From NCBI RefSeq assembly GCF_006088715.1, contig NZ_CP030771.1, positions 9,112,001-9,176,000 on the forward strand: DNA of 64,000 nucleotides, in the 5' to 3' direction. The notes below the pieces were generated by a model. That model was given only the letters and a program-made list of their open reading frames with translations, ran no database searches and was not told the origin of the DNA. Positions within the stretch are counted from its first letter, which is position 1. The number at the start of each line of letters is the position of its first letter. A program made the translations under genes and the position numbers. The DNA is from Streptomyces sp. YIM 121038. GTDB lineage: Bacteria > Actinomycetota > Actinomycetes > Streptomycetales > Streptomycetaceae. This document shows, piece after piece, positions 1 to 64,000 of this stretch.

Positions 1-572
1 CGTACAAGAAGCACGCCGCCGCCCTGAAGGCGGACTCGCGGGTGCGGTTCGCGTTCGGCAAGCGGCGCCGCCTCGTCGGCACCCTCAACCAGCAGGCAGT
101 CAAGGCCGCGAAGGCGTACCGGTTCCTCGCCTTCCTCGGCGACGACCACCGGCCGCGCCCGGCCGCTATGCCGTGGGACGCACGCATCCGGGAGTGCCTG
201 TCCGGCGGGCCCGGCATCGTCTACGGCAACGACCTGCTCCAGGGCGAAGCCATGGCGACCGCCGTCGCGATGACCTCGGACATCGTCACCACGCTCGGCT
301 ACATGTGCCCTCCAGCCCTGGTGCACTTGTGCGTCGACCTCTGCTGGGTCGACTGGGGGCGCGGCATGGGCCGCATCACCTACCTCCACGACATGATCAT
401 CGAGCACCTGCACCCCGCGAACGGCAAGGCCGAAGTAGATCAAGGCTACGAAGAGGCCAACAGCCCCGAGCAGGTGACCGCCGACTCGGCCGCCTACTAC
501 GAGTACCGCGACGGCGGCGGCCTCCAAGCCGACCTCGCCAAGCTGAGGAAGCTCGTCGAGGAGGCCTCGTGA
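1..572 (+). CDS. Glycosyltransferase family 2-like protein, 3' part
   Basis: The gene enters from the left edge; the frame is open from base 3, so the true start lies outside the window. The visible ~189 residues resemble the second half of a GT-A (family 2) glycosyltransferase: a hydrophobic strand followed by an acidic FLGDDH motif (a DXD-type nucleotide-sugar/metal site), then a GPGIVYGND segment and an aromatic/histidine-rich region ending near residue 125. Family enzymes move a sugar from a nucleotide donor. It overlaps the next gene by 4 bases (GTGA), so the two are probably translationally coupled, and a methyltransferase and an NDP-sugar epimerase follow. I infer a phage-encoded glycan-modification cassette. 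Without the N-terminus the family call is moderate. Confidence 0.6.
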   Translation, partial: YKKHAAALKADSRVRFAFGKRRRLVGTLNQQAVKAAKAYRFLAFLGDDHRPRPAAMPWDARIRECLSGGPGIVYGNDLLQGEAMATAVAMTSDIVTTLGYMCPPALVHLCVDLCWVDWGRGMGRITYLHDMIIEHLHPANGKAEVDQGYEEANSPEQVTADSAAYYEYRDGGGLQADLAKLRKLVEEAS

Positions 573-1162
573 ATGCCGCTGACGTCATCATCGCCTGGGA
601 TCAGGCCGACCCTGAGTCGATCCACCCGCTTCGCCGAGTCTCCGAGGACGCCTACTGGGAGTCCGGCCGGGCGCAGGCCAACCTGCTCGCCTCGGTCATC
701 CCGCCTGGCGCCCGCGCCATGGACTTCGGCTGCGGCGACGGCCGCGTCGCCATCCCCCTCGCCAGCCTCGGCTACGAGGTGACGGCCGTCGACAGCTCGC
801 AGCGGATGCTCGACAGGCTCACCGAACGCGCCGACCTCACCACCGTGCAGGCCGACGCCGACGGCATCGCCGCCCATCTCGGCCGCCGCCGCATGGACGC
901 CGTGTACGCCCTCGCTGTCCTCATCCACCACAGCTACGCCGACTGCCTACACATCATCGGCAAACTGCGGGCCGCCACCAAGCTCGGCGGGACCCTCGTC
1001 CTCGACTGGCCCGTCTCCGACACGCCCGAAGAAGCCGACTCGTGGATCGGCGTCACCACCTGGTCCGAGCAGCAGCAGACAGACGCCTGCGCACGGATCG
1101 GACTGGAGCCCGTCGACAGCGGACTGCCATGGGGCGTCTACCGGGCCGTGAAGGCAGGCTGA
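569..1162 (+). CDS. Class I SAM-dependent methyltransferase
   Basis: Protein of 197 residues with GTG start inside the stop of the upstream glycosyltransferase. Motif I of Rossmann-type methyltransferases is clear (DFGCGDG, residues 52-58), followed by the acidic motif II end of strand 2 (VTAVDSS, about 71-77) and a motif III-like QADADG. It should transfer a methyl group from S-adenosylmethionine; the substrate cannot be read from the sequence. Its place between a glycosyltransferase and an epimerase suggests methylation of a sugar or glycan, which is inference. Length is normal for small phage-borne members of the Methyltransf_11/25 group. Confidence 0.75.
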   Translation: MNAADVIIAWDQADPESIHPLRRVSEDAYWESGRAQANLLASVIPPGARAMDFGCGDGRVAIPLASLGYEVTAVDSSQRMLDRLTERADLTTVQADADGIAAHLGRRRMDAVYALAVLIHHSYADCLHIIGKLRAATKLGGTLVLDWPVSDTPEEADSWIGVTTWSEQQQTDACARIGLEPVDSGLPWGVYRAVKAG

Positions 1163-1171
1163 GGAGGCGAG

Positions 1172-1594
1172 ATGGACGAGCTTCCCGCACCGCGCAACGT
1201 CCGCCCCTACACCCCTCAAGGCGAGCGCCGACCGACACAGCGAACGAAGGCGCAGAACCACACCCAGCTATGGAGGGCGGTCGGCTGGTACGGAGCATCA
1301 GGAGCCCTGTACGGCTGGGACGAAAAGGCTTGCCGCTACGAAGGCAGCAACTACAAGATCGTCTGGGTTCTTGCAGAGGAAGAAGCTCTCAGCGCCGACG
1401 GAGTAGGACTCTCCGTACCTGCCGCTCCGGCAGCCGAGACTGCGAACCCTCGCGTGATGGCCCTCGCGCAGCGACTCATGGACCTGCAACAGCAGCTCGG
1501 CACCACGCTCACAAGGGAGCAGCAGGGCGAGCTAGTCGGAATCGCCGTAGGCCTCGGGCTTGCAGCAGCGCAGCATCCCGACGGGGAGAGCTGA
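1172..1594 (+). CDS. Hypothetical phage protein
   Basis: A 140-residue protein with no domain I recognise. The N-terminus is Pro/Arg/Gln-rich and is followed by an aromatic stretch (WRAVGWYGASGALYGW, about residues 31-46). The C-terminal third is helical and Gln/Leu-rich. A GAGGCGAGATG context supplies a plausible ribosome-binding site. The last base of its stop overlaps the ATG of the epimerase gene (TGATG), indicating one transcript with the sugar genes. Confidence 0.55.
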   Translation: MDELPAPRNVRPYTPQGERRPTQRTKAQNHTQLWRAVGWYGASGALYGWDEKACRYEGSNYKIVWVLAEEEALSADGVGLSVPAAPAAETANPRVMALAQRLMDLQQQLGTTLTREQQGELVGIAVGLGLAAAQHPDGES

Positions 1595-2475
1595 TGCGCG
1601 TCCTTCTCAGTGGAGCGTCCGGCTTCGTCGGCCGTCATCTGCACCCGGCGCTCCGCGACCGGGGCGACGACGTCCTCGCGATCGACCTCCACCCGACGCC
1701 GGGTGTGCAGGCCGGGGACGCGCTCGACCTCTTCCGCCACGACGGCACCCGCTTCGACCTCGCCATCCACTGTGCGGCGGTCGTCGGCGGCCGGGCGTCC
1801 ATCGACGGCAGCCCCCTCGGCGTCGCCACCAACCTCGCACTCGACGCCTGGTACTTCCGCTGGCTGGCCCGCACCGGCACCCCGCGAGCCGTGTACTACA
1901 GCTCGTCCGCGGCTTACCCGGTCGCACTCCAGCAGCCCGGCCCGATCCACCGGCTCGTCGAGACGGACATCGACTACGAGCAGCCCGGACGACCGGACGC
2001 CACCTACGGCCTCGCCAAGCTCGCGGGGGAGCAGCTCGCCCGGTACGTCGAAGCTGAGGGGTGCCGCGTTCACGTGCTCAGGCCGTTCTCCGGCTTCGGC
2101 GAGGACCAGGACGACTGCTACCCGTTCCCCGCGTTCATCCGCCGGGCGAAGCAGCGGCAGGACCCGTTCGAGATCTGGGGCGACGGCAGCTCGACGAGGG
2201 ACTGGGTCCACATCGACGACCTCGTCGGCGCCACCCTCGCCGCCATCGACCAAGACGCCACCGGACCCATCAACGTCGGCTGGGGCAGGGCGACCTCGTT
2301 CGACGAACTCGCCGAGCTCGTCACCACCGAAGCCGGATACCAGCCCGAGCTCAAGCACCTCGCCACGGCGCCGCAAGGCGTCCACCACCGCGTCTGCGAC
2401 CCCAAGCGCATGCTCGACGTCTACCAGCCGCGCGTGGAACTCGAAGAAGGCATCCGGCGAGCGCTCACAGCCTGA
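1594..2475 (+). CDS. NAD-dependent epimerase/dehydratase (NDP-sugar)
   Basis: A 293-residue extended short-chain dehydrogenase. The N-terminal Rossmann NAD-binding motif GASGFVG sits at residues 7-13, the catalytic Tyr-x-x-x-Lys is Y138-GLA-K142, and a Ser-rich YYSSSAAYPV strand precedes it. The late RDWVHIDDLVGATLAAID segment is the usual substrate-domain signature of nucleotide-sugar epimerases and dehydratases. Start ATG overlaps the previous stop (TGATG). It probably makes or converts a nucleotide sugar used by the glycosyltransferases encoded upstream and within the head genes (12526-13560). The exact reaction is not determinable here. Confidence 0.85.
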   Translation: MRVLLSGASGFVGRHLHPALRDRGDDVLAIDLHPTPGVQAGDALDLFRHDGTRFDLAIHCAAVVGGRASIDGSPLGVATNLALDAWYFRWLARTGTPRAVYYSSSAAYPVALQQPGPIHRLVETDIDYEQPGRPDATYGLAKLAGEQLARYVEAEGCRVHVLRPFSGFGEDQDDCYPFPAFIRRAKQRQDPFEIWGDGSSTRDWVHIDDLVGATLAAIDQDATGPINVGWGRATSFDELAELVTTEAGYQPELKHLATAPQGVHHRVCDPKRMLDVYQPRVELEEGIRRALTA

Positions 2476-2486
2476 AGGAGGCCGCC

Positions 2487-2756
2487 ATGCTGTCCATCCA
2501 CATCGCCGTACCCGCCGGAGACAGCCCGCACCGGCATGCCGAGTGGCGCCTCCTCCAAGAAGCCCACATCCGCCGCCTCCACCTCAAGAGGCCCCTGACA
2601 CCCGTCTTCACCCCGACACAGGAGCGCTTCCGGGTCCTAGCCGAGGTGCTCGGCCTCGACCCCGACGCCGACATCACCCGCGACTTCTACAAGGTCGAAG
2701 TCGAGACCGTGCCCTGCGGCGAAGACGACCACCCACGAGGCCACCCCGATGAATGA
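2487..2756 (+). CDS. Hypothetical protein, 89 aa
   Basis: Small soluble protein starting MLSIHIAVPAGDSPHRHAEW after a good AAGGAGG Shine-Dalgarno sequence. Histidine-rich and charged, no recognised domain. Its 3' end overlaps the next small membrane-protein gene by 8 bases, in keeping with the packed phage operon. Confidence 0.55.
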   Translation: MLSIHIAVPAGDSPHRHAEWRLLQEAHIRRLHLKRPLTPVFTPTQERFRVLAEVLGLDPDADITRDFYKVEVETVPCGEDDHPRGHPDE

Positions 2757-2877
2757 GACCTGGCCCAGCCTCCTCGCCGCCCTGGCCGTCCTCAGCATCG
2801 CCATCACGACCGGATGGTTCATCGGACCGCTCATCGACAAGATCAGACGCAGTAGGAGACCTCGTGCCCGATCCTGA
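2749..2877 (+). CDS. Small single-pass membrane protein, 42 aa
   Basis: A short frame starting ATGAATGAG. The product has a hydrophobic stretch (LLAALAVLSIAITTGWFIG, about residues 8-26) and then a basic RRSRRPRAR tail, the pattern of an N-out/C-in single membrane helix by the positive-inside rule. It overlaps both neighbours (8 and 14 bases), as is usual for translated phage operon genes. Function unknown. Confidence 0.5.
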   Translation: MNETWPSLLAALAVLSIAITTGWFIGPLIDKIRRSRRPRARS

Positions 2878-3013
2878 GGACCCGATCACCGAGCTGGCAG
2901 CCGCCGCCGTCCAGCTACACGAGGCCTACACCGCCTACCTGCAAGCCGGATTCACCGAGCCCCAAGCCTTTGAACTCGTCAAGACCATCCTCGCCGCCAG
3001 CTTCGGCGGATAG
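2864..3013 (+). CDS. Small acidic protein, 49 aa
   Basis: GTG start chosen because an AGGAG Shine-Dalgarno lies 5-9 bases upstream. The product begins VPDPEDPITEL and is one or two predicted amphipathic helices ending AASFGG. No known family. It overlaps the upstream membrane-protein gene by 14 bases. Confidence 0.5.
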   Translation: MPDPEDPITELAAAAVQLHEAYTAYLQAGFTEPQAFELVKTILAASFGG

Positions 3014-3035
3014 ATGCCCCACGGAGCCCGCGCCC

Positions 3036-3461
3036 ATGGATCTCCACGCCTGGATTACCCAGCAAGTCGACCTCGTCGAACGGCTGCTGGACGAATACGA
3101 GTGGCCGCCCAGTCAGAGCGAAGGCGTCCGCCTCCGCTGCGAGGCGGACCGCCGCATCCTCGCCCGGCACACCCTCGACCTCGACTGCCCCTACGAGCCC
3201 GCTTGCAAGGGCTGCGGCACTTACGGGGACCAGGCGATGTCGAACACCGAGAACCTCAACGACTGCCCCGAACTCCTCGACCTCGCCCACGCACACGGGC
3301 TGACAGACGGCATCCTCGCCGGGCTCGACCGGCCCCAGCCGCCCGAGCCCGAGCCCCGCGCCGACGGGTGGCACCGCGGCCTCGCCGACAGCCTCGCCAC
3401 CCCGCCCATCACCACCAGCGACGTACCCGCCGCACTACGCGGACCCCACTGGAAGCCATAA
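3036..3461 (+). CDS. DUF6221-like small protein
   Basis: A 141-residue protein. The N-terminal helix (MDLHAWITQQVDLVERLLDEYEW), a mid-region with paired cysteines and the late NDCPELLDLAHAHG motif resemble the DUF6221 family common in Streptomyces phages and mobile elements; that assignment is from memory of the family pattern. Cys spacing (C-x5-C-x2-C, DCPYEPACKGC) could bind a metal. Function unknown. Confidence 0.5.
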   Translation: MDLHAWITQQVDLVERLLDEYEWPPSQSEGVRLRCEADRRILARHTLDLDCPYEPACKGCGTYGDQAMSNTENLNDCPELLDLAHAHGLTDGILAGLDRPQPPEPEPRADGWHRGLADSLATPPITTSDVPAALRGPHWKP

Positions 3462-3487
3462 CCCCCACACCACAGGAGCCCGCGCCC

Positions 3488-3886
3488 ATGGCCCGCCTGC
3501 AGATCCTCGAACTCCCCGAAGGCACCAGCGACGACCGACCACCGTTTGTGCTCGTCGTCGACGAGTCCGTGCCGCAGCGCATCGTCCTCGGCGTCGACCA
3601 CCCGGTCCGCGACTACTGGCAAGACATCGCCGACAAGATCGGCGCACGTGCCGTCATCGTCACACCCGAAACCATTGACATCCCCGCCAACGACACCAGC
3701 GCCTACGCCCTCGGCGGCCCACTACCAGCGAGCCCTAAAGGGCCTGACTTTACGAGCTCGCTCGCAGGACGGATCGAAGTCCGCAAGCCGTGCCCGTACT
3801 GCGGCGACCAGCAGATGATCCCGGCCCATCAGTTCCGCGAGCACATGGCCCGGCTCCACCCCGACGAGCCAGCCACCGATGCCTGA
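3488..3886 (+). CDS. Hypothetical protein with C2H2-like zinc motif
   Basis: Protein of 132 residues starting MARLQILELPEG. The first two thirds form an alpha/beta domain (VVDESVPQRIVLGVDHP, ARAVIVTPETIDIP). The C-terminus holds CPYC followed by HQFREHMARLH, spaced like a single zinc finger (C-x2-C-x12-H-x4-H or a close variant). Could contact nucleic acid or protein. The last 8 bases overlap the next gene. Confidence 0.5.
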   Translation: MARLQILELPEGTSDDRPPFVLVVDESVPQRIVLGVDHPVRDYWQDIADKIGARAVIVTPETIDIPANDTSAYALGGPLPASPKGPDFTSSLAGRIEVRKPCPYCGDQQMIPAHQFREHMARLHPDEPATDA

Positions 3887-4085
3887 CGTGACGGTGAAGC
3901 TGTCCGACGGCATCCGGGAGATCACTGTCGAGATCAGTGGCAGCGACGACGACCCCCTCAGCCGGGCCGAAGCAGCAGCCGTCCGACTCCTCGACCACGT
4001 CGCGACAGCCATACCGCCCAGTCGGCGCGCTGGCTTTGACAGCTGGGCACTCGCCAGCGACACCGAACGCAGCCCCGAGGAGTGA
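3879..4085 (+). CDS. Hypothetical protein, 68 aa
   Basis: Small protein starting MPDVTVKLSDGIREITVEIS, probably two beta strands followed by a helix (AEAAAVRLLDHVATAI). No recognised family. Overlaps the upstream gene by 8 bases; the next gene starts 3 bases after its stop. Confidence 0.45.
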   Translation: MPDVTVKLSDGIREITVEISGSDDDPLSRAEAAAVRLLDHVATAIPPSRRAGFDSWALASDTERSPEE

Positions 4086-4088
4086 GCG

Positions 4089-4364
4089 ATGAGCGATCCC
4101 GAGTACGGAGACATTCAGCTCACCCAACATCTCGGCATCGGAATCACCGTCGACGAGGCCCCGCGGCGGGCCAAGATGGACGTCGACCTCCTCGCCCAGC
4201 CAGGCCTCTACCTCCGTGTCGAACACGGCGACGTCGTCATCGCCGACCAGGTCGTCTACCGCATCACCGGCTACGACCCCGCCAACTGCACACTCGCGCT
4301 CGAACTCATCAAGGACTGGCGGCCCGGCCAGAAGGACGACCCCAACGCCGAGACACAGCCATGA
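4089..4364 (+). CDS. Hypothetical protein, 91 aa
   Basis: Starts MSDPEYGDIQLTQHLGIGIT. Predicted mostly beta (YLRVEHGDVVIADQVVYRIT). No domain recognised. The stop overlaps the start of the HNH gene (ATGA), suggesting coupled translation. Confidence 0.45.
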   Translation: MSDPEYGDIQLTQHLGIGITVDEAPRRAKMDVDLLAQPGLYLRVEHGDVVIADQVVYRITGYDPANCTLALELIKDWRPGQKDDPNAETQP

Positions 4365-4654
4365 GCGGCGGCTGGAAGGGCAGCGACCGGAAGAGCCGGC
4401 TACCGTCCAACTGGTCGAAGATCCGCGCCAAGGTCCTCGCCCGCGACCCGATCTGCAAGATCTGCTGCGTGAGGCCGAGCAGCCACTGCGACCACATCGA
4501 AGCCAAGACCGACGCCCACGCCGAAGACAGACTCCAAGGCGTGTGCGCCACTTGCCATGGGCTGAAGAGCAGCGCGGAAGGGAACGCCGCCCAACGCGCC
4601 AACCCGCGGCCCGGACGGACGAGGCCCGCCGAGCAGCATCCCGGACTCCTGTAA
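4361..4654 (+). CDS. HNH endonuclease-like protein, 97 aa
   Basis: A 97-residue protein in the size range of phage HNH proteins. It has a Zn-type CKICC segment, then CDHIEAK (the first H of HNH), a CATCHGLKSS segment near residue 65 and a basic tail. HNH proteins near the terminase genes are often needed for cos-end cleavage with the terminase; the terminase starts 1.8 kb downstream, after a second HNH gene. ATGA overlap with the upstream gene. Confidence 0.75.
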   Translation: MSGGWKGSDRKSRLPSNWSKIRAKVLARDPICKICCVRPSSHCDHIEAKTDAHAEDRLQGVCATCHGLKSSAEGNAAQRANPRPGRTRPAEQHPGLL

Positions 4655-4664
4655 GGCGGTGCCC

Positions 4665-4883
4665 ATGCCCGCCTACCTCATCGTCCACCCCGCCGGGCAG
4701 CGCCGCGAAGACATGCTCCTCGAAGACGACCAGCTCACCGTCGACTTCACCACAGGCTGGGCAATCTTCCACGACGGACACGGCATCTGCCTCGCACTCC
4801 CCGCCGAACTCGGAGCCATGATCCAGCGGGTAGACGAGCAGCAGGAACCGCAAGACCAGGAACCCGCGCCGCAGAAGGAGTGA
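4665..4883 (+). CDS. Hypothetical protein, 72 aa
   Basis: ATG chosen over a GTG 6 bases upstream because AAGGCGG lies at proper spacing to the ATG. The product (MPAYLIVHPAGQRREDML...) is a short beta-rich domain followed by an acidic Gln/Glu/Pro tail. No family recognised. Confidence 0.45.
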   Translation: MPAYLIVHPAGQRREDMLLEDDQLTVDFTTGWAIFHDGHGICLALPAELGAMIQRVDEQQEPQDQEPAPQKE

Positions 4884-4888
4884 GACCT

Positions 4889-5146
4889 GTGGCCAGCCGA
4901 GCCAAGTCCAACCGTCGCATCGTCGGACAAGGGCGCAGGTACTGGAGCGACAAGCCGACAAGCCGCGGCAAGGCAGCCGGCATCGGCTACGCGCCGCGCT
5001 CGGGATCTTTTACGCGCTGCGTGTCCCGGGTTCAGCGCTTCATGGGCCCGCGGGCGCGAGGGTACTGCGCGCTCAGGTTCCACGAGGCGACGGGAATCTG
5101 GCCCGGATCGAAGGCCAACCGAGGCGCAAGTGGTCGGCGGCGCTGA
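4889..5146 (+). CDS. Basic hypothetical protein, 85 aa
   Basis: GTG start placed 8 bases after an AAGGAG Shine-Dalgarno. The product is strongly basic (VASRAKSNRRIVGQGRRYW..., ending GASGRRR) with two cysteines and no recognised domain; it may bind nucleic acid. The first half uses codons like its neighbours, while the second half is less typical, so the 3' end is less certain. Confidence 0.45.
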   Translation: MASRAKSNRRIVGQGRRYWSDKPTSRGKAAGIGYAPRSGSFTRCVSRVQRFMGPRARGYCALRFHEATGIWPGSKANRGASGRRR

Positions 5147-5248
5147 ACTCCCCGACTGCCAGAGGCGGATGAGAACCTGAAACGAAGAGCCTCGGCGAGT
5201 GCGCTCACACTCCCGAGGCATGGCCGAACCTGACACGACAGGAACGAC

Positions 5249-6043
5249 ATGACCAACGCTACACGTGCGTGCGCGTACTGCGACGCGCCCCTCACCAACC
5301 CCCGCCGAGTCCAATGCGGAGCCCCGGAGTGCAAGCGCCAGCACCGCAACGAACGACAGCGGGAGTTCCAGGCCAAGCACCGGGCGGCAACCGGGCGCAG
5401 CTACAGTCGGCGATACGATCGGCCGCGGACGAAGGCGTACCCGATCACGTGCGCTCAGTGCGGCCGGGAAGCCACGGTCACCAAGACGACCTCTCGCTAC
5501 TGCACACATCAGTGCTTCTACGACGCCAAGTACGGACAGGGGCGCCCGCGCGAGAAGTACGTTGGCATCGGCAAGGCCGAGTATCAGGCCCGCGAGCGCG
5601 CTAAGACCCGCCGACGTCGAGCCGAGCGCAGACTGCGCGCCTCGATGGCGGGCGTGCGTGGGGCAGGGGTGTGGTGTGCTGGGCGTTGTGCTCGCTGCGG
5701 AACGCACTTCCTGCGCAAGAGCACTACAGAGCCCACGGCATTCTGTTCTCGTCGGTGTCGGCAGCGAGCCAGCGCATCCCTGCGACGCGCATTGGCTGCC
5801 GGAGCCGAAGGAGGCTTCGTCTCTCGCTGGCGCATCTATGAGCGGGACGGATGGCTCTGCCACATCTGCGGAGATCCAGTGGACCGTGATGTCGTCGTCC
5901 CCGCCCCTCGCGCACCGGTTCTGGATCATGTCGTACCTATCGCCCGTGGCGGCCCCCACTGTGAAGAGAACCTCAAGACGGCGCACTTCTACTGCAACAG
6001 TGTCAAGCGGGACCTGGTGGACGGGTGGCAGGTGGTCGCCTGA
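5249..6043 (+). CDS. HNH endonuclease with N-terminal zinc ribbons
   Basis: A 264-residue protein with several CxxC pairs: CAYCDAP and an upstream-type C-x-C near the N-terminus, CAQCGRE/CTHQC at about 70-95, CARCGTHF/CSRRC at about 150-175, and the HNH core at the C-terminus (CHICG, LDHVVPIARGG, then ENL...HFYCNSVKRD, about residues 210-258). The central part is very Arg-rich. Known HNH proteins nick or cut DNA with a metal ion at the His-Asn-His site. Its position just upstream of terminase fits a packaging/cos role; a homing-type free-standing endonuclease is the alternative. Confidence 0.8.
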   Translation: MTNATRACAYCDAPLTNPRRVQCGAPECKRQHRNERQREFQAKHRAATGRSYSRRYDRPRTKAYPITCAQCGREATVTKTTSRYCTHQCFYDAKYGQGRPREKYVGIGKAEYQARERAKTRRRRAERRLRASMAGVRGAGVWCAGRCARCGTHFLRKSTTEPTAFCSRRCRQRASASLRRALAAGAEGGFVSRWRIYERDGWLCHICGDPVDRDVVVPAPRAPVLDHVVPIARGGPHCEENLKTAHFYCNSVKRDLVDGWQVVA

Positions 6044-6415
6044 TGGTGGTCGGCGCCCATGTGGTTGCCGTCGGCGCGGGGCAGCAGGCGAGGCTCACTG
6101 GTGCTGAGGCCAGATGCGTTGCATGCAGGTCAACATCACGATGAAGGTTCCTCGATCGACGTTCAATGGTGAATGAGTCTTGATCTTCAAGTGAATCAAG
6201 ATCGAGATGTTCTGAATTCAGGCGACGACGAGCCTGCTGGGCGCCTCGCACAGTCCGGATGACTAGTGGATCTCGATCCGGTGGGGCCGATCGTGGTGTG
6301 AATGAGATCAAGGTCCTGACCAGGGGATATGTCCCTGACCTGCGGTTTCTTCGGATCGGGGACGTGTACGCGCTGTCCTGATGTACAGGTCTGGGGTTTC
6401 AGGGAGGTGGTCCAA
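6044..6415 (+). other. Intergenic region before terminase genes
   Basis: About 370 bases without a convincing gene and with visibly lower GC than the flanks. It contains a short inverted repeat (TCTTGAT at 6178-6184 with ATCAAGA at 6195-6201) and several near-copies of GATC-rich words (GATCTCGATCCGG, GATCGTGG, GATCAAGG). It would be the natural place for the late promoter and, in a cos phage, for cos. I cannot identify either from sequence alone. Confidence 0.4.
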
Positions 6416-6904
6416 ATGGCTGGTGTGGGGCCAGCGCCGAAGGATCCCTCCCGGCGGGCGCGGCGCAACAAGGAGGCGCAGCCTCAGACGATTCTTCGCT
6501 TCCAGCGTGCTGAGGCGCCTGAGCTGCCAGACTTCCGCATCGAGCAGGACGGCGACCTCGTCGAGTTCGTCTGGCCGGAGCGCACCCGTGAGTGGTGGCA
6601 GATGTGGGTCGACTCGCCGCAGGCGGAGCACTTCGGTTCCACGGACTGGGACTTCCTGCTCGACACCGCGCTCATCCACGCTCGCTTCTGGCGCGGCGAC
6701 GTATCGGTGGCGGCCGAGCTCCGGCTCCGGGTGGCGAAGCATGGGGCCACGATGGAGGACCGGGCGCGGCTGCGCATGGCGTTCGCTGAAGCCGACGGCG
6801 CGGATGGCGGGCAGGGCTCGTCGGGCGCCGACGCCGCGAAGGAGCGGTACGCGAAGCTGCGGGTCATCAAGCCCGGCCAGGAGGGCGAAGCCTCCGGGGG
6901 GTGA
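6416..6904 (+). CDS. Terminase small subunit
   Basis: Protein of 162 residues; ATG follows AGGGAGGTGG. It lies 4 bases upstream of the large terminase. The basic N-terminus (RRARRNKEAQ) would contact DNA. The middle WPERTREWWQMWVDSP segment and the helical region after it match the small terminase subunits of actinobacterial siphoviruses. It recognises the packaging site and delivers DNA to the large subunit. Confidence 0.8.
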   Translation: MAGVGPAPKDPSRRARRNKEAQPQTILRFQRAEAPELPDFRIEQDGDLVEFVWPERTREWWQMWVDSPQAEHFGSTDWDFLLDTALIHARFWRGDVSVAAELRLRVAKHGATMEDRARLRMAFAEADGADGGQGSSGADAAKERYAKLRVIKPGQEGEASGG

Positions 6905-6908
6905 TCCG

Positions 6909-8585
6909 ATGCCTTGGCGCGGACCCACTTACTCGGGCGAGATCCCGACTTTGGGCTACCAGGTTCTCGGCTGGATAGCGGAGAACCTGATCGTTCCTGA
7001 CGGGCCAGCCGCTGGTGAACCACTGGAGTTCACCGACGAGCAGGCGATGTTCGTCCTGCAGCTGTACGCCATCGACCCGCATTTCTCGGGTCCCGCCATC
7101 GGCGGGCGGGCTCTTCGTAACGGGCGCCGTATTCGTCGAGCCGTCCTCTCTCGCCCGAAGGGTTGGGGGAAGTCGCCGCTGGTCGCGGCGCTCTGTCTGG
7201 CGGAGGCGCTGGCCGATGTGGTCCCGGACGGCTGGGACGCTGACGGGGAGCCTGTTGGGCGGCCTTGGACGACGCTGGGCTTCAAGGCGAAGGTGCAGAT
7301 CGTTGCGGTCTCGGAGGATCAGACGGCGAACACGTGGGATCCCCTGCTGGAGATGGCCCGCGGCGGTCCGGTGCTGGACGCCTACGACATTGAGCCGATG
7401 GAGACCTTCGTCAATGTCCCGCGAGGGCGCGTCGAGTTCGTGACCAGCTCGGGGACCAGCCGGGAGGGATTCCGGCCGGTGTTCTCCGCGATGGACCAGA
7501 CGGAGTCGTGGATTCCTTCGAACGGCGGACGGAAGCTGGCCGCGACGATCCGCCGCAATCTGGGCAAGGTTAACGGCTGTTCTGTCGAGACGCCGAACGC
7601 GTTCATTCCCGGCGAGGGGTCGGTAGCCGAGCGGTCGTTTGAGGCGTGGACGAAGCAGCAGGAAGGCAAACTGAAGTTGGATGAGGGCCTGCTGTTCGAT
7701 CATCGCGAGGCTCCTGCTGAGACTGACCCCGCGGATGAGCGGTCGTTGATGGATGGCCTCGCCGTGGCCTACGGCGATTCGGCGGACAGGAGCGGCGGCT
7801 GGGTGAACCTGCGCCGCCTGCTTGCTGAGTACTGGGATCCGGATACGGACCCTCAGGATGCCCGGCGGTACTACCTGAACCAGGTCACTCACGCGACGGA
7901 CGGATGGATCAGCCAACCGGAATGGGCAAGCGTCGCAGCCATCGAGAAGGTCGTGGCGGACCAGGACGAAATCGTTCTCGGCTTCGACGGTTCCCGTCGC
8001 CGCGCCCATGGCGTGACGGATGCGACGGCTCTGGTCGGCTGCCGAGTCTCGGACGGACATCTCTTCCTGCTCGGCTGCTGGGAGCAACCCGACGGGCCGT
8101 TCGGCCAGGACTGGCAGGTACCCACAGTCGAGGTGCTCGCGGCGGTCGAGGACGCTTTCCGCGAATACAAGGTCGTCGGGATGTACGCCGACCCGGCCAG
8201 GTGGGAGTCCCATGTGGCGAAATGGGAGGCGGACCATGGGCGCCGGCTGAAGTTGAAGGCGTCGGTGCAGCATCCCATCGAGTGGTGGATGACGGGCGGG
8301 CGGTCGAACCAGATCGTGCGGGCGTTGGAGAAGTTCCGCTCGAGCGTCGTCGACGGCGAGTTGTCCCATGACGGGTCGAGCGTGTTGACGAGGCACATCC
8401 TCAACGCGCGCCGCCGCGAGTCGCGTAGTGGCATTCAGATCATGAAGGAGCATCCCGACAGCCCCCGGAAGATCGACGCCGCAGTCGCGGCGGTGCTTGC
8501 CTGGCAGGCCCGTGTGGACGCGATGGCCAAGGGTCTTGGCCGTAAGAAGACGGGTAAGTCGGGACGGGTGGTGGTGCTGCGGTGA
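6909..8585 (+). CDS. Terminase large subunit
   Basis: A 558-residue packaging motor. The ATPase carries a variant Walker A (RPKGWGKS, residues 82-89), and a Walker B-like acidic segment ending FSAMDQTESW lies about 100 residues later. The C-terminal RNase H-like nuclease shows its acidic strands: LGFDGSRR near residue 358, VGMYADPARW near 425 and RKIDAAVAA near 522. It cuts concatemeric DNA and pumps it through the portal. Its stop overlaps the portal start (GTGA). Confidence 0.93.
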   Translation: MPWRGPTYSGEIPTLGYQVLGWIAENLIVPDGPAAGEPLEFTDEQAMFVLQLYAIDPHFSGPAIGGRALRNGRRIRRAVLSRPKGWGKSPLVAALCLAEALADVVPDGWDADGEPVGRPWTTLGFKAKVQIVAVSEDQTANTWDPLLEMARGGPVLDAYDIEPMETFVNVPRGRVEFVTSSGTSREGFRPVFSAMDQTESWIPSNGGRKLAATIRRNLGKVNGCSVETPNAFIPGEGSVAERSFEAWTKQQEGKLKLDEGLLFDHREAPAETDPADERSLMDGLAVAYGDSADRSGGWVNLRRLLAEYWDPDTDPQDARRYYLNQVTHATDGWISQPEWASVAAIEKVVADQDEIVLGFDGSRRRAHGVTDATALVGCRVSDGHLFLLGCWEQPDGPFGQDWQVPTVEVLAAVEDAFREYKVVGMYADPARWESHVAKWEADHGRRLKLKASVQHPIEWWMTGGRSNQIVRALEKFRSSVVDGELSHDGSSVLTRHILNARRRESRSGIQIMKEHPDSPRKIDAAVAAVLAWQARVDAMAKGLGRKKTGKSGRVVVLR

Positions 8586-10051
8586 CCCTCTCGATCCCTG
8601 AACTCCCGCTGCTGACGCTGTCGGACGACGAGCTTGCCCTGATCAACCTGTTGCGTGCGGACATGCTTCGGGACCGCTGGGCGCTGCAGTTGCGGGACGC
8701 CTACTTCAACGGCGAGCAGCTGGTTCGCGACCTCGGTATCAGTATTCCGCCGCAGCTCAAGGGTCTGCATACGGTGATCGGCTGGCCGCGTGTCGGTGTC
8801 GAGTCGCTGGAGGAGCGCCTAGATCTGGAGGCGTTCCGGTGGGCTGACGGCTCGGACTCTGCCGAGCTGGCCGAGATCGCCGAGGCCAACGACCTGTTCG
8901 ACGAGTCGTCGCTGGCTCACCTGGACGCCCTGGTGTACGGCCGCGAGTATCTGGCGGTCGGCTCCGGTGACTGCGGCGACGACTGCCCGCCGTTGATCTC
9001 GGCGGAGTCGCCGCTGGACATGACGCTGCTGTGGGATGCGCGGCTGCGGATGGGGACGGCGGCGTTGCGGGAGTGCGCGGCGGACACGTTCGTCGAGGCG
9101 CGCCCTGAGGAGCGGATGCTGGTCCTGTACCTGCCGGATCAGACGGTGATGTGCTTGCCGTCGGAGTCGGGGGGCTGGGAGGTCATCGACCGGGACATGC
9201 ATGGCCTGGGTGTCGTGCCGGTGGTGCGGATGGCGAACCGGCAGCGCACTGCCGACCGGGTGGGTAGGAGCGAGATCACGCCCGAGGTTATGTCGATCAC
9301 GGATGCGGCGTGCCGGCGGCTGATGGGCATGGAGGTCGCCGCTGAGTTCTTTGGGGCGCCGCAGCGCTACATCCTCGGTGCGGCCGAGTCGGCATTCCAG
9401 GATGCGGAGGGCAACGCCAAGAGCGCCTGGGAGACGTACATCGGCCGGGTCCTCGCGCTGGAGCGGGATGAGGACGGCAACGTCCCCGCGGTCGGCCAGT
9501 TCGCGGCGCACGACCCGACGGGCATGACGAAGATCATCGACCTGTACGCCAGGATCATGTCCAGCCAGTTCGGGCTGCCGCCGCACATGCTCGGCTACAC
9601 CACCGACAACCCTGCCTCCGCCGACGCGATCCGCTCCACCGAAGCCAAGCTCGTCAAGCGCTCCGAGCGGCGCATCCGCAGGTTCGGTGCGTCCTGGCAG
9701 CAGGCCATGAGGCTCGCTCTGTGGATCCGCGACGGCGAGCCGCCCGACAAGACGCGGCGCATCGAGACGGTCTGGCGCAACCCGGCGACACCCACCGTGG
9801 CAGCCCAGGTGGATGCCACGGTGAAGCTGGTGCAGGCCGGCGTGCTGCCCGCGGACTCGGACGTCACGCTGGAGATGGCTGGGTTCACAGAGGCGCAGCG
9901 GCAGCGCGTGGCCGCGGACCGGCGGCGGGCTGAGGGCCGGGCCGGGAGCAGCGCGCTGATGGACCGCCTCGCCGAGCTCGGCGCGAACGCCAACAGCCCC
10001 TCGGCGGCCGAACCGTCGGAGGCTGACCTTGGCATCGACGACCTCGGATAG
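8582..10051 (+). CDS. Phage portal protein (SPP1 gp6-like)
   Basis: Protein of 489 residues, usual length for this family. Begins with a helical region (LLRADMLRDRWALQLRDAYF) and continues with the clip/stem segments; SSQFGLPPHMLGY at about residue 320 and ASADAIRSTEAKLVKRSERR after it are typical of the SPP1 gp6-type crown/stem helices. It forms the dodecameric DNA channel at one capsid vertex. The GTG start overlaps the terminase stop; its end overlaps the MuF-like gene by 23 bases. Confidence 0.92.
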   Translation: MTLSIPELPLLTLSDDELALINLLRADMLRDRWALQLRDAYFNGEQLVRDLGISIPPQLKGLHTVIGWPRVGVESLEERLDLEAFRWADGSDSAELAEIAEANDLFDESSLAHLDALVYGREYLAVGSGDCGDDCPPLISAESPLDMTLLWDARLRMGTAALRECAADTFVEARPEERMLVLYLPDQTVMCLPSESGGWEVIDRDMHGLGVVPVVRMANRQRTADRVGRSEITPEVMSITDAACRRLMGMEVAAEFFGAPQRYILGAAESAFQDAEGNAKSAWETYIGRVLALERDEDGNVPAVGQFAAHDPTGMTKIIDLYARIMSSQFGLPPHMLGYTTDNPASADAIRSTEAKLVKRSERRIRRFGASWQQAMRLALWIRDGEPPDKTRRIETVWRNPATPTVAAQVDATVKLVQAGVLPADSDVTLEMAGFTEAQRQRVAADRRRAEGRAGSSALMDRLAELGANANSPSAAEPSEADLGIDDLG

Positions 10052-10847
10052 CAGCACGAGCGTCACCCGCTGGCGGCAAGCCCAGCTCGGCCTGACCACG
10101 CTGCTCCTGCGGGATTTGCGCGGCCTCCGCCGCCTGATCAACCCTGCCCGTCTGCAGGTCACCGTGCCGACGTGGATCGAGGCGGTGGCGGCCCTGGTGG
10201 CCCGCTACTCCGAGGTCGCCGCGACACTGGCCGCCGACTTCTACGACGGCGAACGGGATGCGGCAGGCATGCCTGGCCTGTTCACGGTCCCCCTCACCGA
10301 TGCCCCGCCGGACAGCCAGATGTCGAACTCGCTGCGGTGGGCCACGAAGGACCTATGGCCGCGCGATGAGGCCGCCGACGCGACGACCGCTCAGCTGGCG
10401 CCGTTCGACGTGCGGCTGGGCGCGGCGATGGCGAAGGCGGACGGGGCGGTGCAGAAGCTGGTCGCAGACCGCGGCCGAGCCACCCTGCGGCAGGCCGTGG
10501 GCGCGGACCCGCAGGCAGTTGCCTACGCTCGAGCGGCAGCCCTTGGAGCCTGCTCCTTCTGCAAGCTCATGGCGTCCAGGGGGCAGGTCTACCGGACCGC
10601 TGGCAGCGCTGGCGTGGAGGCCAACGAGCGCTTCACGGGCGATGCGTCGGTGGTGAAGTTCCACGACAACTGCCACTGCGTGATCATCCCAGTTTTCCGT
10701 GGCCAGCAGTTCGAGCTGTCGCCGCACGCCGCGGAGTGGGAGCGGCTGTACCGCGAGTACGCCCAAGGTCATCCAGGGGACCAGCTTCGCCTGTTCCGCA
10801 GGGCGCTAGCCGAGCACGACCAGTACCCGCTCCCCGGATCCAACTGA
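10029..10847 (+). CDS. MuF-like minor head protein (VG15 type)
   Basis: About 272 residues from a TTG start overlapping the portal gene by 23 bases; the start is uncertain, but there is no better ATG or GTG nearby. The C-terminal part has the Cys/His signature of actinophage MuF/VG15 head proteins: ACSFCKLMASRG, VYRTAG, then KFHDNCHCVIIPVF. Such proteins enter the head with the portal and link assembly to DNA ejection; the pattern suggests zinc binding. Position between portal and scaffold agrees. Confidence 0.8.
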   Translation: MASTTSDSSTSVTRWRQAQLGLTTLLLRDLRGLRRLINPARLQVTVPTWIEAVAALVARYSEVAATLAADFYDGERDAAGMPGLFTVPLTDAPPDSQMSNSLRWATKDLWPRDEAADATTAQLAPFDVRLGAAMAKADGAVQKLVADRGRATLRQAVGADPQAVAYARAAALGACSFCKLMASRGQVYRTAGSAGVEANERFTGDASVVKFHDNCHCVIIPVFRGQQFELSPHAAEWERLYREYAQGHPGDQLRLFRRALAEHDQYPLPGSN

Positions 10848-10910
10848 TCAACGAGGTCGCCCTGGTGGCGGCCTTCCTCATTTCCACAGCCCCTGGAGGG
10901 CCGTTTCGTC

Positions 10911-11546
10911 ATGCCCGAAGAGACCGAGCAGCAGGAGCAGCAGCAGGACACCGCCGCCGAGGCCCCCGTCGAGGAGACGGCGACCGAGGAGAACGGCACC
11001 GCCGAGCAGCAGGACGACGCCCCGGAGGCGGACTCCGACAGCGAGGAAGAGCCGTTCGACCGGCGGAAGTTCGAGGCTGCGCTGCGCAAGAAGAACAGCG
11101 AAGCCGAGAACCTCCGCCGGCGCTTGAAGGAGCAGGAGCCTCTGCTGGCCGAGCTGCAGCAGCGCAAGGACGCGGAGAAGTCCGTCACGGACCGTCTCAA
11201 CGACCAGCTGGCCCGCGCGAACGAGCAGATCACCACGACACGTCAGCGGCTGGTGCGCACACAGGTGCAGGCCCTGGCCATGACTGGGTTCGCGGACCCG
11301 GAAGACGCGGTCGGCGCGCTGGATCTCGGCTCGTACATCGGCTCTGACGGCGACATCGACGAGGCAGCCATCAAGGCGGACCTCGACGCGCTCTTGGAGC
11401 GCAAGCCGCACTGGGCGAAGAGCCAGCCCCTGGAGGGCCCGCGGCGTCCCGCACCGGACCGCACTCAGGCGTCCGGCGCCAACAAGCAACGGACCCTCAA
11501 CCCCGCCGATGAGTTCGCGGGGTTCATACAGGCGCGGCTGAAGTAG
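10911..11546 (+). CDS. Capsid scaffolding protein
   Basis: A 211-residue protein with an extremely acidic, Gln-rich N-terminus (residues 1-50), a charged coiled coil (about 55-115, KFEAALRKKNSEAENLRRRL) and a basic C-terminus ending ADEFAGFIQARLK, the usual capsid-binding tail. Located directly before the major capsid gene. Scaffolds guide procapsid assembly and leave or are degraded afterwards. No protease domain is visible, so cleavage may not occur. Confidence 0.88.
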   Translation: MPEETEQQEQQQDTAAEAPVEETATEENGTAEQQDDAPEADSDSEEEPFDRRKFEAALRKKNSEAENLRRRLKEQEPLLAELQQRKDAEKSVTDRLNDQLARANEQITTTRQRLVRTQVQALAMTGFADPEDAVGALDLGSYIGSDGDIDEAAIKADLDALLERKPHWAKSQPLEGPRRPAPDRTQASGANKQRTLNPADEFAGFIQARLK

Positions 11547-11566
11547 CCGCTGAAAGCGAGTAGGCC

Positions 11567-12526
11567 ATGGTGGCTACGGCCCCTCTCAAGCTCTCTGACG
11601 TCAACGATGCCCTACTGCCCCGGACGCTCACCGGCCCGATCTTCGAGAAGTCGGTGGAGCAGTCCGCGGTGATGGCGCTGGCGCGCCGGGCGCCGCTGGC
11701 GATTGACGCGACGACGTCGGTGCCGATCCCGATGGACGTGCCGACCGCCGACTGGGTCGGGCAGGCGGCGAAGAAGCCGCTGTCCACATCGTCGGTGGGC
11801 GTGAAGCAGATGACCGCCAAGAAGCTCGCCGTCCTCATCCCGGTCGCGGAAGAGGTCGTGATGACCAACGCGGGCGGGCTGTGGACGCAACTGCAGACGG
11901 ACCTGCCGACGGCGTTCGCGCGGGCCTTCGACCACGCAGCGATCCACGGCAAGACCATGAAGGGCGCGGCCGGGCCGTTCGACGACTACCTGGCCGAGAC
12001 CACCAACTCGGTGGCGCTCGGCACCGCGTCGCAGAGCAACGGCGGTATCTGGGCTGACCTGGTGACCGGCATGGAGAAGGTCATCGACTCGGACTGGGAC
12101 TACACCGGCACCGTCGCCGACCACCGGCTGAAGCCGAAGCTTCTGCTGGCCACCGACACGACCGGCCGTCCGATCCTGGTCGACACGACGACCCCGGGCA
12201 CGAACATGGCGGCGGCGGGCACGCTGATCGGCGAGCCGCTCGCCTACTCGCGTTCGGTGTCCGGCAAGCAGCGCCGTCAGTCGGCGTCCAGCGACTCGGG
12301 TCTGCGCGGCATCGGCGGCGACTGGTCCCAGGCGGCGTTCGGCGTGGGCATGGACATCACGGTGAGGATCTCCAAGGAGGCGACCTACGTCGACGAGGAC
12401 GGCGGCGTGCACTCGGCGTTCCAGGAGAACCTGGTGCTCCTCCTCGCCGAGGCCTTCTACGGCCTGGTGATCGGTGACACCGACGCGTTCGTCAAGTTCA
12501 CCGGCACGCCGTCGGGCAGCGCCTGA
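11567..12526 (+). CDS. Major capsid protein (HK97 fold)
   Basis: Protein of 319 residues. The N-arm is followed by VPIPMDVPTADWVGQAAKKP (residues 48-67) and a KLAVLIPVAEEVV strand, the E-loop/P-domain pattern of HK97-type capsids; the C-terminus contains the A-domain strand DITVRISKEATYVDEDG. It builds the icosahedral shell. The stop overlaps the start of an inserted glycosyltransferase gene (TGATG), so the two are made from one message in fixed order. Confidence 0.92.
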   Translation: MVATAPLKLSDVNDALLPRTLTGPIFEKSVEQSAVMALARRAPLAIDATTSVPIPMDVPTADWVGQAAKKPLSTSSVGVKQMTAKKLAVLIPVAEEVVMTNAGGLWTQLQTDLPTAFARAFDHAAIHGKTMKGAAGPFDDYLAETTNSVALGTASQSNGGIWADLVTGMEKVIDSDWDYTGTVADHRLKPKLLLATDTTGRPILVDTTTPGTNMAAAGTLIGEPLAYSRSVSGKQRRQSASSDSGLRGIGGDWSQAAFGVGMDITVRISKEATYVDEDGGVHSAFQENLVLLLAEAFYGLVIGDTDAFVKFTGTPSGSA

Positions 12527-13560
12527 TGAGTGGGGCTGTCCCGGCTTCCGCGCCGGGCGGGGCAGCCAAGCCCCTTCAGATCGTCGCCCGTGTCCACGCG
12601 ATGCCGCCGGAGCACAATGCGGGTGCCGAGCACATGCTCGTCTCCATGCTGCGTCCTCTGGTGGAGCGTGGCCACGATGTGTCGGTGTGGCTGTCCCGCT
12701 ACGGCAAGGCCCACCGGGAGTACGAGTACCGCGGCATCAAGGTGATCCCGCTGGAGTCGCGGCTCGACTTTCCTTCGGCGGTGCGGCGGGCGGATGTGCT
12801 GCTGGGGCATCTGGAGACGGTGCCGTCGACGGCGTCGCTGGCCCGCGGATACGGCAAGCCGCTGATCGTGGTGTGTCACAACACGCACCCGCCGACGTTC
12901 CGGGACATGGCCGCGGGCGGGACCGCGCTGGCGGTGTACAACAGCCGGTGGATGGAGGCGGAGGCGGAGGTCTTCTTCGCCGAGTACCCCAAGTCCATCC
13001 GCCCCGCGGACGCGCTGATCGTGCGTCCGCCGGTGTTCGCCGACGAGTACGCGACGAAGCCCGGCAAGGCCATCACGCTGATCAACTGCAACCCGGAGAA
13101 GGGCGGCGAGGTCCTCGAAGCCCTTGCCGAGAGGTTGCCGGAGCAGCAGTTCCTCGCCGTCCGAGGAGCCTACGGGACACAGATCCTGCCCGACTTGCCC
13201 AACGTCGAGATCATCGAGCATGTCGACGGGCAGGACATGCGGGACCGCGTGTACGCGCGGACCCGGGTGCTGCTGATGCCGTCCTCGTATGAGTCGTGGG
13301 GGCGCGTCGGCTGCGAGGCCTTGGCCAGCGGGATTCCCGTCGTGGCCCACCCCACGCCGGGCCTGTGCGAGTCGCTCGGAGAGGCCGGGATCTTCGTGGA
13401 CCGGGCGGACGTGGACGGCTACGAAGCGGTCCTGCGGAAGCTCGTGTCGGCGGCCGAGTACCGGCTGGCCAGCAAGCGGGCCAAAGCCCGTTCTGCCGAG
13501 CTCGACCCGTCCGCTGATCTGGCGGCCTGGTGCCAAGCCGTGGAGGCTCTGCCCGCATAG
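12526..13560 (+). CDS. GT4-like glycosyltransferase within the head genes
   Basis: A 344-residue GT-B-fold enzyme. The N-terminal Rossmann half starts QIVARVHAMPPEHNAGAEHM and includes HNTHPP; the C-terminal half has the GT4 signature E-x7-E (ESWGRVGCEALASGIPVV) that binds the nucleotide-sugar donor. Translation is coupled to the capsid gene by a TGATG overlap; the next gene is a head-tail connector. Glycosyltransferases in this position are known in some actinobacteriophages, where capsid or tail proteins are glycosylated. I infer that this one modifies the capsid or tail, using sugars made with the help of the epimerase at 1594-2475. Confidence 0.85.
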   Translation: MSGAVPASAPGGAAKPLQIVARVHAMPPEHNAGAEHMLVSMLRPLVERGHDVSVWLSRYGKAHREYEYRGIKVIPLESRLDFPSAVRRADVLLGHLETVPSTASLARGYGKPLIVVCHNTHPPTFRDMAAGGTALAVYNSRWMEAEAEVFFAEYPKSIRPADALIVRPPVFADEYATKPGKAITLINCNPEKGGEVLEALAERLPEQQFLAVRGAYGTQILPDLPNVEIIEHVDGQDMRDRVYARTRVLLMPSSYESWGRVGCEALASGIPVVAHPTPGLCESLGEAGIFVDRADVDGYEAVLRKLVSAAEYRLASKRAKARSAELDPSADLAAWCQAVEALPA

Positions 13561-13569
13561 GAGGCTCCT

Positions 13570-13983
13570 GTGGCGTTCGAGCTCCCGACAGCCGAGGACC
13601 TGGGCCTGTACCTGGACCTGGACGAGATCAGCGGGGACCGGGCGGCACTGCTGATCCGGCAGGCCGTCAACCTGTGCCAGACCGTAGTGAAACCCCTCCC
13701 TGAGGGCGCCGAGGCCGTGGTCTTGTCGGTCGCTGGCCGGGCCTACACCAACCCCCAGCAGGTCTCCTACGAGACGATCGGCCCGATGTCGGTGCAGCGC
13801 CCGACAGGATCGGGCGGCCTGTATCTGACGAAGGCCGACAAGTCCGCGCTCAAGGCGCTCGCTGGCCGCGGGGGAGCGTTCACCGTCGACCCGACGCCAG
13901 AGACAGCGGATCCCTCGCCGACGTGGCCGATCGATGATGACGGGTTCGCGGACGAGTTCGAGCCGGGCTGGGGGTACTCCTGA
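13570..13983 (+). CDS. Head-tail connector (adaptor, gp6-like)
   Basis: Protein of 137 residues from GTG after an AGGAGG sequence. It begins FELPTAEDLGLYLDLDEISGDRA, the helix-rich start of HK97 gp6/SPP1 gp15-type adaptors, with LIRQAVNLCQTVV as the second helix. The adaptor ring sits under the portal. Its stop overlaps the next gene by one base (TGATG). Confidence 0.75.
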   Translation: MAFELPTAEDLGLYLDLDEISGDRAALLIRQAVNLCQTVVKPLPEGAEAVVLSVAGRAYTNPQQVSYETIGPMSVQRPTGSGGLYLTKADKSALKALAGRGGAFTVDPTPETADPSPTWPIDDDGFADEFEPGWGYS

Positions 13984-14363
13984 TGCCCGGACGGTATCCG
14001 TATGGGGAGACGGTGCGGATCCTGCGCACTGGCGCCTCGCCCGGGCGTGACCCGCGCGGGCAGCCCTTGCCGGGGCCCGACGAGTCCTTCGACCTGGAGG
14101 GCTGCGTGGTCACACCGCGTGCGGAGACTCCGCAGGTGGGCGGCGAACAGCAGCAGGGCCGGGACACCGTCATCGTCGGCTGGACGGTGTACGTGCCGAA
14201 GAGCCAGAAAGCTGCGGCGGCTCTGCCGCTGCGCACCACCGACAGGGCCAGGGTTCGGGGCGTCGCATGTGACATCACTGGCGAGCCCGGCGACTGGGGG
14301 CGCAGCCCGTTCACCGGCACACGGGGCGTGATCCAGTTCGCGGCCGACCGGGTCACGGGGTAG
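13983..14363 (+). CDS. Head closure (stopper) protein
   Basis: A 126-residue protein, mainly beta, starting MPGRYPYGETVRILR. The RILRTGASPGRDPRGQPLPG start, GRDTVIVGWTVYVP middle and VRGVACDITGEPGDW end are typical of actinophage head-tail stopper proteins (SPP1 gp16 type). It closes the channel after packaging. Its 3' end overlaps the end of a minus-strand gene by 11 bases. Confidence 0.7.
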   Translation: MPGRYPYGETVRILRTGASPGRDPRGQPLPGPDESFDLEGCVVTPRAETPQVGGEQQQGRDTVIVGWTVYVPKSQKAAAALPLRTTDRARVRGVACDITGEPGDWGRSPFTGTRGVIQFAADRVTG

Positions 14364-14684
14364 GCCGTGCCTGTTCGACGGCGGCGATCAGTTTCTCGGC
14401 CGCCGTGTTGCTGCTGTGGCGGATGGACAGGCTGTGTGGGTCGTTGTGCGGTGGTCGGCCGCCGTCCCAGAGGTCGTCTTCTCTGGCGCCGGCTGGGATC
14501 CGGGCAGCACGAACTGCACGTAGCCGTGGAAGAGCCTGCTGGCGGGCTTGTGGCGGGTGCCGGTGACGTCGGCGGCCCGGAGTCTGAACTCCTGAGCTCG
14601 CTGGCCCGGTGCCTTCTTTCTGATTGTGATCCATTCGCCGTCGAAGTAGATCTCGCCGAGTACGCCTTTGACCTGCATGTCCAT
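14353..14684 (-). pseudogene. DUF4429-like gene with a frameshift
   Basis: Read on the minus strand from ATG at 14684, the product starts MDMQVKGVLGEIYFDGEWIT and continues to FHGYVQFVLPG, the GYxQF core of DUF4429-type domains. It then runs into low-complexity Thr/Ala codons and stops at 14388. The frame one base earlier gives a better end from about 14490 (DDLWDGGRPPHNDPHSLSIR, then AEKLIAAVEQARPTP) and stops at 14353. The two halves fit one domain of about 110 residues, so a single-base change near 14480-14505 has broken it, unless it is a sequencing error or recoding. Opposite orientation to the late operon marks it as a moron-type insertion. Confidence 0.6.
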
Positions 14685-14716
14685 GCCGCCCCCAATAGCA
14701 CGTAGTGGAGGTGGCT

Positions 14717-15046
14717 ATGGCAGCACGTCTCAAGGTCCGTCGTCAGGGAATCGGTGAAATGCTGCGAATGCCCGGCATGCAGGCGGAGATGCTGCGCCGC
14801 GCCGAGGTCATCAAGGCCGTCGCGGTGGCGACCTCTCCAGTTGACGAGCGCAGTCCGAACCCGGGGCACTACAAGGCGTCGTGGGAGACGGACAGCACGA
14901 GCCGCGGCGGCAGGCGCCGTGACCGGGCTGTTGCCTACGTCCGCAACACCTCCTACTACGCGCGGTGGGTGGAGTACGGCACCGAACGCGTACCCCCGCA
15001 TCACGTGGCACTCCGGGCCGCGCAGATCGGCGGGCGGAACCAGTGA
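14717..15046 (+). CDS. Neck protein, HK97 gp10-like
   Basis: Protein of 109 residues. ATG at 14717 preferred over GTG at 14705 because GGAGG (14707-14711) stands 5 bases before it. The sequence RRAEVIKAVAVATSPVDERSPNPGHYKASW and later YYARWVEYGTERVPPHHV match the HK97 gp10 family, which completes the tail-head neck. Overlaps the next gene by GTGA. Confidence 0.78.
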   Translation: MAARLKVRRQGIGEMLRMPGMQAEMLRRAEVIKAVAVATSPVDERSPNPGHYKASWETDSTSRGGRRRDRAVAYVRNTSYYARWVEYGTERVPPHHVALRAAQIGGRNQ

Positions 15047-15435
15047 CCGCCCTGATAGACGTCGAAGGCGAGCTCATCGCCCGCGCCGCCGATCGCTTCC
15101 CCAGTGCTGTGGTGCGCGATGAGCTCGACAACAACCTCGCCAACGAGCTCCCGACGATCCAAATCGAACAGGTACCGGGCGGCGGGGACGACGGTCTACG
15201 CCTCGCCCGCTACCTCGTCGACATCAACGTGTACGCAGCCACTCGCGTCGAGGCGATCGCCCTCGCCAACGACGTGCACGCCTGGGCCACCGGCGAGCTC
15301 CGCGGCTCCACCAGCACCGCTGCGGTGATCGGCCGCACTGGGGCTCTCACCCTGCCCGCGGCCCGCCCCTACGAGAACACCGGGCTCCGACGCGTCGGGG
15401 CCACCTACGAGATCTACCTCCATCCGGTCTCCTGA
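15043..15435 (+). CDS. Tail terminator protein
   Basis: GTG start inside the stop of the neck gene. The 130-residue product has the alpha/beta layout of tail-terminator (tail completion) proteins: an N-terminal helix (IDVEGELIARAADRF), strands TIQIEQVPGG and LVDINVYAA, then a helix (VEAIALANDVHAWATGEL) and a final strand ATYEIYLHPVS. It caps the tail tube and sets its end. Followed by a terminator-like hairpin. Confidence 0.72.
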   Translation: MTALIDVEGELIARAADRFPSAVVRDELDNNLANELPTIQIEQVPGGGDDGLRLARYLVDINVYAATRVEAIALANDVHAWATGELRGSTSTAAVIGRTGALTLPAARPYENTGLRRVGATYEIYLHPVS

Positions 15436-15468
15436 CCGGCGGATTCGCGCCGAGTCCCCCAACCTCTG

Positions 15469-15491
15469 ACCCCGCCGGTGTGCGGGGTTTT
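15469..15491 (+). terminator. Terminator-like hairpin before tail tube gene
   Basis: ACCCCGC and GCGGGGT pair around a 6-base loop, and the stem runs into TTTT. It may lower read-through into the tail genes or protect a processed end; the tail tube ATG is 20 bases downstream. Confidence 0.55.
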
Positions 15492-15511
15492 CGCATGTCT
15501 GGAGACCCCTC

Positions 15512-16096
15512 ATGGTCAACATCACCCGCGCTGCGGATCTGACGGTCATCGGCGCGAATGGCGCCGGCTGGGTGGCGGACACCGGCACGGCAGCCCCGGC
15601 GGCACCGCTGACGCAGCCGATGCCGCCCTGGGAGCCGCTCGGCGCCATCAGCGACGACGGCCTCACCTACGGATTCGACGAGGACAGCCAAGAGTTCACC
15701 CCCTGGGGCCTCACCTCGCCGTTCCGCACGCAGATCACGAAGTCGGTCCGCACGTTCAAGGCGACGCTGTGGGAGACGGCCCGCGTCTCTGTCCAGTCGG
15801 TCATGTACCGGATTCCGGCGGCCGAGCTCGAGCCGGTCAGCGGCGTCACCTCCTTCGCCGAGACCGCCAGCCCCGTGCCGGACCGCAGGGCCTGGTGGTT
15901 CCTCGTCCTCGACGGCGACACGGCCCGCGGCTTCTACGTCCCCCAGGGTGAGGTGTCCGACCGCTCCGACGTCACCTTCAAGCAGGACGAAATGAGCGGA
16001 TATGAATTGACCATCACCGCCTACCCAGACGCCGCAGGCAACACCGTCTACCACAGCGACAAGCTCCCGGCCACGCCCGACTACACCGGGTCCTGA
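15512..16096 (+). CDS. Major tail tube protein
   Basis: A 194-residue, beta-rich protein beginning MVNITRAADLTVIGANGAGW. Features of siphovirus tail tube proteins are visible: LTYGFDEDSQEFTPWGL, VRTFKATLWETARVSVQSVMY and the final ELTITAYPDAAGN strand. It stacks as hexamers to form the tail. The gene stands between two hairpin-forming segments (15469-15491 and 16100-16177), which may give it a separate, more abundant transcript. Confidence 0.88.
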   Translation: MVNITRAADLTVIGANGAGWVADTGTAAPAAPLTQPMPPWEPLGAISDDGLTYGFDEDSQEFTPWGLTSPFRTQITKSVRTFKATLWETARVSVQSVMYRIPAAELEPVSGVTSFAETASPVPDRRAWWFLVLDGDTARGFYVPQGEVSDRSDVTFKQDEMSGYELTITAYPDAAGNTVYHSDKLPATPDYTGS

Positions 16097-16099
16097 ACG

Positions 16100-16177
16100 G
16101 GCGGACGGGCCACTGCGGCAGCTCCACGGGCGAGAGGGCTGCCGCCGGGGCCGGGCGCGAGCCCCGGCCCGTCCGCC
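16100..16177 (+). promoter_or_regulatory. Nested inverted repeats, probable structured RNA
   Basis: A 12-bp outer stem (16100-16111 with 16166-16177, GGCGGACGGGCC/GGCCCGTCCGCC) encloses one 8-bp hairpin (GCGGCAGC 16115-16122 with 16138-16145) and a second GC hairpin (CCGGGGC 16145-16151 with GCCCCGG 16161-16167, partly competing with the outer stem). The arrangement is a three-way junction between the tail tube and tail chaperone genes. No T-run follows, so a simple intrinsic terminator is less likely than attenuation or an mRNA processing/stability element. Confidence 0.5.
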
Positions 16178-16218
16178 TCCACACCTCACGCGCCACCAAC
16201 CCGTAGGAGATTCGCGCC

Positions 16219-16572
16219 ATGCCCGCAACCAAGGCCCAACTCGACGCCGCTCGCGCACAGGAGCTGGAGGCCGACCTCGGCGACGACTACGTCACTGTGC
16301 CGCTCGCCGGGTACGACGGCGTCACCAAAGACGTCCGCACGCTGCCCGTGGGCCGCTGGAGGGCGTCGGCCCTGCGTGCTCTTAACCGGAGCGACTTCGA
16401 TGGCTTCTTCGAAGCCGTTCTGCACGAGGACGACTTCGAGATCTACGAAGACCTCGACCCCACCGCGGAGGGTGTTCTGCACTTCGCCGAGGCAGTCGCC
16501 CAGGCCGGTGGTGATGATCTGGGAAAGTCCAGTCCACGGCGGCCCTCCTCGCGGAGCACGCGGAAGAGGTAG
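16219..16572 (+). CDS. Tail assembly chaperone (gpG-like, unshifted product)
   Basis: Protein of 117 residues starting MPATKAQLDAARAQELEAD. The acidic stretch LHEDDFEIYEDLDPTAEGV and the position between tail tube and tape measure are typical of lambda gpG-type chaperones. The zero-frame product ends shortly after the slippery heptamer at 16521-16527. It coats the tape measure protein during tail assembly and is not expected in the finished virion. Confidence 0.85.
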   Translation: MPATKAQLDAARAQELEADLGDDYVTVPLAGYDGVTKDVRTLPVGRWRASALRALNRSDFDGFFEAVLHEDDFEIYEDLDPTAEGVLHFAEAVAQAGGDDLGKSSPRRPSSRSTRKR

Positions 16573-16973
16573 AGGCCGACCTGCTGGTGCTCGGTATCGA
16601 CGTTCTGGACGTGCACCGCGGCCTCATGTCGTGGCGGCGCCTGCGGGTGCTGGTCGAGCATCTGCCGCCCGAGTCGCACACCATGACCGCTCTACGGAAC
16701 CAGCTCTCCGACGAGGAGCTGGCGGAGCAGGCGGACAAGGGCGAGCCGGAGAAGGGCCGCTGGTCCCAGCAGGACCAGCTCCTGGCTGCGGTTGTGGATG
16801 CTCTGCGTCGCGTGGAGTACGTGCTGATCTGCGCGAACAGCGAGAAGCGCAATCACCCCAAGCCGCCTGAGCCGATGCGGCGTCCGGGCGCGAAGGCCCG
16901 CCCGGTGAAGCAGTCCCTCTCCGATGCTCAGGCGGAGCGCCTGTTCCGGATCATCAACGGGGGCGCGGCCTAA
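16219..16973 (+). CDS. Tail assembly chaperone fusion (gpGT-like, -1 frameshift)
   Basis: Ribosomes that slip one base back on GGGAAAG (16521-16527) pass from the gpG frame into the downstream frame, which is open from there to TAA at 16973. The junction gives DLGK then VQSTAALLAEHAEE, and the extended product is about 251 residues. The T-part includes VLDVHRGLMSWRRLRVLVEH and a basic end. In lambda and relatives a few per cent of chaperones are this fusion, which recruits tail tube protein to the tape measure. Confidence 0.85.
16521..16527 (+). promoter_or_regulatory. Programmed -1 frameshift site GGGAAAG
   Basis: The heptamer G GGA AAG is in the correct phase with the gpG frame (codons CTG GGA AAG) and is identical to the site used in phage lambda G-T. 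The two long overlapping frames on either side make an accidental occurrence unlikely. Confidence 0.9.
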
Positions 16974-16992
16974 CGCGGGAGGGGGACCTCTC

Positions 16993-19900
16993 GTGGCGAT
17001 CAGTGTCGGCTCCGTCGAAATCGACGTCATCCCGAACGCGCGCGGCATCCACGGCCGTCTGCGGGCGGCGATCGTTCCTCCGGCGTCGCAGATCGGCGAC
17101 GAGGTCGGCCGGATCATCGGCCGTCAGATCGCCGCGCACATCGCGCCGGCGATGCGGGACGGCATTCAGGACGGGGCTCGGGCGGCGCGCCCGGCCGCCA
17201 CCAGGCAGGGAGCTGACACGGGCGGCGCGTTCGCCCGGTCGCTGAAGGCCCGCCTGGAGGCGGCCTTCCGGTCGATGCCCAAGCTCGACGTCCGCCTGAA
17301 CGACACGGGTGTCGACGCGGACCTCGCCCGGCTGCGGGCCCGCTTGGAGTCGCTGTCCGGCAAGCGCATCGGAATCGATGTCGACGCGCAGGCTGCGCGT
17401 GCGGAGGCCGCCGACATCGAGGAGCGGCTGCGCCGTATCGGCGCCGCCCACCCGAACGTCGCGGTGCGCGCGGACACGGCGGCGGCGATCGCGCAGCTCC
17501 GTCTGCTGCAGGCGGAGATGGATGAGCTGTCCGCTGATCCGGCGCGCATCCGGGTGGAGACGGACGGCACGTTCGGCCAGCGGCTGCGCGCCCAGGTTCA
17601 GGCTGCCGAGGCGAGCCTCCCCAACATCAACATCGGGGCGGATACCTCTCCGGCCGAGGTGGAACTGGCGCGGCTGCGGGCCCGACTGACCGCGCTGCGG
17701 GATGTGCGGATCGGCGTCGACATGGACGCTGCGACCGCGCAGGCGGAGATCACCGCGATCGAGGCACGTCTGCAGGCGTTGACCGCGCAGGACGCCGACG
17801 TGGCGGTGCGTGTGGACGCAGCTGCTGCTGCGGCGCAGCTTGCCGCGGTCCAGGCGATGGTCAACAAGCTGGACGCGGACGACGTGCACATCCGTGTCGA
17901 TGCGTCCGGGGCCACGTCGGCGATCTTCCAGCTGACGGTCGCGCTTGGCTCTGTCGCCGTGCTTCCGGCGATCCCGGTGCTGGCTGCGGGGCTGGGCGCG
18001 ATCGCCTCTGCTGGTGTCGCCGCGTCGGTCGGCGTGGGTGCGCTCGCAGCTGTGGCGGTCCCGGCGTTCATGGGGATTGCGCGGGCGGCGCAGGCGCAGC
18101 GGGCGGCGCAGGATGCGGCGACGACGGCGTCGATCAAGGGTGGTCAGGCGGCGGCTCAGGGTGCGGCGCGGGCTCGGCAGTTGGAGGGCGCGCAGCAGTC
18201 GCTGGCGGCGGCGCACCGGAATGCCGCACGGCAGATCCAGCAGGCTGAGCAGGCCGTCGCCGACGCCAAGCGTTCTGCGGCGGAGGCGAACAGGAACGCC
18301 GCCCAGCAAGTGCGTCAGGCCGAGCAGGATGTGGCGGCCGCGGTGCAGCAGGCTGCGGACCGGCAGCGGACTGCCGCCCAGCAGGTCAAGGACGCCAAGC
18401 AGAGCCTGGCGAACGCGATCCAGCAGGCGGCGGACCGGCAGCAGGCCGCGAACGAGCGGGTGGCGCAGGCCGAGCAGTCCCTCGCCGACGCTCAGCGCAC
18501 GGCTCGGCAGGCGCAGCAGGACCTGACGCAGGCCCGCCGTGACGCGGCGATGGAGCTCGAGGACCTCGCCAACCGGTCCGCCGATGCGCAACTGTCCCAG
18601 CGGGATGCCGCCCTCAACGTCCAGGAGGCCGAGCAGCGCCTGCGGGCGGTGCGGGCCAAGGGCTCCAAGGCGTCGGCGCTGGAGCAGGCGCAGGCACAGC
18701 TGGCCTACGACCAGGCGGTCCAGCGCCTCAAGGAGCAGCAGCTCGCGACGAAGCGCATCGCCGACGAGAAGAAGCGCGCGGACCGGGCCGGCGTCGATGG
18801 CTCGGACCGGGTCAAGAACGCCCAGGAGAGGCTCCGGCAGGCTCAACGGCAGGTGCGTGAGCAGACGGCCGCGTTGGCGAAGGCGCAGCAGGCGGCGGCT
18901 CGTCAGCAGCGCGAGAACGCGTTGGAGATCGCTGCTGCCCAGGCGAAGGTCGCGGACGCTCAGCGCAATGTCGCCCGCGTCCAGAAAGACAGCGCGGACG
19001 CTATCGCGGCTGCTCAGGCCAAGGTCATCGAGGCGCAGCGGAACTCCCGCCGTGTGCAGGAGGACGGTGCACGGTCGGTGGGCCGCGCGCAGGAGTCCCT
19101 GGCTCACACGCATGTGACGGCCGCGGATTCGATCGCGTCAGCTGAGCGGCAGGTGGCGTCGGCGGCGGAGCAGACGGCCGGGAGCATGTCGCAGGCCGCT
19201 GTCGCGCAGGCCAAGTACCAGGACGAGCTGTCGAAGCTGTCGCCGAGCGCGCGCGACACGTTCGACGCGTTCACCGACCTGCGGTCCGCGCTGACTGCGT
19301 GGTCGGAGTCGCTGCAGCCCCGCGTGATGCCGATCTTCACGCGGGCGCTGATCGGGCTGAAGAACAGCCTGCCGGGGCTGACACCGTTCGTGAAGGCCGC
19401 CGCTGACGCGATCGGCGAGCTCCAGGAGCGGGCAAGCAAGGGCTTCAAGTCCCAGGGCTGGAAAGAGTTCAAGTCCGACCTTGCGGGCGCCGTGAAGCCC
19501 GCGATCATCGGGATGGGCGTGGCCTTCGCCAACCTTTTCAAGGGGATCGGCGGCATCGTCCAGGCCTTCCTGCCCCACATGGACTCGATCTCCGCGCACA
19601 TGCAGCGGATCACCGGAAGGTTCGCTGCCTGGGGCACCGGACTCAAGGGGTCGCCTGCGTTCGAGCGGTTCCTCTCCTACTCTGCGGAACAGGGCCCGGT
19701 GGTGGCCCGCGCGATCGGCGACATCAGCTCTGCGTTCTACCAGGTGGCACGGGCCCTGGAGCCGCTGTCGGGCCCGATCCTGCGCGTGCTCGGTGTCTTG
19801 GCCCGAGGTATCGCCTCGGTGGCGGAGACCACGCCGTGGCTGATCCAGGGCCTGTACGGCCTGTTCATCGCGACCCGGTTGTGGACGCTTGCGCTTGTCT

Positions 19901-22317
19901 TCCAGGCCGCGGTGCTGAACGCGCACCCGCTCGCTCTCCTGGTCATCGGGATCGCAGCGCTGGTCGCCGCGATCATCTACGCGTACAAGCACTTCGGCTG
20001 GTTCCGCGCAGGGGTTCAGGCGGCCTGGAACGGCATCAAGGACGCGGTGTCCGGCGCCTGGAACGTCGTACTCAAGCCCGCCTTCGATGGCATTTCCGCA
20101 GGCCTGCGCACGGTGGGCGGCTGGGGATCATGGCTGTGGCGCACCGCGCTGAAGCCCGCGTTCGACGGCATCTCGCTGGGCGCACGTGTCCTCGCTGCAG
20201 CCATCGCCACCCTGCTGATCACCCCGGTCGTGCTGGGGTTCAAGCAGACGGCGGCGACCGGGAAGTGGATGTATGAGAAGGGGCTCCTCCCGGCATTCCG
20301 AGGTGTCGGTGTCGCGGCTGGATCCCTGTACCGGAATGCGATCAAGCCTGCCGTCGACGGCATCGTCGAGGCCTTCCGCTTCGTCGCCAGGACTGGCAAG
20401 TGGCTGTGGCAGAACGCTCTGCGGCCCGCCTTCCAGGGCATCGGGACGGCGGCTGGGGCGCTGTATCGGCTGGCTATCAAGCCTGTCGGCGAACGCATCG
20501 TCGGGACGTTCCGGTTCGTCGCACGGATCGGGAAGTGGCTGTGGCAACAGGCCCTGGCCCCGGCGTTCCGAGGCATCGGCGCGGTTGGCAAGTGGCTGTA
20601 CGACAAGGCGATCAAGCCTGCGTTCAATGGGATCGCGACGACTGCGTTGTGGCTGTGGCGCAAGGGGCTGAAGCCTCCGTTCGACCGGATCAAGGAAGCG
20701 GTCCGGCTGGTCGGTGTGGCCTTCGGTAGGGCGAAGGACGCCATCAAGACGGCTTGGGGCAAGGTTCAGTCGATCACTAAGGGCCCTGTCAACTTTGTGA
20801 TCAAGTACGTGTACGGCAAGGGCATCCGCCCCGTCTGGAACGCCGTCGCGAAGATCGTGAGCTTGGACGAGCTGCCCGCAGGACCGAAACTGCTGGCCGC
20901 GGGTGGCACGGTCGGTAACGGCTTCGGCCCTGCCCGGCCGATGGTCACCAACCGTCCGACCGCGATCGTCGGCGAGGGGCGGAGTCAGTGGCCTGAGTTC
21001 GTGATTCCCACCGACCCGCGGTATCGCGGCCGGGCGCGCTCGCTGTGGGAGGCCGCTGGCACCAAGCTGATGGCAGACGGCGGCATCCTGGGCGGCGCCT
21101 GGGACTGGACGAAGGACACCCTCGGTAAGGCGATCAACTGGGCGAAGACTGGCTTCAATCTGATGACGAACCCCGGCAAGGTCTGGGAGAAGGTCATCAA
21201 GCCCATCAAGGACAAGGTCGCCAAGGGCATTACCGGTGATGGCCAGTGGGCCAAGGCGATCCGGCGTATGCCCGGCAAGTGGCTGAGTGGGCTGAAGCAC
21301 AAGCTCGTCGACGCCGTGAACTCCCTGTTCGGCGGCGGCGCTGACGGTGGCCTCGGCGGCGCCTGGTCCAAGCCGGTCGATGCGCGCTTCGGCACCCGGT
21401 TCGGTGTCCGCGGCTCCATGTGGTCGTCGGGCCGCCACACCGGCCTCGACTTCCCTGCCGCTGTTGGTACGGCTGTGAAGGCGGTCGCGGACGGCACGAT
21501 TGCCAAGACGGCGAATGGCGGCCCCTACGGCAAGCACATCGTGATCAACCACGGGAGTGGGCTGCAGAGTCTGTACGCCCACATGTCGGCGATCTTGATG
21601 AAGCAGGGCCGGGGTGTCGCGGGTGGCACGCAGATCGGGCGGGTCGGTGCGACCGGCAACGTCACCGGACCGCACCTGCACTTGGAGGCCCGCGTCAACG
21701 GCAGGTCCGTCGACCCCATGCCCTTTCTTACTGGCGGAGGGAAGGGCTTCCCGGCGAACGCGGTCGGGGCGGCGCAGAAGTACGCTAAGGCGCTCCTGCC
21801 TCGGTTCGGCTGGGGTGCCAATCAGTTCGGGCCGCTGAAGAAGCTGTGGCAAGGAGAGTCCCGCTGGCGCTGGAACGCGGATAACCCCACGTCAGACGCC
21901 TACGGCATCCCACAGGCGCTCCCCGGCCGACGCATGGCGTCGGCGGGTCCGGACTGGCGCACCAACGCCAAGACGCAGATCCGCTGGGGCATGGGTTACA
22001 TCAAGGACCGCCCGGACTACGGCAGCCCGTCGCGCGCCTACGCGAAGTGGCTGGCCAGGTCACCGCACTGGTACGACAAGGGCGGCATGCTCCAGCCCGG
22101 CCTCAACCTCGCCTACAACGGCACGGGCAGGCCGGAGCCTGTCTTCACAGTGCAGCAGGCCAATGCCCTCGCCCGGCTGGCGACGGACGGCGGCGGGCTC
22201 GGCGACCTTAACGTGCAGGTGTTCGTCGGGGACCGGGAGATCACGGATATCGCTCGTGCCGAGGTGCGGCGGTCGAACGGCGAGCTGGTGACGGCGCTGC
22301 GTGGCGGGCGGGGGTGA
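16993..22317 (+). CDS. Tape measure protein with M23 and transglycosylase-like domains
   Basis: GTG start follows GGGAGGGGG; the product has 1,774 residues. In order: two homologous repeats with ARLRARL and RIGVDMD/RIGIDVD blocks (about 90-300), a hydrophobic segment (about 310-365), a Gln/Ala-rich coiled coil (about 370-740), hydrophobic helices near 950-1000 and a series of W-x-x-A-L-K-P-A-F-type repeats (about 1028-1236). An M23 metallopeptidase domain follows with H1482-TGL-D1486 and H1561-L-H1563 as zinc/catalytic residues. A lytic transglycosylase-like domain with candidate catalytic E1622 (WQGESRWRW) comes next. The tape measure sets tail length and enters the cell; the enzymes would open peptidoglycan at infection. 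Confidence 0.93.
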   Translation: MAISVGSVEIDVIPNARGIHGRLRAAIVPPASQIGDEVGRIIGRQIAAHIAPAMRDGIQDGARAARPAATRQGADTGGAFARSLKARLEAAFRSMPKLDVRLNDTGVDADLARLRARLESLSGKRIGIDVDAQAARAEAADIEERLRRIGAAHPNVAVRADTAAAIAQLRLLQAEMDELSADPARIRVETDGTFGQRLRAQVQAAEASLPNINIGADTSPAEVELARLRARLTALRDVRIGVDMDAATAQAEITAIEARLQALTAQDADVAVRVDAAAAAAQLAAVQAMVNKLDADDVHIRVDASGATSAIFQLTVALGSVAVLPAIPVLAAGLGAIASAGVAASVGVGALAAVAVPAFMGIARAAQAQRAAQDAATTASIKGGQAAAQGAARARQLEGAQQSLAAAHRNAARQIQQAEQAVADAKRSAAEANRNAAQQVRQAEQDVAAAVQQAADRQRTAAQQVKDAKQSLANAIQQAADRQQAANERVAQAEQSLADAQRTARQAQQDLTQARRDAAMELEDLANRSADAQLSQRDAALNVQEAEQRLRAVRAKGSKASALEQAQAQLAYDQAVQRLKEQQLATKRIADEKKRADRAGVDGSDRVKNAQERLRQAQRQVREQTAALAKAQQAAARQQRENALEIAAAQAKVADAQRNVARVQKDSADAIAAAQAKVIEAQRNSRRVQEDGARSVGRAQESLAHTHVTAADSIASAERQVASAAEQTAGSMSQAAVAQAKYQDELSKLSPSARDTFDAFTDLRSALTAWSESLQPRVMPIFTRALIGLKNSLPGLTPFVKAAADAIGELQERASKGFKSQGWKEFKSDLAGAVKPAIIGMGVAFANLFKGIGGIVQAFLPHMDSISAHMQRITGRFAAWGTGLKGSPAFERFLSYSAEQGPVVARAIGDISSAFYQVARALEPLSGPILRVLGVLARGIASVAETTPWLIQGLYGLFIATRLWTLALVFQAAVLNAHPLALLVIGIAALVAAIIYAYKHFGWFRAGVQAAWNGIKDAVSGAWNVVLKPAFDGISAGLRTVGGWGSWLWRTALKPAFDGISLGARVLAAAIATLLITPVVLGFKQTAATGKWMYEKGLLPAFRGVGVAAGSLYRNAIKPAVDGIVEAFRFVARTGKWLWQNALRPAFQGIGTAAGALYRLAIKPVGERIVGTFRFVARIGKWLWQQALAPAFRGIGAVGKWLYDKAIKPAFNGIATTALWLWRKGLKPPFDRIKEAVRLVGVAFGRAKDAIKTAWGKVQSITKGPVNFVIKYVYGKGIRPVWNAVAKIVSLDELPAGPKLLAAGGTVGNGFGPARPMVTNRPTAIVGEGRSQWPEFVIPTDPRYRGRARSLWEAAGTKLMADGGILGGAWDWTKDTLGKAINWAKTGFNLMTNPGKVWEKVIKPIKDKVAKGITGDGQWAKAIRRMPGKWLSGLKHKLVDAVNSLFGGGADGGLGGAWSKPVDARFGTRFGVRGSMWSSGRHTGLDFPAAVGTAVKAVADGTIAKTANGGPYGKHIVINHGSGLQSLYAHMSAILMKQGRGVAGGTQIGRVGATGNVTGPHLHLEARVNGRSVDPMPFLTGGGKGFPANAVGAAQKYAKALLPRFGWGANQFGPLKKLWQGESRWRWNADNPTSDAYGIPQALPGRRMASAGPDWRTNAKTQIRWGMGYIKDRPDYGSPSRAYAKWLARSPHWYDKGGMLQPGLNLAYNGTGRPEPVFTVQQANALARLATDGGGLGDLNVQVFVGDREITDIARAEVRRSNGELVTALRGGRG
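20074..20700 (+). repeat. Internal repeats in the tape measure gene
   Basis: At least seven degenerate copies of a unit of about 25-35 codons encode (L/I)KPAF-x-GI followed by a W-L-W or L-Y-x aromatic segment, for example VLKPAFDGISAGL, ALKPAFDGISLGA, ALRPAFQGIGTAA, AIKPAFNGIATTA. DNA copies share AAGCCTGCGTTC-like words. Amphipathic tape-measure repeats may insert into the membrane; unequal crossing-over here would change tail length. Confidence 0.65.
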
Positions 22318-22320
22318 GCG

Positions 22321-24552
22321 ATGGCGATCCCCGGGAATCTCCTCAGCGCGACGACGTCGGAGATCGATCCGAACACCAGCGGGTGGACCAGCAAGCTCAA
22401 CTGCACGCTCAGCAAGGGCACAGGAGGCCGGGTCGGTGACGGCTGTCTGATCGTAAAGTCGGTGGCGGCGGGGGAGATGCAGGCCCGCACGGTCTCGTCG
22501 TACCCCGTCACCGCCGGCACCACGTACCAGACGTTCGCGGACGCCGCGGGCACGCTCGTGGAACGGATCGGGATCCGCTGGCTCAACTCCAGCGGCTCCG
22601 AGATATCGATCACCTGGTCGCTGTCCACGGCGTCGGCCTCGGCGGCGTGGCACCGCGTCGGCGTCGCGGGCGCGGCACCGGCAGGGGCGACGCAGGCGCA
22701 GGTCTTGCTGTCGTCCACTCCGGCCGCCGGGAATGTGAATCAGTTCTGGGAGAACATCTACCTGGGTTTGCCGATCAGGACGACCGGCAACTTGTTCTCC
22801 TTCGGCACGGAGTCCGCCGAGATCGACGCGTCGGGATGGACAGCCGAGGTCAACGCCGGTGTGACCCGGCAGGTCCCGGCGGTCGCGTGGTCGGTCGACA
22901 ACTACCTGGTGGGCGGGCAGGTCATCGCGGTCACCGCGACCGGTGCCGGTAACGCGGCGGCAGTGTCGACGGACCGGCCCGTCGTCACACCGGGCACCGA
23001 CTACCGGGCCTACATCTACCTCAACCCCCCGACACTCGCTGCGGACACGTGGGTTGAGCTGCGCTACTACGACATCAACGGCAACCAGATCTCGGCTGCC
23101 CGGTCGTCGTTGGTGCAGCCGTCACCCGGGCAGGGCTGGTACCGGCAGCGCGCCTCCGGCATCGCCCCGACCAACGCCGCCACCTGCAGCATCGCTGCAG
23201 GGATCAACGGCGCGGCGGCGGGGCAGGTGCTGCGGCTGGAGGGCGCAGTTGTCACAGTCGCCCCGGAGCTCCAGGCCGGGACGATCCTGCCCTACGCCGA
23301 CGGTTCGCTCGAGCAGGGCATCGCTGGGTGGACTGTTGCCTCCGGTGTGGCGACGATTGCACGCTCCTCGCCGTGGGGCATCGCAGCCTGGGACGGGAAC
23401 TACTCGCTGGCTGTGTCGTCGTCGACAGCGACTGCGAGTGTGATCCGGTCCGGGCGGTTCGCGGCCCCGGCGGATACCAGCTACCGGGCTCAGATCATCG
23501 CCAGCCGGTCAGCGGGCTCCTGGTCCACGGTGAACATCAAGGTCCGCTGGTACGACGCAGCCAACGCCGACCTCGGCACCTCGAGCGGCACCAGCTACAG
23601 CCTGCCCGCGAGTGACTGGTGGGCGATGGCCACCGACGCCTCGGTGCCAGCCGCGGCGACGCAAGGCGCGATCGAGCTGACCGTCACCGCGTCAGCGACA
23701 AGCTCCGGCATGTACATCGACAACGCCGCGCTGTGGGAGGCCCTGCCCCTCACGGCGGTGGAGGTCGTCGAGCCCACGGCGTCGATCACGCTGACGCTGC
23801 GGGAGCTGCCGCTCGACTACGACATCAGCGTCTACCGGCAGGCCTCCGACGGCTCCCGCACCCTCGTCCGCGGCCCGTCCGGACTCCTCGACCACACGCT
23901 GATCACCTCGGACCTGCTGGTCATCGAGGACTACGAGGCGCCGATCGGCGTCTCCGTGTCCTATCTGGTCGAGCTCTACCCACCAGGCTCGACGAGCCCG
24001 TCCACCCGCGGCTCCGACACCGTCACCATCCCGGCCGGGGACCGCAATGAGGCCTGGCTGAAGGATCCGGGGAACCCGCAGCGCAACCTGCAGGTGATGG
24101 TGCAGCGGGCGCCGGACTGGCAGCGGCCCATCGAGCAGACCGCGTACCGCGTCAAGGGCCGCCGCAACGCCGTCGTCCTCTCCTCCACGCGCGGCGGCCT
24201 TGAGGGCGAGCTCACTGTGTGGACCCGCACTGACGACGAGCGGGCCGCCCTGCACTGGATCCTCGACTCCGGCGCCACCCTCCTGTGGCAGGCCGTCCCC
24301 GGCATGGGTGTGGCCGACATGTACGTCAGCGTCGGCCAAGCTGCCGAGGCCCGCACCGGCGGCACCGCCATGGACCAGTGGCGGGCCTGGACGCTGCCGT
24401 TGACGGAGACGGACATGCCCGTCACCACCGGCGTCGGCGCCAGCGCAGGCCGCACCTGGCAGGACATCCTGAGTGAGTTCGACACGTGGCAGGCGGTGCT
24501 CGACACCTACGCCACCTGGGAGGACGTGCTCCTCGACCGCCGAACGGGGTGA
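22321..24552 (+). CDS. Tail tip protein with three carbohydrate-binding-like modules
   Basis: A 743-residue protein 3 bases after the tape measure. The first ~475 residues are three repeats of a jelly-roll module of about 150 residues, each starting with a SGWT/AGWT turn (near 20, 175 and 335) and containing PVTAGTTY/VVTPGTDY/APADTSY strands. The third ends MYIDNAALWEA, as in CBM4/9-like or CBM-like carbohydrate-binding domains. The C-terminal 260 residues contain VEPTASITLTLRELPLDYDI and TWQDILSEFDTWQAVLDTYATW. In the position of a distal tail or receptor-binding protein; host cell-wall glycan binding is inferred. Confidence 0.75.
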   Translation: MAIPGNLLSATTSEIDPNTSGWTSKLNCTLSKGTGGRVGDGCLIVKSVAAGEMQARTVSSYPVTAGTTYQTFADAAGTLVERIGIRWLNSSGSEISITWSLSTASASAAWHRVGVAGAAPAGATQAQVLLSSTPAAGNVNQFWENIYLGLPIRTTGNLFSFGTESAEIDASGWTAEVNAGVTRQVPAVAWSVDNYLVGGQVIAVTATGAGNAAAVSTDRPVVTPGTDYRAYIYLNPPTLAADTWVELRYYDINGNQISAARSSLVQPSPGQGWYRQRASGIAPTNAATCSIAAGINGAAAGQVLRLEGAVVTVAPELQAGTILPYADGSLEQGIAGWTVASGVATIARSSPWGIAAWDGNYSLAVSSSTATASVIRSGRFAAPADTSYRAQIIASRSAGSWSTVNIKVRWYDAANADLGTSSGTSYSLPASDWWAMATDASVPAAATQGAIELTVTASATSSGMYIDNAALWEALPLTAVEVVEPTASITLTLRELPLDYDISVYRQASDGSRTLVRGPSGLLDHTLITSDLLVIEDYEAPIGVSVSYLVELYPPGSTSPSTRGSDTVTIPAGDRNEAWLKDPGNPQRNLQVMVQRAPDWQRPIEQTAYRVKGRRNAVVLSSTRGGLEGELTVWTRTDDERAALHWILDSGATLLWQAVPGMGVADMYVSVGQAAEARTGGTAMDQWRAWTLPLTETDMPVTTGVGASAGRTWQDILSEFDTWQAVLDTYATWEDVLLDRRTG

Positions 24553-24555
24553 TCC

Positions 24556-25647
24556 GTGTACCCCGTGAGTGATCGGTTCTTGCCGCGGCTCGCCGAGTCC
24601 CACACCCCTGTCACGCGCGTCCAGCTGTTCCGGACCGACGGCAGCGTCGTCGAGCTGGAGCACACAGGTGGCAGCGTAGCGGTGGACCGCGGTCAGGCCA
24701 TCCGCCGCACCTGCACCGTCACCAGCGCCGACGTGTCCCTGATTCCGCGCACGCCCACCGACCAGCTGGCCGTGTACGGGGCCCGGCTACGGATCGCCCG
24801 TGGCGTCGACTACGGCGACGGCACCACCGAGCTGGTGCCGCTCGGCGTGTTCCGGCTCGACAGCGTCGAGGGCGACGTCGCCGAAGGCCCGGTCACGCTG
24901 CAGGGCAAGGACCTGTCTGCCTGTGTTGCCGACGACAAGCTCACCGAGCCCTACAAGGCCACCGGCACGGTCGTCGGCGCGATCACCTCGCTGATCCAGC
25001 GGAGTCTCCCCGACGCGGCCGTCATCAGCACCATCGTCGACGCCCCCATCGGCGCCCGCACATTTGATGTCGAAGCGGACCCGTGGGCCGGGGTGCAGGA
25101 GATCGCCGCCGCGGCCGGGGCCGAGTGCTACGCCAACGCCGACGGCGAATTCGTCATCGCCACCCTGCCGGAGCTGACGACCACACCCGCGGTGTGGGAG
25201 GTCGCCGCGACCGAGGGCGGCGTGTACGTGTCCGGCAGCCGGGCCATGACCAGCGACAACGTGTGCAACGGGGTCCTTGCGCGCGGCGAGAACACGGAGG
25301 AGAACGTCCCGCCCGTCTCCTATCTGGCAACGGACGACGACCTGAACTCGCCGACGTACTGGGGCGGCCCCTACGGGCGGCGGCCCCGCTTCTACTCCAG
25401 CTCGACGCTCATCACCGAGGAGGCGTGCGCGCAGGCAGCCGGGCTGAAGCTCAAGGCCAGCAAAGCGCCGAACGCATCCGGTGACTTCAGCAGCCTCCCC
25501 AACCCTGCCCTGGAGCCTGGCGACGTCGTCCGCGTTGTCCACCCAGACGGCACCCGCGAGCTCCACCAGGTGCAGTCGTTCTCCGTCCCCCTCGACTACG
25601 GCGGCGACTTTCCGATCACCACGATCGGCGCCAAGGAGGACGAATGA
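24556..25647 (+). CDS. Tail tip/baseplate protein (DUF5047-like)
   Basis: Protein of 363 residues from GTG. The start MYPVSDRFLPRLAESHTPVTRV and the following VELEHTGGSVAVDRGQAIRR match the DUF5047 proteins found in Streptomyces phages. The rest contains domains like those of gp27/Tal-type baseplate hubs (IPRTPTDQLAVYGARLRI; LNSPTYWGGPYGRRP; NPALEPGDVVRVVHP). It probably forms the ring to which the tail tip is attached. Overlaps the next gene by 4 bases. Confidence 0.75.
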   Translation: MYPVSDRFLPRLAESHTPVTRVQLFRTDGSVVELEHTGGSVAVDRGQAIRRTCTVTSADVSLIPRTPTDQLAVYGARLRIARGVDYGDGTTELVPLGVFRLDSVEGDVAEGPVTLQGKDLSACVADDKLTEPYKATGTVVGAITSLIQRSLPDAAVISTIVDAPIGARTFDVEADPWAGVQEIAAAAGAECYANADGEFVIATLPELTTTPAVWEVAATEGGVYVSGSRAMTSDNVCNGVLARGENTEENVPPVSYLATDDDLNSPTYWGGPYGRRPRFYSSSTLITEEACAQAAGLKLKASKAPNASGDFSSLPNPALEPGDVVRVVHPDGTRELHQVQSFSVPLDYGGDFPITTIGAKEDE

Positions 25648-26384
25648 CCTCGCCCTTTTCCTCCACACGCGAGCTCGCCGACGCCTTCGTCCACTCCGCC
25701 CAGCGCGTCGGGGCCACCACCCCGGCCATCCGCGGCGCGGACTGGCGGCTCGCCGTCGTCACGTCCGTCGGCGGGGGCGGCACCGTCGTCGCGGAGGGCG
25801 TCACTTGCCGGTGCCTCGACAGCTACCCGCAGCCCACCATCGGCGACCTCATCGTCATCACGCAGTCGTCCTCCGGGAACTGGCTCGCCGCGGGCCGCAC
25901 AGCGACGGGTGGCCTTGGTATCGGGCAGTCCGTCACCGCCCTGAAGACCGCTGACACGTCCCGCACCAACAATGCGACCCCCGCCGACGACCCTCACCTG
26001 GCCTTCACCGTCGCCGCCAACGCGACCTACACCGTCGAGGGCTGGATCAAGTACTCGGCGCTCGTCGACCTCGACATCACGGTCGACTGGACCGTGCCGT
26101 CCGGGGCCCTGGGGGAGTGGACCGGACACGGCATGGGCCTGGGCACCACAGGCCAGAGCACCAGCGGCTACAGCATCCGCACCGAAACCAACGACGTCAG
26201 CCAACCCAGGAACTTCTCCGGCACCACCTCAGCGGCCGGCGAGTACAGCGTTCTGCTCTACGGCACCCTCCGCGTCCAGGGCACGGGCGGGACCTTCGCC
26301 ATGCAGTGGTCGCAGGGCAACACCGGCGCCACCGCCACCACCGTCTACACGGACTCGTGGCTGCGCCTCACACGCATCTCATAG
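25644..26384 (+). CDS. Minor tail protein
   Basis: A 246-residue protein (ATGA overlap with the DUF5047-like gene). The N-terminal 90 residues contain DWRLAVVTSVGGGGTVVAEG and an OB-like segment; the rest is a beta sandwich rich in Thr/Ser/Gly (TVAANATYTVEGWIKYSALVD ... SWLRLTRIS), as seen in fibre tips or head/tail decoration domains. No enzyme motif. The tail-adsorption role is inferred from position. Confidence 0.6.
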   Translation: MTSPFSSTRELADAFVHSAQRVGATTPAIRGADWRLAVVTSVGGGGTVVAEGVTCRCLDSYPQPTIGDLIVITQSSSGNWLAAGRTATGGLGIGQSVTALKTADTSRTNNATPADDPHLAFTVAANATYTVEGWIKYSALVDLDITVDWTVPSGALGEWTGHGMGLGTTGQSTSGYSIRTETNDVSQPRNFSGTTSAAGEYSVLLYGTLRVQGTGGTFAMQWSQGNTGATATTVYTDSWLRLTRIS

Positions 26385-26393
26385 GGAGGCCCT

Positions 26394-27014
26394 GTGCCGA
26401 TCACGGACGACTACGGGCAGGGCATCCAGATCGCCGCCCTCACCGACCAGCCCGACGCGGGCAAGCTCGCCAAGGACATCACCAACGCGCTCGCCCAGCG
26501 CGGCGTGATGCGCTTTGCCTCGGCGTCGGCGCGAGCCGCCACGCTCGTCGGCACGTCCGCGCCCGTCGAGGGCATGGAGACGTGGCTGCAGGACGTCAAT
26601 CGCCTCGACGTGTACGACGGGTCCGCCTGGGTCGCGGTGTCCACGGGCGCCTCCGCCTGGACAACGATCAGCCTCGCGAGCGGATTCACGCAGAACGGCA
26701 ACAGCAACGGCAACCTCCAGTACCGGCTCCTCAACATCTCCGGTGAGGAGTCGCTGCAACTGCGCGGCGCCGTGAACCGCACCTCGTATCCGAGCAGCCC
26801 GCCGAGCTCCTACGTCATCAACTCCACCGCCCTGCCGTCGGTCGTGCGGCCGTCGACGCTGCGCACCGTGCTGATCCCCTGCTCGGACATCAGCAGCGAC
26901 CGCATCGCCCTCAAATTGGACGTGCAGACGGACGGCTACCTGCAGGTCTACGGATTCTCCTCCGGCGTCAAACCCCCGTGGATCGGCTTCAACGGCGTCA
27001 TCGTCAGCCTCTGA
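26394..27014 (+). CDS. Minor tail/fibre protein
   Basis: Protein of 206 residues; GTG after GGGAGG. Residues 1-80 (ITDDYGQGIQIAALTDQPDAG, then GMETWLQDVNRLDVYDGSAW) are a repeated theme in actinophage tail fibres. The C-terminal part is a small beta domain ending GFNGVIVSL. Likely an adsorption-apparatus subunit. Confidence 0.6.
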   Translation: MPITDDYGQGIQIAALTDQPDAGKLAKDITNALAQRGVMRFASASARAATLVGTSAPVEGMETWLQDVNRLDVYDGSAWVAVSTGASAWTTISLASGFTQNGNSNGNLQYRLLNISGEESLQLRGAVNRTSYPSSPPSSYVINSTALPSVVRPSTLRTVLIPCSDISSDRIALKLDVQTDGYLQVYGFSSGVKPPWIGFNGVIVSL

Positions 27015-27038
27015 CCCATCAACTGGGCTGGAGGCGCC

Positions 27039-27365
27039 ATGCCAGCTTTGATCGTCGACGCAACTTGCCACAGCGACGACGCCGAGTACCACGAAGTCGA
27101 GGAGCAGTTCCTGTTGCTTGGCCACTTCACCCCGGCCCGAAGCAGCTGCTTCCCAGCTCAGACAGCCATCGCCCTAGGGCATCTCCCTCAAGGGGCCTGG
27201 CGCGAGCAGGCCCGTCGGAGCGCCCGGATAGGCGCCATCGTCGGCGGCGCCTTCGTCCAGGCAGTCCTCGACATCGACCGGAACGGCGCACTGGTTGCCT
27301 ACTGCCGCCAGGAAGTCGACGAGATCTTCCTCTCGGTCACCTGTGTGGCCCGGCCGCGCCCCTGA
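27039..27365 (+). CDS. Hypothetical protein between tail and lysis genes, 108 aa
   Basis: ATG follows GGAGG by 5 bases. The product starts MPALIVDATCHSDDAEYHEV, has four cysteines and no recognised domain or signal peptide. Lower GC than its neighbours suggests a recently acquired or weakly selected gene. Confidence 0.45.
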   Translation: MPALIVDATCHSDDAEYHEVEEQFLLLGHFTPARSSCFPAQTAIALGHLPQGAWREQARRSARIGAIVGGAFVQAVLDIDRNGALVAYCRQEVDEIFLSVTCVARPRP

Positions 27366-27402
27366 GACAGGGCCTTCTCCACGCCAAGAACGGGGGGCTC
27401 AC

Positions 27403-28350
27403 ATGGCCACGAGCGGTCCGCAGCGCTACCCCGGAGCGTCGACGTCGTACTGGTACGGCAGCCGCTACCCGGGCTCGGCGATGGAGGTCAACGTCATCGT
27501 CTGGCACTCCACCGAAGGAACGTCCCTGCCCACCTACGGCAACGGAGCCTCGGCGCCGAACTTCACCGCGAAGCCGGACTTCGCGGCGAAGCGCCTGGTC
27601 TGGTACCAGCACTTCGACTTCGACGAGTCCTCCCGCGCCCTCGTGAACCGGGCCGGGGGAGTGGAGACCAACACCCTCAACGCCTGCCAGGTGGAGATCG
27701 TCGGCACCTGCGACCCGACGACCCACGGCAAGTGGGAGCGCGCCGGGTACCTCCACCTGTACACGCCCGACCTGCCCAGCTGGGCCATCCGCGACCTCGG
27801 CGCCTTCGCCCGCTGGGCGCACGAGCAGCACGGCGTGCCGCTCACGTCCGGGCTCGCCTTCAAGGCGTATCCGTCGAGCTACGGCACCAACGGCGTCCGC
27901 ATGAGCGGCCCTCAGTGGACGGCGTTCAAGGGGCACTGCGGACACCAGCACGTCCCCGAGAACGACCACGGCGACCCGGGTGCATTCCCGATGGCCGCCG
28001 TCCTCACCGCCGCCAAAGGCGGCACCACACCGCCCAGGGAGGACGACGTGCCGCTCACCAAGGCAGACGTCAACACGATCTTCAACACCGACAACGTCAT
28101 CGCAGTGCCGCCCGACTGGTCGCCCGACAACGCCTACTGGACCGCGGCCTCGGTGCTCGTCGACCAGGGCAAGCGCCTGCGCGCACTCGACAAGAAGCTC
28201 GACGCGCTCACCGCCGCCAACACCAAGCTCGTCGACGCGGTCGCCCAGCTCGCCGCCGGTATCGGAGACCTCGACCCCGCCTCGATCGTCGCCGAACTCC
28301 GCGCCGCCATCGAATCCATCGAGATCCACCTCGACGTCCCCGACGCCTGA
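27403..28350 (+). CDS. Endolysin, N-acetylmuramoyl-L-alanine amidase
   Basis: A 315-residue amidase_2/PGRP-type enzyme. The zinc/catalytic residues are in VIVWHSTEGT (H35) and in GHCGHQHVPENDHGDPG (H183 and D191 region). After residue ~200 there is a Gly/Thr linker and a helical tail with DKKLDALTAANTKLVDAV, which may be an oligomerisation or wall-targeting part. It cleaves the bond between muramic acid and the stem peptide to lyse the host. Membrane proteins follow directly, forming the lysis cassette. Confidence 0.9.
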   Translation: MATSGPQRYPGASTSYWYGSRYPGSAMEVNVIVWHSTEGTSLPTYGNGASAPNFTAKPDFAAKRLVWYQHFDFDESSRALVNRAGGVETNTLNACQVEIVGTCDPTTHGKWERAGYLHLYTPDLPSWAIRDLGAFARWAHEQHGVPLTSGLAFKAYPSSYGTNGVRMSGPQWTAFKGHCGHQHVPENDHGDPGAFPMAAVLTAAKGGTTPPREDDVPLTKADVNTIFNTDNVIAVPPDWSPDNAYWTAASVLVDQGKRLRALDKKLDALTAANTKLVDAVAQLAAGIGDLDPASIVAELRAAIESIEIHLDVPDA

Positions 28351-28366
28351 CAGAAGCGAGACCGTC

Positions 28367-28684
28367 ATGAACGCATCCCTCGACAAGGCCTACTGGATCG
28401 GGCTCGCCATCTCCGTCGCGCTCCCCGTACTCGTCGGTCTCGTCACCAAGCACGTCACCCACGCCGGCGTGAAGGCCGTCCTGCTACTCGGCCTGGCGAC
28501 GCTGAACGGCTTCCTGGTCGAGCTCGGAAACCCCGGGCCTGGCTGGGACTTCGGCACTGCCGTCGTCCTGGCTCTGGTGAGCTTCGCGACCGGCGTCCTG
28601 GCTCACTTCGGCCTGTGGAAGCCCGCGGGGCTGAGCGACAAGGCGCAGTCGGCCCTCGGCGGCGGCAACCCCAGGGCGGTCTGA
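28367..28684 (+). CDS. Holin-like membrane protein, 105 aa
   Basis: Short protein with three predicted membrane segments (YWIGLAISVALPVLVGLVT, AVLLLGLATLNGFLVEL, FGTAVVLALVSFATGVLAHF) and a Gly/Asn-rich tail. Size, topology and position 16 bases after the endolysin fit a class I-type holin, which opens the inner membrane at lysis time. Confidence 0.7.
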   Translation: MNASLDKAYWIGLAISVALPVLVGLVTKHVTHAGVKAVLLLGLATLNGFLVELGNPGPGWDFGTAVVLALVSFATGVLAHFGLWKPAGLSDKAQSALGGGNPRAV

Positions 28685-29110
28685 GTGCGCTGCCGCATTG
28701 CGCGGCGGCTCGCCCGGATGCTCGGCCGCCGCGGCGCCATCCTCCTCTGCTACGGCACCGTCTGGGCCCTCTACGGCTACGCGCAGGTCGTGTCCCCGCA
28801 GCCCGACCAGCGCGGACTCAAGCTCGTGCTGGACGTCATGCCCCTGGCGGCCTGGGGCTGGCTGTGGGTCGCCACTGGCCTCGTCGCCGTCTTCTCTGCC
28901 TGGCTGCCGCAGGGCCGCGACTGGCTCGCGTTCCTCGCCCTGCCGCTCATGGTCCTGCCGTGGATGACCTCCTACCTGGTCACGTGGCTCACGGGTGAGT
29001 TCGAGAGGGGGTGGGTCGCGACCCTGATCTGGGGCGTGATCGCGGTGCCCGTGCTGGTCGTGGCGGGATGGTCCGAGCCGCCCCGCGTCAAGAGAGTGGT
29101 GAGCTCATGA
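28685..29110 (+). CDS. Membrane protein in lysis cassette, 141 aa
   Basis: GTG start immediately follows the previous stop (TGAGTG). About four hydrophobic segments (AILLCYGTVWALYGYA, AAWGWLWVATGLVAVF, FLALPLMVLPWMTSYLV, LIWGVIAVPVLVVAG). Could be a second holin, an antiholin or a superinfection factor; the sequence does not decide. Confidence 0.55.
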   Translation: MRCRIARRLARMLGRRGAILLCYGTVWALYGYAQVVSPQPDQRGLKLVLDVMPLAAWGWLWVATGLVAVFSAWLPQGRDWLAFLALPLMVLPWMTSYLVTWLTGEFERGWVATLIWGVIAVPVLVVAGWSEPPRVKRVVSS

Positions 29111-29460
29111 CGGTGGACACCTGGGTGCAGGCCGGACTGGCGATCGTCGGCGCCGGAGGAGGCGTCGTCGCCGCCCGTTCCGCCCGCCGCACGAAGCGCC
29201 AGGAGACGCGCGACGACTTCCTTGCCGTCACCGAACAGCAGGGCAAAGCGCTTGAGCGCCTGGAGAAGCGCATCCAGCGGCAGGAGGCCGAGGCGGATAA
29301 GCAGCGCGAGCGGATCGCCGACCAGGACGAGGCGATCGGCTGGCTCCTCCACCGCGTGCGGTCCCTCGTCTCCCATATCCGCCGCCAGGGCACGGAACCG
29401 CCCGAGGCCGAGCCGATGTCGGAGCGGGCAGCCCGCTACATCCGGCATATCGACGCGTGA
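29107..29460 (+). CDS. Membrane-anchored coiled-coil protein (DUF2746-like)
   Basis: A 117-residue protein with one N-terminal membrane segment (WVQAGLAIVGAGGGVVAA) followed by a charged coiled coil (KALERLEKRIQRQEAEADKQ, about 50-80). Actinophages often carry such a protein next to the holin; a role in timing lysis is inferred. Starts in an ATGA overlap with the upstream gene. Confidence 0.55.
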   Translation: MTVDTWVQAGLAIVGAGGGVVAARSARRTKRQETRDDFLAVTEQQGKALERLEKRIQRQEAEADKQRERIADQDEAIGWLLHRVRSLVSHIRRQGTEPPEAEPMSERAARYIRHIDA

Positions 29461-29475
29461 GAACTGGAGTGCGAT

Positions 29476-29643
29476 ATGCCTGAGCCGCCGCGCCCCATGG
29501 CCCGCCGCCGCGACAGCACGGCGGCAGACGTCCCCTCCCTCGTCGAGCTCGGCCTCGCCGAACCCCCACCCGAACCCGCCCCACCACCCCAACCTCTCAG
29601 TGTCGAAGTTCCGTTGGCTACCGCCGAGGAACTCGCTGGCTGA
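29476..29643 (+). CDS. Proline-rich small protein, 55 aa
   Basis: A short frame 15 bases after the coiled-coil gene, with AACTGGAG as weak ribosome-binding site. The product begins MPEPPRPMARRRDSTAADVP, has a PPPEPAPPPQP run and ends TAEELAG. It is the last gene before a strong hairpin, consistent with the end of the late operon. Confidence 0.4.
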   Translation: MPEPPRPMARRRDSTAADVPSLVELGLAEPPPEPAPPPQPLSVEVPLATAEELAG

Positions 29644-29650
29644 CCATGCC

Positions 29651-29686
29651 GCCCCGCTCCCTCGCCAACTGGCGGGAGGGCGGGGC
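29651..29686 (+). terminator. Strong hairpin at end of late operon
   Basis: A 16-base arm (29651-29666) pairs with 29671-29686 around a 4-base AACT loop; 15 of 16 positions pair (two G-T) with one mismatch. The T-run is poor (GCGCTTCGTC), but stem stability is high. Separates the lysis genes from the Y RNA genes. Confidence 0.65.
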
Positions 29687-29761
29687 GCTTCGTCATGCCC
29701 GGGCGCCCAAATGGGCCAGCACCTGATGGCTTGGCGCGTTATGGTGGTCGTACAACTTCAT

Positions 29762-29838
29762 GCACCTCCCGGTGCGCAGGCCGCGGCTACTTCTTCTGGT
29801 GAATCACGCCGCACGCCGACTTTGATCTCGGGAGGCAC
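29762..29838 (+). ncRNA. Y RNA 1, short form without tRNA-like module
   Basis: About 77 bases. Outer stem CCTCCC (29765-29770) with GGGAGG (29830-29835); inner stem GCGGC (29783-29787) with GCCGC (29808-29812). Between them lie the 5' word GGTGCGCAG and the 3' word CGACTTTGATCTC. Including the adjoining stem bases, CCCGGTGCGCAG and CGACTT(T)GATCTCGGG recur at the same structural positions in the next RNA, which lies immediately before a Ro60 gene. By analogy with bacterial Y RNAs these conserved strands would be the Ro60-binding site. A possible -10 box TACAAC (29751-29756) lies 6 bases upstream. Ends are approximate. Confidence 0.72.
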
Positions 29839-29845
29839 AGCATCG

Positions 29846-29985
29846 GGGGTGCCCGGTGCGCAGATGGGTGGTACTTCCACTGTTAATGGGGTGGTTGCGG
29901 GTTCAAGTCCCGTCGGTGGCATGGCCGCCGTAGCTCAATCGGCAGAGCACCTTGTCCCATCCATCGACTTGATCTCGGGCACCCC
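29846..29985 (+). ncRNA. yrlA: YrlA-type Y RNA with permuted tRNA-like module
   Basis: About 140 bases. Outer stem GGGGTGCCC (29846-29854) with GGGCACCCC (29977-29985); second stem GATGGG (29863-29868) with CCCATC (29956-29961); Ro-type strands as in Y RNA 1. Inside is a tRNA mimic in circularly permuted order: T arm GCGGG-TTCAAGT-CCCGT (29897-29913, loop fits TTCRANY), acceptor-like 7-bp stem CGGTGGC (29914-29920) with GCCGCCG (29924-29930) closed by ATG, spacer TA, then D arm GCTC-AATCGGCA-GAGC (29933-29948) with the GG of a D loop. Y RNAs with tRNA-like domains next to Ro60 are an established bacterial class (YrlA). An ordinary tRNA is excluded by the order of the halves. Confidence 0.85.
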
Positions 29986-29996
29986 GCGCTGAGCTT

Positions 29997-30018
29997 CCCC
30001 TCCACGGAGGGGTTTCTT
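29997..30018 (+). promoter_or_regulatory. Hairpin with T-tract overlapping the Ro60 ribosome-binding site
   Basis: CCCCTC (29997-30002) pairs with GAGGGG (30007-30012) and is followed by TTTCTT. The 3' arm contains GGAGGGG, the only Shine-Dalgarno-like sequence before the Ro60 ATG (11 bases on). The element could terminate the Y RNA transcript and, when transcribed through, hide the ribosome-binding site, so RNA and protein levels may be set separately. Confidence 0.6.
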
Positions 30019-30023
30019 CATTC

Positions 30024-31655
30024 ATGGCCCGCTACAACACCCGCAGCACTCGTCCTGACGTCCACTCGCCCGTGACCACCACCGGGGAGCAGGCCCGCAC
30101 CCACGAAGGCGCCACCGGATTCCTCCGCGACACGAAGAGCGAGCTCTTCCTGCTCGCGGTGTCGAACATGGTCGGCACCGACACCTTCTACGAGACCGGC
30201 GGACAGCGCGACGACCGCTACAGCCAGCTCATCCGCCAGCTCGCCATCGAGGACCCCGCCTGGTGCGTCGACTTCCTCCGCTGGCTCCGCAGCGAGGGCA
30301 ACATGCGCACCGCGGCCCTCGTCGGCGCCGCCGAGTTCACGGCCGAACGCCTCCTCCAGGAAGCGCCCGGATACTCCCGCCAGGCCATCGACGCCGTTCT
30401 CCAGCGCGCCGACGAGCCCGGCGAGATGCTCGGCTACTGGACGTCGAAGTACGGTCGCAAGCTCCCCAAGCCGGTCAAGCGCGGCATAGCCGACGCCGTC
30501 CAGCGCCTCTATTCGGAGCGGAGCCTTCTCAAGTACGACACCGACAGCAAGGGCTACCGCTTCGGCGACGTCCTCAACCTCGTCCACGCCAGCCCCGATT
30601 CCGGAAGGCCGTGGCAGGGCGACCTGTTCAAGCACGCCCTCGATCGACGCCACGGCAGTGACGACGAGATCCCCGAGCGGCTCACCATGCTTCGCCAGCG
30701 CGCCCAGATAGCCACTGCCCTCACAGTCGAAGGTCGCCGAGCGCTTCTGTCGACGGACGAAGGGCGTCAGAGGCTTCGCGCCGCGGGCATGACGTGGGAG
30801 GCGCTAGCGGGCTGGCTGCAGGGGCCAATGGACAAGGCGGCCTGGGAGACGATCATCCCGTCCATGGGCGTGATGGCGTTGGCCCGGAACCTGCGGAACT
30901 TCGACGAGGCAGGCGTCTCCGACGAGGTCGCTGCGCAGATCTGCGCCCGCTTCGCCGACCCCGAGCAGGTCGCCAAGTCCCGTATGTTCCCGTTCCGCTG
31001 GTGGGCCGCCTACAAGCACGCCCCCTCTCTGCGATGGGCCCACGCGCTTGAGCAGGCCCTCGGCCACTCGCTCGCCAACGTGCCGCGTCTGACGGGGAGC
31101 ACACTGATCCTGGTGGACCGTTCGCCGTCGATGTTCCCCGGCTACGGCTTCTCGACCCCGAACCGGTCGGACATCACGCTCGCCGAGCAGGCGGCCGTCT
31201 TCGGCGCGGCCCTCACGCTGCGAGCGGAGAAGCCGACGCTCGTCGAGTTCGGTGGCGGATCGAAGAAGCTGCACGTGACGAAGGGCGGCAGCGTCCTCAA
31301 GCACATCGAAGCGTTCGGGCGGATCGACGGCACGGACATCCCTGCCGCCGTGAAGGCGCGCTGGTTCGCTCACGACCGGATCGTCATCGTCACGGACGAG
31401 CAGACCCGGCCCGGCTGGCTGCCCTCCAACATGGGGTCCTACGGCGGCATGCGCGAGACCGCCATCGACGACCTGGTGCCGAAGACGACGCCGGTCTACA
31501 TGTGGAACATGGCGGGCTACAAGCCCGGAGCCATGCCCTCCGGCAAGACAGGCCGCCACACCTTCGGCGGCCTCACCGATCAAGCGTTCAGGATGATCCC
31601 GCTCCTCGAAGCCGGACGCGACGCCCACTGGCCATGGGAGAAGAAGGCCGCCTGA
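30024..31655 (+). CDS. rsr: Ro60/TROVE-domain protein (Rsr)
   Basis: A 543-residue ring protein. Residues ~10-340 form the HEAT-like TROVE domain (FLRDTKSELFLLAVSNMVG, EDPAWCVDFLRWLRSEGNMR, YWTSKYGRKLPKPVKRGIAD). Residues ~355-530 form a von Willebrand A domain with an intact MIDAS: D365-x-S367-x-S369 in ILVDRSPSM and a later GRIDGTDIPAA. Ro60 binds the outer surface of Y RNAs and channels misfolded or structured RNA; in Deinococcus Y RNA tethers it to the exonuclease PNPase. Two Y RNA genes lie immediately upstream on the same strand, so this is a complete prophage-encoded RNP module. No rtcB or ligase partner adjoins it. Confidence 0.93.
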   Translation: MARYNTRSTRPDVHSPVTTTGEQARTHEGATGFLRDTKSELFLLAVSNMVGTDTFYETGGQRDDRYSQLIRQLAIEDPAWCVDFLRWLRSEGNMRTAALVGAAEFTAERLLQEAPGYSRQAIDAVLQRADEPGEMLGYWTSKYGRKLPKPVKRGIADAVQRLYSERSLLKYDTDSKGYRFGDVLNLVHASPDSGRPWQGDLFKHALDRRHGSDDEIPERLTMLRQRAQIATALTVEGRRALLSTDEGRQRLRAAGMTWEALAGWLQGPMDKAAWETIIPSMGVMALARNLRNFDEAGVSDEVAAQICARFADPEQVAKSRMFPFRWWAAYKHAPSLRWAHALEQALGHSLANVPRLTGSTLILVDRSPSMFPGYGFSTPNRSDITLAEQAAVFGAALTLRAEKPTLVEFGGGSKKLHVTKGGSVLKHIEAFGRIDGTDIPAAVKARWFAHDRIVIVTDEQTRPGWLPSNMGSYGGMRETAIDDLVPKTTPVYMWNMAGYKPGAMPSGKTGRHTFGGLTDQAFRMIPLLEAGRDAHWPWEKKAA

Positions 31656-31827
31656 CCGAACGCGTTCGCCACCCGGCAGACGTGGGGCGCCTCGTCGTAT
31701 CCTGATGGCAGCCGCCGGCCTGAGAAGTCAGCGCACCAGATGCATCCACCGTCTGGCGCGTGAGCGCGGTTAGTGGACAGGAGGGCCGGAGCCGACGGGC
31801 GACGGCCCTTCGCCGCATTTCGTCCGC

Positions 31828-32106
31828 TCAGAACGGGGCGTCGCCGCTGCCCTCGATGCGGATACGGAACTGCCCGGTGGGGGAGTTCACCCAGTCCGAG
31901 GTGTCCGGCCGCACGAACGAGCCCTCACGGCCATGGATAGTCAGGCGCCCCTCGGTGAGGTTCAGCAGCTGCGGTGTCCGAGCCTCGACGGGGAAGATGA
32001 GACTGCCGCCCCACGACCCGGAGTCGGTCTTGCACAAGTCGCCCGCCGCGGCGGGCCTCTCGCCGTCGTCCAGTAGAAGGATCACGGTTCCTCGGTGTGC
32101 GTCCAT
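31828..32106 (-). CDS. Hypothetical protein, 92 aa
   Basis: Minus-strand gene after Ro60. Begins MDAHRGTVILLLDDGERPAA, contains SWGGSLIFPVEARTPQLLNL and ends RIRIEGSGDAPF, an all-beta small protein of a kind I associate with Streptomyces mobile elements but cannot name. The product lacks signal peptide or membrane segments. Confidence 0.55.
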   Translation of the reverse strand: MDAHRGTVILLLDDGERPAAAGDLCKTDSGSWGGSLIFPVEARTPQLLNLTEGRLTIHGREGSFVRPDTSDWVNSPTGQFRIRIEGSGDAPF

Positions 32107-32136
32107 GCCGCGAACCTACCGACGCCGTCAAACCAG

Positions 32137-32145
32137 TTATCCACA
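32137..32145 (+). promoter_or_regulatory. Perfect DnaA box TTATCCACA
   Basis: Nine bases identical to the E. coli DnaA-box consensus (Streptomyces boxes usually read TTGTCCACA), in the 86-base divergent region between two small genes. Only one copy is seen, so an origin is not supported; it may be a regulatory site or chance. Confidence 0.3.
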
Positions 32146-32192
32146 GGCGGGTGTTGCCCGTTCCCTCGACGCTGCCTGCTCGGTTGCAGGGC

Positions 32193-32375
32193 ATGAGCCC
32201 TGAGGAACGCCGACGGTTCCTCGGCGACGACGTCATCGCCCACATCCACGCCGTCGTCGACGCCGCACCTGAACCGTCGCCGGAGGTCGTGGCGGCGCTA
32301 CGTCGGATCTTCGCGAACCCCGCTGGAGAGGTACCCGGAGGGGAAGAGGGCGAGACCGGCGGTGCCTCCAGGTAG
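32193..32375 (+). CDS. Small protein, 60 aa
   Basis: Starts MSPEERRRFLGDDVIAHIHA. Predicted two helices with ALRRIFANPAGE and an acidic Gly-rich tail. The pattern is common for small Streptomyces prophage proteins. The codons are GC3-rich in this frame, which supports coding. No function known. Confidence 0.45.
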   Translation: MSPEERRRFLGDDVIAHIHAVVDAAPEPSPEVVAALRRIFANPAGEVPGGEEGETGGASR

Positions 32376-32499
32376 CGCATAACGTTCCCTTGCGGGCTAC
32401 GGGTTGACCGCCGACCTCCCTTCATCTAACGAGCGAGAGGTGAATCTGAAGGCGATCAAGCCCCAACGCGCGTTCGCCGAGAGGGAGCCGTTCAGGAAC

Positions 32500-32528
32500 T
32501 CGTTCACCTACTCGCTTCGTTCACCTAC
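32500..32528 (+). repeat. 12-bp direct repeats upstream of the recombinase
   Basis: TCGTTCACCTAC occurs at 32500-32511 and 32517-32528 (17-bp period). A larger inverted pair, CGTTCAG (32489-32495) with CTGAACG (32545-32551), brackets them. Small serine recombinases bind short repeated subsites beside their own gene, so this may be the res-type or operator site. A 34-codon frame (32440-32544, GTG start) also crosses the region, but I do not consider it established. Confidence 0.45.
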
Positions 32529-32564
32529 CGTGGAGACCCGTTAGCTGAACGAAGGAGGCGGTCC

Positions 32565-33176
32565 ATGGCCCTAGTTGGGCTCGTCCGGGTGAGCACCGAC
32601 AAGCAGAACACCGAGCGGCAACACGACGCGCTCGACCCGATCTGCATCAAGGTGTTCGAGGAGAAGGTGAGCGGCAAGCTTGCAGCCGAAGAGCGGCCCG
32701 CACTCACTGACGCCATCGAGTACATGCGCGACGACGACATGCTCTGCGTCCAGGAAGTCGACCGGCTCGGCCGCAACCTCCTCGAAGGACTGATCGTCCT
32801 CAACGACCTCTTCGAACGCGGCACCGCCGTCAAGGTGCTCGAAGGGATCGCCGCTGGCGAGCACAGAGAGCGGTCCCTCATCCTCGACCTTGCGCTCGCC
32901 CTCGCTGAAGACCGCCGCCGCGACATCGTCAAGAAGACGAAGGACGGCCTCGACGCAGCCCGCAAGCGCGGTCGCGTGGGCGGACGCCGTCCCGTCATGA
33001 CCGAGGCGCTCGTAATCCAGGCCGTCGCCCTACGCGCCAAGGGCTTCAGCCTCAAGCAGATCCAGCCCCACCTGCGGATCAGCGAGGGCAAGAACAAGGG
33101 AAAGAACCCCAGCATCGGGGCCATCTCTCAGGCGCTCCAGGCTTACGACGCAGGGCGTGACGTCGGCGCCGCTTGA
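32565..33176 (+). CDS. Small serine recombinase (resolvase/invertase)
   Basis: A 203-residue protein with the catalytic N-terminus VRVST (R8, nucleophile S10), QEVDRLGRNLLE (D66-R70) typical of the resolvase fold, the long E helix, and a C-terminal helix-turn-helix (about 145-195, ALRAKGFSLKQIQPHL). ATG follows GAAGGAGG. The size is that of resolvase/invertases, not of large phage serine integrases, so it probably resolves or inverts DNA rather than integrating the prophage. A terminator hairpin follows. Confidence 0.85.
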   Translation: MALVGLVRVSTDKQNTERQHDALDPICIKVFEEKVSGKLAAEERPALTDAIEYMRDDDMLCVQEVDRLGRNLLEGLIVLNDLFERGTAVKVLEGIAAGEHRERSLILDLALALAEDRRRDIVKKTKDGLDAARKRGRVGGRRPVMTEALVIQAVALRAKGFSLKQIQPHLRISEGKNKGKNPSIGAISQALQAYDAGRDVGAA

Positions 33177-33192
33177 CCTGCTTCCGCTCGTG

Positions 33193-33220
33193 CGCCCGCC
33201 CTCGCCACGGAGGGCGGGCG
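33193..33220 (+). terminator. Hairpin after recombinase gene
   Basis: CGCCCGCCCTC pairs with GAGGGCGGGCG around a 6-base loop, 11 bp without mismatch. It lies between the ends of a plus-strand gene and a minus-strand gene, so it can serve both directions. Confidence 0.7.
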
Positions 33221-33228
33221 TTCGTGTG

Positions 33229-33399
33229 TCAGAGCTCGCCGGGCTTGACCTGTCTGATCACGATGCCAGTGCAGCCTTCGGTTTCGAGTCTCGTCTTCCG
33301 GTGCTCTGCGCTGGGCTTGTCGTAGGTGACGGCGCTGGTGTGGGTCTTGCCGTCGGGGTCGGTCCAGTCGAGCCGGTAGCTGATCATTGTGGTGGTCAT
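33229..33399 (-). CDS. Hypothetical protein, 56 aa
   Basis: Minus-strand short gene with ATG at 33399. The product starts MTTTMISYRLDWTDPDGKTH and ends GIVIRQVKPGEL, a compact strand-helix-strand protein. Codon use is normal for the region. Its 3' end adjoins the bidirectional terminator. Function unknown. Confidence 0.55.
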   Translation of the reverse strand: MTTTMISYRLDWTDPDGKTHTSAVTYDKPSAEHRKTRLETEGCTGIVIRQVKPGEL

Positions 33400-33442
33400 G
33401 GGTGCATCATCGCTGGTCGCACTGACAATCGGCGGGTGTGGC

Positions 33443-34339
33443 TCAGTCGGCGAGGTCGGGCCGGAGCCGCCGGACGGTGGTCGCGGCGTGCCGGGTGGTG
33501 CCGTGGTCGACCTCGACGGGCAGGGGCCGGGGCAGCCGCCAGTACACGGTCCCGTCGTCGAGCCGTGCCGTCTCCGCCCGCCCGCCGCTGCCGCTCGCGT
33601 CGAGGGCCTGCGCCAGGAGGTGACGGTGTTCGACGCTGAGGGGCGTGGACAGGGCCAGGTGGTCGCCGAGGTCGACGATGAGCCGGGCCGGCGCGCGTGC
33701 CCGGCCGGTGTAGCCGACGGCCACGGCGTCCCGCGGCGCGGACGGCCGGATCTTCAGCCAGCCCCTGCGGCCGCCCGGATAGGTCTGCGCCCACGGCTTG
33801 CAGAGCACGCCCTCCACCCCGGCCGCGGCCAGGTCCTCGTCGTGTAGCCATGCGCGGGCCTGCTCCCGCTCGCGGGTCATCGGCATGATCTGCAGGGGCG
33901 GGCCGACGGGCGCGACGAGGTCCTCGAGGAGCGCCCTGCGGCGGTGATACGGCCAGCCACGCCGGTCCTGCCCGCGGTGGGTGAGGACGTCGAAGGCGAC
34001 GAAATGGGCGGGCAGGGTGCGCGCGAGCTTGGCGGCGCGGCGCGGGGAGGCGAGAGCCCGGGACTGCATGGCCCCGAAGTCGATGCGCCCGTTGTGGTGG
34101 ACGACGCCCTCGCCGTCGAGGACCGTTCCGACCTCGAGCTGCTCTGCGACTGCGGTCAGGTCCGGGAACAGCCTGGTGATGTCCCGCCCGGAGCGTCCGG
34201 CGTGGACGAGCGGGCCCGTCTCGGTGCTCGCGAGGAGTAGCCGGTGGCCGTCGAGCTTCCACTCCCAGGCGTAGTCGCCGACGGGCAGATCGGTGACCGG
34301 CTCGGCCAGCGCGACACGGACAGGGAAAGGGAGGGGCAC
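33443..34339 (-). CDS. ATP-dependent DNA ligase-like protein
   Basis: Protein of 298 residues from GTG, 8 bases after CGGAGG. The nucleotidyltransferase motif I is EWKLDGHR with K28 as the AMP acceptor. Motif III-like AHFVAFDVL, motif IV EGVLCKPWAQTY and motif V RGWLKIRPS are recognisable. The end is short for a complete OB-fold domain, as in minimal LigC/LigD-type ligases. It should seal nicks in DNA with ATP; an RNA ligase role beside Ro60 cannot be excluded. It is transcribed against the phage late genes. Confidence 0.8.
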   Translation of the reverse strand: MPLPFPVRVALAEPVTDLPVGDYAWEWKLDGHRLLLASTETGPLVHAGRSGRDITRLFPDLTAVAEQLEVGTVLDGEGVVHHNGRIDFGAMQSRALASPRRAAKLARTLPAHFVAFDVLTHRGQDRRGWPYHRRRALLEDLVAPVGPPLQIMPMTREREQARAWLHDEDLAAAGVEGVLCKPWAQTYPGGRRGWLKIRPSAPRDAVAVGYTGRARAPARLIVDLGDHLALSTPLSVEHRHLLAQALDASGSGGRAETARLDDGTVYWRLPRPLPVEVDHGTTRHAATTVRRLRPDLAD

Positions 34340-34380
34340 ATGGTCAGCCTCCGGCTGTCGGAGTGGCGGCGCCTGCTGGG

Positions 34381-34725
34381 CTACTCCAGGAACCCGAGGT
34401 CCTTGTCCGGTCGGCAGTGGGGGCAGGCTTCGGTGCCGTCGACGAGTGAGCGCAGGGCCTGCTCGCGGTCAACGCCCTTGCTGCGTTTGCCTGCCATGTG
34501 GCAGCCGCCGACGTGCACGTACACCGGGAGTCGGTCGCGGCCGACACCGGTCTCCAGTAGCCAGTCCGGCTCGGGCGGCCGGGCGGCCTGCCCGCGGGCT
34601 CGCTCGGCTTCGCGCTGCTCCTCGGCGGCGATCCAGCGCCGGGTCCGCGCGAGGTCCTGCTCCTGGACGCGGGCGAGGAAGTGGAGCGCGGCGAGGCGGG
34701 GCGACTCGGAATCAGGGTCGTGCAT
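34381..34725 (-). CDS. DUF6233-like protein
   Basis: A 114-residue protein starting MHDPDSESPRLAALHFLARV. The end has the DUF6233 pattern: PPEPDWLLETGVGRDRLPVY, VHVGGCHMAGKRSKG, CPHCRPDKDLGFLE. The Cys/His residues could form a zinc site. On its strand TAGAAT lies 8 bases before the ATG, so a leaderless transcript is possible. Widespread in Streptomyces mobile elements, function unknown. Confidence 0.75.
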   Translation of the reverse strand: MHDPDSESPRLAALHFLARVQEQDLARTRRWIAAEEQREAERARGQAARPPEPDWLLETGVGRDRLPVYVHVGGCHMAGKRSKGVDREQALRSLVDGTEACPHCRPDKDLGFLE

Positions 34726-34764
34726 GTGTTCGATTCTATGCCCGGTTTGATCTACCCTGCACCC

Positions 34765-34992
34765 ATGAACGCCCCCGGCAGATACCGCGTCACCCTCACC
34801 ATCAGCGGAAACACCGCCCTCACCGGCTGGTGGAGCGACCTCGCGGTCGCCACCGACCGCTACGGCCAGGTGATCGGCAAACACGGACGGCCGGGCAGCA
34901 GCGTCCAACTCGCCGAACGCGACGGCAACGACTGGCGGGTCCTGAAAACCTGGCCGGCCACCGCATCCGCGACGGCGGCCGACGCGGAATGA
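34765..34992 (+). CDS. Hypothetical protein, 75 aa
   Basis: Starts MNAPGRYRVTLTISGNTALT, divergent from the DUF6233-like gene with only 39 bases between starts. The two probably share a control region. The product is a small beta domain with GWWSDLAVATDRYGQVIGKH and an Ala-rich end. No family recognised. Confidence 0.5.
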   Translation: MNAPGRYRVTLTISGNTALTGWWSDLAVATDRYGQVIGKHGRPGSSVQLAERDGNDWRVLKTWPATASATAADAE

Positions 34993-35136
34993 GGGGTGAC
35001 GGCGAGCCGGGCTCCCCCTCGCCGTCCGCCACGCCGCTGGCCCCAGGCGTCCGACCCGCCAGGCGTCAGCGGCCGTTGTCAGTGCAGCCCGCTACGTTGG
35101 GGGGGCATCTATCCGCGCCTGCTGGCTGCAGCGCAA

Positions 35137-35168
35137 CGCCCCGCCCGGCGTGATGCCCAGGCGGGGCG
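35137..35168 (+). terminator. Terminator-like hairpin
   Basis: CGCCCCGCC (35137-35145) pairs with GGCGGGGCG (35160-35168) over a 14-base loop. It lies between the end of the 34765 gene and a minus-strand gene end; it can act for both. Confidence 0.5.
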
Positions 35169-35233
35169 CTCTGCTGTCGGCGGGGGTTGGCTGGTGCAGG
35201 GTGGAGATCACGTTGCGGACATCCGCAAAGCGA

Positions 35234-35446
35234 TCAAGCCGTCTCACCTTGCGGCTCCGAGTGCCGGACGAGCCGCTTGAGCTGCGTCTCGACGGTGTAC
35301 CGCGACTGCCCCGTCGCCGCGGCGACCTCAGTGATCCGCTCCTGCACCCGCTGCGCGATCTCCACGGTCAGCGTCCCTGCCTGGATCTCTTCCCAGGCGG
35401 AACGTTCCAGCTCAATCAGATCATCAGGAAGGTCAAAATCAGCCAT
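35234..35446 (-). CDS. Hypothetical protein, 70 aa
   Basis: Starts MADFDLPDDLIELERSAWEE. Helical, with a possible DNA-binding helix pair in the second half (ITEVAAATGQSRYTVETQLK). It ends nine bases after the next upstream gene begins its pair (35456-35635), so the two form a mini-operon. Could be a small regulator; a toxin-antitoxin pair is a weak alternative. Confidence 0.5.
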   Translation of the reverse strand: MADFDLPDDLIELERSAWEEIQAGTLTVEIAQRVQERITEVAAATGQSRYTVETQLKRLVRHSEPQGETA

Positions 35447-35455
35447 GAGGGAATA

Positions 35456-35635
35456 TTAGGCCGCCCGCACGATCTCCGCGCGTACTGCGGCCGCCCACTC
35501 CGCAACCAGCCGCTCGTACTCCGCGCGCTGCTCAGGGCGCAGTCTCCCGCCGGACCGCTCCATCATCCGGCGGATCAGCTCGTTCACCTCGTCAGCAGAG
35601 CGCGCGAGGCCACAGTGCTGGGGCTTGGGGGACAT
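35456..35635 (-). CDS. Hypothetical helical protein, 59 aa
   Basis: A short gene starting MSPKPQHCGLARSADEVNEL. The product is almost entirely helical (IRRMMERSGG, EQRAEYERLVAEWAAAVRAE). It lies 9 bases upstream of the 70-residue gene on the same strand. No known family. Confidence 0.5.
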   Translation of the reverse strand: MSPKPQHCGLARSADEVNELIRRMMERSGGRLRPEQRAEYERLVAEWAAAVRAEIVRAA

Positions 35636-35674
35636 GAAGACAGCCTATGCGGCCGGTCTGACAGCGGGCCACGG

Positions 35675-35914
35675 CTAATCAGCCGCAGGCCGCTCCGCCA
35701 CGAACGACCCCATTCCCGACTCCGTGTAGATGAGCCCGTCCGCCCGCAGTTGTCGCAGTACCTTCTGCGCGGTGACGTTGGCGATGCCGAACTCGCCCAT
35801 CAACTGCACGGTCGACGGGACCCTCGAACGGGGCGGGTATTCCCCGGCCCGGATCCGCTCCACGATCACCTCGTGGACCTGCCTCCACCTGGGGCGATCA
35901 CTTGCGAACTCCAT
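35675..35914 (-). CDS. GntR-type winged-helix regulator, 79 aa
   Basis: Consists of little more than a GntR DNA-binding domain: RPRWRQVHEVIVERIRAGEY, then PPRSRVPSTVQLMGEFGIAN and VTAQKVLRQLRADGLIYTES. No effector domain, as in KorSA-like regulators of Streptomyces elements. ATG at 35914 chosen; GTG at 35923 is also possible. A perfect 16-bp palindrome (35967-35982) lies about 53 bases upstream and is a natural autoregulatory operator. Confidence 0.8.
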   Translation of the reverse strand: MEFASDRPRWRQVHEVIVERIRAGEYPPRSRVPSTVQLMGEFGIANVTAQKVLRQLRADGLIYTESGMGSFVAERPAAD

Positions 35915-35966
35915 GAGGCGCACCGTAGGCAGCCATGATCCGCTCTGGCGATCGGTAGTACGCCAG

Positions 35967-35982
35967 GCAAGCTATAGCTTGC
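35967..35982. promoter_or_regulatory. 16-bp perfect palindrome, probable operator
   Basis: GCAAGCTATAGCTTGC, fully self-complementary and AT-richer than the surroundings, between the small GntR gene (minus) and the plus-strand gene at 36133. The central CTATAG may also be part of a -10 box. Confidence 0.6.
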
Positions 35983-36132
35983 TATGGCATGGTGGACTAC
36001 GTTTCAGCACGTGAGACCCCCGCGACCGCGCGACCGGCCCGGGGGCATGGCCGACGAACGGAGCGTCGACATGAGCCAGCGTAGAGATCAACCCCAGGCG
36101 CGCCAGACCGCCGACCAGACGGAGGCGTGACC

Positions 36133-36363
36133 ATGGCGCGCACCAGCTACCGCTACGTCGACTGGACCCTCGACAGCGACCCCGAACAGCCCACCCAGCG
36201 GCGCATCGAATGCGCCTCCTGCCCGGCCGCCTCCGGCGACAGCCCCGGCCAACTCGGTCCCGATCAGTGGGCCCTCCGCCACGCCGGCGACACCGGCCAC
36301 CGCGACTACCGTGAGATCGCCATAGCCCACCTGCACGCCCGGCCCGCCGACGAGGACGCCTAG
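36133..36363 (+). CDS. DUF7848-like small protein, 76 aa
   Basis: ATG at 36133 stands 7 bases after GGAGG. The product starts MARTSYRYVDWTLDSDPEQP, then CASCPAASGD and WALRHAGDTGHRDYREIAIA, a CxxC/HxxxxxH zinc-type pattern common in Streptomyces mobile elements. A 27-codon frame (36047-36130) directly upstream could be a leader. Function unknown. Confidence 0.6.
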   Translation: MARTSYRYVDWTLDSDPEQPTQRRIECASCPAASGDSPGQLGPDQWALRHAGDTGHRDYREIAIAHLHARPADEDA

Positions 36364-36489
36364 CTTCCGATTCACACGGGGTGTGAAGGTCACGACGCGA
36401 CCCTTGTGGCACACACCCTTCTCGGCATATGCATATATCTATGAAACTGAGTGGACCACCGCCGGGCCCGGACCCCGCTCGGCGGCCGC

Positions 36490-37104
36490 TCAGCCAGCAA
36501 TCCGGATCGTCCACCTGTCCATCGGCAGGATCAGATCCGCAGTCTCCACGGGGGCGCCATGCTCATCCAGGCGGGTCCGCACCACCCGGTAGGCCAAGGC
36601 GTCCACCAGCAGCCCCAGCGCATGCGCCTGCTCTATCCCCAAAGTCGCCACGCCGAGCTCCGCGATGAACGCCGCGTGCGGGCGGCGGCGGCCACGCCAC
36701 CACGTCGACACCAGCATCGCCGAACGGCCACCTGGATCCAGGCACTCCACCGTCTCGTGCTGCAGCACCGTCCGCGGCGCGACACGAAGACGCTCAGCCA
36801 GCTCTTCCGTGGCGGGGCGCGGGCGGGTGTCGGTGGTCTCGCTGGAATAGGGCCACGGCGCATCGGGGTCGGTGAGGGTGCGCATAGCAGGAGGATGCGC
36901 CACGTAGACGTGGCGGCGCTCCTCGCCCTCGAGAACTCCAGTGCGGCGCAGACGGTCGTAAGCGAGGCGCACAGTCTGCGGATGCACCCGGTACTCGTTG
37001 GCCATCTGGCTGCGCGAGGGTAGGGGCTGTCCTGGCTGCCACTCGCCCGCTGCGATGCGGCGGCGGATGTCAGCGGCGATGCGGCGGTGCTTCGCTTCCG
37101 GCAT
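36490..37104 (-). CDS. GntR family regulator (HutC-like)
   Basis: A 204-residue regulator. The winged helix occupies residues 5-70 (KHRRIAADIRRRIAAGEWQP, LPSRSQMANEYRVHPQTVRL). The rest is a UTRA-like effector domain (ATEELAERLRVAPRTVLQHE ... ILPMDRWTIRIAG). In such regulators a small molecule in the UTRA pocket releases DNA. A perfect 14-bp palindrome lies 58 bases upstream. In Streptomyces elements they often control transfer or excision genes; the target here is unknown. Confidence 0.85.
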   Translation of the reverse strand: MPEAKHRRIAADIRRRIAAGEWQPGQPLPSRSQMANEYRVHPQTVRLAYDRLRRTGVLEGEERRHVYVAHPPAMRTLTDPDAPWPYSSETTDTRPRPATEELAERLRVAPRTVLQHETVECLDPGGRSAMLVSTWWRGRRRPHAAFIAELGVATLGIEQAHALGLLVDALAYRVVRTRLDEHGAPVETADLILPMDRWTIRIAG

Positions 37105-37161
37105 CGGGACCCCTGGCGTCGATCATGACGAGAGGCCTGACGGTATGAATCCGGCTGGACA

Positions 37162-37175
37162 CTGGATATATCCAG
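37162..37175. promoter_or_regulatory. 14-bp perfect palindrome, probable GntR operator
   Basis: CTGGATATATCCAG upstream of the HutC-like gene. The AT-rich centre in a GC-rich region is typical of GntR sites. Confidence 0.6.
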
Positions 37176-37224
37176 ACGCTGACAGCAGCCTGGCCTGAGC
37201 CAGAGGCAATTGCACAGAGAGATT

Positions 37225-37459
37225 TCGGCATCGTGGAGTTCAGGTCTCCACGATGCCGATTGGCCCACCGGACGGCCGCGTACCCCTTTGGTGGTCGTCC
37301 GGTGGGTCGCACATCAACAGGCTGGGCGCATGCCCAGCGTTCACCCGACCGGGCGACCCTGGGGGGCCGTGATCGAAGTAGGGGGGCATCGTTGATTCTG
37401 TAAGCCGGAGCCGGAGTCGATCCCACCCCCAAGGTGAGCACGATGACTCCGGCTCCGGC
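37225..37459. repeat. Three long inverted repeats near the prophage junction
   Basis: Pair 1: TCGGCATCGTGGAG (37225-37238) with its complement at 37246-37259, 7-base loop. Pair 2: CCCACCGGACG (37264-37274) with 37296-37306. Pair 3: GCCGGAGCCGGAGTC (37404-37418) with 37445-37459. All arms are perfect. No gene is visible from 37105 to 37568. Pair 1 could be a terminator; the set might include recombinase arm sites. Confidence 0.55.
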
Positions 37460-37568
37460 GTGTTCGCGAGATCCCTGGCCTGGGGATGGGAGAAGAATGG
37501 GAGTTGATCAATGTGAGCAGGCTCAAGCTCCCGCCAACTTCCGCATACTTCCGCCAAGTCCACATTGA

Positions 37569-38042
37569 GTCGCCAGAGGCTGTGGCCTTGGACATGCAGG
37601 TAACGGCGAGTTTGACTCCTCGGCCGGAGGCATCGACATGATGCTCACCCTCGTCTACGCGCTGCTCGCCCTCGCCGTCCTCATCGCGCTGCTCGGCATC
37701 GCCAACACCCTGACCCTCGCCCTGCACGAACGCACCCGGGAGCTGGGCCTGTTGCGGGCCGTCGGCCAGACCCGCGCCCAGCTGCGCGCCATGGTCCGCT
37801 GGGAGTCCGTCCTGGTCGCCGCGTTCGGCACCGCGGGCGGCCTGGCGCTCGGCGGCTTCCTCGGCTGGGTCCTGGTCAAGGCGTCCGACGGGGCGTCCGA
37901 CACCGCCTTCGCGTTCGCCCTGCCGCCGCTGCCGCTCACGGTGGTCGCCCTGGTGGGCGTGGTCGCGGGGGCCCTCGCGGGCCTGCGCCCGGCGCGGCGC
38001 GCGGCACGTCTCGACGTACTGCGCGCGATCGCGACGGAGTGA
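37569..38042 (+). pseudogene. FtsX-type ABC permease, 5'-truncated
   Basis: The frame is open from 37569; ATG at 37638 could restart it. The product GGIDMMLTLVYALLALAVLI, then ANTLTLALHERTRELGLLRA, MVRWESVLVAAFG and a final GLRPARRAARLDVLRAIATE is the last third of a MacB/FtsX-family permease with three membrane helices and the usual C-terminus. A full protein would have ~800 residues. The missing 5' part, next to prophage genes, suggests the element (or a deletion) interrupted this gene around 37590-37625. Confidence 0.8.
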
Positions 38043-38085
38043 GCGGAACGCGGCGGAAGGCGAGATACGGAAGCAGCGGAAGGAA

Positions 38086-38139
38086 CCGAACCACCGGAAA
38101 GGGCTGAATCACCGGAAGGAGCCGAATCAGCGGAAAGGA
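38086..38139 (+). repeat. Three 18-bp imperfect tandem repeats
   Basis: Units CCGAACCACCGGAAAGGG, CTGAATCACCGGAAGGAG and CCGAATCAGCGGAAAGGA, with a degenerate further unit before them. Located between the permease fragment and the next gene; no coding role seen. Confidence 0.6.
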
Positions 38140-38187
38140 GGAGCGAGGGAAGGGACGGGGAACAGCGCGACAACAGTCACCGCCCGG

Positions 38188-38697
38188 TCAGCCAGGAACG
38201 GCCGACCGGGCGGGAGTATGCGCGCCGACGGGTGACGCGGCGACGAAGGAGCGGGTGCTCGCGGCGTCGTACGCGGGATACGTCGGCAGGTCCACGGTGG
38301 GCGACGGCGCGGCGAGCGTGAACCAGACGACCTTGCCGCGCTCGCCCTCCGGCCTGACGCCCCAGCTGTCGCTGACCGCGGCGACCATGGCGAGCCCGCG
38401 GCCGCAGGTCGCGAACTGCTCCGCGTCGCGCACCTCCGGCAGCCGCGGATCGTGGTCGTGGACGGAGACCACGAGGCGCCCGAGCATCAGCTCGATGTCC
38501 ACGGTGCACACTTTGTCCGGCTCCGCGTGCCGGTGGACGTTGGTGAGCAACTCGGTCACGCCGAGCGCGGCCCGGTCTATCAACGGATCGAGATGCCAGT
38601 AGCGCAACTGCGCCGATACGATTCTGCGGACTTGACCGATCCGCGACGGCAGGGCTTGGAGCTCTACCGTGCACTGCCTGCTTGGCTGGCTGATCAC
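38188..38697 (-). CDS. RsbW-like ATP-binding protein (anti-sigma kinase type)
   Basis: Protein of 169 residues, GTG start after GGGGAG. HATPase_c motifs: the N-box GVTELLTNVHRHAEPD, the G1-type VSVHDHDPRLPEV and the G2-like GRGLAMVAAVSDSWGV. Streptomyces has dozens of these small kinases, which regulate sigma factors or partners. The disordered C-terminus is Ala/Pro-rich. Partner not encoded next to it. Confidence 0.85.
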   Translation of the reverse strand: MISQPSRQCTVELQALPSRIGQVRRIVSAQLRYWHLDPLIDRAALGVTELLTNVHRHAEPDKVCTVDIELMLGRLVVSVHDHDPRLPEVRDAEQFATCGRGLAMVAAVSDSWGVRPEGERGKVVWFTLAAPSPTVDLPTYPAYDAASTRSFVAASPVGAHTPARSAVPG

Positions 38698-38886
38698 GGT
38701 GCGACTCCCCGAAGTGAGGTCCGGAAGAAGACGGCGTTCCGATCCAGCAGGGGCCCGCGCGCTGTCTGCCGCCTGCTGTGGGACCGGCGGCTGGTTCGCA
38801 GCGTTATCGCCGGTAAACCCAGAGTGATGTGAAACCAGAGTGACGCAGGGGGTGCGGGCGTGCAACTCGCGCCCGGCTCGGCCCCG

Positions 38887-39213
38887 TCAGACGCGCCGTC
38901 GGCCGCCCGCGCTGCGCAGCGCCTCCAGGAAGGCGCGGACGGAGGGTGGGCCCGGCTCCCCGGGCACCGGATCGTGGTCGCCGAGCGTGAGCCGGTAGCG
39001 CGTGCCGTTGACCTCGGCGAGGGCGCGGTCGTGCGGGGCGAACCACGGTTTGCCCGCGCGCACCGCCTGCACCGGTGCGCTGTCGATCTCCGTTCCGTAA
39101 CTGGTGAGCAGTTCCAGCCTGCCGTCGTTGATCCGGACCTGCCCGGCACGGGTCAGGGAGCGCAGCCGCTTCCCGATCCGCACGCCGGTGGCCCTGAACT
39201 CCGGCTCTGCCAT
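38887..39213 (-). CDS. Conserved hypothetical protein, 108 aa
   Basis: Starts MAEPEFRATGVRIGKRLRSL. Predicted beta-rich (QVRINDGRLELLTSYGTEID, TRYRLTLGDHDP) followed by a helix (VRAFLEALRSAGG). Resembles conserved Streptomyces proteins of unknown role. ATG start gives good codon usage; longer upstream readings do not. Confidence 0.6.
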   Translation of the reverse strand: MAEPEFRATGVRIGKRLRSLTRAGQVRINDGRLELLTSYGTEIDSAPVQAVRAGKPWFAPHDRALAEVNGTRYRLTLGDHDPVPGEPGPPSVRAFLEALRSAGGRRRV

Positions 39214-39486
39214 GAGGCTCCGCCCCCTCGCGCGCGGTGACGTCCCGCGCATGGTGTGCCGCGGCGTGCCGCGGGCCTTCGTCTGCCGCTGTCCGGGCGC
39301 CGCCCGATGGCGCCCGTCCGGGACATTACCCCTGCCCCGTGCGGTGCAGTGTGCACTTGCCCGGCGCCGAGCACTAGGGCGTACGGCGACGACGCACATG
39401 CCACTTCCGTGCGTGACCACGTCAGGAACACAAGAGGGCCAGATGGCCGCGACAGCTGCGCCTTTGAGGTACCAAAAGGAGTGTTT

Positions 39487-39510
39487 ATGCAGGTGAGGGC
39501 GGTGTTGTAG
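39487..39510 (+). CDS. Candidate leader peptide MQVRAVL
   Basis: Seven codons and a stop (M-Q-V-R-A-V-L) preceded by AAGGAG at 5-base spacing, better than many genes here. It lies 65 bases before the Cds1-like start in a 362-base intergenic region that otherwise shows no gene. A translated uORF of this size points to translational or transcriptional attenuation of the downstream gene. It contains no Cys codons, so it is not the known poly-Cys type. Confidence 0.5.
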
Positions 39511-39575
39511 GTGTTTATCATCAAGAGGTCCGGCCGGATCGAACCGCGTCCGGCATGAACGCGAGGAGCCACGCG

Positions 39576-40712
39576 GTGAGCACCACCCAGCACGACCCGA
39601 CCGGCGAGCCCGCCGTCACTCTCGATGTCGACCGCAGCGACCCGGAGTACCGTTCCTGGCTGAAAGAAGCGGTGCGCAAGGTCCAGGCCGACGCCAACCG
39701 CTCGGCCGACACGCATCTGCTGCGCTTCCCGCTGCCCGAGCACTGGGGCATCGACCTGTACCTCAAGGACGAGTCGACGCATCCGACCGGCAGCCTCAAG
39801 CACCGGCTCGCCCGCTCGCTGTTCCTGTACGGCCTGTGCAATGGCTGGATCCGCCCGGGACGCCCCGTGATCGAGGCCTCCAGCGGGTCGACGGCCGTGT
39901 CCGAGGCCTACTTCGCGAAGTTGATCGGCGTGCCCTTCATCGCGGTGATGCCGCGCACGACCAGCGCCGAGAAGTGCCGCCTCATCGAATTCCACGGCGG
40001 CCGGTGCCACTTCGTGGACGACTCCCGCACGATGTACGCGGAGTCGGCCGCCCTCGCCGTCGAGACCGGCGGCCACTACATGGACCAGTTCACCTACGCG
40101 GAACGGGCCACGGACTGGCGCGGCAACAACAACATCGCCGAGTCGATGTACCAGCAGCTGCGCCTCGAACGCTATCCGGAACCGACGTGGATCGTGGCGA
40201 CGGCCGGGACCGGCGGCACCTCGGCGACCATCGCCCGCTACGTGCACTACATGCAGCACGACACCCGCATCTGCGTCGCCGACCCGGACAACTCCTGTTT
40301 CTTCGACGGCTGGACGCGGCACGATCCCGGCGCCACCAGCGACTGCGGCTCCCGCATCGAGGGCATCGGCCGGCCCCGCATGGAGCCGAGCTTCGTGCCC
40401 GGCGCCATCGACCGCATGATGAAGGTCCCGGACGCGGCGAGCGTCGCCGCCGTCCGCGCCCTGGAGCAGGTCATCGGCCGCAAGGCGGGCGGCTCGACCG
40501 GCACCGGCCTGTGGAGCGCCCTGAAGATCGTCGCCGAGATGGTGGCGGCGGGCCGCACCGGGAGCGTCGTGACCCTCATCTGCGACCCCGGCGACCGCTA
40601 CCTGGACAAGTACTACTCCGACGCGTGGCTCGCCGAGCAGGGCCTGGACATCCGGCCGTACGCGGCGGCCATAGAGACGCTCCTCGCCACCGGCAGGTGG
40701 ACGAACGCCTGA
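39576..40712 (+). CDS. cds1: L-cysteine desulfhydrase Cds1-like (PLP fold II)
   Basis: GTG start 7 bases after AGGAG; 378 residues. The PLP lysine is K75 in [14 protein letters not shown], with the phosphate loop [15 protein letters not shown] and the glycine loop [27 protein letters not shown] and [11 protein letters not shown] match Mycobacterium tuberculosis Rv3684 (Cds1) closely as I remember it. Cds1 cleaves L-cysteine to pyruvate, ammonia and H2S. Solitary gene, probably controlled by the leader at 39487-39510. Confidence 0.85.
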
Positions 40713-40724
40713 GCCGGTCCCGCG

Positions 40725-41204
40725 CTAGGCCTTCGTGCCCGACAGCCGGCGGTCCAGGTTCCTGACGGAGGCCTCGAAGGTCTTGCCGAGGCCCCTGCGG
40801 CCGTGCCGGAAGAGGAACCGCATCAGGCCCCTGGGCTCGACCGCGAAGGTCCAGCGCACCCGCGTCCCCGTGGCGGTGGGCGTCAGGTGCCACTCCTCGA
40901 CCAGGGCGCGGACCCCCGGCGCGCTCGAGACGTCGACGCGGTAGACGTACCGCGTCGGCGCGTCCGCCGCGAGGATCGTCTCCAGGAGCCGGAAGCCGCC
41001 CTGGAGATGGACCACCCGGCCCGCGCCGTCCCGCGTGGGCCGGGCGCGGGTGACCGACGTGAACCACGCGGGCCACTGCGCCACGTCCACCGCCAGGGCC
41101 TGGAACACCGGCTCCGGCGGCGCGGACACCTCGCCGGTGAAGACGTGCCGCACGGGAGCGGTCACGAGGAAGTCGAGCCCCACGGGCCTCAGACGGCGTG
41201 GCAT
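40725..41204 (-). CDS. SRPBCC (polyketide cyclase/START-like) protein
   Basis: A 159-residue protein with the START-like fold: HVFTGEVSAPPEPVFQALAV near the start, VAQWPAWFTSVTRARPTRDG, and a final helix (HGRRGLGKTFEASVRNLDRR). The family binds hydrophobic ligands or acts as cyclase. Only 12 bases separate its 3' end from the end of cds1; the two are convergent. Ligand unknown. Confidence 0.85.
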   Translation of the reverse strand: MPRRLRPVGLDFLVTAPVRHVFTGEVSAPPEPVFQALAVDVAQWPAWFTSVTRARPTRDGAGRVVHLQGGFRLLETILAADAPTRYVYRVDVSSAPGVRALVEEWHLTPTATGTRVRWTFAVEPRGLMRFLFRHGRRGLGKTFEASVRNLDRRLSGTKA

Positions 41205-41303
41205 CGCACTCAGCCCCCAGCGGACGACGGTGGTGGAACGAGTACGGTCACCTTAGACGAGCACGTCCGACAAGGGCAGTGACCGGCTGACGCCGGGTGG
41301 CCC

Positions 41304-42131
41304 TCAGGCCTCCTCGGCGCTCTCCGGCTCGCCCGCCACGACGAGCCGCAGCTGCTCGGCGACCTCCGCGCGGGCCTCGGCGGGCAGCCCCGCGTCGGTC
41401 ACCAGCGTGTCCACCTGCCCCAGCGTGGCGAAGGAACTCAGGCCCACCGTGCCCCACTTGGTGTGGTCGGCGACCACCACGACGCGGCGCGCGGACTGCA
41501 CGAGCCGCCGGTTGGTCTCCGCCTCCGCGAGGTTCGGCGTGGACAGACCGGCGTCGGCCGCTATGCCGTGCACCCCGAGGAACAGCACGTCGAAGTGGAG
41601 CGCCGCGATCGCCTGGTCGGCGACCGGGCCGACCAGCGAGTCCGAGGGGGTGCGCACCCCGCCGGTGAGGACCACCGTGGCGGCTCCCTGCCGCTGGCCC
41701 GAGCTGCGCTGCGCGGAGTGGAAGACGTCCGCGACCCGCACCGAGTTCGTCACCACCGTCAGGTCCGGCACGTCCAGGAGCTGATGCGCGAGCGCGTAGG
41801 TCGTCGTACCGCCGGAGAGCGCGATCGCCGAACCCGGGGCCGCCAGGGCCGCCGCGGCCCGCGCGATGTCCTCCTTGGCGCTGAGCTCAAGACCCGACTT
41901 GGCCTCGAACCCCGGCTCGTGCGTGCTCGCCTCCGCCACCGGCACCGCGCCGCCGTGGACCTTCTCCAGGACGCCCTGGCGCGCGAGCGCGTCCAGATCG
42001 CGGCGGACCGTCATGTCCGACACGCCCAGCTTCCTGGTGAGTTCGTTGACCCGGACGCCGCCGCGGCGGCGGACCTCGTCCAGGATCAGGGCACGGCGCT
42101 GCTCCGCGAGGAGGTGCTGATTCTCACTCAC
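41304..42131 (-). CDS. DeoR/GlpR family transcriptional regulator
   Basis: Protein of 275 residues. The N-terminal helix-turn-helix (RRALILDEVRRRGGVRVNEL, LGVSDMTVRRDLDALA) is followed by the DeoR sensor domain (ALSGGTTTYALAHQLLDVPD, TVVTNSVRVADVF, VLTGGV, VVVVADHTKWG). Senses a sugar phosphate, usually as repressor. No sugar operon adjoins; the neighbouring divergent gene is a membrane hydrolase 174 bases away. Confidence 0.9.
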   Translation of the reverse strand: MSENQHLLAEQRRALILDEVRRRGGVRVNELTRKLGVSDMTVRRDLDALARQGVLEKVHGGAVPVAEASTHEPGFEAKSGLELSAKEDIARAAAALAAPGSAIALSGGTTTYALAHQLLDVPDLTVVTNSVRVADVFHSAQRSSGQRQGAATVVLTGGVRTPSDSLVGPVADQAIAALHFDVLFLGVHGIAADAGLSTPNLAEAETNRRLVQSARRVVVVADHTKWGTVGLSSFATLGQVDTLVTDAGLPAEARAEVAEQLRLVVAGEPESAEEA

Positions 42132-42305
42132 GTCAGGTCCGGCCCTTTCGCCTCGTCAAGCCCGTCATCAGGTCGCCTCATCCTCGCATGCGCCACCGGT
42201 GGATAACGAAGGGGGAGATTACGTGACGGCGGGTGCGCGCGGCGCCCCGAGCCGGGATCCTTGGTACTCGCAGTCAGCAGCGCACACCTCGGGGGAAGCA
42301 GAACA

Positions 42306-44696
42306 GTGGAGCGCGCCACAGCGGGGGAGCCCGCGCATGCCAAGGACCCGGCGTCCGGCCCGCCCGCACCGGCGGACCGGATCGCCCTGGAACTCCTCGT
42401 CCACGGCGTCGGCGGCGCCACGCCGCAGGCGATGCTCGACGACCCCAGGACCGTCCGCGTCTTCGGCGACGGCACCGCGGCCGTCCACCGCCGCGCCGAC
42501 GACGTGACGGCCGAGTCCCGCCCGGAGGACTACCGCGGCCGCCCCGTCCCGGAGGCGTACGTCTGGTCCAACCTCACCTCCGGCAACGGCTCCCGCGCCC
42601 TGTGGCTCCTGCTCCTGCCGTTCATGGTGGTCAACCTCGCCCACTGGATGCGCCCCACCGCGCGCCGCATGCGCCGCGCGGTCCGCGCGTACGGCCTCCT
42701 GGTGCGCCTCGTCGCGCTCACCCTCACCGTGCTGCTCGTGGCCGCGGCCTGCGAGATAGCGGTCGACCTGCTGGCCTGGCAGTGCGCGGGCACGAGCAGG
42801 TGCGCGGCCGACCACTCCTGGCTCGGCTTCCTCGCCCCCGGCCCGGCCGGAGGCGGCGGCTGGTGGTCGCAGCCCGGCCGCCGCCTCGCCCTCGCCGCGG
42901 CCCTGCCCGCCGCCCTCACCGGCCTGCTCTGGTACCTGTCCCACCGCACCTGGAGCGCGTACGAGTCCCAGCAGCCGCTGCCGCACCAGCCGGACCCCGA
43001 GGAGGCCGCCCGCAACGCCCTCGGCAGGCCCGGCTTCTGGTACGGCCGCCGGATCGTCGCCCGGCTGCGCGCCGCCCACACGGCCGCGGGCCTGCTCACG
43101 GTCGCCACCGCCGTGGGCGCGGCCGCCGCCCGCCACGACCGCCGCCCCGGCGGCTCCGCGCTCCTGGACGTCCTCGGCTGGGCCCTGATGGCGGCCCTCG
43201 CCGGGTGCGGGGCCGTCGTGGTGGGGGTGGTGTGCCGCAGGGGCCGCAGCGAACACCGCGTCGACCGGCGGCTCGACCGCACCCTGGTGCGCCTGCTCCC
43301 GCTCACCGCCCTCGCCCTGCTCGTCCTCGCGGTCCTGTACGCCGGGTGGTCGCGCCCCGACTGGACCTCCACGGGCCGCCTGCCGGGCAACACGACCTTC
43401 GGCGGCATCGCCCTCGTCCAGGGCGCCCTGGTGCTCGCCCTCGCGGCCGTCGCCACCGGGCTCTACCGAGGGGCGCCCGACACGCGCACGGCCATACGCG
43501 GCCTCGGCGGCCCCGCCGTGGCCATGCTGGCCTGCGCGCTCGGCGGCGTCATGTCCGGCGGCGGCTCGCAGCGCGTCGCCGACTGGCTGGACGGCAGGGG
43601 CGGCACGATCGACGGGCCGCCCGCCCTGCTGACCTGGCAGGCCTCGGTCATCCCGCCGCTGCTCGTGGTCGTCGCCGTGCTGTGCGCCGGGCTCGCCGTC
43701 GCCACCGCGCGGCGCGTGCGCGTCGAGCTCGCCCGGGTGCCGCGCGAGTACCCCGGCGAGCGCCCCGACACCGCCCGCACCCGCCGCATCGCCGCCAAGC
43801 GCGCCAGCGCCACCCTCACCGACCGCGTCCCCCTCATCGTCGGCGTCACCTCGGCCACGACGCTGCTGCTCGGGGCCGCCGCCCTCGTCGGGGCCTGGGT
43901 GAGCGACGAGGTCCCCGGCGAGGCCGCCGAGGGCGCGCCCGCCTTCGTCGAGGGCACCGCGCAGACCGCGCAGGCGCTCGGCTCCTGGCTGATCGGCTTC
44001 GGCTTCATACTGTTCGTCACCTGGGGCCGCCGCGCCTACCGCGACGCGTCCGCCCGCCGCACCATCGGCATCCTCTGGGACGTCGGCACGTTCTGGCCGC
44101 GCGCCGCCCACCCGTTCGCGCCGCCCTGCTACGCCGAGCGCGCCGTGCCCGACCTGACCTGGCGCATGCACACCTGGACCCGCGCCACGGGCGGCCGCCT
44201 CGTCCTGTCCGGCCACTCCCAGGGCAGCGTCCTCGCCGCGGCGGCGGCCTGGCAGCTGCTGCCGTCCGTGCGCCGACGGGTCGCGCTGCTCACCTACGGC
44301 TCCCCCCTTGAGCGCCTGTACGGCCGCTGGTTCCCCGCGCACTTCGGGCCCGCCGCGCTCAGCTCCCTGCACCGCGAGGTCGACTGCTGGCGCAACCTGT
44401 ACCGCGCCACCGACCCCATCGGCGGCCCGGTGCGGCTGCACGGCGACTGCGGCCCGCAGGTCGACCGCGCCGCGCTCAAGGATCCGCTCGCCTACGGCCG
44501 CACCGCCGAGCACCCGCTGCCCGCGCCGCTCCTCGGCCACGGCGACTACCAGGCCGACCCCGCGTTCGCCGAGGAGCGGGCCCGGCTGCTCGCCCGGCTC
44601 AGGCCCGCTGTGCCGCGCCCCGCGACCGCCCCGTCGCCGACCCCCGCACCGGCTCCTACACCAGCTCCGGAAGGTCGTCCGGGTACAGCAGGGTGA
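42306..44696 (+). CDS. Membrane protein with lipase-type serine motif
   Basis: GTG start after GGGGGAAG; 796 residues. Begins with a HGVGGATPQAML loop, has several membrane helices (about 105-160, 250-370, 380-440, 500-560) and ends with an alpha/beta-hydrolase-like segment: GGRLVLSGHSQGSVLAAAAA with the nucleophile elbow GHSQG (residues 636-640), then LTYGSPLERLYGRWFP. Family members are uncharacterised Streptomyces membrane proteins; lipid or ester hydrolysis is inferred. Its last 41 bases overlap the end of the opposite AAA ATPase gene. Confidence 0.75.
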   Translation: MERATAGEPAHAKDPASGPPAPADRIALELLVHGVGGATPQAMLDDPRTVRVFGDGTAAVHRRADDVTAESRPEDYRGRPVPEAYVWSNLTSGNGSRALWLLLLPFMVVNLAHWMRPTARRMRRAVRAYGLLVRLVALTLTVLLVAAACEIAVDLLAWQCAGTSRCAADHSWLGFLAPGPAGGGGWWSQPGRRLALAAALPAALTGLLWYLSHRTWSAYESQQPLPHQPDPEEAARNALGRPGFWYGRRIVARLRAAHTAAGLLTVATAVGAAAARHDRRPGGSALLDVLGWALMAALAGCGAVVVGVVCRRGRSEHRVDRRLDRTLVRLLPLTALALLVLAVLYAGWSRPDWTSTGRLPGNTTFGGIALVQGALVLALAAVATGLYRGAPDTRTAIRGLGGPAVAMLACALGGVMSGGGSQRVADWLDGRGGTIDGPPALLTWQASVIPPLLVVVAVLCAGLAVATARRVRVELARVPREYPGERPDTARTRRIAAKRASATLTDRVPLIVGVTSATTLLLGAAALVGAWVSDEVPGEAAEGAPAFVEGTAQTAQALGSWLIGFGFILFVTWGRRAYRDASARRTIGILWDVGTFWPRAAHPFAPPCYAERAVPDLTWRMHTWTRATGGRLVLSGHSQGSVLAAAAAWQLLPSVRRRVALLTYGSPLERLYGRWFPAHFGPAALSSLHREVDCWRNLYRATDPIGGPVRLHGDCGPQVDRAALKDPLAYGRTAEHPLPAPLLGHGDYQADPAFAEERARLLARLRPAVPRPATAPSPTPAPAPTPAPEGRPGTAG

Positions 44697-47058
44697 GCTC
44701 GTCGGTGCTCGGCGCCGCCACCTGCGCGACGCGGCCCGCGTGCCGCTCCACCATCGCCTCGAACGTCTGCCGCGCGGTACGGCCGTTGCCGAACGTGGGG
44801 CCCTTCGGGATGGCCGTGAAGTACTTCAGGAGCGCCTCGGCGGTGCCCGTGCCGAGCGTGTACTCGTGCTCCTCCGCCTGCTGCTCGACGATGCGCAGGA
44901 GCTCCTCGGCGTCGTAGTCGCCGAACGTGATCGTGCGCGAGAAGCGGGACGCCACCCCGGGGTTGACGGACAGGAAGCGGTTCATCTCGTCCGTGTAGCC
45001 CGCGACGATCACCACGACCGCCTCGCGGTGGTCCTCCATCAGCTTCACGAGCGTGTCGATGGCCTCCCGGCCGAAGTCGCGCCCGGAGTCCTCCGGCGAG
45101 AGCGCATACGCCTCGTCGATGAACAGGACGCCGCCGCGGGCCTTCTCGAACGCCTCCTGGGTGCGGATCGCCGTCGAGCCGATGTGCTCGCCCACCAGGT
45201 CCACGCGCGACACCTCGACGAGGTGGCCGCGCTCCAGGACGCCGAGCGCGGCCAGGATCTCGCCGTAGAGCCGGGCCACGGTCGTCTTGCCCGTGCCGGG
45301 GGAGCCGGTGAACACCAGGTGGCGGCGGACCGAGGCGGCCTTCAGGCCCGCCTCCTGGCGGCGCCGGCCCACCTCGATCATGTCGGTGAGCGCCCGCACC
45401 TCGCGCTTGACGCTGTCCAGGCCCACCAGCGTGTCGAGTTCGCCGAGCACCGCCTTGGAGGTGCGGGAGGGCTGCGGGGCGGGCTGCGCGGGCGGCTGCT
45501 CGGTGACGCGCGGCTCGGGCACCGCGCCGAGCAGCCCCGTGGACTGCGTGGCCGTCTGCACGGACGGCTCGGGCACGGCGGGCCGCACGCTGGCGCTCTC
45601 GTCGCTGGTGCAGTCCTCGACGAGCGGGCCGTCCTCCGCGAATTCGTAGCCGCCGCGCGCGCACCGCTCGGTGCGGCAGCGCTTCAGCGTCGTACGGCAG
45701 CCGTCGAGGACGTGGAAGCCGTAGCCGCCGCTGTCGACGACCTTGCAGCGGTGGAAGCTGCCGCGCCCGCCCGCGGAGACGTAGAAGCCCGCCTCGGCCG
45801 GGGAGGAGACCGTGCACCGCTCGATGGTCGGATCGGCGCCCTTGGTGACGATCACGCCCGTCTGCGTGCCGTCCACGGTGCAGTCCGCGAGGACGCCGCC
45901 GCTGCCGTGGTCGCGGAACCACGCGCCGGTGGCCGCCTCCCGGATGCGCACGTCGTCGAGCTGGGCGGTCGCCCCGTCGCTCACCGAGACCGCCGTGTTG
46001 CGCACCTGCGTCAGATCGCTGTCTATGACGTCGACGCGCGAGCCCCGGTCGAGGACGAACAGCGCGTCCGGCACGTCGTGCACCCGGCACGACTCCAGGA
46101 CGGCCGTCGCCCCGTCGCTGACCCACACCGCCGGGTAGTCGCCCGTGCTGTCGTGGATCTCGCACTGGTTGGCGTCCACGCGGGTGCCCGGGTCCCACAC
46201 CGACAGGCCGTTGCGGCCGAACTCGCGCACCGTGGTGCGGGTCAGCGTGAGGACCGAGCGCGAGCGCAGGTCGACCGCGTTCTCCGGGACGTCGTGGATG
46301 CGGCAGTCGGCGAGGGTGAGGACCGCGTCCGTGTCGAGCGTCACGCCGTCGGACGTCGTGCGGTGCACCGCGCAGTCCGTCAGGTGCGCCGTGGCGCGCG
46401 CGGTGATCTGCACGCCCGCGCCCTTGACCTCGTACACCTCGCAGCCGACGGCCTCCAGGCCGCTGTACTCGCCGGTCACGGACAGGCCCGCGCCCGAGGT
46501 GTGGTGGATCCGGCAGCGCTCCAGGCGCGGGTGCCCGCCGCCGCGCACCGCGACCCCGGACTGGCCGGCCGCGAGGACCTCGCACTCCTCGAACACCCCG
46601 CCGCCGCCGTCGAGTACGGCGATGCCGATGCCGCCCGCGTTGTCGACCGTGCAGCGGCGCAGGGTGGGCCGGGCGCCGCCGCGGACCTCGATGCCGGCCG
46701 CCGAGCGCGTCATCACCCGCAGGTCCGCGAGCTCCGGCGCCCCGTCCTCGACGAGCAGCGCGGGCGCGGCCGAGTCCTGGCCCTCGATGTGCAGGTCCTG
46801 CACGACGGCGGAGGCCCGCACCGTCAGGGGCACGCCGTCGGCCGGCGCGATGCGCACGGAGCCGGGGGAGCCCTCGGGGCCGCGCAGCGTCACCGCCCGC
46901 TGGACGACGAGGTTCTCGCGGTACGTCCCCGGGGCCACTGTCAGGACGTCCCCGTCGCCCGCGGCCTCCAAGGCGGCGGTCAGCGATGCGTACTCTCCCG
47001 TGCGGCGCCGCCACCGCGACGTACCGGTGTGCGTCACCTGGACCGTGCCCTGTGCCAT
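44656..47058 (-). CDS. Right-handed beta-helix and AAA+ ATPase fusion (CbbX/SpoVK-like)
   Basis: An 800-residue protein. Residues ~20-480 consist of about 20 parallel beta-helix turns with recurring (A/V)-x-LE-x-CR/CTV-type rungs (LRRCTVDNAGGIGIAV, LERCRIHHTSGAGLSV). A Pro/Gln linker follows (about 480-560). Then comes an AAA+ domain of the CbxX/CfqX/SpoVK class: LVGLDSVKREVRAL, Walker A GSPGTGKTT with K591, Walker B GVLFIDEAY near 648, sensor region NPGVASRFSRTITF. Such ATPases remodel partner proteins; EccA of type VII secretion is related. No secretion genes are nearby. The ATG at 47058 fits; longer upstream readings have no ribosome-binding site. Confidence 0.85.
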   Translation of the reverse strand: MAQGTVQVTHTGTSRWRRRTGEYASLTAALEAAGDGDVLTVAPGTYRENLVVQRAVTLRGPEGSPGSVRIAPADGVPLTVRASAVVQDLHIEGQDSAAPALLVEDGAPELADLRVMTRSAAGIEVRGGARPTLRRCTVDNAGGIGIAVLDGGGGVFEECEVLAAGQSGVAVRGGGHPRLERCRIHHTSGAGLSVTGEYSGLEAVGCEVYEVKGAGVQITARATAHLTDCAVHRTTSDGVTLDTDAVLTLADCRIHDVPENAVDLRSRSVLTLTRTTVREFGRNGLSVWDPGTRVDANQCEIHDSTGDYPAVWVSDGATAVLESCRVHDVPDALFVLDRGSRVDVIDSDLTQVRNTAVSVSDGATAQLDDVRIREAATGAWFRDHGSGGVLADCTVDGTQTGVIVTKGADPTIERCTVSSPAEAGFYVSAGGRGSFHRCKVVDSGGYGFHVLDGCRTTLKRCRTERCARGGYEFAEDGPLVEDCTSDESASVRPAVPEPSVQTATQSTGLLGAVPEPRVTEQPPAQPAPQPSRTSKAVLGELDTLVGLDSVKREVRALTDMIEVGRRRQEAGLKAASVRRHLVFTGSPGTGKTTVARLYGEILAALGVLERGHLVEVSRVDLVGEHIGSTAIRTQEAFEKARGGVLFIDEAYALSPEDSGRDFGREAIDTLVKLMEDHREAVVVIVAGYTDEMNRFLSVNPGVASRFSRTITFGDYDAEELLRIVEQQAEEHEYTLGTGTAEALLKYFTAIPKGPTFGNGRTARQTFEAMVERHAGRVAQVAAPSTDELTLLYPDDLPELV

Positions 47059-47191
47059 GGAGTTGCTCTGCCCCCACCTCGACGTACGCGGGTACCCCGC
47101 GCCCGCGCGCGAGGAGGCCGAAGAGTCGGCCCGCTCCACCGTAGCGCGCGCGGCGCGGGGGAGTTGACCTGATGGGCAGGCTCTCACCAGC

Positions 47192-47797
47192 TCAGGCGCC
47201 GGTACCGGCCTTGCCCCAGTCCGGGCCCGCCTGCTGCCAGGCCTGGTCCCAGCGGGCGTGGCGCCGCCGGACGATGCGCCACAGGAGCAGCCGCCGGGCG
47301 CCCTCGACGAGGCCGGCGCTCGCGAGGGTGGCGCCGAATCCGGCGAGGGCCGCGTGGGTCGTCGCGGTGGCCGGGTCGAGCGGGCGGCCGACGACCCGGC
47401 CGGTGCGGTCGGTCCAGACCGTGAACCGGTCGCCGGGGTGCGGAGACTTGAGGCCGGACGCGACCGTGCCCGCGTGGCCCGAGCCGTCCGGTCCCTTCCA
47501 GTGGGCGAGCACGCGGCGGTGCGCGTCCCGCGCGGAGGAGGTCTCCGGGTCGGGGTCGAGGGGCGGGTGGTCGAGCTTCTTCAGGACGGTGGCCGTCACG
47601 ACGTGGCGGGTCGCGCGCTGGGCCTCCACCGAGCGCAGCAGCGCGTCGTTGGTCAGACTGCCCGTCACGGCGCCGGCCACCGGGGCCCCGACGACGATGA
47701 GGGCGAGCGCGACGAGCGCCGCCCAGGCCTCGGCGAGGTCCGTCGCGCGGCGCAGTGGATTGCGGCGCCAGCGCCAGAGTCCGGCGATCGCTCGCAC
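47192..47797 (-). CDS. Rv1733c-like membrane protein
   Basis: Protein of 201 residues with two membrane helices (WAALVALALIVVGAPVAGAV near 25-45 and ALAGFGATLASAGLVEGARR near 150-170) around an extracytoplasmic domain (VVTATVLKKLDHPPL ... GDRFTVWTDRTGRVVGRPLD). The layout and motifs are those of the mycobacterial Rv1733c family, abundant in Streptomyces and of unknown function. Confidence 0.82.
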   Translation of the reverse strand: MRAIAGLWRWRRNPLRRATDLAEAWAALVALALIVVGAPVAGAVTGSLTNDALLRSVEAQRATRHVVTATVLKKLDHPPLDPDPETSSARDAHRRVLAHWKGPDGSGHAGTVASGLKSPHPGDRFTVWTDRTGRVVGRPLDPATATTHAALAGFGATLASAGLVEGARRLLLWRIVRRRHARWDQAWQQAGPDWGKAGTGA

Positions 47798-48312
47798 GGT
47801 CCTGCACCCCCTTCCGCGTCCGTCACCACGGCCCTAACCGCGGACGGCCCGGCTCACGCATGGGTCACGAGAACCGAGGATGACATCGGCCAGTTTCCCG
47901 GCGCTTTCCGGACTGCTCCCGTCGGGGCCCGACAGCGCCCGCACCGGTGCTCGTCCACCGGCTCCGCAGGTTCCCATCGAACCTCAACGGCCTTGCCCCG
48001 CCTTCGAGTTCCCCACGACCGCCCTGTTCATTCGAGGATCCTCGGAGGGTCACCGATACGGATGGCCCCGGTCACCGGCGGGACGGAACCCGCCCGGGCG
48101 GAGAGTCACGGGCCCCGCACATTAGGCCGGAAACGGCTCCTGGGCGCTCCGGCCGTGCGCGCATACGAAAGCCGCCGTCGACCCATGGGTCGACGGCGAC
48201 TGCCAGGCGTGCCCCCCGGACGCCTGCGGCGGATGAACGTGGAGCGATCGAACGGCGGACCCGACGTGCGGCCGTGCTGTCAGTGGTCGCTGACGGCGCC
48301 GGCCGCGGCCGG
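47798..48312. other. 515-base intergenic region
   Basis: No gene with credible codon use is seen on either strand. It contains a 26-bp perfect palindrome (48173-48198). Both neighbours are on the minus strand, so it should hold the promoter of the Rv1733c-like gene, probably near 47,800-47,900. Confidence 0.5.
48173..48198. repeat. 26-bp perfect palindrome
   Basis: Half site CGCCGTCGACCCA followed at once by its complement (no spacer). In RNA it would be a loopless hairpin; as DNA it could be an operator for a dimeric regulator or the core of a terminator downstream of an unseen transcript. Confidence 0.7.
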
Positions 48313-48765
48313 TCAGTAGCCCCGGTACTGCTGCCGGTTGTACGGGTCCTCGTGGGGCGCGGGCGCCGGGCGGGGTGCCGCGGGGCGCATCGCCTCATAG
48401 CCCGTCGTGGTCCCCATGGGCCGCTGCTGCTGCGGGCCCGGATAGCCGCGGGGCGGACCCGCCTGCTGCGGGATGTACGGCGCCGGGGCCTGCTGCAGCG
48501 GTGCGGGCTGCGGCGCGGGCGCGTAGCCGTAAGCGGCGTTCGGAGGAGCGGCCATCGAGGGCCCGGAGGGCGCCGACGGCAGGGCGGGCAGCGCGGGCGG
48601 AAGGGCCGGGAGGTGGCTGCCCGTGTCATAGGGGGACGGGTTCACCCGGATCGGGGCGATCTGCGGGGTGCCCCGCTCGGCGACCAGGGAGTCGTAGATC
48701 GGGGTGTCCGGGAAGGACGGCGCGGAGTAGTAACCGCCGCCATAGGTGGAGCGGGGGGAGGTCAT
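48313..48765 (-). CDS. DUF6643-like Pro/Gln/Tyr-rich protein
   Basis: 150 residues. N-terminus MTSPRSTYGGGYYSAPSFPD and IYDSLVAERGTPQIAPIRV are the conserved core of this Streptomyces family; the rest is low-complexity Pro/Ala/Gln/Tyr. No signal peptide or membrane helix. Likely a disordered cytoplasmic protein of unknown role. Confidence 0.75.
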   Translation of the reverse strand: MTSPRSTYGGGYYSAPSFPDTPIYDSLVAERGTPQIAPIRVNPSPYDTGSHLPALPPALPALPSAPSGPSMAAPPNAAYGYAPAPQPAPLQQAPAPYIPQQAGPPRGYPGPQQQRPMGTTTGYEAMRPAAPRPAPAPHEDPYNRQQYRGY

Positions 48766-49058
48766 GCTCCATAAGTTAAGCCCTTGATGTGCTGGTTGGG
48801 GAGACCGATAAGAGGGTTGTTTGCCGTGTTGCCCGTGCCTTCAGGCCCTCAATGCGAGCGAACCTGGGAAAATCGGTCGCGCGGCGGCGTAGGGATCCTG
48901 TAAAAGGCGGGGATCTCGGGGGTTACCGGTGGTCGACCGGCGGTTGACGCGGAGCGATGGCCGGGTGGGTCCGTGCGCGTCCGCGAATGCCAGGTAATAG
49001 GTTGGGCGGGAACGGAACGGCGGTCCTGCCGGACCCGGCACTGGTGATGGGGGCAGAC

Positions 49059-50366
49059 ATGTCTATGGCCAAAGGTTCGAATGTTCCCGTGGGGGCAACT
49101 GCCGTACGGGTCGAATTGGGCTGGGGTTCCGGACCCGGAGTTCCGGACGCCGACGCGTCCGCTCTGTTGCTCGCGGACTCCGGAAAGGTGCGCTCGGACG
49201 CGGACTTCGTCTTCTACAACCAGGCGACGCACGCCTCGGGCGCCGTGCGCCACGAGGGCAAGCGGAACGCGGGCGGCACCGTGACCGACGCGCTCGTCGT
49301 CGACCTCGCGCGCGTGGAGCCCGCCGTCGAGACGGTGGTCCTGGCCGCGTCCTCGGACGGCGGCACGTTCGGCAAGGTGCCCGGTCTGCACATCCGGGTC
49401 CTCGACGCCGCGAGCGGCGCGGAGATCGCGCGCTACGACAGCGCCGACGCGAGCGTGGAGACGGCGTTCGTCCTCGGCGAGCTCTACCGGCGCCAGGGCG
49501 CCTGGAAGTTCCGCGCCGTCGGCCAGGGCTACAGCAGCGGCCTGGAGGGCCTGGCGACGGACTACGGCATCACGGTGGACGAGCCCCAGCAGACGGCCGC
49601 GCCGACCCCGCCCCCGGCCCCCGCCCCGCCGGTGGCGGCTCCCGCGCCCGCCCCGGCCCCGGCCCCGCCCGTGACCGCGCCCGCCCCCGTCACGCCGCCC
49701 CCGCCGGCCGCCGCCCCCGCCCAGCCCGTGCGCCTGACCAAGGTGACGCTCACCAAGGAGGCGCCCACGGTCTCCCTGACCAAGCAGGGCGGCACCTCGG
49801 GCGCGCTGCGCGTCAACCTCAACTGGGAGGTGCGCAAGCAGTTCAAGGGCTGGGCCAGCAAGCTCGGCCGGGCCGTGGCGATGCACGCCGACCTGGACCT
49901 CGACCTGTGCGCGCTGTTCGAACTGGCCGACGGGCGCAAGGGAGTCGTCCAGGCCCTCGGCAACGCCTTCGGATCCCTCCACCAGCCCCCGTACATCCTC
50001 CTGGACGGCGACGACCGCACCGGAGCCGTGTCGACCGGTGAGAACCTCACCGTGAACCTCGACCGTACGCAGGAGTTCAAGCGCATGGTCATCTTCGTGA
50101 CCATCTACGAGGGCGCGCGCAGCTTCGCCGACCTCAACGCGACGGTCACGCTGACGCCGCAGCACGGCGCGCCGATCGAGTTCTCCCTGGACGAGTGCAC
50201 GGTGCCGTCGACGGTGTGCGCCCTCGCGCTCATCACCAACCACAACGGCGAGCTCGTCGTCCAGCGCGAGGCCCGCTATCTGGTGCCCGAGCGCGGCGTG
50301 AGCCCGCAGCGCACCATCGACTACGCGTACGGCTGGGGCATGAACTGGACGCCCGGCAGGAAGTGA
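49059..50366 (+). CDS. Two-domain TerD family protein
   Basis: Protein of 435 residues starting [20 protein letters not shown]. First TerD domain residues 1-180 ([40 protein letters not shown], with the acidic calcium-binding residues typical of the family). A Pro/Ala linker follows (about 185-225), then a second TerD-like domain ([17 protein letters not shown] to the end). TerD proteins bind Ca2+ and belong to tellurite/stress-response gene sets; other Ter genes are not present here. Confidence 0.88.
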
Positions 50367-50406
50367 CGGCCGCAACCGGCGCCTCCCGGGACGTGGGAGG
50401 CGCCGG

Positions 50407-51588
50407 TCAGGCCCGTGAGTCGGGGGCCGCCTCAGGGGCGGCCCCGTACGTCCGGCCCTTCCACGCGGCGCCGCGCCCCCGGTAGTGCCGCACCGCTGAG
50501 TCCACCGTCATCAGCAGGTACAGGAAGGCCGTGCCGGGCAGCGTGAGCGCGAGCCACAGCGGCTGGCGGTAGTAGCGCAGCATCGGCAGATACGTGGCCG
50601 TCATGACGAGCCAGGCGGTGCCGCCGACGGCCGCGGCGGTGGTGTCGCCCCGGGCCAGGCCCACGACCAGGCCGACGGGCGGCACCAGGTAGATCACGGC
50701 GAGCCCCACGACCGTCCCGAGGAGCACCGCCGGGTTGTGGCGCAGCTGGGCGTAGGCGCTGCGCGCCACCATCCGCCACAGGTCCGCGAGGGCCGGGTAG
50801 GGGCGCACGCTGTCGACGCGGTCGGCGAGTCCCAGCCAGATGTGCCCGCCGCTCCGCTTGACCGCCCGCGCGAGGGCCACGTCGTCGATCACCGCGTGCC
50901 GGATGGCGTCCGGCACCCCCGCCCGCGCGGCGGCGTCCGCGCGCAGCAGCACACAGCCACCGGCCGCGGCGGCGGTCCCCCCGTCCTTGCGCGCGATCCA
51001 GCGGAACGGGTACAGCTGCGCGAAGAAGTAGACGAACGCGGGGACGACCAGGCGCTCCCACACGCTGGCCACGCGGAGCCGGGCCATCTGCGACACCAGG
51101 TCGAAGCCGCCGGACTCCGCGGCGGCCACCAACTCCCGCAGGCTGTCGGGCTCATGGGCGATGTCCGCGTCGGTGAGCAGCAGGTACTCCGGCTCGCGCG
51201 CGCGGGCCAGGCCGATGCCGTGCCGCACCGCCCACAGCTTGCCCGTCCAGCCCGCGGGCGGTTCGCCCGGCGAGCCGACGGTCAGCGCAAGGCCGCCGTG
51301 CCGCTCGGACAGCTTCCGCGCGAGAGCCCCGGTGCCGTCGCTGCTGCCGTCGTCGACGAGGAACACCTCGGCCCGCCCCGGATAGTCCTGCGCGAGCAGC
51401 GACGGCAGGCTGGCGGGCAGCACCTCGGCCTCGTCCCGCGCGGGGACGACGACCGCCACCGCCGGCCATCGCGCCGGCTCGCGCCGGGGTGGCAGGCGCA
51501 GGTCCGTGCGCCAGAAGAAGCCCTGTCCGGCCAGCAGCCACAGCCACGCGGCGAGCGAGGCGACACAGATCCACGCAACGGCACTCAT
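50407..51588 (-). CDS. Glycosyltransferase family 2, HpnB-like
   Basis: A 393-residue membrane-bound GT2. An N-terminal membrane segment (VASLAAWLWLLAGQGFFW) is followed by VAVVVPARDEAEVLPASLPS, the donor-site motifs FLVDDGSSDGTG and LLTDADI, PAGWTGKLWAVRHG, and C-terminal membrane helices (LLGTVVGLAVIYLVPPVGLV). These match hopene-associated HpnB-type proteins. No hopanoid genes are visible in the window, so the substrate is uncertain. Confidence 0.82.
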   Translation of the reverse strand: MSAVAWICVASLAAWLWLLAGQGFFWRTDLRLPPRREPARWPAVAVVVPARDEAEVLPASLPSLLAQDYPGRAEVFLVDDGSSDGTGALARKLSERHGGLALTVGSPGEPPAGWTGKLWAVRHGIGLARAREPEYLLLTDADIAHEPDSLRELVAAAESGGFDLVSQMARLRVASVWERLVVPAFVYFFAQLYPFRWIARKDGGTAAAAGGCVLLRADAAARAGVPDAIRHAVIDDVALARAVKRSGGHIWLGLADRVDSVRPYPALADLWRMVARSAYAQLRHNPAVLLGTVVGLAVIYLVPPVGLVVGLARGDTTAAAVGGTAWLVMTATYLPMLRYYRQPLWLALTLPGTAFLYLLMTVDSAVRHYRGRGAAWKGRTYGAAPEAAPDSRA

Positions 51589-51646
51589 CCGCCGCAGTCT
51601 GCCCCACGGTGACCGGGTTGTACGGCCGATCGTCTAAGGTGACCGG

Positions 51647-52447
51647 GTGAAGATCGCGCTCATGGACTCCGGCATCGGACTGCTCGCCGCGGCGGCCGCG
51701 GTACGGCGCCTGGCACCCGGCGCCGATCTCGTCCTCTCCTCGGACCCCGACGGCATGCCCTGGGGCCCCCGCAGCACGGCGGACCTCACGGAGCGGTCCC
51801 TCGCGGTCGCCGCGGCCGCCGCCGCGCACCGCCCGGACGCGCTGATCGTGGCCTGCAACACCGCGACCGTGCACACGCTGCCCGCCCTGCGCGCCCGCTT
51901 CGAGCCGGAGCTGCCGGTCATCGGCACCGTCCCGGCGATCAAGCCCGCCGCGGCCGGGGGCGGACCGATCGCCATCTGGGCCACCCCCGCCACCACCGGC
52001 AGCCCCTACCAGCGCGGCCTCATCGAGGAGTTCGCCGACGGCGTCGACGTCACCGAGGTGCCCTGCCCCGGTCTCGCCGACGCCGTGCAGTGGGCCGACG
52101 AGGACGCCATCGACCGCACGATCGCGGCGGCCGCCGCCCTCACACCGCCCGAGGTAAGGGCCGTCGTCCTGGGCTGCACCCATTACGAACTGGTCGCGGA
52201 GCGCATCCGCGCCGCCGTCCAGCGGGCGGACCGGGCGCCGCTGGTCCTGCACGGCTCGGCCGGCGCGGTCGCCGCCCAGACGCTGCGCCGCATCGGCGAG
52301 GTGCCCGGCGCGCGCCCGGCGCCCGGGAACGGCCACGGCGGCGTCCGCGTGCTCCTCAGCGGGCGCGAGGCCGCGCTGCCGCCCGCCGCCCTGACGTACG
52401 CCGAGGGGCGCCTCCTGGCGTCGGCGAGCCCGGCCCTGAAGGGCTGA
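51647..52447 (+). CDS. Aspartate/glutamate racemase family protein
   Basis: Protein of 266 residues. MDSGIG near the start and two cysteine motifs, VACNTATVHT (C70) and VLGCTHYEL (C177), define the two-base racemase mechanism of the MurI type. The D-glutamate route for peptidoglycan is the known role; the sequence is Ala-rich and divergent, so it may be a paralogue rather than the housekeeping MurI. Confidence 0.82.
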   Translation: MKIALMDSGIGLLAAAAAVRRLAPGADLVLSSDPDGMPWGPRSTADLTERSLAVAAAAAAHRPDALIVACNTATVHTLPALRARFEPELPVIGTVPAIKPAAAGGGPIAIWATPATTGSPYQRGLIEEFADGVDVTEVPCPGLADAVQWADEDAIDRTIAAAAALTPPEVRAVVLGCTHYELVAERIRAAVQRADRAPLVLHGSAGAVAAQTLRRIGEVPGARPAPGNGHGGVRVLLSGREAALPPAALTYAEGRLLASASPALKG

Positions 52448-52648
52448 GACCGCCGCCCGGCCCGGGGCGGTGGCCGGAAGGGCGCCCGTCCTGGCCGACG
52501 GCTGCCCCTCCCGTGCGGCCCAGCGAGCGGAACGCGCCGTTGAGGGCGCCCCTCACCCGGGGAAACCTGGTGTTCGGGGTGTCCGGCCGGAGAGGTAACC
52601 CTTCGCGACGCGGTGCCGTCGACGCGGATCGTGAGTAACCTCGACTCC

Positions 52649-53203
52649 ATGACGGACCATGCCCACGGCGAGCGGGCTGCCGCCGAGGATCAGCCCGAGA
52701 TCTGGACCGGACGCGCGTCGAACCGCGTCCAGTGGCTGCTGGCCTGCGCCGGCGCCGCCTGCCTCGCGCTGGGCATCGACCTGGCCGTGGAGACGCTGTG
52801 GCCCTCGGGCGTCCTGCCGCTGGTCATGGCCATCGTCGGCTGCATCGCGGTCGGTCTGCTGATGCTCTTCGGCACGCTGGCGTTCGTCCACGTCGCGGTG
52901 AAGGTCGACAAGGAGTGCATGGAAGTGCGCTGCGGCCACATCGGCGTACCGCGCCGCCGCATCCCGCTCTCGCACGTCGTCGGCGCCGACTTCGCGCCCG
53001 CCGTCACCCCGCGGCACTGGGGCGGCTGGGGCTACCGCTGGCGGCCGGAGCAGGGCACCGCCGTCATCGTGCGGCGCGGCGAGGGCGTCGTGCTGCGACT
53101 CGGCGACGGCCACAAGTTCACGGTCACCGTGGACAACGCCGAGAGCGCGGTCCGTGTCATCCGCGACCACCTGCGGCCGACCCGCCCCACGCCGACGGTC
53201 TGA
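52649..53203 (+). CDS. Membrane protein with PH-like C-terminal domain
   Basis: A 184-residue protein with two membrane helices (LLACAGAACLALGIDLAVE; LPLVMAIVGCIAVGLLMLFG) and a small cytoplasmic domain (VDKECMEVRCGHIGVPRRRI ... GWGYRWRPEQGTAVIVRRGE). The W-G-W/Y-R pattern occurs in conserved Streptomyces membrane proteins. Function unknown. Confidence 0.6.
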   Translation: MTDHAHGERAAAEDQPEIWTGRASNRVQWLLACAGAACLALGIDLAVETLWPSGVLPLVMAIVGCIAVGLLMLFGTLAFVHVAVKVDKECMEVRCGHIGVPRRRIPLSHVVGADFAPAVTPRHWGGWGYRWRPEQGTAVIVRRGEGVVLRLGDGHKFTVTVDNAESAVRVIRDHLRPTRPTPTV

Positions 53204-53215
53204 CCGGCGCGTCCC

Positions 53216-54328
53216 TCAGGGAAGGCGGTCCGTCTCCCCGCTCCCGGTCTCCCGGCCCTCCGGCAGCGGCCGTGCCGTCGCGATGCCCGCGAGCAGGCCC
53301 GCGCCCGCCGTCACGGACGTCACGCTCAGCGCGTTGCCCAGCGTGGCCACCGCCGCGACGGCGGTCAGGGCCGCGCCCGCCGTCAGGACGACCGCGGTGG
53401 AGCGGGGCGAGCGCCACAGCGCGAACAGGACCCAGCCGAAGGCCGCCGTGAGCAGCACGACGCCGGTGAAGCCCTGCTCAGCGGCCTGCTGGAGCAGCGC
53501 AGAGTGCGGCTTGTCGTCCGGGAGCAGGCCCTCCGTCACGGTCGGTGACGCGTCCCCGAACCGCCCCGGGCCCACCCCGAACGCCGGATGCGCGCCCGCC
53601 AGATCCCCGGCGTCCCGCCACAGGCCCACCCGGTGCGGGCCCAGCTGGCCCTCCAGCGATGCGGTCAGGCCGCGGGGCAGCACCTCCTCGGCGACGGCCC
53701 AGGACGCCCCGGCCACCAGCACGGCGGCGAGGGCGAATCCCGCGAGGCCGGGGGCCCTGCGGGTCAGGGCCCCCGCGAGCGAGCACAGCAGGATCCCGGC
53801 GCAGGCGAGGAAACCCGCGGTGGAGCCGAGCAGCGCCGCACAGCACACGACACCGACGGCGGCCAGGCGCAGGCACAGCCGGAGCGCGGGGCCGCGCGCC
53901 GCCCAGGCCGCACAGCAGACCGCGCCCGCCGACAGGCTCAGGAGCGCGGCGGTGGCGCCGATGGGGCCGAGCGGTGCGGAGCTGGCGGGTCCGGGCGTGA
54001 CGTGCGGGGCCGCGGCGGCGAGGCAGACCCCCGCGAGCGCCCCGGCGCACGGGGCCGCCACCGGTAGGAGGGCTCCGGCGATGCGCCCGCCCGCGTACCC
54101 GGCGGCGACCGCGAGGATCGCGAGCAGCACGCCGTCCGGCCGTCCGCCGCCGACCCCCGAAGCGATCAGCGCCCAGGCCGCGCACGCCGCGAGGATCGCG
54201 AGACCGCTCGCGTCGGCCACCCCGTGCCGCTCCCCGGTCCGCTCGGCCGTCACCGCCCCCGTCGACCCCAACCCGCCCCCCGAATGTCCGCGGGCCCCCG
54301 ACGGCGTGGCAGCGTGTTCCGGCCGCAC
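53216..54328 (-). CDS. O-antigen ligase-like membrane protein
   Basis: Protein of 370 residues with about ten membrane helices. The key loop GVGPGRFGDASPTVTEGLLP followed by KPHSALLQQAAEQGF matches the Wzy_C/WaaL consensus (G-x-G-x-G-x-F, then H-N-x-x-L-x-x-x-x-E-x-G), though H-S replaces H-N. Such enzymes join or polymerise glycans on a lipid carrier. The N-terminal 35 residues are non-homologous; an internal start is possible. Confidence 0.68.
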   Translation of the reverse strand: MRPEHAATPSGARGHSGGGLGSTGAVTAERTGERHGVADASGLAILAACAAWALIASGVGGGRPDGVLLAILAVAAGYAGGRIAGALLPVAAPCAGALAGVCLAAAAPHVTPGPASSAPLGPIGATAALLSLSAGAVCCAAWAARGPALRLCLRLAAVGVVCCAALLGSTAGFLACAGILLCSLAGALTRRAPGLAGFALAAVLVAGASWAVAEEVLPRGLTASLEGQLGPHRVGLWRDAGDLAGAHPAFGVGPGRFGDASPTVTEGLLPDDKPHSALLQQAAEQGFTGVVLLTAAFGWVLFALWRSPRSTAVVLTAGAALTAVAAVATLGNALSVTSVTAGAGLLAGIATARPLPEGRETGSGETDRLP

Positions 54329-54486
54329 GTCAGGGACTGCGGCACACCGTAGCGGCTGACGGCGTCGGTTGTGGATGTCTTGCGCAGAAACGATCTAGCA
54401 AATGTGTGGACGGGGCACCTGGGACACCCGTGCGCGGGGGCCGACCGCGCTGTCCGCGCCCAGGTGGCGGGCCGTAGACTCCCCGA

Positions 54487-56079
54487 GTGACCGCCACCAC
54501 CGCTCCCACCGAGACGTCGGAGCAGACCGAACCGCAGCCCGGACCGGAAACCCGCGCGGAGCGGGTACGGCGACGGCTGCTTCCGGCCGTCGCCGCGGTG
54601 CTCTCCGGCGTCCTGCTCTACCTCAGCTTCGCGCCGCGTGAGCTGTGGTGGCTCGCGCCCTTCGCGTTCGCGCTGCTCGGCTTCGTCCTGCACGGCCACG
54701 GGGCCCGCTCCGGCTTCCGCCTCGGCCTGCTGATGGGGCTCGGCTACTTCGTGCCGCTCCTGTCGTGGACGGGTGTCGACGTGGGGCCGCTGCCGTGGCT
54801 CGCCCTGGCCGTCGCCGAAGCGCTGTTCATCGGCCTCGCGGGCCTGGGCATCGCCCTGGTGTCCCGCCTTCCGGTGTGGCCGGTGTGGGCCTGTGGGGTG
54901 TGGCTCCTGCTGGAGGCGGCGCGCTCGCGCTTCCCCTTCGAGGGCTTCCCGTGGGGCAAGGTCGCCTTCGGCCAGCCCACCGGTCTCTTCCTGCCCCTCG
55001 CCGCGCTCGGCGGGACACCGCTGCTGGGCTTCGCCGTGGTCCTCAGCGGCTTCGGGCTCGCCGACGTCGTGCGCCGCCTGAGGGCCGCGCCCCGTACCCG
55101 GGACCGCGCCGTGCTGACCGCGGCCGCGCTCACCGTCGCGCCGGTGGCAGCCGGGGCGGCCGCGCTGCCGCTGGTGTCCACCGCGGCGGAGCACGGCACC
55201 GCCACGGTCGCCGTCGTCCAGGGCAACGTGCCGCGCATGGGCCTGGACTTCAACGCCCAGCGCCGGGCCGTGCTCGACCACCACGTCCGGGAGACGCTGC
55301 GCCTGGCCGCGAAGGTCAGGGCGGGCAAGGCCGAGCAGCCCGACCTGGTCCTGTGGCCGGAGAACTCCTCCGACATCGACCCGTTCGTCAACGCCGACGC
55401 CTACGCGGAGATCGACAAGGCGGCGAAGGCCATCGGCGCCCCCGTCTCCGTGGGCGCGGTCGTCGGGGCGAAGGACGGCAAGCCCCGCAACCGGCAGATC
55501 CTGTGGGACCCGAAGACGGGCCCCGGCGCCTCGTACGACAAGCGGCACCTCCAGCCGTTCGGCGAGTACATGCCCTACCGGAGCTTCTTCCGGATCTTCA
55601 GCTCCGACGTCGACCGCGCCGGTGTCTTCCAGCCCGGTACGAAGCCGGTCGTGTTCGACATGGCGGGCACCGAGGTCGGGCCCGTGACCTGCTACGAGGC
55701 GGCGTTCGACGACGTGGTGCGGGACCAGGTGCGCCAGGGCGCGCAGATCCTGTCCGTGCCGAGCAACAACGCGACGTTCGAGCGCAGTCAGATGACGTAC
55801 CAGCAGCTGGCCATCGACCGGGTGCGGGCCGTCGAGCACGGACGGGCCGTGATGGTGCCGGTGACCAGCGGGGTGAGCGCCGTGATCCGCCCGGACGGGA
55901 CGGTCGCCCAGCGCACCGGGATGTTCACCGCGGAGTCGCTCGTCGCGGAGGTGCCCAAGCGCAGCTCGCTGACGCCCGCGACGCGGCTCGGGGTCTGGCC
56001 GGAGGTGTTTCTGGCCGGTCTGGGAGTGGCCGGAATCGGCTGGGTCATCGCGCGCAGGCGGACGGGCACCGGCGGTTAG
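54487..56079 (+). CDS. lnt: Apolipoprotein N-acyltransferase
   Basis: A 530-residue enzyme with N-terminal membrane helices (about 28-225) and a periplasmic-side nitrilase domain. Catalytic triad E292 (VLWPENSSD), K352 (YDKRHLQPFGEYMP) and C402 (GPVTCYEAAFDD). It adds the third acyl chain to diacyl-cysteine of lipoproteins at the outer face of the membrane. Streptomyces genomes commonly carry two Lnt homologues. GTG start; RBS weak. Ends 10 bases before the Nudix gene. Confidence 0.92.
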   Translation: MTATTAPTETSEQTEPQPGPETRAERVRRRLLPAVAAVLSGVLLYLSFAPRELWWLAPFAFALLGFVLHGHGARSGFRLGLLMGLGYFVPLLSWTGVDVGPLPWLALAVAEALFIGLAGLGIALVSRLPVWPVWACGVWLLLEAARSRFPFEGFPWGKVAFGQPTGLFLPLAALGGTPLLGFAVVLSGFGLADVVRRLRAAPRTRDRAVLTAAALTVAPVAAGAAALPLVSTAAEHGTATVAVVQGNVPRMGLDFNAQRRAVLDHHVRETLRLAAKVRAGKAEQPDLVLWPENSSDIDPFVNADAYAEIDKAAKAIGAPVSVGAVVGAKDGKPRNRQILWDPKTGPGASYDKRHLQPFGEYMPYRSFFRIFSSDVDRAGVFQPGTKPVVFDMAGTEVGPVTCYEAAFDDVVRDQVRQGAQILSVPSNNATFERSQMTYQQLAIDRVRAVEHGRAVMVPVTSGVSAVIRPDGTVAQRTGMFTAESLVAEVPKRSSLTPATRLGVWPEVFLAGLGVAGIGWVIARRRTGTGG

Positions 56080-56089
56080 GCTGCTGATC

Positions 56090-56560
56090 ATGGCTACTCC
56101 AGACTTCATCAAGACCCTGCGCGCCGACGTGGGCCACCAGTTGCTGTGGCTCCCGGGAGTGACCGCGATCGTCTTCGACGACGAGGGCCGGGTGCTGCTC
56201 GGACGGCGCGCCGACAACGGCAAGTGGTCGGTGATCGGCGGCATCCCGGAGCCGGGGGAGCAGCCCGCCGAGTGCGCCGAGCGGGAGGTCTTCGAGGAGA
56301 CGGCCGTGCGCTGCGTGGCCGAGCGGGTGGTCCTCGTGGAGACCCTGGAGCCCGTCACCTACCCCAACGGCGACGTCTGCCAGTTCATGGACATCACCGT
56401 CCGCTGCCGGGCCGTGGGCGGCGAGCCCCGCGTCAACGACGACGAGTCCCTCGAAGTCGCCTGGTTCGCCCTGGACCGGCTTCCCGAGCTGCACGAGACC
56501 GGTCTGTTCCGCATCAAGCAGGCCATGGCGGACGGGCCCACCTGGTTCGCCCGCGGCTGA
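56090..56560 (+). CDS. Nudix hydrolase
   Basis: Protein of 156 residues with the Nudix box GGIPEPGEQPAECAEREVFE followed by ETAV (G-x5-E-x7-R-E-x2-E-E). WLPGVTAIVFDDEGRVLLGR precedes it. It hydrolyses a nucleoside diphosphate derivative; the substrate is not evident. Probably co-transcribed with lnt. Confidence 0.92.
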   Translation: MATPDFIKTLRADVGHQLLWLPGVTAIVFDDEGRVLLGRRADNGKWSVIGGIPEPGEQPAECAEREVFEETAVRCVAERVVLVETLEPVTYPNGDVCQFMDITVRCRAVGGEPRVNDDESLEVAWFALDRLPELHETGLFRIKQAMADGPTWFARG

Positions 56561-56624
56561 GCCGCGGCCGCACGCCCCGTGGTGACCGCCCCGGACAGCG
56601 TGTAGCCTGCACGGACATTGACGG

Positions 56625-57392
56625 ATGCTCTCCGCGCGGCGCCCTCGCGGCGTCGCCGAACCACTGAGGCAGGGACGGGAGTTGGGCCGGAAGAGCTATG
56701 GCGTCGTGCTGCGGGGGCTCGCCTGCGCGCTCCTCGCCTGGCAGGTCTGGCTCGTGTGGCACCTGAGCACGTACGACGCCACGAGCGCCGGGTGGTCCTG
56801 CTACGACGACGTGGGCTGCGGCAGCGACCAGCTGGTGGCCATGGCGCCGGAGCTCGGCATCGGCGCGGACGTGCTGCTCGGCTTCGTCGCCGCCCGGTTC
56901 CTGCACCGCGCGACGGTGGGCGCGGTGATCGCGCTCAGCGCGCTCGCCGCCGCCGTGGGCTGGTACGACGCGCTGGCCGACGGCCGCGTCGCCTACGGCA
57001 CGGTCACCGACTACATGCTGCTCGCGCCGGTCGGACGGCACTCCGTCGCGGCCTGGCTGACGTTCCTGTGGTCGGTGGCGGCCGTGGGCGGGCTCCTCGC
57101 GGTGTGGGGCGCCGCCGTGAGCCTGCGCAGGACCGCCGCACTGCGCCGGGTGCGGGCCGGGTTCGCCACGGCCGAGGCCCGGCTCGAGGGCTGGCGGCCG
57201 GTGCGCGGCAGGCGCGGCGAGGTCACCGTCGTCTTCCACGACCGGCAGGGCGCGCGGCACGCCGTACCGGTGGTCGTGGACCGCGTGGCCCTCGACCGGC
57301 CCGTCCTCGCGGTGTACGACACCGAGCGCCCGGCCGACCCCGAGCGCACCCGGGTCGCCGTCCCCCGGCAGCGGCTGCTCCGCTCCTCCTGA
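56625..57392 (+). CDS. Membrane protein of unknown function
   Basis: Up to 255 residues. ATG at 56625 and TTG at 56682 are both possible; from the latter the product begins GRKSYGVVLRGLACALLAWQ, the conserved start. Four membrane helices, a cysteine pair (GWSCYDDVGCGSD) in the first outer loop that may form a disulphide, and a cytoplasmic C-terminus (VTVVFHDRQGARHAVPVVVD). Start uncertain. Confidence 0.6.
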   Translation: MLSARRPRGVAEPLRQGRELGRKSYGVVLRGLACALLAWQVWLVWHLSTYDATSAGWSCYDDVGCGSDQLVAMAPELGIGADVLLGFVAARFLHRATVGAVIALSALAAAVGWYDALADGRVAYGTVTDYMLLAPVGRHSVAAWLTFLWSVAAVGGLLAVWGAAVSLRRTAALRRVRAGFATAEARLEGWRPVRGRRGEVTVVFHDRQGARHAVPVVVDRVALDRPVLAVYDTERPADPERTRVAVPRQRLLRSS

Positions 57393-57482
57393 AGCGGGCG
57401 GCGCCGCGACGGCCGGCCGCCCCGCGCCGGGGCAGCGGCCGGGTCCGCGCCGCCGCGCGCGGCCCAGTAGCCTGAGGGCACG

Positions 57483-58640
57483 ATGAACCGTTTGAGCACG
57501 TCATGGGGCGCGTACGACCTCACACGCTTCCCGGAGGACCCCCGCGACCAGCTGCGGGCCTGGTCCGCCGCGGACGCCTATCTGCTGCGCCACCTGGCGG
57601 GAGAGGACGGCGGCGCGCCGGTCGCCCTCGACGGCACCGTGGCCGTGATCGGCGACCGCTGGGGCGCGCTGACCACGGTGCTCGCCGCGCACCGGCCCGT
57701 CCAGATCACCGACTCCTTCCTCGGCAGGCAGGCGACCCTCGCCAACCTGGAGCGGGCCGGGCACGCGCCGGACCCGGCCCGGCTGCTCACGACGCGGGAC
57801 GCGCCGCCGGAGCGGGTGGACGTGCTCCTGGTCCGGGTGCCCAAGAGCCTCGCGCTCCTGGAGGACCAGCTGCACCGGATCGCCCCTTCCCTGCACGCGG
57901 GCACCGTCGTCGTCGGCACCGGCATGGTCACCGAGATCCACACCTCGACCCTCGACCTCTTCGAGCGGATCATCGGCCCGACCCGCACCTCGCTGGCCCG
58001 GCAGAAGGCCCGGCTGATCCACACCACGCCGGACCCGGAGCGGGTCCACGAGAGCGGTCCCTGGCCGCGCCGGTACGTCCTGCCCGCCGACTCCGGGGCG
58101 GGCGCGGGCCTGACCGCCGTCAACCACGCGGGCATCTTCTGCGCCGAGCGCCTGGACATCGGCACCCGGTTCTTCCTCCAGCACCTGCCCGCGAGCCGCG
58201 CCGACGCCCACATCGTGGACCTGGGCTGCGGCAACGGCGTGCTCGGCACGGCCGCGGCGGTCGCCAACCCCGGGGCCCGGGTCACGTTCGTGGACGAGTC
58301 GTACCAGGCCGTCGCCTCGGCCGAGGCCACGTTCCGGGCCAACTCGGCCGCCGCGCAGGCGGAGTTCCTGGCCGGGGACGCGCTGACGGCGATGCCCGCC
58401 GCGTCCGTGGACCTCGTCCTGAACAACCCGCCCTTCCACAGCCACCAGGCCACGACCGACGCGACGGCCCAGCGCATGTTCCGCGGTGCCCGCGCCGCGC
58501 TGCGGCCCGGCGGTGAGCTGTGGGTCGTCGGCAACCGCCACCTCGGCTACCACGTACGGCTCAAGCGCCTCTTCGGCAACGTCGAAGTCGCCGCCAGCAA
58601 CCGCAAGTTCGTGATCCTGCGGGCGGTCCTGCGCCCATGA
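57483..58640 (+). CDS. RlmG/RsmC-like rRNA methyltransferase
   Basis: A 385-residue protein of two Rossmann halves. The C-terminal SAM domain has IVDLGCGNGVLGTAAAVANP (about 242-261), VTFVDES and the catalytic NPPFHSH motif of N2-guanine rRNA methyltransferases. RlmG methylates 23S G1835 and RsmC 16S G1207; the family length (375-380) fits RlmG. Its stop overlaps the AlkB-like start by 4 bases, so the two are coupled. Confidence 0.85.
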   Translation: MNRLSTSWGAYDLTRFPEDPRDQLRAWSAADAYLLRHLAGEDGGAPVALDGTVAVIGDRWGALTTVLAAHRPVQITDSFLGRQATLANLERAGHAPDPARLLTTRDAPPERVDVLLVRVPKSLALLEDQLHRIAPSLHAGTVVVGTGMVTEIHTSTLDLFERIIGPTRTSLARQKARLIHTTPDPERVHESGPWPRRYVLPADSGAGAGLTAVNHAGIFCAERLDIGTRFFLQHLPASRADAHIVDLGCGNGVLGTAAAVANPGARVTFVDESYQAVASAEATFRANSAAAQAEFLAGDALTAMPAASVDLVLNNPPFHSHQATTDATAQRMFRGARAALRPGGELWVVGNRHLGYHVRLKRLFGNVEVAASNRKFVILRAVLRP

Positions 58641-59299
58641 CCGACGAGCTGTTCCCGCGCGAGCGCGGCGAGGTGGCCCCGGGTGCCGTGCACGTGCCCG
58701 GCTGGCTCGGCCCCGACCGGCAGCGGGAGCTCCTCGCCGCCTGCCGGGCCTGGGCGCGCCCGCCCGCGGGCCTGCGCACCGTCCACCTGCCGGGCGGCGG
58801 CACGATGACCGCCCGGCAGCTGTGCCTCGGCTGGCACTGGTATCCGTACGGCTACGCGCGCACCGTCGTCGACGGCGACGGCGCGCCGGTGAAGCCGATG
58901 CCCGCCTGGCTCGCGGAGCTGGGGCGCGCCGCGGTGCGGGACGCGTACGGGGACGGCGGCGCGGACGGTGACGCCCCGCCCGCGTACGACATCGCGCTCG
59001 TCAACCACTACGACGCCGACGCCCGCATGGGCATGCACCGCGACAGCGACGAGAAGTCCGACGCCCCGGTGGTGTCGCTGAGCCTCGGGGACGCCTGCGT
59101 CTTCCGGTTCGGCAACACCGAGACGCGCGCGCGGCCGTACACGGACGTCGAGCTGCGCAGCGGTGACCTGATGGTGTTCGGCGGCCCGTCCCGCCTCGCG
59201 TACCACGGCGTGCCGAAGATCCACGCCGGTACGGCGCCGCCGGGCCTTGGCCTGACGGGGCGGCTGAACGTCACGCTGCGGGTGAGCGGGCTCGGCTGA
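58637..59299 (+). CDS. alkB: AlkB-like 2OG-Fe(II) dioxygenase
   Basis: Protein of 220 residues. Iron ligands H134-x-D136 (MGMHRDSDE) and H190 (LAYHGVPK); 2-oxoglutarate and fold motif RLNVTLR (209-215). The YDIALVNHYDADARMG strand is typical of AlkB. It removes alkyl groups from DNA or RNA bases by oxidation. Starts in an ATGA overlap with the rRNA methyltransferase gene. Confidence 0.9.
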   Translation: MTDELFPRERGEVAPGAVHVPGWLGPDRQRELLAACRAWARPPAGLRTVHLPGGGTMTARQLCLGWHWYPYGYARTVVDGDGAPVKPMPAWLAELGRAAVRDAYGDGGADGDAPPAYDIALVNHYDADARMGMHRDSDEKSDAPVVSLSLGDACVFRFGNTETRARPYTDVELRSGDLMVFGGPSRLAYHGVPKIHAGTAPPGLGLTGRLNVTLRVSGLG

Positions 59300-59312
59300 G
59301 GCACCGCCCCGG

Positions 59313-61112
59313 TCAGTCGGCCAGTTCGTCGGCGGCGTCCTTGATCCGCAGGGTGAGTTCGGTGACCTGGTTGTAGATGGAGCGGCGCTCCGCCATCAGC
59401 GCGCGGATCTTGCGGTCCGCGTGGTCCACGGTGCTCGGGTCGCTCCGCTTGAAGAGCTCGCGGATCTTCGGCCGTGACATGTCGGTCAGTTCGCAGCACA
59501 GGTATATGGCGATCTGGCGTGCCGTCACCAGGACCCGGCTGCGGGACGTTCCGCACAGCTCGCCCTCCGCCAGACCGAAGTAGTCGGAGGTCACAGCGAT
59601 GATCAACTGCCCGACCCGCTCCCCGCGCGACGGCCCGCGGTCGGGGACCAGGTCCTTGAGGACGATCTCGGTCAGGCCGAGGTCCACCGGCTGCCGGTTG
59701 AGGTTGGCGAACGCGGTCACCCGGTTCAGGGCGCCCTCCAGCTCGCGGATGTTGCGCAGGGTGCGGGTGGCGATGAACTCGAGCACCTCCGGCGGGGTGT
59801 CGAGCCCGTCCGCGACGGCCTTGCGGTGCAGGAGCGCGACGCGCGTCTCCAGCTCGGGCGCCCTGACGTGGGTGATCAGGCCCCACTCCAGACGGCTGCG
59901 CATCCAGTCCTCGAGGTTCGGCAGCTGCTTGGGCGGCCGGTCGGAGGAGAGCACGATCTGCTTCCCGGCCTCGTGGAGCGCGTTGAAGGTGTGGAAGAAC
60001 TCCTCGCGCGTCGACCGGTGGTGCATCAGGAAGTAGATGTCGTCGACCAGCAGGACGTCCGCGTTCCGGTGGTCGCCCTGGGGCTTGAAGTCCTCCGCGT
60101 GCACGTACCGGACGCGGAGGCCGGGGTGGAGGGCGAGGGCGTGGTGCGCGGTGGCGTGCAGCAGGTGCGTCTTGCCGATCCCCGAAGTGCCGTAGATGTA
60201 CAGGGGGTTGTACGCCCGGCCGGGCCGCTTGGCGGCGGCGAGGGCGGCCGCGTTGGCGAAGCGGTTGGAGTCGCCGACGATGAAGGTGTCGAAGACGAAG
60301 CCGGGGTTGAGCCATCCGGGGTGGGTCTTCCCGCCGGGCGTACGGGGGCGTGCCCGGGGCGGTGCAGCGGCGGCGGGGGCGGTGTCCGGGAAGCCGTCCT
60401 CGGGCTCCTCGCGGCTCTCCTCGGGGCGGGGTGCGGTGGCGTCCTCGTCGTCCTGCCCGTGCTCCTCGGCCGCGATCAGCTGGCGCTCCAGCTCCTCGCA
60501 GCGCTCCTCCGCCTCGACGCGGCGGGCGTGGGCGTCGCGGAGCTCCTCGCCGAGCGCCTCCACCTGCTGGATGAGGGACTGCCGTTCCCTGCGGAGCCCG
60601 GCGAGCTGGTCCTCGTACAGTGCGAGCACCGTGTCCGTGTCGGCGTGCTCGCGGCTCTGGTGCGCCCGCAGCTGTCCGATCTGTACCTCCAGGTCCGCCG
60701 CGCGGTGTTGCGCGTCGACCAACGCCCCTTCGAGCGCGCGGACCAGCGCCGCCGAGCGGGTGGACTGCCGGTCGGCCTCGGCCAGTTGGTCCTCGAGGAG
60801 TTGCACCCGGTGGAGCGGGGAGCCGCTGCGGGCCAGTGCCTCGCGGTGCAGTCGGCGGAGCAGCTCCATGGCCTCGGGCGTGGGCGTGCGGCCCTGGTGC
60901 TCGGCCACGTCGTGGAAGAGGGAGTTGATGAACTCCCAGGTGGGTACGCGGGTCCCGTTGAGGAAGCGGGACAGGGACCCGGCGTCCCAGCTCCGCCGGG
61001 CCGCGTACCGGCGGACGCTGAGCCCGAGCCCGTCGAAGAGGGCGCGCAGCGCCTCGGCGAGCGCCCGCGACTCGTCGGGAAGCTCCCCGCCCAGCGGCAC
61101 CAGGCTGCCCAT
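59313..61112 (-). CDS. DnaA paralogue with HTH and coiled-coil N-terminus
   Basis: A 599-residue protein; ATG follows GGGAGGGG. Residues 15-70 are a helix-turn-helix of the Streptomyces type ([20 protein letters not shown]). Residues ~100-218 form a coiled coil and 220-265 an acidic/Pro linker. The AAA+ domain follows (Walker [10 protein letters not shown] 308-316, Walker [10 protein letters not shown] 354-362), and residues ~495-590 form DnaA domain IV. Normal DnaA domains I/II are absent. In the DNA-contact loop the usual DHTTV is D558-P-S-T-V, so His and Thr contacts are lost. It probably binds DNA through the HTH and acts in regulation rather than initiation. Confidence 0.88.
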
Positions 61113-61149
61113 GTCCCCTCCCGGTGTTCCCTGTCGGCTGCTGTCGCTC

Positions 61150-61239
61150 GGTGTTGCGACACGTGGCAACTGTGCCGCCTACCGCAACACCCCGCACCCC
61201 CAACAGCCTGATTGCCGCCTGACAAGACATCAGGCGGCA
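61150..61239. promoter_or_regulatory. Inverted repeats in the divergent dnaA-like promoter region
   Basis: GGTGTTGCG (61150-61158) with CGCAACACC (61183-61191), containing a further GTTGC/GCAAC pair (61153-61157, 61166-61170), and TGCCGCCTGA (61213-61222) with TCAGGCGGCA (61230-61239). Located between divergent genes; plausible operators for the HTH domain of the DnaA-like protein. Confidence 0.5.
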
Positions 61240-61271
61240 GTTGGTACAAGGAACTTCAGAGAGGCTCAGCG

Positions 61272-61505
61272 ATGCACCTTCCACGGCGGCGAACCGATCT
61301 CGCCGTATTCCTCGCGGTCCTGGGGACCGGAGTCGTCCTCGTCCGGTGCGGGATCGAGGCGGAGGCGGTGTCCTCGGTAGCGATCGGGCTCTCCACGCTG
61401 TACGCCGCCTGGCAGCGTCAGGACGGTGTGCCACGGCCCCCGGCCGAGCGGGACACGGCCGAGCGGGACACGGCCGACCCGCGCGCGTCCGCACGCCGTG
61501 AGTAG
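61272..61505 (+). CDS. Small membrane protein, 77 aa
   Basis: Divergent from the DnaA-like gene. Starts MHLPRRRTDLAVFLAVLGTG with one or two hydrophobic segments (LAVFLAVLGTGVVLV; VSSVAIGLSTLYAAW) and a repeated AERDTAERDTA acidic tail. No family recognised. Confidence 0.55.
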   Translation: MHLPRRRTDLAVFLAVLGTGVVLVRCGIEAEAVSSVAIGLSTLYAAWQRQDGVPRPPAERDTAERDTADPRASARRE

Positions 61506-61516
61506 CCGCGGGGCCC

Positions 61517-62278
61517 CTAGGCGAGGTGGAACACGAGGCCCAGCGAGCGCCGCAGGCCCGAGCGGACCGTGCTCACGCCGTGCCGGACCGGGGCCGCCGA
61601 CCAGCCGCGGGCGGAGCGCACCGGGCGGTCGCGGGTGGTGAAGACCAGGCCGTGTCCCTGCGGGAGCACGGTGACGGTGCCCCGGGACTGGGCGCGGGGG
61701 CGCTGTTCGACGAGCAGGAACTCGCCGCCGGTGTAGTCGTCGCCGTGGACGTCGAGGCCGATGACGACCTGGAGCGGGAAGACCAGGTCGCCGAAGAGGT
61801 CGCGGTGCAGCGCGTTCCAGTCGCCCGCCTCGTACCGCAGCAGGATCTGCGAGGACTGCGACTGGCCACCCGCGCGGCACCGGTCGAGCCACTCGTCGAG
61901 GCTGTCGGGCCACGGGGCGGGGCGGCCGAGGCGGGCCGCCCAGTCCCGGGCGATCGGCAGGAGCGCGGGGTAGAGGGCGGCGCGCAGCTCGGCGACCGGG
62001 CGCGGCAGATCGGGGCCGAAGTAGCGGTACTGGCCGGAGCCGAAGCGGTGCCGGGCCATGTCGACGGTCTTGCGGAACAGCTCCGTCTCGTCGTACAGGG
62101 CGGCGATCGACCGGCACGCGTCGGGGTCCAGGAGCCGGGGCGTGAGGGCGCAGCCGTGGGCGTCGAGCTCGGCGGCGGCACCGGCCCAGTCCGCGGCGGC
62201 GACCCGGGCGGCGGCCCCGGTGCCGGTGGCGGCGACCCGGGCGGCGGGCCCGGCGGTGGCGGGCGCGGTCCTGGTCAT
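61517..62278 (-). CDS. 2OG-Fe(II) oxygenase, partner of Ogt
   Basis: Protein of 253 residues. Iron ligands H158-x-D160 (ALHRDLFG) and H233 (VRHGVSTV), and a nearby Arg (R239 or R243) for 2-oxoglutarate. YRYFGPDLPRPVAELRAAL and QSQSSQILLRYEAGDWNALH are conserved in the proline-hydroxylase-like family often paired with ogt. ATG lies in a 4-base overlap with the stop of ogt, so they are one operon. An alkylation-damage role is inferred from that pairing. Confidence 0.85.
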   Translation of the reverse strand: MTRTAPATAGPAARVAATGTGAAARVAAADWAGAAAELDAHGCALTPRLLDPDACRSIAALYDETELFRKTVDMARHRFGSGQYRYFGPDLPRPVAELRAALYPALLPIARDWAARLGRPAPWPDSLDEWLDRCRAGGQSQSSQILLRYEAGDWNALHRDLFGDLVFPLQVVIGLDVHGDDYTGGEFLLVEQRPRAQSRGTVTVLPQGHGLVFTTRDRPVRSARGWSAAPVRHGVSTVRSGLRRSLGLVFHLA

Positions 62279-62772
62279 GCCGCCTCCAGGTCCAGGAGCC
62301 GGCGCTTGCGGTCCAGGCCGCCCGCGTAGCCGGTCAGCGAGCCGTCCGCGCCGATCACGCGGTGGCAGGGGCGCACCACGAGCAGCGGGTTGCGGCCGAT
62401 GGCGGTGCCCAGGGCGCGGACGGCGGCGCGCGACAGGCCGAGCCGCGCGGCGAGCGCCCCGTACGTGGTGGTGGTGCCGTACGGCACGGAGTCCAGGGCG
62501 TCCCAGACCTTGCGCTGGAAGTCCGTGCCGGATCCGGTGGCGTACTCGATGTCGAACTGCGTCAGCGCGCCCGCGAAGTACGCGCGCAGCTGGTCGGTGA
62601 TCGCGGCGAACGCCTCGTCGTCGCGGACCCAGCCGTCCAGGACGGACGCGGCGCCCTTCTGCCCCGGCACGGAGAGCGACGCGAGTGCCGTGCCGCCCTT
62701 GGCGGTGGCCGAGGGCTCGCCGACGAGCAGCAGTTCGCCCAGCGGGCTGTCCAGGGTGGTGTAGACGGTCAT
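62275..62772 (-). CDS. ogt: Methylated-DNA-protein cysteine methyltransferase
   Basis: A 165-residue protein with the active site PCHRV (C136) and DFQRKVWDALDSVPYGTTTT, the helix-turn-helix of the family. It transfers the alkyl group from O6-alkylguanine to its own cysteine, once per molecule. First gene of the two-gene operon. Confidence 0.93.
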   Translation of the reverse strand: MTVYTTLDSPLGELLLVGEPSATAKGGTALASLSVPGQKGAASVLDGWVRDDEAFAAITDQLRAYFAGALTQFDIEYATGSGTDFQRKVWDALDSVPYGTTTTYGALAARLGLSRAAVRALGTAIGRNPLLVVRPCHRVIGADGSLTGYAGGLDRKRRLLDLEAA

Positions 62773-63121
62773 CGCGCCGGTCCTCTCCGAGGGGTTCGAG
62801 ATCGCCTCCGGCGGCCCGGAGGGGATCGGGGGAGTGTGTCCCTGTGATCAGTCTGCGTCGCGCGCGGGGGGCGTGGCTGGCGGTTTTCGGACACGGCGCT
62901 GACGGGGTCCCCCGCACGTCGGAGGACCGGCGGCCGAGCGCGGCGGCGAGGACCCGCGCGGTGCGGGCCGCCGGGGGCGCCCGGGCGGTCCGTGGCGGCG
63001 GCGAGAAGTCATCGGTCACGCGTGCGCCCGGGGATAACCTGCCGCTCCGGCCGGTAGTGATCAAGTGGGGAAAGGTCCGAGGGGCAGCTCGTTCTAGCCT
63101 TGTGCCGACCGAAGGGTGGGG
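62773..63121. other. 349-base intergenic region
   Basis: No gene is supported. Very GC-rich with short Arg/Ala-type repeats. Should hold the divergent promoters of ogt and the gene at 63122; I see no confident -10/-35 pair. Confidence 0.4.
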
Positions 63122-63658
63122 ATGATGGACGTACCGAACGTCGTCGGGGACTGGCAGGAGTACCAGTCCGACGAACTGGCAGGGCTGCGCGTGCGGGTGC
63201 ACGGCCTCAAGCGGGCCACTCCCAAGCGCGGCCGGGACGATGACGCCAAGGGCCTGACCTACGTCGCCTTCGACGTCACCTTCGAGAACCGCGGTTCCGA
63301 GTTCGTCACCATCGATCTGCACGACCATCCGTGGCACTTCGACGTGCGCGTGGGCCGGGACGGCCACGGCGCGTTCGTCGACGAGTACGGCTCGGTGGTC
63401 ATCCGGGACTTCAATCTGTATCCGCAGCGCCGGGTCACGGCGACCCTCTACGCGGCGGCGCCCGTGACCAAGCTCAAGCAGGTGGACGTCCAGGTCAGCC
63501 CGCGCCTCGACGGCGAGCCGTCGTTCGGCTACGTGTGGGTCGGCGGCCTCGGGGTGCACGAGGCGTCCACGCGCGCGGGCGCCCGGGCGTCCACGGCCAA
63601 GGCGGGCGTGGCCAGCGAGGTGGAGCGGTTCCTCCAGGACAAGGCGCAGGGGGAGTGA
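63122..63658 (+). CDS. Conserved hypothetical protein, beta-sandwich
   Basis: 178 residues from ATG at 63122 (63125 and GTG 63116 also possible). Beta-rich (LTYVAFDVTFENRGSEFVTI; YGSVVIRDFNLYPQRRVTAT) like the DUF4352/TELO-type immunoprotection folds, with a C-terminal helix (VASEVERFLQDK). No signal peptide. Function unknown. Confidence 0.6.
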   Translation: MMDVPNVVGDWQEYQSDELAGLRVRVHGLKRATPKRGRDDDAKGLTYVAFDVTFENRGSEFVTIDLHDHPWHFDVRVGRDGHGAFVDEYGSVVIRDFNLYPQRRVTATLYAAAPVTKLKQVDVQVSPRLDGEPSFGYVWVGGLGVHEASTRAGARASTAKAGVASEVERFLQDKAQGE

Positions 63659-63741
63659 GGTCCGGCGGGGGCGGCCGCCGGGTGCGGGGCGGGCCCCCGC
63701 CCCGGCCCGTCCGGCCGGTGTGAGCTGCGTCCCGCCCGTTG

Positions 63742-63779
63742 TGCAACTAGTTGCATAAGGGGTGGGGCTGGCCTACAAC
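63742..63779 (+). promoter_or_regulatory. Promoter with 14-bp palindromic operator
   Basis: TGCAACTAGTTGCA (63742-63755) is a perfect palindrome. It overlaps TTGCAT (63751-63756), a -35-like box 17 bases before TACAAC (63774-63779), a -10-like box. Downstream gene starts 42 bases later. A MarR- or TetR-type repressor binding here would block the promoter. Confidence 0.65.
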
Positions 63780-63787
63780 TGTCCTGA

Positions 63788-64000
<213 letters not shown>

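Follow-up and report, generated by a model that had tools for sequence, protein, structure and literature searches.

A prophage of Streptomyces sp. YIM 121038 carries, upstream of a Ro60 gene, a YrlA-type RNA (RNA2) whose tRNA-like part is, judging by sequence and comparison with relatives, an entire tRNA in circularly permuted order, anticodon loop included. We propose that RNA2 is a full permuted tRNA mimic with a host-like anticodon loop, displayed by Ro60 to proteins that read tRNA, and we put the probability of this reading at about 0.55. The RNA lies in a 64,000-nt stretch of DNA (assembly GCF_006088715.1, contig NZ_CP030771.1, positions 9,112,001 to 9,176,000), hereafter the window, and coordinates below are window positions. 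Ro60 beside Y RNAs is a known bacterial pairing, and Chen is said to have described Ro60 with Y RNA in phages in 2014. That pairing, phages included, is the known part of the module. The new part is the apparently complete permuted tRNA with its anticodon loop in a Y RNA, of which the accessible portion of the open-licence literature held no mention that we could find, and which the first-pass annotation of this locus missed.

The prophage is confirmed by terminase, portal, head protease, major head protein, tape measure and holin genes upstream of the module, in agreement with the earlier assignment to a Streptomyces prophage. The order on the + strand is holin (28373-28684), at least two small ORFs (28685-29110 and 29107-29460), RNA1, RNA2, a terminator-like hairpin and Ro60. 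The first-pass annotation had placed two Ro-type RNAs on this strand directly after lysis genes. Both RNAs are present where it put them, and the holin has a family match, but the ORF at 27393 to 28350 has none in Pfam or PHROG, and “directly after” is loose, given the small ORFs in between. The intrinsic terminator-like hairpin (29997..30012, +), with GGAGGGG in its 3′ arm, stands directly before the Ro60 start codon and has counterparts in 43 of 88 Ro60 loci. The end of RNA2 (29983) and the Ro60 start (30024) are separated by 40 nt, and related loci have the same layout.

The Ro60 protein (TROVE + vWA, 543 aa; 30024..31655, +) matches Pfam TROVE (PF05731) at 46.7 bits against a cut-off of 23 and PHROG 850, an RNA-binding protein family, at E 4e-48, and resembles the solved TROVE protein PDB 9kop (E 4e-28). 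Its MIDAS DxSxS motif reads DRSPS (31116-31130, +), and DxSxS, the one part of the MIDAS covered by our count across relatives, occurs in 85 of 85 related ORFs of at least 480 aa. The GTD and TDEQ stretches align with 9kop, and the MIDAS T and D come from that one alignment, so the “intact MIDAS” described earlier stands as regards DxSxS and depends on a single alignment as regards the rest. The protein thus shares TROVE and DxSxS with Ro60/Rsr, and we saw no difference in kind.

RNA1 (29765..29836, +) is by sequence a compact Y-type RNA with Ro-type ends and no tRNA part. Its 5′ element CCCGGTGCGCAG lies at 29768-29779 and its 3′ element CGACTTTGATCTCGGG ends at 29832. A compact RNA1-like element is found in 52 of 89 Ro60 loci; folding energy does not single RNA1 out (z −0.78). 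The RNA ends shared within the module are non-random, with GGTGCGCAG at most 520 bases before Ro60 in 32 of 40 IMG/VR loci. The 5′ RNA pattern has one further occurrence in the genome besides RNA1 and RNA2.

RNA2 (29848..29983, +; fold z −2.85) has CCCGGTGCGCAG at 29852-29863 and CGACTTGATCTCGGG at 29965-29979, and its sequence, fold, ARAGORN call and comparison with relatives suggest that a complete circularly permuted tRNA sits inside the Ro60 stem. All its segments lie on the + strand and are numbered here as in tRNA. Comparative analysis places the anticodon hairpin at 29877..29889, with nt 29–31 CCA, the loop CUGUUAA (anticodon GUU) and nt 39–41 UGG. It is followed by nt 42–43 (GG; 29890..29891), which by the pairing test below pair with nt 27–28 downstream of the D arm, and by the variable loop UGGUU (29892..29896), its register given by the detector and by rotation. 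The T arm (GCGGG UUCAAGU CCCGU; 29897..29913) is located by the Rfam YrlA alignment, and the acceptor stem (CGGUGGC/GCCGCCG; 29914..29930), located by sequence and fold, is closed by a 3-nt loop, AUG, with no free ends and no CCA. The D arm (GCUC AAUCGGCA GAGC; 29933..29948), located by the Rfam alignment and fold, is followed by nt 26 (A) and nt 27–28 (CC) at 29949..29951, where the 5′ strand of the anticodon stem starts; the break 28|29 is set by pairing runs. RNA2 therefore holds every tRNA segment at tRNA length in permuted order, the Ro60 stem entering at the break in the anticodon stem, and in tRNA order it reads as tRNA-Asn(GUU) in ARAGORN. Because the order is permuted, ARAGORN found no tRNA in the window in native order and Rfam gave no match there at its gathering score.

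The anticodon arm was examined across relatives with a detector that looks for a T arm, acceptor and D arm with a CTTC or TACTT element nearby. Its input was loci L001-L214 and the window; L001-L090 had been fetched by Ro60, and L091-L210 were among the matches listed for the pattern GGTGCGCAG..TACTTC. The detector, which passes some false cases near tRNA genes, gave 113 unique RNAs from 85 loci, or 82 non-redundant RNAs (<85% identical). We call an RNA type II when all three pairs 29-31:39-41 and both pairs 27-28:42-43 can form, G-U allowed; 72 of the 113 unique and 50 of the 82 non-redundant RNAs are of this type.

Nucleotides 27–28 and 42–43 flank the T, acceptor and D arms, and their pairing was scored with no prior selection on pairing. 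Both pairs form in 71 of 82 RNAs, against a mean of 27.7 and a maximum of 40 over 2000 deals of the 27–28 letters, the variable-loop choice being re-optimised in each deal. Locally, three Watson-Crick pairs enclose a 7-nt loop in 54 of 82 RNAs, and the same hairpin with loops of 5, 6, 8 or 9 nt occurs in 0, 1, 1 and 11. When all pairs and U33 are required together, 47 of 82 RNAs have them, compared with a mean of 0.4 and a maximum of 4 when the 24 nt before the T stem are shuffled. Counted inward from 27:43, the Watson-Crick run ends after exactly 2 pairs in 40 of the 50 type II RNAs, so that the break falls at 28|29. The 28 RNAs lacking the local hairpin include 8 with runs of 4-5 pairs, the usual YrlA form, and 16 with runs of 0-1 in the register used.

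Two alignments of the non-redundant type II RNAs were made: A1 holds 49 of the 50 (L084 omitted) and misregisters 4-nt variable loops, and A2 holds 30 of the 50, from the 5-nt variable-loop class, with at least two more of that class left out. In A2, 98.7% of the cells pair, and double changes number 69 compared with 12.9 after shuffling (0/500 shuffles), figures that illustrate the covariation without testing it, since the set was chosen on pairing. The end stem in the same 30 RNAs has both-side changes in 3 of 4 pairs and 100% of its cells paired. After rotation into tRNA order, ARAGORN called 101 of the 113 RNAs tRNAs, against 0 of 113 shuffled and 16 of 113 in native order. All 72 rotated type II RNAs were called with the expected anticodon, a result that is not independent, type II having been chosen on pairing.

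Whole-genome loci raise the collection to 246 unique permuted RNAs, 168 of them type II; most of these loci are best matches to model R1, which was built from type II, and the type II share and the loop counts below are biased accordingly. Thermodynamic folding gives another picture of the anticodon arm. For the window RNA2, ViennaRNA prefers another local pairing, with a CCACU/GGUGG helix, and does not favour the anticodon hairpin (MFE −64.8 kcal/mol, versus −59.3 with both anticodon helices enforced). Across the 168 type II RNAs these helices receive low probabilities: P(30-40) has a median of 0.18 and rises above 0.5 in 34 RNAs, and P(28-42) does so in 3.

RNA2 shares much with the bacterial Y RNA YrlA, as in Salmonella: the Ro60 neighbour, the Ro-type end stem, and the T arm, closed acceptor and D arm in the same order. 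The first-pass annotation had proposed a covariance-model search for Y RNAs, and this does give a match in RNA2, to Rfam YrlA (RF02553; 29890-29951, model positions 24-84; 38.0 bits, E 6.5e-7), but one below the gathering score of 69. At the cut-off, none of 15 related loci and none of 149 genomes matched the YrlA model; below it, 10 of 11 genome loci gave a match at E up to 0.001. The YrlA score alone is not diagnostic, because the same genome has tandem tRNA genes that score 40.8 bits with this model. RNA2 is a YrlA variant and not a member by Rfam's rule. The two differ ahead of the T-side stem, where the Rfam model allows 23 positions and RNA2 has 42 nt, leaving room for an anticodon hairpin, and the available text of PMC8394870 describes YrlA with D, T and acceptor arms only.

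RNA2 may instead work as an ordinary YrlA, tethering Ro60 to a nuclease effector (PNPase, for example) that degrades structured RNA, with the anticodon arm a structural extra without a partner. This would be the RYPER arrangement described in the accessible parts of PMC8394870 and PMC7790460. It would also suit the 78 of 246 permuted RNAs that, by the criterion of this analysis, lack a full anticodon arm and retain the D, T and acceptor arms, although retention of these was what the detector selected for. The anticodon arm thus appears dispensable in part of the RNA2 family. Passive drift of such an extra, however, leaves unexplained that U33 is kept in 167 of 168 type II RNAs and that 137 of 168 loops are letter-identical to a loop among the 69 tRNAs of the window genome (31 match none), a comparison with that one host genome and not with each RNA's own host. 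It also leaves unexplained a near-invariant nt 36 beside variable nt 34–35, and we regard a purely structural arm as possible, though doubtful.

This contrast within the anticodon is seen in pairs of near-identical RNAs (n=2388; same class, at most 6 differences outside 34–36; not independent, with shared ancestry uncorrected). Site 34 differs in 0.49 of the pairs, site 35 in 0.45 and site 36 in 0.03, compared with a mean of 0.063 for the other 60 sites, among which site 72 reaches 0.45, site 65 reaches 0.42, and sites 46 and 44 also lie within 0.35-0.45. The cut-off caps the other sites and not 34–36, which favours high values there, yet 36, equally uncapped, is low. In one pair, L006 (GUU) and L026 (GCU), no other compared site differs. 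With no cut-off, among 43 RNAs of the chromosomal kind, entropy in the tRNA part is highest at 34 (1.08 bits), followed by 72 (1.00), 65 (0.91) and 35 (0.74); still higher values occur beyond the D arm, where lengths differ and the columns slip. We take the variation at nt 34–35 as a pointer to diversifying selection that does not amount to a test. In all, 29 anticodons are represented among the 168 type II RNAs, led by CAU (32), GUU (26), GCU, CUU and GAU (18 each). The idea that each RNA was recruited from a host tRNA of the same anticodon gained weak support (mean relative rank 0.37, with 0.5 random; 47 of 50 testable).

The loop may instead serve tRNA-modifying enzymes that stabilise or mark RNA2, for example by t6A37 on U36-A37. 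U36-A37 marks t6A tRNAs, and nt 36–37 are UA in 118 of the 168 type II RNAs, GG in 21, CA in 17, AA in 3 and other combinations in 9. These combinations are much like those of the 69 window-genome tRNAs, which have TA in 19, GG in 15, CA in 24, AA in 11 and nothing else. The available text of PMC8394870 also lists YrlA among the substrates of DusA and TruB. No single enzyme would, however, fit the G36-G37 and C36-A37 classes as well, and modification leaves the variation at 34–35 unexplained; we consider it improbable as the main purpose of the loop.

RNA2 might also be a permuted pre-tRNA from which cutting and ligation produce a working tRNA, since rotation restores all cloverleaf segments at tRNA lengths and, in the accessible parts of PMC3978253 and PMC3218864, algae and archaea have tRNA genes in permuted order. 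RNA2 shares with these genes the reversed tRNA halves and differs by its short closed acceptor loop, by the Ro60-type stem at the break and by the lack of any sign of maturation. CCA occurs inside 20 of the 168 acceptor loops, but these loops join the two acceptor strands by 3-12 nt, the commonest being ACAACGC (20), UUCGG (14) and UUCG (9). Synthetases for Ser, Leu and Tyr are not suited to variable loops of 4-5 nt, which is what 22 of 22 copies with a Ser, Leu or Tyr anticodon have, the detector having allowed only 4 or 5, and differing anticodons on constant bodies also speak against a working tRNA. An RNA ligase gene does stand upstream of Ro60 in phage Kela, but tblastn with this ligase gave no match in the other loci of L001-L212 or in the window, and a link between ligase and module was dropped as confined to Kela. 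PADLOC, searched for known defence models, gave 0 matches for Ro60 and for the Kela ligase. A working permuted tRNA seems very unlikely.

The permuted order may have arisen by tandem duplication. R1 matches tandem tRNA genes in part (e.g. G000:C1:3334125-3334202), where the 3′ half of one tRNA and, after it, the 5′ half of its neighbour already make much of the module. This agrees with the origin by duplication that the accessible text of PMC3978253 gives for permuted tRNAs, and we consider such an origin plausible. The same likeness rules out several counts. R1 tallies of 243/246 (genus) and 242/296 (class) were rejected as counts of RNA2, many matches being partial (28-104) and those checked being tandem tRNA junctions. 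A search across the phylum also matched 20 genomes outside the class, and the loci read from 11 of them, one per genome (L387-L397), were all ordinary neighbouring tRNA genes by ARAGORN; L386, from the same genus, is a tandem Asn pair. That tandem tRNA junctions match R1 and, below the cut-off, Rfam YrlA could suggest that what stands beside Ro60 is a relic of tandem tRNA genes that goes unexpressed. The compensatory changes, the conservation of the Ro-type ends and a layout shared by phages and a chromosome make this hardly credible.

In this group Ro60 modules are widespread, and both phages and chromosomes carry them. The protein search found 40 loci in IMG/VR viral contigs and 67 Ro60 matches among 50,697 phage records, all at <60% identity. 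It also found 40 loci in named bacterial genomes, of which 33 are titled Streptomyces, Kitasatospora, Streptacidiphilus, Actinacidiphila or Streptantibioticus. Among same-genus genomes, 128 of 246 have a Ro60 match, some of them fragments only (E up to 1e-10); the window's own genome has one. In both genomes whose surroundings were read, the Ro60 locus lies beside phoX with the same order of ORF lengths, and in one a GntR regulator (Pfam) stands on the other side. This phoX-linked locus is a chromosomal place and not a prophage. The Ro60–Y RNA module reported for the prophage is supported by sequence but is not rare cargo, and the role in host RNA turnover or stress survival suggested for it is a guess. 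The presence of the same RNA at a chromosomal locus means that phage counter-defence cannot be its sole role.

Returning to the tRNA mimic, we envisage that Ro60 would hold the outer stem of RNA2 and that the RNP would offer the complete shape of a tRNA to tRNA-reading proteins. A partner protein probably reads the anticodon loop, because the loop is host-like while nt 34–35 differ between close relatives. The first candidate, put forward tentatively, is an anticodon nuclease of the host or of a rival-phage defence, for which RNA2 would serve as bait or as a competitor. Alternative partners are tRNA-modifying enzymes or a tethered nuclease, PNPase for example. The available text of PMC7790460 suggests the tRNA-like domain of YrlA as a competitive inhibitor of anticodon nuclease, and reports Salmonella YrlA as uncut by the nuclease studied; in the available part of a jumbo-phage paper, TROVE proteins are placed with RNA repair (PMC7824862). 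Nuclease-resistant phage tRNAs, whose loops are mutated away from the host in the accessible part of PMC10264068, are likewise tRNA-like and phage-borne, with a loop under apparent selection, but most type II loops are identical to those of one host genome. A nuclease-resistant replacement tRNA is disfavoured because RNA2 loops are host-like.

More generally, and more speculatively still, Ro60 in Actinobacteria and their phages may display whole tRNA mimics with exchangeable, host-like anticodon loops as baits, guides or sensors for anticodon nucleases. If so, the anticodon of a Y RNA would record an arms race. A Y RNA with a complete permuted tRNA and a realistic anticodon loop would make Ro60 RNPs candidates for direct contact with anticodon-reading enzymes, and the question of which anticodon goes with which host would offer a sequence handle on the function of bacterial Y RNAs. 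Such an RNA would also give bacteria an example of permuted tRNA structure, and phage annotations in which parts of these RNAs are named tRNAs would be corrected.

Part of the permuted Y RNA, the YrlA-type form that holds a circularly permuted tRNA, is covered by an ordinary tRNA annotation in three of the ten named phages whose annotations we read. The annotated genes are tRNA-Ser (gct) in phage Alone3 (L082:2774-2847), tRNA-Arg (tct) in VanLee (L085:2704-2775) and tRNA-Pro (tgg) in Frankenweenie (L089:2745-2835). Four related loci (L071, L072, L074 and L079) carry a third RNA form that adjoins other permuted copies; here the T arm immediately follows TACTT and the anticodon arm is absent. 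Elsewhere in the window's own genome, away from Ro60, the 5' Y RNA pattern occurs a third time, at G000:C1:6766930-6766950 (locus L211).

In many related loci a TANNNT hexamer lies upstream of ACAACTTCATGCACC at a spacing that, judged by eye, is similar, and this hexamer is a possible promoter of RNA1. The corresponding region of the window is 29715-29765, where a sigma-70 scan found no promoter.

Past Ro60, a small serine recombinase (32565-33176; PF00239, PHROG 125 DNA invertase) is perhaps close to the prophage edge. In phage Kela, an RNA ligase (PF09414; L081:2229-2981) is encoded immediately upstream of Ro60.

The Y RNAs are separated from Ro60 by a terminator-like hairpin at 29997-30012, with GGAGGGG within its 3' arm, and such a hairpin is found upstream of Ro60 in 43 of 88 Ro60 loci. 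Ro60 may be produced through read-through of the hairpin, which is a possible attenuator.
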